Positions 1-20,746 of a stretch of 20,746 nucleotides of DNA are shown here, in pieces; positions within the stretch are counted from its first letter, which is position 1, and each line of letters starts with the position of its first letter. The notes below the pieces were generated by a model. The model searched no databases. It saw only the letters and a program-made list of their open reading frames with translations, and was not told where the DNA came from. Source of the stretch: a virus. The stretch covers positions 1 through 20,746 of the IMG/VR virus record IMGVR_UViG_3300017788_001798; one strand, written 5' to 3'. The translations under genes and the position numbers were made by a program.

Positions 1-22
1 AATGCGTGCATTCCAGCTTCAT
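1..22 (-). CDS. 5' end of an unknown gene running off the window
   Basis: Only the first seven codons are visible (MKLECTH). The ATG lies 2 nt after the TGA of the small membrane-protein gene, and a GGGAG ribosome binding site sits 7 nt upstream inside that gene's last codons, so this is a credible translated start and the next member of the same operon. Nothing can be said about function. Confidence 0.5.
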
Positions 23-24
23 GT

Positions 25-141
25 TCAGGCTCCCACGAGAAAGGTTCGGAGAATCAGGGCCGTGATGCCCCAGGCGAATACAAAGATTATCGCTAGCAAG
101 TCAAGCGCACCGTTCTGGGGGTCGTTGGGGCTATTGTGCAT
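25..141 (-). CDS. Small single-pass membrane protein, 38 aa
   Basis: A 38-residue protein with a polar N-terminus (MHNSPNDPQNG) and one hydrophobic helix at about residues 13-35 (LLAIIFVFAWGITALIL within it). The ATG lies 11 nt after the stop of the preceding gene and has a GAGAGAGA purine tract upstream. The next start codon follows after 2 nt, so it fits the operon spacing exactly. Phages often carry such tiny membrane proteins, for example lysis modulators, superinfection exclusion factors or host-membrane effectors, but no family can be recognised here. The main doubt is its small size. Confidence 0.55.
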   Translation of the reverse strand: MHNSPNDPQNGALDLLAIIFVFAWGITALILRTFLVGA

Positions 142-152
142 TGCCGTCTCTC

Positions 153-341
153 TCAGTTGACCGTGAGAAGGGACCGGACGAGGGCCTGGTTGACCCACCG
201 ACTAGAACCATCCTCGAATCGGAGGAAGTACCGGCGCTCGTAGTCCACGACCGAGGTCAGAGCCACCGTGGCCTTGTGGCACTTCTCGCCAGCATTGAGA
301 ACCACCGTGTCACCCTGATTGAGGAGCTTGGAGAAATCCAT
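153..341 (-). CDS. Hypothetical protein, 62 aa
   Basis: A 62-residue protein beginning MDFSKLLNQGDTVVLN and ending RSLLTVN. I chose the internal ATG at 341 rather than the longer frame opening at 560, because an AAAGGA ribosome binding site precedes it and the longer frame overlaps the neighbouring gene almost completely. The middle reads like a small beta-barrel (DTVVLN, ATVALTSVV, RYFLRFEDGSSRWV), as in SH3-like or Tudor-like folds, and resembles in style the 87-residue protein upstream (LVPGQIVMITGDNG). No family is recognised. It is part of the short-gene run from 1286 to 1. Confidence 0.7.
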   Translation of the reverse strand: MDFSKLLNQGDTVVLNAGEKCHKATVALTSVVDYERRYFLRFEDGSSRWVNQALVRSLLTVN

Positions 342-379
342 TTTCGTTTTCCTTTGGTTTGAGGGATGGAAGGAAGTTA

Positions 380-700
380 TCAGTCCGAGGAATCCATCGT
401 GGTGGAGAAACGGATCTCCACAAGACCCATGAAGCATGCCCGAGCACGGACGATCATCGGCGTCCACCCCGGACAATTCACCGTGCGAAGATGGTGCGTC
501 ATTGCCTGCACAGCGGGATCCGTGGAATAGAGATCCGTGGACGATTCCACAACGACCCAACGATCATAGTCGTTGATCCCTCGACGGGGGATCGAGGACG
601 ACGAATTGTGGACCCAGCCAGAGTCGTTCATGATCTTGAGACCAGAGGCGGCCTCCAGGTCAAGGGTCGTGGGCTTGTTGGTCTTCTCAGTCATAGTCAT
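380..700 (-). CDS. Hypothetical protein, 106 aa
   Basis: Reads MTMTEKTNKPTTLDLEAASG... and ends FSTTMDSSD. The frame also offers a GTG at 706, but GGAG lies only 3 nt before that GTG and 9 nt before the ATG at 700, so the ATG is preferred. There is a central aromatic/acidic stretch (DYDRWVVVESSTDLYSTDP) and a hydrophobic C-terminal part containing two Cys. No signal peptide, membrane helix or recognised motif is seen. It sits 35 nt after the preceding gene and 38 nt before the next, spacing typical of this gene run. Confidence 0.65.
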   Translation of the reverse strand: MTMTEKTNKPTTLDLEAASGLKIMNDSGWVHNSSSSIPRRGINDYDRWVVVESSTDLYSTDPAVQAMTHHLRTVNCPGWTPMIVRARACFMGLVEIRFSTTMDSSD

Positions 701-735
701 TTTCACATTCTCCGTTTTGTTGCCGTGGGGTTTTT

Positions 736-999
736 TCAGGCAAAGCGATTGTCTTCCTCATCCTCGGCCCGGAAACAGGCATACTCGATGCCCGTCATAA
801 GGTCTTGTCGGCGCATGTCGGTACCGATCATGGAACCCCCAGGGAGCTTCACAGAAACTCGATACCACAGGTGGCCCAGGCGATCCAGGTAGCTACCATC
901 GATCATGGCGAACCGGCCGACGTGATCCATGCACCCGTTGTCACCCGTGATCATCACAATCTGTCCAGGAACCAGGATATCGGAAGTAGAGTCGCTCAT
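736..999 (-). CDS. Hypothetical protein, 87 aa, small beta-rich
   Basis: Reads MSDSTSDILVPGQIVMITGDNG... and ends EDEEDNRFA. The ATG at 999 was preferred over the frame's upstream start at 1071 because the longer version would overlap the previous gene by more than 40 nt; a purine-rich GAGAAAGAAAAG tract precedes 999. PGQIVMITGD followed by GRFAMID and LWYRVSVKLPGG is the pattern of a small beta-barrel, with an acidic C-terminal tail (RAEDEEDNRF). No known family is recognised, and the function is unknown. Confidence 0.7.
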   Translation of the reverse strand: MSDSTSDILVPGQIVMITGDNGCMDHVGRFAMIDGSYLDRLGHLWYRVSVKLPGGSMIGTDMRRQDLMTGIEYACFRAEDEEDNRFA

Positions 1000-1028
1000 G
1001 GTCTTTTCTTTCTCAGGGTGAGAGGGTT

Positions 1029-1286
1029 TCAGGCAACCGGGGTACGGCAAGCGCCTACGATACCATCCCAATCCCGCTCGTCAACTTCCTCGCAGGAAAG
1101 GATCTCGTAGTAGAAGGACGCCGCCGCGGCGACGGCCAAGCGTGCGATGGCATGGGCACGATTGTCGGCCCAGATATGCACGACAAACTTGAGCCCGTCG
1201 TGCGAAACCATCGTCTCGAAAAGGTGCGGATAGACTCGGAAGTCACCGATCACCTGCCCACCAAACTTGCTCATCATCTTCGACAT
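1029..1286 (-). CDS. Hypothetical protein, 85 aa, first gene of the terminal run
   Basis: Reads MSKMMSKFGGQVIGDFRVYPHLF... and ends GACRTPVA. It contains an Ala-rich amphipathic helix (AHAIARLAVAAAASFYYEIL) after a beta-like N-terminal half. It is the first gene after a terminator on the same strand, so it probably opens a new transcription unit. No Shine-Dalgarno sequence precedes the ATG at 1286; instead a perfect TATAAT lies 3 nt upstream. Translation may begin at this ATG, or at the Met-4 or Met-5 codons, on a leaderless transcript. No family is recognised. Confidence 0.7.
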   Translation of the reverse strand: MSKMMSKFGGQVIGDFRVYPHLFETMVSHDGLKFVVHIWADNRAHAIARLAVAAAASFYYEILSCEEVDERDWDGIVGACRTPVA

Positions 1287-1289
1287 ATA

Positions 1290-1295
1290 ATTATA
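1290..1295 (-). promoter_or_regulatory. Candidate -10 element (TATAAT) for the terminal gene run
   Basis: A perfect consensus TATAAT on the minus strand, 3 nt before the ATG at 1286 and about 30 nt after a strong terminator, where a promoter would be expected. No convincing TTGACA-like -35 was found at 16-18 nt and no extended TG. Transcription starting about 7 nt downstream would give an mRNA without a 5' leader. Confidence 0.45.
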
Positions 1296-1326
1296 GTAGC
1301 ACGAAAGGGAGCAGGTTTAAAGGAAT

Positions 1327-1355
1327 AAAAAAAGCCCAGTTTCCTGGACTTTTTT
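1327..1355 (-). terminator. Rho-independent terminator with GAAA tetraloop
   Basis: On the minus strand the sequence reads AAAAAAGTCCAG, GAAA, CTGGGCTTTTTTT. This is a 12-bp stem (one G-U wobble) closed by a GNRA tetraloop and followed by a T run. It lies 35 nt after the stop of the 114-residue protein gene and ends the long minus-strand gene series. On the plus strand the stem has a C-A mismatch in place of the wobble, so it is oriented for minus-strand transcription. Confidence 0.85.
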
Positions 1356-1390
1356 CGTGCGGTTGGGATTTGCGGATCGGTTGGACATTG

Positions 1391-1735
1391 TCAGTTGGTA
1401 TCAGATTTTACGAGGGCCAGGAGCTTTCCCTGATCGTCCTCATCAGCTTCCTCGGCCATGCGCTTCTGCATTTCTGCGATGCGAGCCTCGGCTTCCTCAT
1501 TGAGCTTTTCGACCATGCTGTTGTAGGACTCAACGTACTCAGGGCTAACCGTAATGAAACGGCCGTCCGTGTCGGACTCCTCAACAACCAGGGCTCTCAT
1601 ATGGTCAACGATGTTCGTACCCGTAAGGAGCGCCAGTTGGACAAGCTCACGGATCATGCCGATCAACTCGTCGCTTACCTTGTAAAACTTCTTTGGGCTC
1701 TTGGCCGCAGTGGTGTCTGGTTTCTCAGTGGTCAT
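1391..1735 (-). CDS. Hypothetical protein, 114 aa, helical
   Basis: Starts MTTEKPDTTAAKSPKKFY. The ATG at 1735 was chosen because it is 7 nt after the stop of the upstream gene, while the frame's earlier ATG at 1771 lies inside that gene. No clear ribosome binding site is seen, so translational coupling is likely. The body is helical: a hydrophobic helix (SDELIGMIRELVQLALLTGTN), then RALVVEES, then a long charged helix (NSMVEKLNEEAEARIAEMQK) that could form a coiled coil. It is the last gene before the terminator. The pattern suggests a small oligomeric or scaffold-like protein, but no family is recognised. Confidence 0.75.
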   Translation of the reverse strand: MTTEKPDTTAAKSPKKFYKVSDELIGMIRELVQLALLTGTNIVDHMRALVVEESDTDGRFITVSPEYVESYNSMVEKLNEEAEARIAEMQKRMAEEADEDDQGKLLALVKSDTN

Positions 1736-1742
1736 AATGCCA

Positions 1743-2102
1743 CTATAGAGATAGCCCATGGGTTTGTTCAACCGGAAGTTTTTTGTTTTGAGCCTTGCCC
1801 CTTTGAATCTGCTTCAAATAGGCCACGGTGGATAGAGTCATCAGCTTTCCAATGTCCTCATCCCTCATGTGGAAGGTCATCCAGGTGTCCCTGAGAGTAT
1901 CCAGCGGACCACGAAGACCTAGGGCATAACACAGGCCAATCCACCAACGTCGATACCACGGGAGAACGGAAGGCATGGCAACCGAAAAGGTAACACGCTC
2001 ATTTTCATAACGGAGCTTGAGAAGCTGTATGCCATTATTGTGTTTCGCCTCAAGGACGTAAAGCTTCTTTGGGCCAACTTCGATTCCTTGATTCGATGAC
2101 AT
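1743..2102 (-). CDS. Hypothetical protein, 119 aa
   Basis: Starts MSSNQGIEVGPKKLYVLEAK behind a strong ribosome binding site (GGAAGGAG, 6 nt upstream). The first half is beta-like and the centre is aromatic and hydrophobic (VLPWYRRWWIGLCYALGL), possibly membrane-associating. A Leu-rich helical C-terminus follows (IGKLMTLSTVAYLKQIQRGK). No catalytic motif is seen and the protein is not recognised. Its stop is 7 nt before the next start codon, so it is expressed together with the 114-residue protein. Confidence 0.75.
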   Translation of the reverse strand: MSSNQGIEVGPKKLYVLEAKHNNGIQLLKLRYENERVTFSVAMPSVLPWYRRWWIGLCYALGLRGPLDTLRDTWMTFHMRDEDIGKLMTLSTVAYLKQIQRGKAQNKKLPVEQTHGLSL

Positions 2103-2143
2103 ATGTTTCTCCTTCCCTTATGTGCGTGAGGTGTTATCCTTAG

Positions 2144-2410
2144 TTAGGGATTGTTACATGGTTCGTTCCACGGATGGAAATCGGTTCTGCAAGTTTGTGT
2201 ATCAGCCGGGATGGCTCGATGCAGATGCACCGGGGTCGTGGGGCCTCCAAGCTGGAATGTGAATTCCGAGCACCCCGATAGAAAGGCAAGGAAAAAGTAG
2301 ATCATCAGCATGTAGAGCAGCAAGACCAGACCCGGAATGGGATCAGAGCCCGTACTGGCAATGTAAAGGCCGAGCTTGTGAAGCGCCTCTTTGAGGTACG
2401 ACATGAACAT
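2144..2410 (-). CDS. Small membrane protein or lipoprotein, 88 aa
   Basis: Starts MFMSYLKEALHKLG behind AGGGAG at 6 nt spacing, which favours the first of two nearby ATGs. One hydrophobic segment at about residues 27-45 ends in LSGC followed by Ser-Glu, a good lipobox match, so Cys-47 could be lipidated. The N-terminal region before the helix (26 residues) is longer than usual for a type II signal peptide, so a plain membrane anchor is equally possible. The remaining 40 residues are Pro/Cys/His-rich and polar. The arrangement resembles that of the 111-residue protein at 19664-19999. The function is unknown; an outer-membrane spanin-like role is conceivable, but no lysis gene is nearby. Confidence 0.7.
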   Translation of the reverse strand: MFMSYLKEALHKLGLYIASTGSDPIPGLVLLLYMLMIYFFLAFLSGCSEFTFQLGGPTTPVHLHRAIPADTQTCRTDFHPWNEPCNNP

Positions 2411-2431
2411 AACTAGCTCCCTTCGTGTCTC

Positions 2432-3400
2432 TCAGAGACCCCTAAGGCGCATGTCCAAAATCCTCATGCAGAGGAAATTGAGCTTTTCCATGTCTGGCTG
2501 CTCTGGGAGGTCCGACAACTTGGCCTGGGTGTCCAGGATCTTCTCCATATTCTCAGCCCAGGCGATCATCTTGTCGTAGCTCCAAGCTCCCTTGCGGATT
2601 TCCAGAAGCTCCTGAGCGTCTGGACGCTTAACCAAAACCTGACCCTTCGTCAGAATTTCCTCGGCCATGCGGATCAGACGGACAAGGTGCATTCCGTGCT
2701 TAACGTCATATCCAAACTTGGCCTCAAGGTCTGCTCGGGCCTCGTTTCTCGTGGCCCTCCAGTTTTCGTACTGCTGCCACTCCGTAAGGGCATTGGCATA
2801 TGCCTTTTCCTTTTGAAGGGTAAGCATTACGTTCTCGTCAAACTGGTGGCCTTCCTCCAGGAGCTTGTCATAGGCCCCCATGTCTCCCTTGGACACGGCC
2901 CGGTGAGAAATGGAGAGCCCAAACTCCTCACGGGTGGGCTTGTGGTTGGGAGGGTTGAGCAGCCAGGCTCGATGAGTACGAATCCTCTTAAGCTGACTCA
3001 GGGCATACCCATAGAAGGTATGCCTTGCCTTCCGGCTAAGGAAAAGGTTGGCATGCTCCCGAAGGAGCTCATACTCGGGGCTCGTGACAAGCCAGTCCGA
3101 GGGATCCGTGAAAAGGATTTCGATGATGTTTGGGTTGCAGTTGGCTGCCAGGCCAAGAAACTTGCGGAAATCGTAGATTACCACGTCCACGTCCCCGGTC
3201 TTTTGGGCCTGCTCGAAGGTTCGGTGGAATCCAAGCAGAATATCCCTAGGGGGAATTGCAATTCCCCGAAGGTCAAGGTCGCTTGTGGGTGTGTTTGTGC
3301 CGTAGGCCTGACTTCCGGCCTTGCACAGAAAGATGATTCCCTTAGGGAGCCAAGAAGGGCTCATTCCAGAACAGTGCTGCGAAATTGCGTCGGTCGTCAT
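2432..3400 (-). CDS. RlaP-like predicted nucleotidyltransferase (DNA polymerase beta superfamily, PF10127 type)
   Basis: A 322-residue protein with the minimal nucleotidyltransferase signature near the N-terminus: GSQAYGTNTPTSDLDLRG, with G29-S30 and metal-binding D41/D43, and a likely third carboxylate at D72 in DVDVVIYDF. This is the pattern of PF10127, which includes the RlaP protein of RNA-repair operons and is common in large phages. The C-terminal two thirds are helical and charged. Its exact substrate is not known; a role in RNA or tRNA end repair is inferred from the family and from the CCA-adding enzyme and Pth2 in the same gene series. GAGGT lies 4 nt before the ATG. The 70-nt leader carries nested inverted repeats. 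Confidence 0.85.
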   Translation of the reverse strand: MTTDAISQHCSGMSPSWLPKGIIFLCKAGSQAYGTNTPTSDLDLRGIAIPPRDILLGFHRTFEQAQKTGDVDVVIYDFRKFLGLAANCNPNIIEILFTDPSDWLVTSPEYELLREHANLFLSRKARHTFYGYALSQLKRIRTHRAWLLNPPNHKPTREEFGLSISHRAVSKGDMGAYDKLLEEGHQFDENVMLTLQKEKAYANALTEWQQYENWRATRNEARADLEAKFGYDVKHGMHLVRLIRMAEEILTKGQVLVKRPDAQELLEIRKGAWSYDKMIAWAENMEKILDTQAKLSDLPEQPDMEKLNFLCMRILDMRLRGL

Positions 3401-3420
3401 GCTTACCTCAACGTGTGAAC

Positions 3421-3460
3421 GGTATTACCAAAATGGTAACACATTTTAGTCTAAGGGTAA
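3421..3460. promoter_or_regulatory. Nested inverted repeats, possible operator
   Basis: In the 70-nt gap before the nucleotidyltransferase gene, TTACCA-AAA-TGGTAA (3425-3439) is a perfect 6-3-6 inverted repeat. It overlaps GGTA-T-TACC (3421-3429), and a further GGTAA lies at 3456-3460. Four GGTA/TACC half-sites within 40 nt in an otherwise compact genome suggest a protein-binding site. There is no T run, so it is unlikely to be a terminator. Confidence 0.4.
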
Positions 3461-3470
3461 AGTGTTTTTT

Positions 3471-4262
3471 CTAAAGGGTTTTCCTCACATAGTTGGAGAC
3501 CTCGGCCACAACGTCCAGAATGTGCTCGGTTCGATAGAAGCCTGCGGAGTGAAAACAGTTGATCTCGATCAGTTTCAGACCCTCAGGCGTTTGAGCCACA
3601 TCCAGAACGAACACAGGACTCGGGGAACAAACCTTGGCCTGTGTGCTGGCGAAGTCACGAACCTCCTGAGGTACCTCAGAGTCAGACCACATTTTGCAAC
3701 CGACCTTGTACTGAACCGCAGCCACGCACTCACCGTTCACGATCCAGGTACGAAACTCGCGCTCTATCTCATGGACTTGATTAACCATGATTTCGGTGTC
3801 CATGGACAAGAGGGTGTTGTTGGTGCTCAGGTCCACAAATCTCTTTAGGTCGATGTGGTCATAGACCTTACCAGCAAATACCTTGAGCCCGCTGTTTGGA
3901 CGAACAAAGAAACGCCCATGGGGGTCGTGGGTCTCCTCAAGAAAATCGCAGAGCCTCACACATCGAGCCCCATGGTTGAGATAGGCCTCCCCATAGCGAG
4001 GACCATACCAAGTGGGCTGGTGAGTAACCGGGTCAAACCACAGGAGCGCCCCGTTGTTTGGAGTTTCGCTCACTCGCTTCACAAGGCCAGTGGACCCGTA
4101 GTAGGTGATAGGCCCATTCCACTGAAAATCTGGAACATGTCCAATCATTGGGGGAAATGGAAAGGCAGCCCAATTGAGGCCTAGGTACTGGAAGGCCTCA
4201 ACAAGGTGTCTACAACTATCCTCCTGGGATAGCTTGGTTTGAATTGCCCAAAGTTGGTTCAT
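3471..4262 (-). CDS. ATP-grasp domain protein (DUF4343-like)
   Basis: A 263-residue protein starting MNQLWAIQTKLSQEDSC. The ATG at 4262 overlaps the TGA of the preceding gene in an ATGA, which makes it the natural coupled start rather than the longer in-frame extension to 4382. The phrase RFFVRPNSGLKVFAGKVYD is typical of the ATP-grasp family PF14243 (DUF4343). The later stretch VFVLDVAQTPEGLKLIEINCFHSAG supplies the E-x-N metal-binding pair of ATP-grasp ligases. Such enzymes join a carboxylate to an amine or thiol via an acyl-phosphate. The substrate is unknown; related phage proteins remain uncharacterised. The two small genes upstream are translationally coupled to it. Confidence 0.8.
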   Translation of the reverse strand: MNQLWAIQTKLSQEDSCRHLVEAFQYLGLNWAAFPFPPMIGHVPDFQWNGPITYYGSTGLVKRVSETPNNGALLWFDPVTHQPTWYGPRYGEAYLNHGARCVRLCDFLEETHDPHGRFFVRPNSGLKVFAGKVYDHIDLKRFVDLSTNNTLLSMDTEIMVNQVHEIEREFRTWIVNGECVAAVQYKVGCKMWSDSEVPQEVRDFASTQAKVCSPSPVFVLDVAQTPEGLKLIEINCFHSAGFYRTEHILDVVAEVSNYVRKTL

Positions 4263-4480
4263 GGGGTGCCAACCTTTGTCTGAATCAAGGGAATGTAGGG
4301 AGCGTACACATAACTTGGAGTGATTGGGAATGACATTGTGGTTCTGTAAGTCCCCACGGGCGAGACCTCGCTGAACACACAAAAACGAAGGGTGCCGTCC
4401 TCACATCGAAAGAACGACAGAATGCCAAAGTTTCCAATGTAGGTTCCGATCCACTCGGATGCTCGGTGTTGATAAATCAT
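4259..4480 (-). CDS. Hypothetical protein, 73 aa
   Basis: Starts MIYQHRASEWIGTYIGNFG and is rich in aromatic residues and beta-like throughout (ILSFFRCEDGTLRFCVFSE, YVYAPYIPLIQ). It overlaps both neighbours by 4 nt (ATGA at each end), so three genes (98 aa, this one, ATP-grasp) form a strictly coupled translation chain. That close linkage suggests a partner or modulator of the ATP-grasp protein, but there is no sequence evidence for this beyond the gene order. No family is recognised. Confidence 0.75.
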   Translation of the reverse strand: MIYQHRASEWIGTYIGNFGILSFFRCEDGTLRFCVFSEVSPVGTYRTTMSFPITPSYVYAPYIPLIQTKVGTP

Positions 4481-4773
4481 GGCTGTTTCTTGTCCAGGAG
4501 AATGTCTATGAGGTGATCAAGGTCAAAAGTTTCTTCGGTTCCATACAGCAAAACGTTCTCCAGTGACTTAACCAAGGCCCAGGAAGACAAACGTAGGTTG
4601 TCAAACTGCATGCTGATTCTCTTTCGATCGCCCATAAGCTCGCAGTAGTACACATGTTCCTCATCGCCAGCATAGGGAACGATACCTATACCATGTTCCT
4701 CAAACTCCTGCCGCCTGGCCTCAAGGGTGGCCTGGACCATTGGAAGCAGGCAATTTGTGTACCTGATAAGCAT
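4477..4773 (-). CDS. Hypothetical protein, 98 aa, paralogue of the 109-aa protein at 5202-5531
   Basis: Starts MLIRYTNCLLPMVQATLEARR. It aligns from the first residue with the protein at 5202-5531, which starts MKPKTLTTMLPFFLAVIESRR. Both share LP, E-x-RR, a charged E-x-EEHG box and a beta stretch beginning IV. Both then have an RRI/RRV core and an acidic FDLDHLI / FDFDRYF motif near the C-terminus. The matching start positions support both start codons. An N-terminal helix is followed by a small beta domain. The function is unknown. The two copies flank the Pth2 gene. Confidence 0.75.
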   Translation of the reverse strand: MLIRYTNCLLPMVQATLEARRQEFEEHGIGIVPYAGDEEHVYYCELMGDRKRISMQFDNLRLSSWALVKSLENVLLYGTEETFDLDHLIDILLDKKQP

Positions 4774-4783
4774 AAGCAGGGAC

Positions 4784-5215
4784 TCAGAGAAGTGGAAGGT
4801 GTCCGGTTAGGGGATCGATTTCGTCGCTCCAGGCCGGACCAATTGCAATGGCGGTGTGGGTAGGCACTCCACCAAACTCAGTCTTACCTGCGTCCTGAAT
4901 GAGGGCACACGGAATTTTGGCAGCAAGAGCCTTTTCGTAAAGGTCTAGGAGAGCCAGCTCCGAGTCAACCGACACCGTGATCTTGGTGAAGATGCCGTCA
5001 AGCCAATCGGCCAGGGCAGTATCGGTCCAATAGTCCAGCATGCGGTGCCGGAGAATTGCATTCTCCCCTTCCAGGCCCTTGCGGGTAGGAGGCATCATGT
5101 CCAGGATTACCTTCATGCTAGCGTGGGCACACTGACTAGCAACCTTTCCCTTACGCATGTTAAGGTCCTTTCGGACCACGAGAACTTGCTTGGAGATGCG
5201 TTTACTCTGCTCCAT
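4784..5215 (-). CDS. Peptidyl-tRNA hydrolase, Pth2 family
   Basis: A 143-residue protein with the Pth2 (PF01981) signature. K9-QVLVVRKDLNMRKGKVASQ is followed by CAHAS, then LIQDAGKTEFGGVPTHTAIAIGP near the C-terminus, the family's D-AG-T-PG-T-AIGP motif. Pth2 frees tRNAs from prematurely released peptidyl-tRNA; it is the archaeal/eukaryotic-type enzyme, unrelated to bacterial Pth, and is found in some large phages. The ATG at 5215 was chosen over the frame start at 5317 because the family core begins within nine residues of it. The protein is slightly longer than the usual 115-120 residues through an insertion around residues 40-75. It overlaps the end of the upstream gene by 14 nt. Confidence 0.93.
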   Translation of the reverse strand: MEQSKRISKQVLVVRKDLNMRKGKVASQCAHASMKVILDMMPPTRKGLEGENAILRHRMLDYWTDTALADWLDGIFTKITVSVDSELALLDLYEKALAAKIPCALIQDAGKTEFGGVPTHTAIAIGPAWSDEIDPLTGHLPLL

Positions 5216-5531
5216 TTTGCTCTGCTTCTTTCTTGGCTTTCTCGACCAGGAAACTAAAGTACCGGTCGAAGTCAAAATCCGTGGCATGTCCAACCGTTTG
5301 ATAGCACTTTTCCTCAATGCAGACGAAAATTACCAGGGTATCCAAACGATTCTTGACAAAACGCAAAGACAGGACACGGCGACCGTCCTTAATTCGATAG
5401 GTACATTCAGACCTTTCCAAATTGATGTCTGCAACAACTATCTCAAACCCATGCTCCTCAAGCTCTTTCCTTCGAGACTCGATAACGGCCAGAAAGAAGG
5501 GCAGCATGGTGGTAAGGGTCTTGGGCTTCAT
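5202..5531 (-). CDS. Hypothetical protein, 109 aa, paralogue of the 98-aa protein at 4477-4773
   Basis: Starts MKPKTLTTMLPFFLAVIESRR and has a 1-nt gap to the stop of the upstream gene, which fixes the start at 5531. It is colinear with the 98-residue protein at 4477-4773 (see that entry for the shared motifs) but carries an additional Lys/Glu-rich tail (EKAKKEAEQNG). The two copies have diverged strongly, so the duplication is old or the genes arrived separately. The function is unknown; the N-terminal helix with ESRRKELEEHG is amphipathic and could mediate dimerisation. Confidence 0.75.
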   Translation of the reverse strand: MKPKTLTTMLPFFLAVIESRRKELEEHGFEIVVADINLERSECTYRIKDGRRVLSLRFVKNRLDTLVIFVCIEEKCYQTVGHATDFDFDRYFSFLVEKAKKEAEQNGAE

Positions 5532-5532
5532 C

Positions 5533-6063
5533 TTACGGGGACGTGATCTTTGGTAGTAGCGGATCGGCAGGAGTCGTCTTTTCCATGGCGGCAATGCGAC
5601 CCTTCCAGCAGGACTCATGCACATACGGGAGTTTGGACTCGGAGGAACCTGAGGCCACCTGCCCAACGAACCCTCCACACAACTGACACTTCATGTCAAC
5701 CATTTCAGGCTCAGGAGCGGGCACAGGACTCACCTCGGCCTGGGATACCTCCTCGTAGTCCTCTGAGGGGCTCTGGGAGTTTTCCTTTGCGGCCCTTAGG
5801 TCCTTATCAACCCCAAGCAGTCCGTAGCCTACAATGTCCTGATAGGGGCTCTCGGAGAAGGCTCCCTTGTTGGTTGCAATTCTCTTGAGTTTGTCAAAGA
5901 TGCGGACCACGCAGAGCATGTCACTATAGCTCTCAGGAGGAATCCCGTTTGGATAGAGCAGTCTCAGGAAATCCCCAGCCTGCTCAAAAGAATTGCCATA
6001 GGCAGTGTTCTTCTCGTCCACAAGGGACCCGATTTTTCTTGCCAATTCTTCGAATTTCTTCAT
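5533..6063 (-). CDS. DUF1599-like (nucleotide modification associated domain 1) protein with C-terminal Cys/His tail
   Basis: A 176-residue protein. Residues 1-85 read LVDEKNTAYGNSF ... LRLLYPNGIPPESYSDMLCVVRIFDKLKRIATNKGAF ... DIVGYGLLG. This agrees with the DUF1599 / NMAD1 family (PF07659), small all-alpha proteins linked to phage nucleotide metabolism. A Pro/Glu-rich linker (about 95-120) follows, then CQLCGG ... VHESCWKG, a C-x2-C ... H-x2-C set that could bind zinc. The fusion of this domain to a Cys/His tail is unusual. Its place two genes from Pth2 and next to ThyX fits a nucleotide-related role. AAGGA lies 9 nt before the ATG. The family call is from motif memory only. Confidence 0.7.
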   Translation of the reverse strand: MKKFEELARKIGSLVDEKNTAYGNSFEQAGDFLRLLYPNGIPPESYSDMLCVVRIFDKLKRIATNKGAFSESPYQDIVGYGLLGVDKDLRAAKENSQSPSEDYEEVSQAEVSPVPAPEPEMVDMKCQLCGGFVGQVASGSSESKLPYVHESCWKGRIAAMEKTTPADPLLPKITSP

Positions 6064-6087
6064 GTGTCTTGTTCCTTTTTGTTTAGG

Positions 6088-6771
6088 TCACTTAAAGGGG
6101 GGTACCATGTGTCCCTGTTCGTCCACGAGCTTGAAGGCCTTGAGGGTATGCTCAAAGGGGTTTCCCTCAAGGGCGATGACTTGCTCTAGCATGGTTCTGG
6201 CTAAGTCTCTTACCTCAACCTGAGCATGGTGAGAGTAGCGGAGACGGAGAAAGTGAACGAAGCTCCGAAAGTTGAACATCACGTCAGCCGTGAGTTGGTT
6301 TCCGTAAGGGAGATAGAACCGAGCACTTTCCTTGGCCCGCTTTCTGTCCATGCCGCCAGCCACCAGACGGTCCAGGCACTCATGGTACTGCCTCATGGCA
6401 TCCTCAGCGAAGACGCAAAAACGGTTCTGTTCGTCCTCGGACCAATCCTGTGGGACATAGAACTTGTCTTCGTTCAACTCTCGATACCTAGCCGACTGTC
6501 CATTCACTGACACACCAATGCGGTGTTTGATGAGGTGAATGTGGGTGGCAATGTCCGTGTCCACAAGGAAATGGAGAGAGCTTTTCTCGAATGGGGTTTC
6601 ATGCCCATTAGAGGCCAGCATGCTCAGAAGGGCAGGCAACCGAGCCATCTTTGCGTCGTCAATCTCACGGACGGTAGAAGTCCAGGCTGACTGAGCATGG
6701 GTAATGTCGCCGCCATAGTGACCAAGTAACTCTACCTTATTGGTATGCTCCTGGGCAATGGAAGTGTTCAT
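6088..6771 (-). CDS. thyX: Flavin-dependent thymidylate synthase
   Basis: A 227-residue protein of the usual ThyX length. It makes dTMP from dUMP using FAD, NADPH and methylenetetrahydrofolate, and acts as a homotetramer. The signature region is KHRIGVSVNGQSARYRE (residues 82-98), matching the RHRxxSxNxxSxRY motif but with K82 for the first Arg and one extra residue before SVN. The second conserved region, RFYLPYGNQLTADVMFNFRSFVHFL, is complete, as is HHAQVEVRDLA. The ATG overlaps the upstream stop (ATGA at 6768-6771), so it is coupled to the 90-residue protein. It works with the dUTPase and RNR of this window in thymidine supply. Confidence 0.96.
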   Translation of the reverse strand: MNTSIAQEHTNKVELLGHYGGDITHAQSAWTSTVREIDDAKMARLPALLSMLASNGHETPFEKSSLHFLVDTDIATHIHLIKHRIGVSVNGQSARYRELNEDKFYVPQDWSEDEQNRFCVFAEDAMRQYHECLDRLVAGGMDRKRAKESARFYLPYGNQLTADVMFNFRSFVHFLRLRYSHHAQVEVRDLARTMLEQVIALEGNPFEHTLKAFKLVDEQGHMVPPFK

Positions 6772-7040
6772 ACGCTCTCCTTATCCCATGGCTTGCTGTG
6801 GTATGGAAGGACCAGGTCATCCGTGCCGCTTTCCGGCAGCATCTGGATCTCGAGAGCAAAGGGCTTTTGATCGGAAGCCACAAACTCCTCTCGAACAATC
6901 TTGGTGGATTTCACGTCACCAACGACCTGAGAGAGCATTTTGTGGAGCTTCTCAAGCCCTTCCCTTGTGCCAACGAGCTTGGCTGTGAAGTGAGCAACTG
7001 GCTGTCCATGAACTTGGAGGATGGTCTTATTCTTTTCCAC
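6768..7040 (-). CDS. Hypothetical protein, 90 aa
   Basis: Begins with GTG at 7040 (GTG GAA AAG AAT), giving MEKNKTILQVHGQPVAHFTAK. The start overlaps the end of the upstream gene by 14 nt and the stop overlaps the ThyX start by 4 nt. The sequence alternates beta strands and helices (TILQVHG, HFTAKLVGTREGLEKLHKML, KPFALEIQMLPESG), like a small ferredoxin-like fold. No family or catalytic motif is recognised. Coupling to ThyX suggests joint expression only. Confidence 0.7.
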   Translation of the reverse strand: MEKNKTILQVHGQPVAHFTAKLVGTREGLEKLHKMLSQVVGDVKSTKIVREEFVASDQKPFALEIQMLPESGTDDLVLPYHSKPWDKESV

Positions 7041-7371
7041 GCTTGAGTATCCTTATCTTCTTGATGTCGTGTTCCATGATCGTGTAGATCCTGGTACGAA
7101 GTGCGGGCTTTACCTTGGTGACGGTCATTTCAAAAGCAAAGAGCCCTTGAACGACGAAGGTGTGGGAAACTATACCGGTCAGACACAAGGTTTCAAGATC
7201 CTCTGGATCATATCGCTTAGTTAGAATGCCAGCAGGATCAACCAGGCCCATTGTGCGGGGATCATTGATTTGGAGTTCAATGTAATCCCCAAGGCAAAGA
7301 TCCTTTGCCGTTATTTCCTTCTCAGATTTCCGAAAGACTCCAGATAGAAAATGACGTATGGCCTGAAACAT
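7027..7371 (-). CDS. Hypothetical protein, 114 aa, beta-rich
   Basis: Starts MFQAIRHFLSGVFRKSEK, a short amphipathic helix, followed by a beta-rich body (DLCLGDYIELQIND, TLCLTGIVSHTFVVQGLFAFEMTVTKVKP) and a basic end (EHDIKKIRILKRGKE). The GDYIEL opening and strand pattern suggest a small beta-barrel. No clear ribosome binding site precedes the ATG at 7371, so a start further downstream is possible. No family is recognised. Confidence 0.7.
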   Translation of the reverse strand: MFQAIRHFLSGVFRKSEKEITAKDLCLGDYIELQINDPRTMGLVDPAGILTKRYDPEDLETLCLTGIVSHTFVVQGLFAFEMTVTKVKPALRTRIYTIMEHDIKKIRILKRGKE

Positions 7372-7401
7372 ACCACAGGATACGCCACATTGGTTAGGTT
7401 G

Positions 7402-8070
7402 TTAAGGGGTTCTGGTTTTTCTTATTGGGTAGGCCACGCTCTCATAAAGAGAGTAGATTTTCTCTTTGGTAGCGGGATCCTTGCCCTGGATTCTAGCGAA
7501 TTCCTTTACGAAATTGCCCGATTTCTCATAGGCCTCATTTTCGTAAACGGTGTTGAGGTCGCCCATTTCATCCATTGGGTCTTGCTTTGCAAGCTCTGTG
7601 TCCAGCACTCCGGTTTCATGCTGCTTACGGTGCGTCAACTCATGGGCAATTGTACGGAGCACGTCTGCAAGGAGACGATCGCCCACCAACACATCGATGG
7701 CATTGTCCTCCATGTGATAGGCCCCGGTTGTCATGTTGGGCTGTTTCACGGCATGGAGACGCATGTGAGGAAAATCCTGAATGTTGAGCTTCTTGTGGCA
7801 GAATCGGAGGAAATTCTTGATCACCTCGAGACTCTCCTGATTAGCGCCCTTTGGGCAGGAAATCTTCACCCTAGGAATCGTGCTGACTTGAGAGTCTTCC
7901 TTTAACTTCTTGTCGTCAAAGAATCCACCTGCGGCACTAGTGCCAGGAACAGCACCACCACTCAGAACTGCCTGTTCCTCCAACTCGCTTACAACCAGAC
8001 TCTCAATCAGGCGACGAAGGTGGGCTGATTGCTGGGGTCCGTTGACGATCTCTTTGTTGCGTTTCTTCAT
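7402..8070 (-). CDS. Putative zinc metallopeptidase (HExxH) with N-terminal LRRLIES helix
   Basis: A 222-residue protein. The zinc motif is HELTH at residues 143-147 (IAHELTHRKQHETG), with a downstream glutamate in YENEAYEKSG (E177 or E179) as probable third ligand. This is the gluzincin-like layout seen in phage-encoded peptidases of the IrrE/SprT kind; the exact family is uncertain. Residues 17-32 (HLRRLIESLVVSELEE) form an amphipathic helix followed by a low-complexity linker (VLSGGAVPGTSAAGG). That helix resembles the N-terminal tags of three other proteins here. The start at 8070 lies inside the serine protease gene (68-nt overlap); the tag supports this start, since no later ATG precedes the tag region. 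Confidence 0.75.
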   Translation of the reverse strand: MKKRNKEIVNGPQQSAHLRRLIESLVVSELEEQAVLSGGAVPGTSAAGGFFDDKKLKEDSQVSTIPRVKISCPKGANQESLEVIKNFLRFCHKKLNIQDFPHMRLHAVKQPNMTTGAYHMEDNAIDVLVGDRLLADVLRTIAHELTHRKQHETGVLDTELAKQDPMDEMGDLNTVYENEAYEKSGNFVKEFARIQGKDPATKEKIYSLYESVAYPIRKTRTP

Positions 8071-8875
8071 AGGCCGTAATCAATCTCTGCACCAGAAGCC
8101 TTCTCATGTGAAACCGGATCTGATCTGCGGAGATAAATATGGACAAATGAGGCAACCTATTAACATAGGCCAATGCCATTCCGATAACGCTGCCCGCTGA
8201 GTCAATCAGTGGACCACCTGAGTTTCCTCCTGCCACTGGTACCGAGGCCTGCAAGAGAATGATGCTGCCATTTTCTGGATTTCTGATAACCCTGGAAACG
8301 ATACCTGTCTCAAAGGACCAAGCAAGACGAAGAGGGTGTCCAATACCATAGGCCTGAGAGCCAACTCTAGGGCGGGCCTCGGATAGCTCAAAGGAATAGC
8401 GAGAATCCTGAGCTGGGGAATTGAGTTCCAGGATAACTGTGTCAGAGTTTCTGTCAAAGTAGACAATGGTTGCCTGCTGAGGAGCATGAAGGAAACGATT
8501 GGTGATCATATCCAGGTCATCATAGGTAATGAAGCTCACCACCTGGCCTGTTGGATCCGATCCATCTGGAATCTGCATGACCTGTCCGTCTGGCAAAACG
8601 AAAGGAACGGATGACTCAAAGCAATGCCCTGCCGAAATGATCTGCCTGCCCGAAACGAAAAACCCCGAGCAGAAAATTCTTTCTGTTTCGGGGTCTACGA
8701 TTGCTATGGTTGCACGAAGGCGGTTTTCGATTTCGTCAGGGTCGTTTGCCAGGTTTGTAGGGGTTCTGGTTCCCGGCGAGCCGCCTAGGCAGGAAGAGCC
8801 TAGGGAACCCAAGATAAGCAGAACAGAAATGATACCACTAACTAGACCAAGACGAAAACCCGACCTGTTGGACAT
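8003..8875 (-). CDS. Secreted trypsin-like serine protease, putative lipoprotein
   Basis: A 290-residue protein with a complete chymotrypsin-fold triad: H84 in SAGHCF, D145 in FDRNSDTVIL and S219 in AGGNSGGPLI. Cys-69 and Cys-85 occupy the positions of the classical 42-58 disulphide, so folding outside the cytoplasm is expected. The N-terminus is a signal sequence (FRLGLVSGIISVLLILGSLG) ending at SSC29, a weak lipobox because the -3 residue is Gly. A Pro/Ser tail (TPAISPPSSPD) ends the protein. GAGGG lies 9 nt before the ATG. A secreted protease with a signal peptide is unusual among phage replication and metabolism genes. It may be a cargo gene acting on the host envelope; no role is established. 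Confidence 0.9.
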   Translation of the reverse strand: MSNRSGFRLGLVSGIISVLLILGSLGSSCLGGSPGTRTPTNLANDPDEIENRLRATIAIVDPETERIFCSGFFVSGRQIISAGHCFESSVPFVLPDGQVMQIPDGSDPTGQVVSFITYDDLDMITNRFLHAPQQATIVYFDRNSDTVILELNSPAQDSRYSFELSEARPRVGSQAYGIGHPLRLAWSFETGIVSRVIRNPENGSIILLQASVPVAGGNSGGPLIDSAGSVIGMALAYVNRLPHLSIFISADQIRFHMRRLLVQRLITAYEETQQRDRQRTPAISPPSSPD

Positions 8876-8928
8876 ATGTGCAAACCCTCATGTGAGTAAG
8901 TATGGTACCTAGGGTTCGATAAGTGTTG

Positions 8929-10134
8929 CTACAAAAGAGAAGCGAACAACTCCGTCTCTCGACGCTCCATTTCTTGGCCGAGTTCCTTACCAGAGAACCC
9001 CTGACCCTGCAATTCCTCGCCACCAATAGAAGGCCTAAACTCCAGGAAAGCCATGACAAGCTTCTTTTCAGGTGAACCCAGGGCACGGGCATACTCGATC
9101 AAGTCCGAGTCCTTGAGCTTTGCATTGGCAAAGAGCTTCTTAAGCCTATAGGCCGTTTGGACCGACAGACCCTGGAAAAGCACCAGGAAAGAAACCTGGG
9201 CCACTTCCTCGGCAGAATACTTGAGGCCGTTTAGAGCCTTCATTAGATGCCTTGGGTCGTTGTCCCTAAGAAGCAGGGCCAACTGCACCGGGACGTTCTT
9301 CGTCTCGTGTACGTCCTCAGAGTTGACCCTGAGTCCGGGGAAAACCTGTTCCCAGAGACCATGGTCGGAGACCATCCCATAGAAGTGTCTAAGGGACTTG
9401 GAGCTCTTTACTCCTTTGAGGAATTCGTCTCGGATACGTTCCGGTGAAACGCCTGCGAGCGAATTGTTCGCTCTAATCGCCTCTGCCGTGGCTCCGTCCA
9501 GGTTAGTGCCAAACCTACCAGCAAAACGCAGGGCACGGAGAATGCGTAGTCTGTCCTCATCAAAACGAGCGACAGGGTCTCCAACCGTCCGTACAGTGCC
9601 TCGTGCAATGTCCTCAATGCCTGAAACATAGTCAATGATTTCCTTTCTTTCGATATCGTAGAAAAGTGCGTTGATCGTAAGGTCTCGCCTCTGGGCGTCC
9701 TGCTCAATGTTCGTAAACTCAACGCCCTGAGGACGACGACCTCCACCAATGTCCTTACGGAGCGTGGCGATCTCGTACTCATTCTTTTCGGGCGTAACCA
9801 CCTTGATTACCCCGAAGGACTTACCGATCTCCAGAATCGTGAAGTCGGGATTCTGACGGAGGATGGCAATGACCTCATCCGGCACAGCATTCGTGGCCAC
9901 GTCGAGGTCCTTGGGCTCCTTGCCCATGAGGGCATCCCTGACAGACCCACCCACAAGATAGAAGTCCTTTCCGGCTGCCTTGAACATTGCAGAAATAGCA
10001 AGCAAGTCCTCAGGCAGAGGAATGTCCATATGTTTACGGACAGGTGCCTCTGAGAGTTGCAACCTAATCACTTCTGAGATGAAGTTTCTGAGGGCCACTT
10101 TGGACTCTTCCAGTTTTCTATGTGGGCTTTTCAT
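8929..10134 (-). CDS. cca: CCA-adding tRNA nucleotidyltransferase / poly(A) polymerase family
   Basis: A 401-residue class II CCA enzyme. The catalytic head has LVGGSVRDALMGKEPKDLDV with metal-binding D76 and D78. RRDLTINAL (149-157), ARFDEDRLRILRALRFAGRF (189-208) and SPERIRDEFLKG are the neck motifs that bind and select nucleotides. It rebuilds the CCA end of tRNAs; a poly(A) polymerase activity is possible because the families look alike. The extra N-terminus before the head (about 38 residues, KVALRNFISEVIRLQLSEAP) resembles the tag helix of the plus-strand proteins. No tRNA gene lies in this window. The start follows the upstream stop by 4 nt. Confidence 0.93.
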   Translation of the reverse strand: MKSPHRKLEESKVALRNFISEVIRLQLSEAPVRKHMDIPLPEDLLAISAMFKAAGKDFYLVGGSVRDALMGKEPKDLDVATNAVPDEVIAILRQNPDFTILEIGKSFGVIKVVTPEKNEYEIATLRKDIGGGRRPQGVEFTNIEQDAQRRDLTINALFYDIERKEIIDYVSGIEDIARGTVRTVGDPVARFDEDRLRILRALRFAGRFGTNLDGATAEAIRANNSLAGVSPERIRDEFLKGVKSSKSLRHFYGMVSDHGLWEQVFPGLRVNSEDVHETKNVPVQLALLLRDNDPRHLMKALNGLKYSAEEVAQVSFLVLFQGLSVQTAYRLKKLFANAKLKDSDLIEYARALGSPEKKLVMAFLEFRPSIGGEELQGQGFSGKELGQEMERRETELFASLL

Positions 10135-10138
10135 CCCA

Positions 10139-10507
10139 CTAAATATCCACGATAGTTGCGTACTCTAGGAGAGAGTTGCGATAGACTGGCACCGGTGACT
10201 TCTCAAGCAAGTACGTCTTTCCATTGAGAAGAAGGATTGTGTACTCGGAATAATAGGCTACCTTGCAAGGCTCTATGCCTTCAATAGAGAAACAGAAACC
10301 AGCTACCTTTTCTCCTACCACCGTGAATACGCTGCCTGACGGCACCCACCGGCCACGAGGTAGACGCCAATTGGCGAGGTGCAGACTTTCTTGTGTAAAC
10401 CATTCTCGCCCAAAGCCTGTCATGGGACGAAGAATGATCTCTTCCTGACATGTGTAGGTTCTACCAAGGAGCAGCCAATCCGGTCCGTTGACTGGTTTAG
10501 TTTCCAT
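10139..10507 (-). CDS. Hypothetical protein, 122 aa, paralogue of its upstream neighbour
   Basis: Starts METKPVNGPDWLLLGRTY, 1 nt after the stop of the preceding gene. It is colinear with the 131-residue neighbour at 10509-10904. GRTY occupies residues 15-18 in both; FTVVGEKVAGFCF matches FTTVGKKLVTLTY, ILLLNGKTYLL matches VILLNGKTYIF, and both end in (V/M)DI. The proteins are beta-rich, without signal peptide or catalytic motif. The function is unknown; GRTY near the start and the NGKTY hairpin are the most conserved parts. Confidence 0.78.
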   Translation of the reverse strand: METKPVNGPDWLLLGRTYTCQEEIILRPMTGFGREWFTQESLHLANWRLPRGRWVPSGSVFTVVGEKVAGFCFSIEGIEPCKVAYYSEYTILLLNGKTYLLEKSPVPVYRNSLLEYATIVDI

Positions 10508-10508
10508 G

Positions 10509-10904
10509 TCAGATATCCATAATCATAATAGAGGTCGGTGCCACCAGAGGGCTGCGATCTAACGCGTTAGCTAGCTCGTGAGCATCAATACTGAATATGT
10601 ACGTCTTGCCGTTGAGCAGAATGACTGCGAATTTGCGAAGCCGCGATGGGCGTCGAGTGGCCCGGTCGCGAGGCGTAATGTAGGTGAGGGTTACTAGCTT
10701 CTTTCCAACAGTTGTGAACGTCAATGGCCCATCCACGACCGTCTCAAAAGGAAATGAGAAATTGACCAAGTTGAGCGTCTCGCAGTCAGGATCAAGCCAC
10801 TCTGGCCCGAGTTCATTTGTGGGTATGACCGTTATAGGCCCATTGGCACTGTAGGTTCTGCCCACAAACAAAAAACCCTCGTCATCCAGCAGTGATTCAC
10901 TCAT
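10509..10904 (-). CDS. Hypothetical protein, 131 aa, paralogue of its downstream neighbour
   Basis: Starts MSESLLDDEGFLFVGRTY and is the upstream copy of a tandem pair with the 122-residue protein at 10139-10507. The copies share position-matched GRTY, G-x-EW (LGPEWLDP against FGREWFTQ), FT-VG-K and LLNGKTY motifs, and the C-terminal IMDI. This copy has a more basic central loop (PRDRATRRPSRLRK). It lies 3 nt after the peptide deformylase stop. The function is unknown. Confidence 0.78.
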   Translation of the reverse strand: MSESLLDDEGFLFVGRTYSANGPITVIPTNELGPEWLDPDCETLNLVNFSFPFETVVDGPLTFTTVGKKLVTLTYITPRDRATRRPSRLRKFAVILLNGKTYIFSIDAHELANALDRSPLVAPTSIMIMDI

Positions 10905-10907
10905 GGG

Positions 10908-11414
10908 TTACTTTCCTCTGCTGGCCCTAAGCATCTTCTCAGTGGTCCGTCTCTGCAGACGATTCATGTGCTTGGTCATCAGAATGCCGTCAAGGTGATC
11001 CATTTCATGGAGAATGCACCTAGCCTCATGATCCGCGTATTCGAATTCAAAGCGTGTCCCGTCCACTCGATAGGCATGGCCCTTTACCCAATTCGGGCGA
11101 GGGATGGACTGGAAAACATTTGGCATGGACAAGCAGCCCTCCTGAGCGAGAGCCATATGGGTCGAAACCTCTTCCACGACGGGATTGATGAATGCAACTT
11201 GCTCATCACTGCGGCGCTCTCCACGGTAGACGGACATAACGAATATCCTGGCAGGATTGCCAATCTGTATGGCCGCCAAGCCTGTACCGTAGTTCTTACG
11301 CATGATTTCAAACATGTTTTGAACCAAGACCTCTAGGGACTCGTTGAATTCCTCCACCGGACCAGAGGGAAATTCCAGGCTTGCGTCAGGCCATTTGAGA
11401 ATCTTAAGCGACAT
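10908..11414 (-). CDS. def: Peptide deformylase
   Basis: A 168-residue protein of standard length with all three family motifs: GTGLAAIQ (43-50), EGCLS (92-96) with metal-binding Cys-94, and HEMDH (136-140) with two metal-binding His and the catalytic Glu-137. It removes the formyl group from nascent bacterial proteins. Phage-encoded deformylases are known, notably in marine phages, and are thought to support synthesis of phage or photosystem proteins in infected cells. Unlike many phage versions, this one keeps an extended C-terminal helix (MNRLQRRTTEKMLRASRGK). It is followed closely by the tandem GRTY proteins. Confidence 0.95.
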   Translation of the reverse strand: MSLKILKWPDASLEFPSGPVEEFNESLEVLVQNMFEIMRKNYGTGLAAIQIGNPARIFVMSVYRGERRSDEQVAFINPVVEEVSTHMALAQEGCLSMPNVFQSIPRPNWVKGHAYRVDGTRFEFEYADHEARCILHEMDHLDGILMTKHMNRLQRRTTEKMLRASRGK

Positions 11415-11423
11415 TGATTCACC

Positions 11424-11645
11424 TCACAAATTGATCTTGAGGGGCTCCCGATCAGGGAATAGCTCATAGGCCGCTACCTCGCCGCCCGACAAGTCGCTCC
11501 CTTTCGAGGCCTTCACATAATCACGAGCCTTTTGAAGCGAGGAGAAAATCCTCATAGGAGAAACGTGCATGGCACCTCTCCAACGAGAGGTTACCATGAA
11601 GTTTCCAGAACGATCCGCTTCCTCAACCTTAGAATTCTTGGTCAT
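11424..11645 (-). CDS. Hypothetical protein, 73 aa
   Basis: Starts MTKNSKVEEADRSGNFMVTSR and ends LFPDREPLKINL. A beta-like opening (NFMVTSRWRGAMHVSPMRIF) is followed by a helix (SSLQKARDYVKASKG). The Shine-Dalgarno-like AAGGG touches the ATG at 11645, which is too close, whereas GGAA lies 6 nt before Met-17; translation may start there, giving 57 residues. It ends 9 nt before the peptide deformylase start. No family is recognised. Confidence 0.65.
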   Translation of the reverse strand: MTKNSKVEEADRSGNFMVTSRWRGAMHVSPMRIFSSLQKARDYVKASKGSDLSGGEVAAYELFPDREPLKINL

Positions 11646-11711
11646 CCCTTAAGGATACCACAAACACACCCAGTTTTACAGGCATATTTGTGGCCCATTT
11701 TCCTAGGGAAT

Positions 11712-14700
11712 TCACTTACACTTGGAATAACCGCACGATTTACAGGTAGCGCAACCCTCTTGGTAGATTAGGTCGTGAGAACCGCACTCAGGACACTTCT
11801 TGTCGCTTGTTACCTTTGTGCCGTCCTCGATATAGTGCTTAAGCACCCTTCCGATTGCACGAGAGAAGGAGAAGAGGTCATCTTCCTTTTCCGAGCCCTT
11901 CTGGATCTGCTCCACAACGTACTGAACAGGGGTGCCGTGACGAAGAGCAAGGGAGATAGTGCGAGTAAATGCGGCATGAGTTGCATTATCAAAAACGTTC
12001 GTGATATCCTTGATGGTAGCCTCATCCTCAGGTCCTTTTTCGAAGTCATAGTGGAAGTCATAGCGAGCCACAGGATTTTGTGGTCCGTTGTGCTTCGCAA
12101 TTTTGCCCTCTTTTACTCTCTTAGGAATGTTGATGAACTTGCTCAGTCCACCCATGACCTCATAGGGCTTGCCTTCCATCTTGCCCACGAACACGGTCCA
12201 CTTCTCACCACCAACAGTAACACCATGAACGTCACAGGTCAATTCCTTTGGACGCTTAGGTGCATCATGGCGCTCGAAGGAAACCTTCTTCTCTTCCTTC
12301 TTGGAAGTGGTGCTAACCAAAACACCGTCTCTGCAACCATCACGATAGACGGTTACACCCTTCGTTCCAGACTCCCAACCGGTCATGTAAATGTCCTTGA
12401 TGGTGTCCACAGTGGTTTCCTTAGGAACGTTTGTGGTGTTGCTGATGGAGTGACAAATCCACCGCTGGGCGGCTGCCTGTCCCCGGACCTTGTTCACCCA
12501 AACAATGTCATTGGAGGTTGCCTTGTGATAGGGGCTCTCCTCGACATTTGTCTTTCCGGTAACGTCCATCCACTGTTTGAATCCTTTGTGGTAAACGTCA
12601 AACTCGGTCCACTTGTCGCCTAGCTGGTCAGTGAAATGAACCTTGGAGGTCTTGTCCTCAGGATTGACCTTCTTTCTTCTCTTGTAGTGAAGGAGGAAGG
12701 CTGGTTCAATGCCACTGGTTGTTTGTGTCAGGATAGACACAGAACCGGCTGGGGCCGTGGTTGTGAGAGCGATGTTTCTTCTGCCGAAGGCTTCCCAATT
12801 CTTGCGAAGCTCTGGATCCAGGTCCATGATTTGGTTTAGGAACTCGTGGTTCTTTTCAAGCTCATAGTTGAAGGCCGGGAAAGCGCCTCTCTCCTTTGCC
12901 AGGGTCACGGTGGAGCGATAGCAGTTGAGAGCCAGCTCTCTGTACATGGTCTCAATCCACTCGATGCTCTCGGAGGAACCATAGACCACATTGAGAGCCG
13001 CGAGGGCATCACCGATGGCTGTCACGCCAGTACCAGTTCTTCTACCTCTCTCGCAGGCATTGCGGATCTTTGTCCAGAGGTCAAGCTCAATCTTCTTAAC
13101 GTCCTCTGGCTCTGGGTCCTGACGAATCTTGGCAAGGATCTTGTCAACACTCTCAAGCTCCAAGTCAATCATGTCATCCATGAGCCTCTGGGCCTTTTGA
13201 ACAACCTCCGAATATTTGGCGAAGTCGAAGCTGGCCTTGTCGGTAAAGGGATCCTTGATGAAGGAAAGGACATTCACCAAGAGCAGTCTGCAACTGTCAT
13301 AGGGGTTGAGGACCAATTCCCCACATTGAGCAACAAAGACTCCGTTAAGCAGCGAATCGGACGTTATAATTGCCAGTGTGTGGTTATCATCAACAGTTAT
13401 ATTGTAGACATCGTGTGATCCGGGCAACTCATGGACCGAAACAACTTTGTGGTTGTAACTGTTGCCCGCTTCTTTAACCTCCTTCCAGGTCTTGAAGCCA
13501 TTCTTTAGCATCTTTCCGACACGGAATGGTACACCCTTTTCTTTGCAAGAGGCTTCCCATTCTTTTTGCCTGGGCTCTATCCCGTTTTTTCGGAACTTAA
13601 GCTCTGAATATATTTCAGCCTGTTTATCTTGGTTTATGACAGAGTCGCAAGTTGCACGTTTGTTTCTTGCAATCGTTCTTTTCTTTGCAATTTCCCGATT
13701 GGAATTTACATAGACTAGCGAGCAAGCATGAGAACAGAAAGAAATCTCTCTTCTGCTGTGTTTTACAGCAAAATGTGCCCCGCAAGTCTCACATGTCTTT
13801 CTAACCTGGACTTCAGTGCCTACTATTTCTGCTGAATATCCTTGAGATAGCATCGACTGCAACGTTTTTAGCAAACGTGGGTCGGCATCAGGATATTGGA
13901 ACCCCATTTCAACAGCGCAGGCCTTGGCCAACTCAATTGGCGAAGCAAAAAAATCACGCTGCCTCCATGAGGAAAATCCTACAGGAATTTGATGGGCTGC
14001 GGCATACTTCTGCCACTCTTTATCAGAAAATCTTCTTCCGAGTTGCTTGGTGAGAGCTAGCCCATGTTCTTTCACTGTAGAATTTGAAACACCAGAAAAT
14101 CTACCGTTGTTTTCGCCCACGTTGTCATGGGCGGCATGAAACTTTTGGTGTTCCGCAAACGACATTATGTCAAGATTATCAGGAGAATTGTTGAGTCCAT
14201 TGTAGTCCTTGTGATGAACGACCAACCCGCCATTTATCCAACCGTTCTTCTTTTCTTTTTGAAACAAAGAAGACCACTTTTCTGGATTGCTGAATTCAGC
14301 AATCAAACGATGCTCGGAAACATACTTTCGTTCAGCTCGCGTGTTTACATTGATGCGACTATAGTCTTGGCTGTGTTTAGCTGGCTTGAAGATTTCCTTG
14401 GTAAACCTTGGAAGACTCATTCCTGTCTTAAGGTCTTTCGCGAAAATTGAAGTCCCATCTCTAAGCAAGCACTTATGATCTGGTGTTACGTCAAAATATG
14501 AGGAATCATCCAAAGTTACTCTAACGAGTTTTTTGCCAGTTCCAGTTAGTCTAGGATTTCTACCCATTTTTACTGAAACGCCACCAGAGCTTGGAGATAC
14601 TGAGTAAACTGGAACATCTTTTTCTTCTTCAGCCAACTGCTTTATGCTAACAGCCCCTCTTCCATCGGCGGTGGCAATCAGTGTTTCGCCTGAAAAACAT

Positions 14701-15566
14701 GGGTTGGTAGAGGTAGACTGGAAATCTGGATAGCAATGGGAGGGAGTTCTCCTCATTACGGTATCCCAGAACAAAAGACCGGGCTCTGCCGAGGCATGGG
14801 CAGACTCAATGATCTCGGTCCAAAGCTTCTTGGCGTCCACACGACTCCTAATGGAAGGCTCCCTGGAGTCCACAGGCCAGCGAAGCTCTACCTCTGTACC
14901 GTCCTTTACAGCCTGCATGAATTCATCCGAAAGACGGATGGAGATGTTGGCTCCGGTCACCTTCTTGAGGTCCCTCTTAATGTTGATGAAAGTGGAAATC
15001 TCTGGGTGGTGAACGGAGATTGTGAGCATGAGGGCTCCTCTTCTTCCGCCTTGAGCAACCTCTCTGCAAGTGTTGGAGAACCGCTCCATGAACACAGCAA
15101 TGCCATCCGTGGTCTTTGCCGCATTGTTCGTTGGAATGCCACGAGGACGAATGGTGGAAATGTCAAAGCCCACACCACCCCTTCTCTTCATGATCTGAGC
15201 CTCTTCCTGGTCGGCCTTGAGAATACCCGAGTAACTGTCCCATGGACTCTCAATAACGAAACAATTGCTGAGACTCATGGTCTGATAGGGGTTTCCAATG
15301 CCGCTCATCGGGGAACCCTGAGGGATGATGTACTTGAAGTCCTTTAGGAGCCCGAAAATCTCTTCTTCCGACATTGGGTTCGGATACTTCGTCTCAATCC
15401 TTGCAAATTCCTTTGCCAGGCGTTTGTGCATGTCCGTGGGCGTCTGTTCCAACAGATCGCCCTGAGGGGACGTAAGTGCATACTTGCTTAGGAAAACTGA
15501 GGCCGCCAAGTCATCGCCACCAAAGTATTCCAGGCTCTTTTCCAGAGCTTTTTTGTACGGTGTCAT
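11712..15566 (-). CDS. nrdJ: Class II (B12-dependent) ribonucleotide reductase, interrupted by an intein
   Basis: A 1284-residue precursor; 826 residues after removal of the intein (290-747). It reduces ribonucleotides to deoxyribonucleotides. Cys-102 (SNCFVIES) and Cys-759 (YDSCRL) form the redox pair. Cys-748 (CGELVL) is the thiyl-radical residue, with Asn-288 and Glu-750 completing the NPCGE motif once spliced. The 11-residue step from Cys-748 to Cys-759 equals that between the corresponding cysteines of Thermotoga NrdJ. The Cys-rich C-terminus (CPECGSHD ... GCATCKSCGYSKC) is typical of NrdJ, and no NrdB partner is visible, so class II is favoured over class I. GGAG lies 8 nt before the ATG. 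Confidence 0.95.
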   Translation of the reverse strand: MTPYKKALEKSLEYFGGDDLAASVFLSKYALTSPQGDLLEQTPTDMHKRLAKEFARIETKYPNPMSEEEIFGLLKDFKYIIPQGSPMSGIGNPYQTMSLSNCFVIESPWDSYSGILKADQEEAQIMKRRGGVGFDISTIRPRGIPTNNAAKTTDGIAVFMERFSNTCREVAQGGRRGALMLTISVHHPEISTFINIKRDLKKVTGANISIRLSDEFMQAVKDGTEVELRWPVDSREPSIRSRVDAKKLWTEIIESAHASAEPGLLFWDTVMRRTPSHCYPDFQSTSTNPCFSGETLIATADGRGAVSIKQLAEEEKDVPVYSVSPSSGGVSVKMGRNPRLTGTGKKLVRVTLDDSSYFDVTPDHKCLLRDGTSIFAKDLKTGMSLPRFTKEIFKPAKHSQDYSRINVNTRAERKYVSEHRLIAEFSNPEKWSSLFQKEKKNGWINGGLVVHHKDYNGLNNSPDNLDIMSFAEHQKFHAAHDNVGENNGRFSGVSNSTVKEHGLALTKQLGRRFSDKEWQKYAAAHQIPVGFSSWRQRDFFASPIELAKACAVEMGFQYPDADPRLLKTLQSMLSQGYSAEIVGTEVQVRKTCETCGAHFAVKHSRREISFCSHACSLVYVNSNREIAKKRTIARNKRATCDSVINQDKQAEIYSELKFRKNGIEPRQKEWEASCKEKGVPFRVGKMLKNGFKTWKEVKEAGNSYNHKVVSVHELPGSHDVYNITVDDNHTLAIITSDSLLNGVFVAQCGELVLNPYDSCRLLLVNVLSFIKDPFTDKASFDFAKYSEVVQKAQRLMDDMIDLELESVDKILAKIRQDPEPEDVKKIELDLWTKIRNACERGRRTGTGVTAIGDALAALNVVYGSSESIEWIETMYRELALNCYRSTVTLAKERGAFPAFNYELEKNHEFLNQIMDLDPELRKNWEAFGRRNIALTTTAPAGSVSILTQTTSGIEPAFLLHYKRRKKVNPEDKTSKVHFTDQLGDKWTEFDVYHKGFKQWMDVTGKTNVEESPYHKATSNDIVWVNKVRGQAAAQRWICHSISNTTNVPKETTVDTIKDIYMTGWESGTKGVTVYRDGCRDGVLVSTTSKKEEKKVSFERHDAPKRPKELTCDVHGVTVGGEKWTVFVGKMEGKPYEVMGGLSKFINIPKRVKEGKIAKHNGPQNPVARYDFHYDFEKGPEDEATIKDITNVFDNATHAAFTRTISLALRHGTPVQYVVEQIQKGSEKEDDLFSFSRAIGRVLKHYIEDGTKVTSDKKCPECGSHDLIYQEGCATCKSCGYSKCK
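13326..14699 (-). mobile_element. Intein with HNH homing endonuclease in the RNR active-site motif
   Basis: Covers residues 290-747 of the RNR precursor (458 aa). Block A is C290-FSGETLIATADG; block B is VTPDHK with T361 and H364; block F is VYNITVDDNHTL; block G is GVFVAQ followed by Cys-748 of the extein. An HNH nuclease sits at about 447-478 (VVHHKDYNGLNN ... NLDIMSF), followed by a helical region and a zinc-binding set (C592, C595, C611, C615). The intein ends in Gln rather than Asn, and Ala replaces the usual penultimate His. GC is lower than in the exteins: two sampled 60-nt lines give 23 and 25 G+C (13621-13680, 13561-13620) against 33 and 34 in exteins (12901-12960, 15001-15060), which fits separate acquisition. 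Confidence 0.96.
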
Positions 15567-15601
15567 ATCATTATCTCCATGCGTGTCGCTTAAATGAAAA
15601 C

Positions 15602-15624
15602 GTCGGGCCAGCTATCTACCCGAC
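15602..15624 (-). terminator. Weak hairpin between helicase and RNR genes
   Basis: On the minus strand GTCGGG ... CCCGAC forms a 6-bp GC-rich stem with an 11-nt loop, followed by GTTTTC. It lies in the 72-nt gap after the helicase gene and before the RNR start. The T run is short, so it could be an attenuator, an RNA-processing site or chance. Confidence 0.3.
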
Positions 15625-15638
15625 CGTTTCCTTGTGTT

Positions 15639-17162
15639 TTACTGGTTCCGCTGGTGTTCCCGAATCTTTTGGCGGAAGAAATTCTTGAGATTTCCGTCTT
15701 CGAGCAACTCAGCGTCTTGTCTCATTAGGTTGGCCTCACTCTCGGTGAGGATTCTCATTTTGGAACGTGCGGTGTCCAGGATGATCTGGTACTGAACGCC
15801 ATCCACACCGGCTCTGTTCTTGGCAATGAAAATGTTGCCGAGACCGGTTGACTTGTTAAGGGCCTTTCTTGAAAGGCCGAGCACGAAGTCGGCGACGTGT
15901 GCCTGGCCATAGGCCTCTGCCATGTTGGTAAGGTCCACATAGTCCTTATCGGCTCCTTCCTTGTTGCTCTGAGAGGCAGTCCAAACAGGAATATCCAACT
16001 CATTGGCAAATCCTCTAAGCTCCTCGTAAATCTTCTTTAGCTCGAGACGGAGGAGTTCATAACGCTCCGTGGAACGCATGATGCCAGCATAGTCCACAAT
16101 TAGGAGATCGGGAACAAATCCCTCAGTGGTGGCCAGCTTGTCGATATGAGCCCTAAGGGTGTTAACAGTGGCTCCACCGGTTGGGTAGTACTTGATTCTC
16201 AGATGACCCAGGGTGTCAGCATTCTCGGCGTAAAAGTTCTTGATTTGCTCTGTATGCTCGGCACACTCCAGGGAGTCAATGTTCAAAAGGTGGGAGTCGT
16301 ATCTAACACCGATGGCTCTTTCATTGAGCTCGAAGGTGTAGTGAAGAACATTCTTGCCTCTCAAGAGAGCTTGGGCACCAAAATGTACTAGTATTTGTGA
16401 TTTTCCTGCTCCTGTGGCGGCAATGATAACACCAATTTCACCAGCAGCCAGGCCACCATTCAGGATCTTTCTCTGATCAAGCTCTGGAACGCCAGTGGGA
16501 ATCGTCCTTCTAAAAGTCTCGGAGTAACGGGCATCCACGTCGGCCACAAGGTCAAGACCAGAGGAATGCTCTGTTCCTGCCGCAATGGCCTTCTTGATAA
16601 TCTCCACGACCTTCTCGTACTTCTCGGTCTCAATGAAGTCAATGGATTGCTCGAGAGCCTTTTGGAGGCCGACCCTCTTACAGAAGTCGAGGCTCTTTTC
16701 CTTCACATAGGCCAGATCGCCTAGGTTCTGATGCTCCGAGACTCGGATGAGAAATTCCTTTACCTGAGACCTGATGGCCTCATCGGCAGGCCCCTTGAGG
16801 TCGGTGGCCGTAACGGTTGCCAGCAATTCAAGGGAAGGAAACTCCTTGTAGTTGGCGTAGTAATCGAGGTAAGAGGAGGCAATCTTCTTGAGATAGCCAT
16901 ACTCGAAGAAATCGACCTGGAGAACCTCTGCAAACTGCGAGGCCCACACACGGTCCATGATCATGGCCTGCACGATCTTTTCTTGAAAACCCCTGTCAAA
17001 CGAGAAATGTGCCTGCTGACGGTTTTGGTTGGCAGGCACATTGTTGGACTTTGGGGATGCTGTATTTTCGGTTTCTGTATTGTTTGAGGGATGCACTACC
17101 CTCAGAGTCGAGGGGAGCCCCGACTTCGCAAGTTCGTCGCTTATACGCATAGTGGTTTTCAT
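15639..17162 (-). CDS. DnaB-like replicative DNA helicase
   Basis: A 507-residue protein starting MKTTMRISDELAKSG. The ATG at 17162 has GGGAG 5 nt upstream and is preferred to the ATG at 17198. The RecA-like core contains Walker A at 248-255 (AATGAGKS), Walker B in DLLIVDYAGIM (D357) and the later TASQSNKEG and FIAKNRAG segments of DnaB-type hexameric helicases. Residues 50-200 form the helical N-terminal domain. It unwinds DNA at the phage replication fork. A polar Asn/Thr/Pro-rich stretch (23-50) precedes the first domain. It lies between the exonuclease and RNR genes, a common phage replication block. Confidence 0.93.
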   Translation of the reverse strand: MKTTMRISDELAKSGLPSTLRVVHPSNNTETENTASPKSNNVPANQNRQQAHFSFDRGFQEKIVQAMIMDRVWASQFAEVLQVDFFEYGYLKKIASSYLDYYANYKEFPSLELLATVTATDLKGPADEAIRSQVKEFLIRVSEHQNLGDLAYVKEKSLDFCKRVGLQKALEQSIDFIETEKYEKVVEIIKKAIAAGTEHSSGLDLVADVDARYSETFRRTIPTGVPELDQRKILNGGLAAGEIGVIIAATGAGKSQILVHFGAQALLRGKNVLHYTFELNERAIGVRYDSHLLNIDSLECAEHTEQIKNFYAENADTLGHLRIKYYPTGGATVNTLRAHIDKLATTEGFVPDLLIVDYAGIMRSTERYELLRLELKKIYEELRGFANELDIPVWTASQSNKEGADKDYVDLTNMAEAYGQAHVADFVLGLSRKALNKSTGLGNIFIAKNRAGVDGVQYQIILDTARSKMRILTESEANLMRQDAELLEDGNLKNFFRQKIREHQRNQ

Positions 17163-17230
17163 AAATACTCCCAGGTGGGTGGTCTTACACAGTACCATCC
17201 TTCATTCAACTCTTAAAGTTAGATCGGCAA

Positions 17231-18244
17231 CTACCGCAAGAAAATTCGCATTTGAGTCGCAAAACGATCGAAATCGAAAGAGCTGTTAATTCCGGCTTCC
17301 ATGATCGTTTTAATGAGCTGGAGCTTGTCCATTTTGGCCTCGTGCGTGTCAACAATATAGTCAACTTTCGCCGCTTGGGAGGCACTCAGGGACGAGGAAT
17401 CCAGGTACATCAGATCCCAATTTCTTCTCAGGAGGTCCTCGGACTTGGCCACTTCAAGATACACCTTTAGAGGCTTTTTGGAGGCCGCAGAGACCTGCTT
17501 GGCCTCAGAGACCACTGAGGCTATGTCCACGTCCTTGGTGGCGTCCTGGAAGCCAGAAAACCGCTTTGTGACGGTCTTGAAGCCAACACCCTCGATGCCG
17601 GGGATATTGTCGGAGTCGTCCCCTGCCATGGCCTTGGCCATACAGAAATTCCTTGGGGCAATGTCATACTTCTCCAAGACCTTCTTATCGTCCACCAAGG
17701 AACGAGTGGCAGGATCAAAGACCAGAACCTCAGAGTTCTCAAGTAGCTGATAGAAGTCCTTGTCATTGGATACCACGATCTTCTTGCCTGGCTGGCTGGC
17801 AAACTTGTTCTTCACCAGATAGGCGATAATGTCATCGCACTCCGTCTCAGGAACGAACACCTGGCACACAGGGGTCGTCTTGAGAATTTGGGCAAGCATG
17901 GTTAGTTGGAGAATTCGGGCCTGGTCATCTAGGGCCAGGGCATCCTTCATGGAGTCTTTACCGGCCTGAATCCTCTTCATTTCCTTGGCCTTGGCTCTGT
18001 TGGCCTTGTAGGTTGGGAGGATTCTCTTTCTCCGAGGACTTGGACCTCCATTCTCCCAGACAACGTAGACCTTTGAGGGGGAGAAGGTGGAAACCAGATA
18101 GTCAATCTGCTTGAGGAGGCCCACCACTCCGCCAACCGGTTGGCTTCGGGAGTTGATCTCCTGATTAACGAAGTAATGTCTGAGAAAGCAGTTAAAGCCG
18201 TCGAGAATGATTATTGGCCTGTCCTCTGGTTTGTTAGTTTGCAT
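17231..18244 (-). CDS. 5'-3' exonuclease / flap endonuclease (T4 RNase H / T5 D15 type)
   Basis: A 337-residue protein. The nuclease core has IIILDGFNCFLRHYF (metal-binding D15), VYVVWENGG, RRKRILPTYKANR, ETECDDIIAYL and VVSNDKDFYQLL, with the acidic residues that hold two metals. AGDDSDNIPGIEGVGFKTVTKRF is the helix-hairpin-helix DNA-binding part. Such enzymes remove RNA primers and 5' flaps during lagging-strand synthesis. It is the first gene of the long minus-strand series, diverging from the plus-strand island. No good ribosome binding site precedes the ATG at 18244; the GGAG found is 16 nt away. Confidence 0.95.
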   Translation of the reverse strand: MQTNKPEDRPIIILDGFNCFLRHYFVNQEINSRSQPVGGVVGLLKQIDYLVSTFSPSKVYVVWENGGPSPRRKRILPTYKANRAKAKEMKRIQAGKDSMKDALALDDQARILQLTMLAQILKTTPVCQVFVPETECDDIIAYLVKNKFASQPGKKIVVSNDKDFYQLLENSEVLVFDPATRSLVDDKKVLEKYDIAPRNFCMAKAMAGDDSDNIPGIEGVGFKTVTKRFSGFQDATKDVDIASVVSEAKQVSAASKKPLKVYLEVAKSEDLLRRNWDLMYLDSSSLSASQAAKVDYIVDTHEAKMDKLQLIKTIMEAGINSSFDFDRFATQMRIFLR

Positions 18245-18336
18245 AGCTTTAGAGCTTACTCCAATTGGTCTTAAGTGTTAAGAGTTACTTTTGCAAAAAA
18301 AATGGTCTTTACTTTCATATTTACACTCAATTCTCG
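18245..18336. promoter_or_regulatory. Divergent intergenic region with inverted repeat
   Basis: The only divergent gap in the window and therefore the likely promoter region for both directions. It holds TCTTAA-GTG-TTAAGA (18269-18283), a perfect 6-3-6 inverted repeat; the palindrome CCAATTGG (18261-18268); an A tract at 18295-18302; and TTGCAA (18291-18296), which could act as a -35 on either strand. No clear TATAAT was found, so the promoters are not defined. Confidence 0.4.
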
Positions 18337-18410
18337 GGAGCACAAATAATGAAGATCACAGCCGAACAACTAAAAAAGATGATAAAGGAACAGATTGAAG
18401 AAGTCAAGGT
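18337..18410 (+). repeat. Direct repeat R1, copy 1 (ribosome binding site plus first 20 codons)
   Basis: A 74-nt stretch identical to 18994-19067. It contains GGAG, 8 nt of spacer, the ATG, and the codons for MKITAEQLKKMIKEQIEEVK. Identity stops upstream exactly at GGAG and breaks downstream at the third base of codon 21, after which the two genes are unrelated apart from a short GGAACAGCT match. This copy starts the ParB-like gene. Confidence 0.97.
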
Positions 18411-18822
18411 CGCGACCGCCGGGGAACAGCTAGCTGAATCTCCGATTCCTGATAGCGATTGGGAAGATGCTTTCTGGGTTCTTAAAAACTGGCCTCGCTG
18501 GAAGTGGACGCGTGCTGGTCTTCCAGCTTTGATTCAGGCTTTTGAAAGCGCTAAAGCTGAAGCAACAATTGTACCTATAAGCATAGCTAAGATTAAGCTA
18601 CACAAGGACTGGGGCAGAAAGCCTACCGCAAAGCAGCTTAAAACCCCTATCATAGTTCTAGCATTGCCTCATCTAGATTCGTATGTTGTGCTTGATGGTC
18701 AACATAGAGTGCTAGAATTAAAACGACAAGGCGTGAGTAAAATTCAGGCATGTGTTCTGAATTTGCCTTACAGACTAGGCATGAGTCTTAGGGGCGTCAG
18801 AGACATAGTGTTTAATCCTTAG
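18349..18822 (+). CDS. ParB-like domain protein with N-terminal tag helix
   Basis: A 157-residue protein. Residues 1-20 are the shared tag (MKITAEQLKKMIKEQ...). Residues 75-140 resemble the ParB / sulfiredoxin-like fold: VPISIAKIKLHKDWG, then TPIIVLALPHLDSYVVLDGQHRV with DGQHR at 116-120, then VSKIQACVLN. In this fold the DGxHR loop binds nucleotide; members include plasmid-partition proteins, nucleases and CTP switches. No helix-turn-helix follows, so this is not a complete partition ParB. The ATG at 18349 is chosen over an upstream start because GGGAG precedes it and its tag is repeated. It may be a regulator, nuclease or packaged protein. Confidence 0.8.
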   Translation: MKITAEQLKKMIKEQIEEVKVATAGEQLAESPIPDSDWEDAFWVLKNWPRWKWTRAGLPALIQAFESAKAEATIVPISIAKIKLHKDWGRKPTAKQLKTPIIVLALPHLDSYVVLDGQHRVLELKRQGVSKIQACVLNLPYRLGMSLRGVRDIVFNP

Positions 18823-18829
18823 AGGAAGC

Positions 18830-18950
18830 ATGTATTTCTACAAAGCAATCGTCAACAAAGTCGTAGACGGAGACACTCTGGATTTGAGTGTCGATCTAGG
18901 ATTCGGCGTCTGGTTTGACGTGCGAGTTAGGACCTGAATATAGGTCAGCT
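18830..18950 (+). pseudogene. Broken staphylococcal-nuclease-like (thermonuclease) gene
   Basis: A GAGG ribosome binding site and ATG follow the ParB-like stop by 7 nt. The 35-codon frame (18830-18937) has YKAIVNKVVDGDTLDLSVD then LGFGVWFDVRVR, the N-terminal strands of the SNase fold with VDGDT and the conserved Arg. It stops at a TGA where the family continues G-I-D-A-PE-YR. The bases for PEYRSA lie directly downstream in the next frame (18933-18950). A short internal deletion with frameshift therefore removed the GID-type loop, and the rest of the gene is gone. The homology ends exactly where repeat R2 begins (18951). Confidence 0.75.
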
Positions 18951-18995
18951 AACCCTTCATCGGCTGAACCTTGTATGCCAGGTAACAAGAAAAGG
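18951..18995 (+). repeat. Direct repeat R2, copy 1
   Basis: 45 nt matching 19568-19612 with two differences (18963 G/A, 18983 T/C). In the second copy it begins within the last codons and stop of the 192-residue protein (PFID-stop). Here the corresponding frame reads PFIG-stop but is preceded by an in-frame TAA, so this is a non-coding remnant. Its right end touches repeat R1 copy 2. Within it, CTTGT ... ACAAG flanks an imperfect TGCC-A-GG(T/C)A palindrome. Confidence 0.95.
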
Positions 18996-19067
18996 AGCAC
19001 AAATAATGAAGATCACAGCCGAACAACTAAAAAAGATGATAAAGGAACAGATTGAAGAAGTCAAGGT
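18994..19067 (+). repeat. Direct repeat R1, copy 2
   Basis: Identical over 74 nt to 18337-18410, supplying the ribosome binding site and the first 20 codons of the 192-residue protein. The distance between the two copies is 657 nt. It abuts repeat R2 copy 1, so the R2/R1 junction marks a cassette boundary. Confidence 0.97.
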
Positions 19068-19584
19068 TGCGAATGCTGAGGAACAGCTTAGGGCCTTCGT
19101 TGACAAACTGCAGGGGCTCCTAGACACCGGCAAGGCGCACACCGTCAGCGAGCTCGACCTCGATGCTCTCAAGCCTGCTCTAAGAAGCCTTAAGTCTAAG
19201 GCTGGTGCCGCAGGGCGCTCTCCAGAAAGCAAGCTTGCTGCAGCCCAGAAGGCTGCAACAACTAGAAAGAAAAACAAGGCCGACGCCGTCGCCTTTGCTG
19301 GTAAAATTGCAGCCGATAGGAGGGCAAAACAGGCTGCAGCCGAGAACCGTGCAAACAGGGGCCTTCTCCCTCTTGTGGTTACTGGCTACAACGGTACACC
19401 TTCCCCGGAATACTATGAACCAATGAGCAACTTGATTACCGGACCTGATGGTTTTAGCATTCCTAGATTCCGACTTAAGAGACAATACAAGAATCTATCA
19501 GTGGATGACGTTGAGCTTCGACGAGGACGGGTGGTGTCGAGGCGTGATGACATCCTTAACGGCGCAGAACCCTTCATCGACTGA
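19006..19584 (+). CDS. Basic Ala/Lys-rich protein with N-terminal tag helix, 192 aa
   Basis: Residues 1-20 are identical to those of the ParB-like protein at 18349. A helical segment follows (EEQLRAFVDKLQGLLDTG), then at about 60-115 a strongly basic, Ala-rich stretch (KLAAAQKAATTRKKNKADAV, KIAADRRAKQAAAENRANRG), and finally a non-repetitive part ending NGAEPFID. The basic low-complexity stretch suggests DNA binding or charge neutralisation, as in proteins packaged with phage DNA. No enzyme motif is seen. It has a good ribosome binding site (AGGAG, 8 nt) and is followed by a strong terminator. The function is unknown. Confidence 0.8.
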   Translation: MKITAEQLKKMIKEQIEEVKVANAEEQLRAFVDKLQGLLDTGKAHTVSELDLDALKPALRSLKSKAGAAGRSPESKLAAAQKAATTRKKNKADAVAFAGKIAADRRAKQAAAENRANRGLLPLVVTGYNGTPSPEYYEPMSNLITGPDGFSIPRFRLKRQYKNLSVDDVELRRGRVVSRRDDILNGAEPFID

Positions 19585-19612
19585 ACCTTGTATGCCAGGC
19601 AACAAGAAAAGG
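19568..19612 (+). repeat. Direct repeat R2, copy 2
   Basis: 43 of 45 positions match 18951-18995. It covers the last four codons and stop of the 192-residue protein and the following 28 nt, ending inside the left arm of the terminator. The two copies bracket the 192-residue gene. Here the internal palindrome is exact (TGCC-A-GGCA); the other copy has T for the second C, which would still pair with G in RNA. Confidence 0.95.
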
Positions 19613-19636
19613 GCTGCGACAATCCGCAGCCCTTTT
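19607..19636. terminator. Bidirectional rho-independent terminator
   Basis: AAAAGGGCTGCG / CGCAGCCCTTTT is a perfect 12-bp stem with a 6-nt loop. On the plus strand it is followed by CCTTTTG, and on the minus strand its right arm ends in TTTTCTTG. It separates the plus-strand island from the converging minus-strand dUTPase/lipoprotein unit and probably ends both transcripts. Confidence 0.93.
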
Positions 19637-19663
19637 CCTTTTGTATTCCCGTGGATGGGTTTG

Positions 19664-19999
19664 TTAGTTGCCTGAGACTTCTGGGCAAAGAGACTCGTAG
19701 GCACTCACAAGCTCGCAGGCATGTTGTCTAGAGGATTCCCTGAGTCTGAGACCTAGGTTGTTGCACCATTCTCTCATGTCGGCAATGTCGCCTTCCTCGA
19801 ACATTTCCTGACAACGAGCCTCACGACGAACCCGGGCCTGTCGAGCATACTCCACGGAGACAGCCCTAGACTCGGAAGCCGAGGTAGGACTGCATCCTGA
19901 GGAATACAGAAGGATGAAGAAGAATCCAACGCAGCTCAGAACAATGAGTAAGGCTCCAAGGGCGAACTGGACGATTAGAAGTTTGTGAAAATCTGACAT
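19664..19999 (-). CDS. Small membrane protein or lipoprotein, 111 aa
   Basis: Starts MSDFHKLLIVQFALG, 5 nt after the dUTPase stop. A long hydrophobic segment (residues 7-32) ends in YSSGC (Cys-36), a possible lipobox. The mature part is charged and helical (EYARQARVRREARCQEMFEEG) with several Cys (RCQEMF, EWCNN, HACEL, SLCPE) that could form disulphides outside the cytoplasm. The layout resembles the 88-residue protein at 2144-2410. The function is unknown; superinfection exclusion and spanin-like roles are possible but unsupported. It is the last gene before the bidirectional terminator. Confidence 0.75.
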   Translation of the reverse strand: MSDFHKLLIVQFALGALLIVLSCVGFFFILLYSSGCSPTSASESRAVSVEYARQARVRREARCQEMFEEGDIADMREWCNNLGLRLRESSRQHACELVSAYESLCPEVSGN

Positions 20000-20004
20000 G
20001 GTAC

Positions 20005-20565
20005 TCAGGCTCCCGAGGAGCCAAACCCAGAGGCTCCTCTGTTGGTCTCGGTTACTTCCGAGGATTCCTCCATTGGGATTTCTCCCGCTGTGGCAACCTT
20101 ATAGACAACCAGTTGGGCGATTCGATCGCCCCGTTTAAAGGCAAGTGGTCGTGCAGGCTCACCGGTACTCATGGCATTGAGAACCACGCCAATCTCTCCT
20201 CGATAGTTTGGGTCGATGATACCACCCGAGGGAAAGACTCCCTTGAGAGCAAGGCCGGAGCGCCCCTCAATCTTAAGGAAGATGCTGTTGCCCGCAAGAT
20301 CCTTTGTTGGCATGTCTGCCAACTGGATTCCAGTGGAGACCTTTCTGGTATTGCCTGGGAACATCAAGAAATCCTCGTCGCAGCAAAGGTCAAACCCAAT
20401 GTCTCCTGCACGGGAGGCAGAGGGAATCGTTGCCGTGGGAGTCATCTTCTTGAACCTAATGGCTAGTTTGGGCTCAGGAATCTTCTTTGGGGCATACCAG
20501 TTGGGGTCGTCAGTCTTGTAGGACTGCATTGCAAATGCCTTGTCCTTGTTTTCAGCGTCTGTCAT
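20005..20565 (-). CDS. dut: dUTP diphosphatase (trimeric dUTPase)
   Basis: A 186-residue protein with all five family motifs in order: SRAGDIGFDLCC, GRSGLALKG, GGIIDPNYRGEIGVVLNA (catalytic Asp in DPNYRG), RGDRIAQLVV and the C-terminal RGASGFGSSG lid. It hydrolyses dUTP to dUMP, preventing uracil incorporation and feeding ThyX. The extra 40-residue N-terminus (PNWYAPKKIPEPK) is not part of the usual fold. AAGGAAAG lies 5 nt before the ATG. Confidence 0.96.
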   Translation of the reverse strand: MTDAENKDKAFAMQSYKTDDPNWYAPKKIPEPKLAIRFKKMTPTATIPSASRAGDIGFDLCCDEDFLMFPGNTRKVSTGIQLADMPTKDLAGNSIFLKIEGRSGLALKGVFPSGGIIDPNYRGEIGVVLNAMSTGEPARPLAFKRGDRIAQLVVYKVATAGEIPMEESSEVTETNRGASGFGSSGA

Positions 20566-20585
20566 TGTTCTTTCCTTGTTGAGGG

Positions 20586-20746
20586 TCAGGCTGCCTGCTC
20601 GTCCTCAGTTAGGGGCTCGGAGACAGAGGAGAAGGTGTGATGCTCAAGGTCCTCAGGACGGATGATGAGGGCAGCATCCATCATGTCCAGGATGTAGGGC
20701 TTGAACTCAGGTACGTTGAGAATCTTGTCCTCAAACTCGTTCTTGT
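20586..20746 (-). CDS. C-terminal part of an unknown gene running off the window
   Basis: The last 52 residues of a protein whose start lies beyond the window: KNEFEDKILNVPEF, then KPYILDMMDAALIIRPEDLEHH, ending LTEDEQAA. It is acidic and helical, and ends 20 nt before the dUTPase start. The codon pattern and spacing fit a real gene. The fragment is too short to identify. Confidence 0.7.
   Translation of the reverse strand, partial: KNEFEDKILNVPEFKPYILDMMDAALIIRPEDLEHHTFSSVSEPLTEDEQAA

Follow-up and report, generated by a model that had tools for sequence, protein, structure and literature searches.

The internal proteins (IPs) of T-even phages are encoded at polymorphic loci and have only an N-terminal leader in common. 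They are packed into the core of the prohead, undergo clipping by gp21 and are injected (PMC12373910, PMC9026906, PMC3012670, PMC9391042). Of the T4 proteins Ip1-3, each inhibits a type IV restriction enzyme of its own (PMC12373910, PMC9026906). In the giant phages phiKZ and SPN3US, many internal proteins, the Ejection (E) proteins, are packed and are processed by the prohead protease after a motif ending in Glu (PMC5694885, PMC7411985). The window described here, the whole stretch of 20,746 nt that was analysed, contains two adjacent small genes with an identical N-terminal leader and unrelated bodies. They probably form a cargo-exchange locus of a large T4-superfamily-like phage, working like the T-even IP loci and carrying a capsid-targeting leader.

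Repeats and genes of the locus

Two different direct repeats alternate at the locus (Table 1). The R1 copies agree in 74 of 74 nt and, in a repeat comparison within the window, stay 95% alike out to 95 nt. The R2 copies match in 43 of 45 nt. R2 copy 1 shares its last 2 nt (GG at 18994-18995) with R1 copy 2, so that the initial annotation was right to describe them as touching. Chance cannot account for an exact 74-nt repeat in 20.7 kb; the BLAST E value of R1 against 4.2 Mb was 1e-36. Neither a tandem-repeat array nor an Rfam family is present. R1 comprises a ribosome-binding site, the ATG and the codons of the N-terminal peptide MKITAEQLKKMIKEQIEEVKVA, the encoded peptide being MKITAEQLKKMIKEQIEEV. 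R2 is a 3′ end running into a strong terminator. The fold of 19585-19650 reaches -27.2 kcal/mol (z -6.4), and at R2 copy 1 a stable hairpin is absent according to the fold calculation. All flanking genes are located on the minus strand; the initial annotation had noted the locus as the only plus-strand island.

Table 1. Features of the locus and its flanks, with positions in the window.
Feature	Position	Strand	Description
5′-3′ exonuclease	17231..18244	-	divergent flank; anchor in the search for relatives
R1 copy 1	18337..18410	+	ribosome-binding site (GGAG) and shared leader codons; same 74 nt as in copy 2
Tagged cargo gene 1, 157 aa	18349..18822	+	leader MKITAEQLKKMIKEQIEEV; tag HMM E 6e-6; body weakly ParB-like (DGQHR box)
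Truncated staphylococcal-nuclease-like gene	18830..18937	+	opening 34 codons only, then stop; recombination scar
R2 copy 1	18951..18995	+	pre-terminator 3′ sequence fused to R1 copy 2, without terminator stem
R1 copy 2	18994..19067	+	74 nt identical to copy 1
Tagged cargo gene 2, 192 aa	19006..19584	+	identical leader; tag HMM E 7e-6; Ala/Lys-rich basic body
R2 copy 2	19568..19612	+	final codons and stop codon of gene 2; 3′ UTR
Intrinsic terminator hairpin	19606..19637	+	ends the locus, between convergent genes
111-aa ORF	19664..19999	-	convergent flank
dUTPase	20005..20565	-	bounds the exchange site on the outside; syntenic across the compared relatives

The cargo between the repeats had been called unrelated, and the two tagged ORFs are indeed alike solely in their N-terminal ~22 residues. 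The assignment of ORF1 as ParB-like is plausible but weak: the DGQHR motif is present, a Pfam match is lacking, and a phmmer search of the PDB led to SbnI with an E value of 0.15. The proposed broken nuclease gene is real. Positions 18830-18931 encode the first 34 residues of the nuclease, followed by TGA and then R2. Close relatives possess intact versions of 124 aa (56-65% identity over the 34 residues of the window), which identifies the 34-codon gene as a truncation scar. A palindrome like ACGGTTAATATTTAACCGT precedes the intact 124-aa nuclease genes in the closest clade.

Relatives of the two tagged ORFs were found neither in IMG/VR nor, with an E value below 0.04, in 4.2 Mb of collected DNA. 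Pfam, PHROGs and PADLOC recognized almost no domains in the cargo. A PHROG match of the cargo to an anti-restriction family was weak (E 0.01) and is not relied on. Single-sequence AlphaFold modelling of ORF1 gave a pLDDT of 39, with a predicted helix at residues 5-20 as sole usable feature. Elsewhere in the window, the gene for the RNR large subunit (11712-15566, minus strand, 1284 aa) is split by an insert that resembles an intein and carries an HNH nuclease.

Cargo exchange in relatives

Relatives were found with the exonuclease as query, yielding about 80 loci, the nearest 60-69% identical. Many of them carry several small ORFs upstream of the exonuclease, on the opposite strand, which start with MKITVKQLKQLIREQVEE and are wholly different thereafter. 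Downstream of each tagged ORF stands a GC-rich terminator, in which the sequence AACGCCGC..GCGGCGTT recurs. The DNA of tag and terminator in the relatives is their own, not R1 and R2 of the window.

The interval between exonuclease and dUTPase is syntenic in 16 relatives, in most of which 105 to 983 nt separate the end of the dUTPase from the exonuclease. Tagged genes inside number zero, one or two. The site is empty in L020, L022, L023, L044, L046 and L006, because the dUTPase ends just 105-124 nt from the exonuclease start. A single tagged gene is present in L018, L017, L011 and L010/L012, with cargo that differs except within near-identical contigs. Two are present in L013 and L024, as in the window. 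In L004 and L005, the 111-aa ORF known from the flank of the window's locus adjoins the exonuclease with no cassette, representing an empty version of the window's site.

Very close relatives differ as well. The exonucleases of L018, L017, L021 and L020+L022 are 98.2-99.2% identical, yet four different states occur at the site. Among contigs with 98-100% identical exonucleases, a 96-aa gene is found in L014, L015, L018 and L019, a different 174-aa gene in L017, a third gene in L021 and none in L020, L022 and L023. L018 and L017 align with 91% identity over positions 1-176, covering the intergenic region, the ribosome-binding site and 51 nt of the tag. Their cargo is without any similarity, and from the terminator on the contigs are 99.4% identical over 1942 nt. 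At a second site with near-identical flanks, L018 has two cassettes, L022 one, and L017 and L020 none. Number, order and identity of the cargo genes thus vary at the locus among close relatives.

The initial annotation had proposed an exchange locus in which both the start (tag or expression) and the end leading into the terminator are fixed, and had suggested a comparison of relatives. That comparison bears the proposal out: at one and the same genomic site, ends of the same kind enclose different cargo or none. The exchange model holds because near-identical contigs differ in cargo, while homology stops at the tag and restarts at the terminator. Cargo exchange in the relatives is well supported.

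These data also bear on two other explanations. Plain tandem gene duplication would involve ends kept by gene conversion, bodies diverged past recognition and no exchange of cargo. The R2-R1 junction resembles a tandem-duplication joint, and IMG/VR contains no exact match to the DNA of R1 or R2, both in favour of such an origin; the two bodies, however, are unrelated and of unequal length, and a foreign truncated nuclease lies within the first unit. The explanation is contradicted by the near-identical relatives, which swap whole cargoes at the site, and was rejected as very unlikely. A dedicated site-specific cassette system, integron-like and with the terminator hairpin as attachment site, would fit the fixed cassette ends and the precise presence or absence at two sites. 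No integrase was detected beside the locus or among the window ORFs scanned, and the breakpoints vary by site, falling in a poly-A leader, the promoter or the tag. One-base-exact ends were not seen, and homology at the ends suffices. This model was likewise rejected, for lack of an adjacent integrase and for its variable breakpoints, and is hardly credible.

In the favoured cargo-exchange model, each gene would be a cassette consisting of a ribosome-binding site and a leader of ~19 residues, a variable cargo and a terminator. Homologous or short-homology recombination via the leader/promoter end and the terminator end would replace, add or delete cargo. Recombination via the cassette ends is apparent in the relatives and presumed in the window. 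The two units of the window may have originated from a tandem duplication followed by replacement of one interior, a history read from a single sequence. On this reading, the joint between R2 and R1, the identity over 74 nt and the truncation of the nuclease are scars of a recent rearrangement.

The leader as a protein signal

A tag profile built from the 19 N-terminal residues and iterated over some 60 contigs gave 159 matches, of which 145 have Met exactly at position 1. The 133 unique tagged proteins fell into 106 cargo clusters. The consensus of the leader is M-K-I-T-x-x-Q-L-K-Q-I-I-R/K-E-E (MKITxxQLKxIIREE). With ~19 residues it forms a short amphipathic helix, as the leaders of T4 are amphipathic. 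Neither reversed ORFs nor 1.43 Mb of DNA surrounding HK97-type capsid genes gave a profile match. In a control with eight tag-phage contigs, 46 of 47 matches were located at Met1. A tblastn search of isolate phages with the tag peptide, a query too short for the purpose, gave no useful match, and the leader sequence was not found in the literature searched.

A degenerate DNA pattern of the tag occurred in 58 stretches of viral contigs and in one stretch of 257 Gb from 84,980 bacterial and archaeal genomes. The sole bacterial match is a 5.6-kb contig (L386, JAIOYD010000118.1) binned with a Rickettsiaceae MAG. Its two MKITVKQLKQLIRE-tagged genes, together with a gene resembling one in the relative G003, make it most likely that this contig belongs to the present phage clade and was misbinned.

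R1 had been read mainly as a DNA end. This view requires revision, as R1 is chiefly an N-terminal signal at the protein level: the codons drift among phages, and between phages the tag is conserved as protein only. Within most genomes, the tag codons agree beyond the prediction from codon usage (13 of 13 in the window), which indicates that DNA copying of tags also occurs. The tag is a protein signal present across many uncultured large phages.

Some further genes carry related N-termini. In the window, a tRNA nucleotidyltransferase (8929-10134, minus strand) and a putative metallopeptidase (7402-8070, minus strand) have N-terminal helical extensions ending in LSE-A and LEE-Q (MKSPHRKLEESKVALRNFISEVIRLQLSEA; ...LRRLIESLVVSELEEQA). 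These extensions are possibly divergent versions of the leader. A 294-aa gene of relatives (G026, 3888-4772) encodes LKKLLEYLLEEELEEQ-A at its N-terminus. The cultured Flavobacterium phage immuto (NC_055915) encodes a shortened leader in three of its annotated genes (gp114 at 81525, gp094 at 102880 and gp080 at 113188), namely MKKSQLRxII... and MKLDLLKKLIKEA..., and shares the gene order exonuclease-DnaB-RNR with the window. Dense runs of 7-11 tagged genes were observed in G028 (65-70 kb), G023 (50-57 kb), L135 and L167. Such runs may represent large arsenals of injected proteins.

Prohead protease and probable capsid targeting

A prohead protease of the T4 gp21 type (Peptidase_S77, scored above the curated cut-off) was found in 15 of 22 tag-bearing contigs. 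In the reverse test, tags were present in 11 of 15 contigs picked solely by Peptidase_S77. Four contigs (G014, G049, G054 and G056) combine a relative of the exonuclease, the S77 protease and tags. The head operon of G014, with protease and gp23-like capsid protein, contains a tagged 84-aa gene, and in other contigs a tagged gene lies directly 3′ of the protease. The link to the protease runs through related contigs, because the 20.7-kb window and the fragments of its closest clade are without head genes. Tight co-localization is not claimed, since the tag lies within 10 kb of S77 at only 9 of 66 loci.

After the amphipathic helix stands a hydrophobic-x-Glu motif, the kind of site that is cut by gp21. 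In 90 of 106 cluster representatives, residues 16-34 contain the pattern [LIVM]-x-E, compared with 25 of 102 for residues 40-58, an enrichment that stems in part from the Glu-rich helix itself.

A different function of the leader at an equally real exchange locus has to be weighed. It might dock on a partner supplied by phage or host (RNA polymerase, membrane, replisome or protein compartment) or drive oligomerization, rather than serve packaging. A short amphipathic helix suits any docking role. Runs of tagged genes are often remote from head genes, the locus of the window sits among replication genes, and several partial tag-bearing contigs have no S77 match (among them G023, G028 and G031, with 6-8 tag matches each). 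The location, however, has its precedent in the T-even phages, whose ip genes in T4 likewise lie outside the head operon. The association of tags and gp21-type protease in both directions, the tagged genes inside the head operon and the hydrophobic-x-Glu after the helix also speak for packaging, and leave docking elsewhere a rather unlikely, if serious, explanation.

The leader is thus likely a capsid-targeting sequence. It would dock the protein on the prohead core and be clipped by the gp21-type protease after the hydrophobic-x-Glu site. The cargo would be packaged and then injected together with the DNA. Injected cargo would probably counter host defence; this role is an analogy, because the cargo has almost no recognizable domains. 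It is further proposed that MKITxxQLKxIIREE is a widespread, T4-independent capsid-targeting leader. It would define the 'injectome' of a large proportion of the uncultured T4-superfamily phages: more than 100 orphan families of cassette-exchanged first-strike anti-defence proteins, delivered together with the DNA. For this wider proposal, confidence is evenly divided.

Should the leader indeed target the capsid, the proteins that uncultured large phages inject could be read off with a simple N-terminal profile; most of them have no recognizable domain. Candidate anti-defence proteins could then be collected in a searchable catalogue, given that the three such proteins of T4 each block a restriction enzyme of their own (PMC12373910). 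Proteins could also be loaded into phage heads by means of a new tag.

Comparison with known systems

Phage anti-defence islands (anti-CRISPR, anti-restriction) resemble the locus in their small, fast-changing orphan genes at a fixed place among core genes. Unlike these islands, the locus has a protein leader common to all cargo. The E proteins of phiKZ and SPN3US are not known to have a short common leader with exchangeable cargo, in contrast to the window. The prohead protease of these phages is a divergent relative.

The T-even IP loci with their capsid targeting sequence (CTS; Repoila et al. 1994, ref. 27 in PMC12373910) are closer. In both systems, small proteins that are otherwise unrelated begin with a short conserved leader, and highly variable cargo occupies fixed loci with conserved cassette ends. 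The ends here are leader and ribosome-binding site on one side and terminator on the other, whereas those of T4 are flanking repeats, which reportedly carry early promoters. The ip genes of T4 are found among early and metabolic genes, and the locus of the window sits among replication genes. Tags of the window type occur in uncultured lineages from freshwater and the sea, where a contig may hold as many as about 11 tagged genes. The T4 leaders read MKTYQEFIAE/MKTFKEF, while MKITxxQLKxIIREE is longer and different, with a general likeness in the MK start, the amphipathic character and the Glu end. The tag HMM gave no match to T4's own leaders in the ip regions, and homology of the leaders is therefore not established. 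A gp21-type protease is encoded in related large contigs, and the hydrophobic-x-Glu after the amphipathic leader may correspond to the processing site of the T-even leaders. As far as the sequences allow a judgement, the locus works as the T-even IP loci do, with a leader different from theirs.
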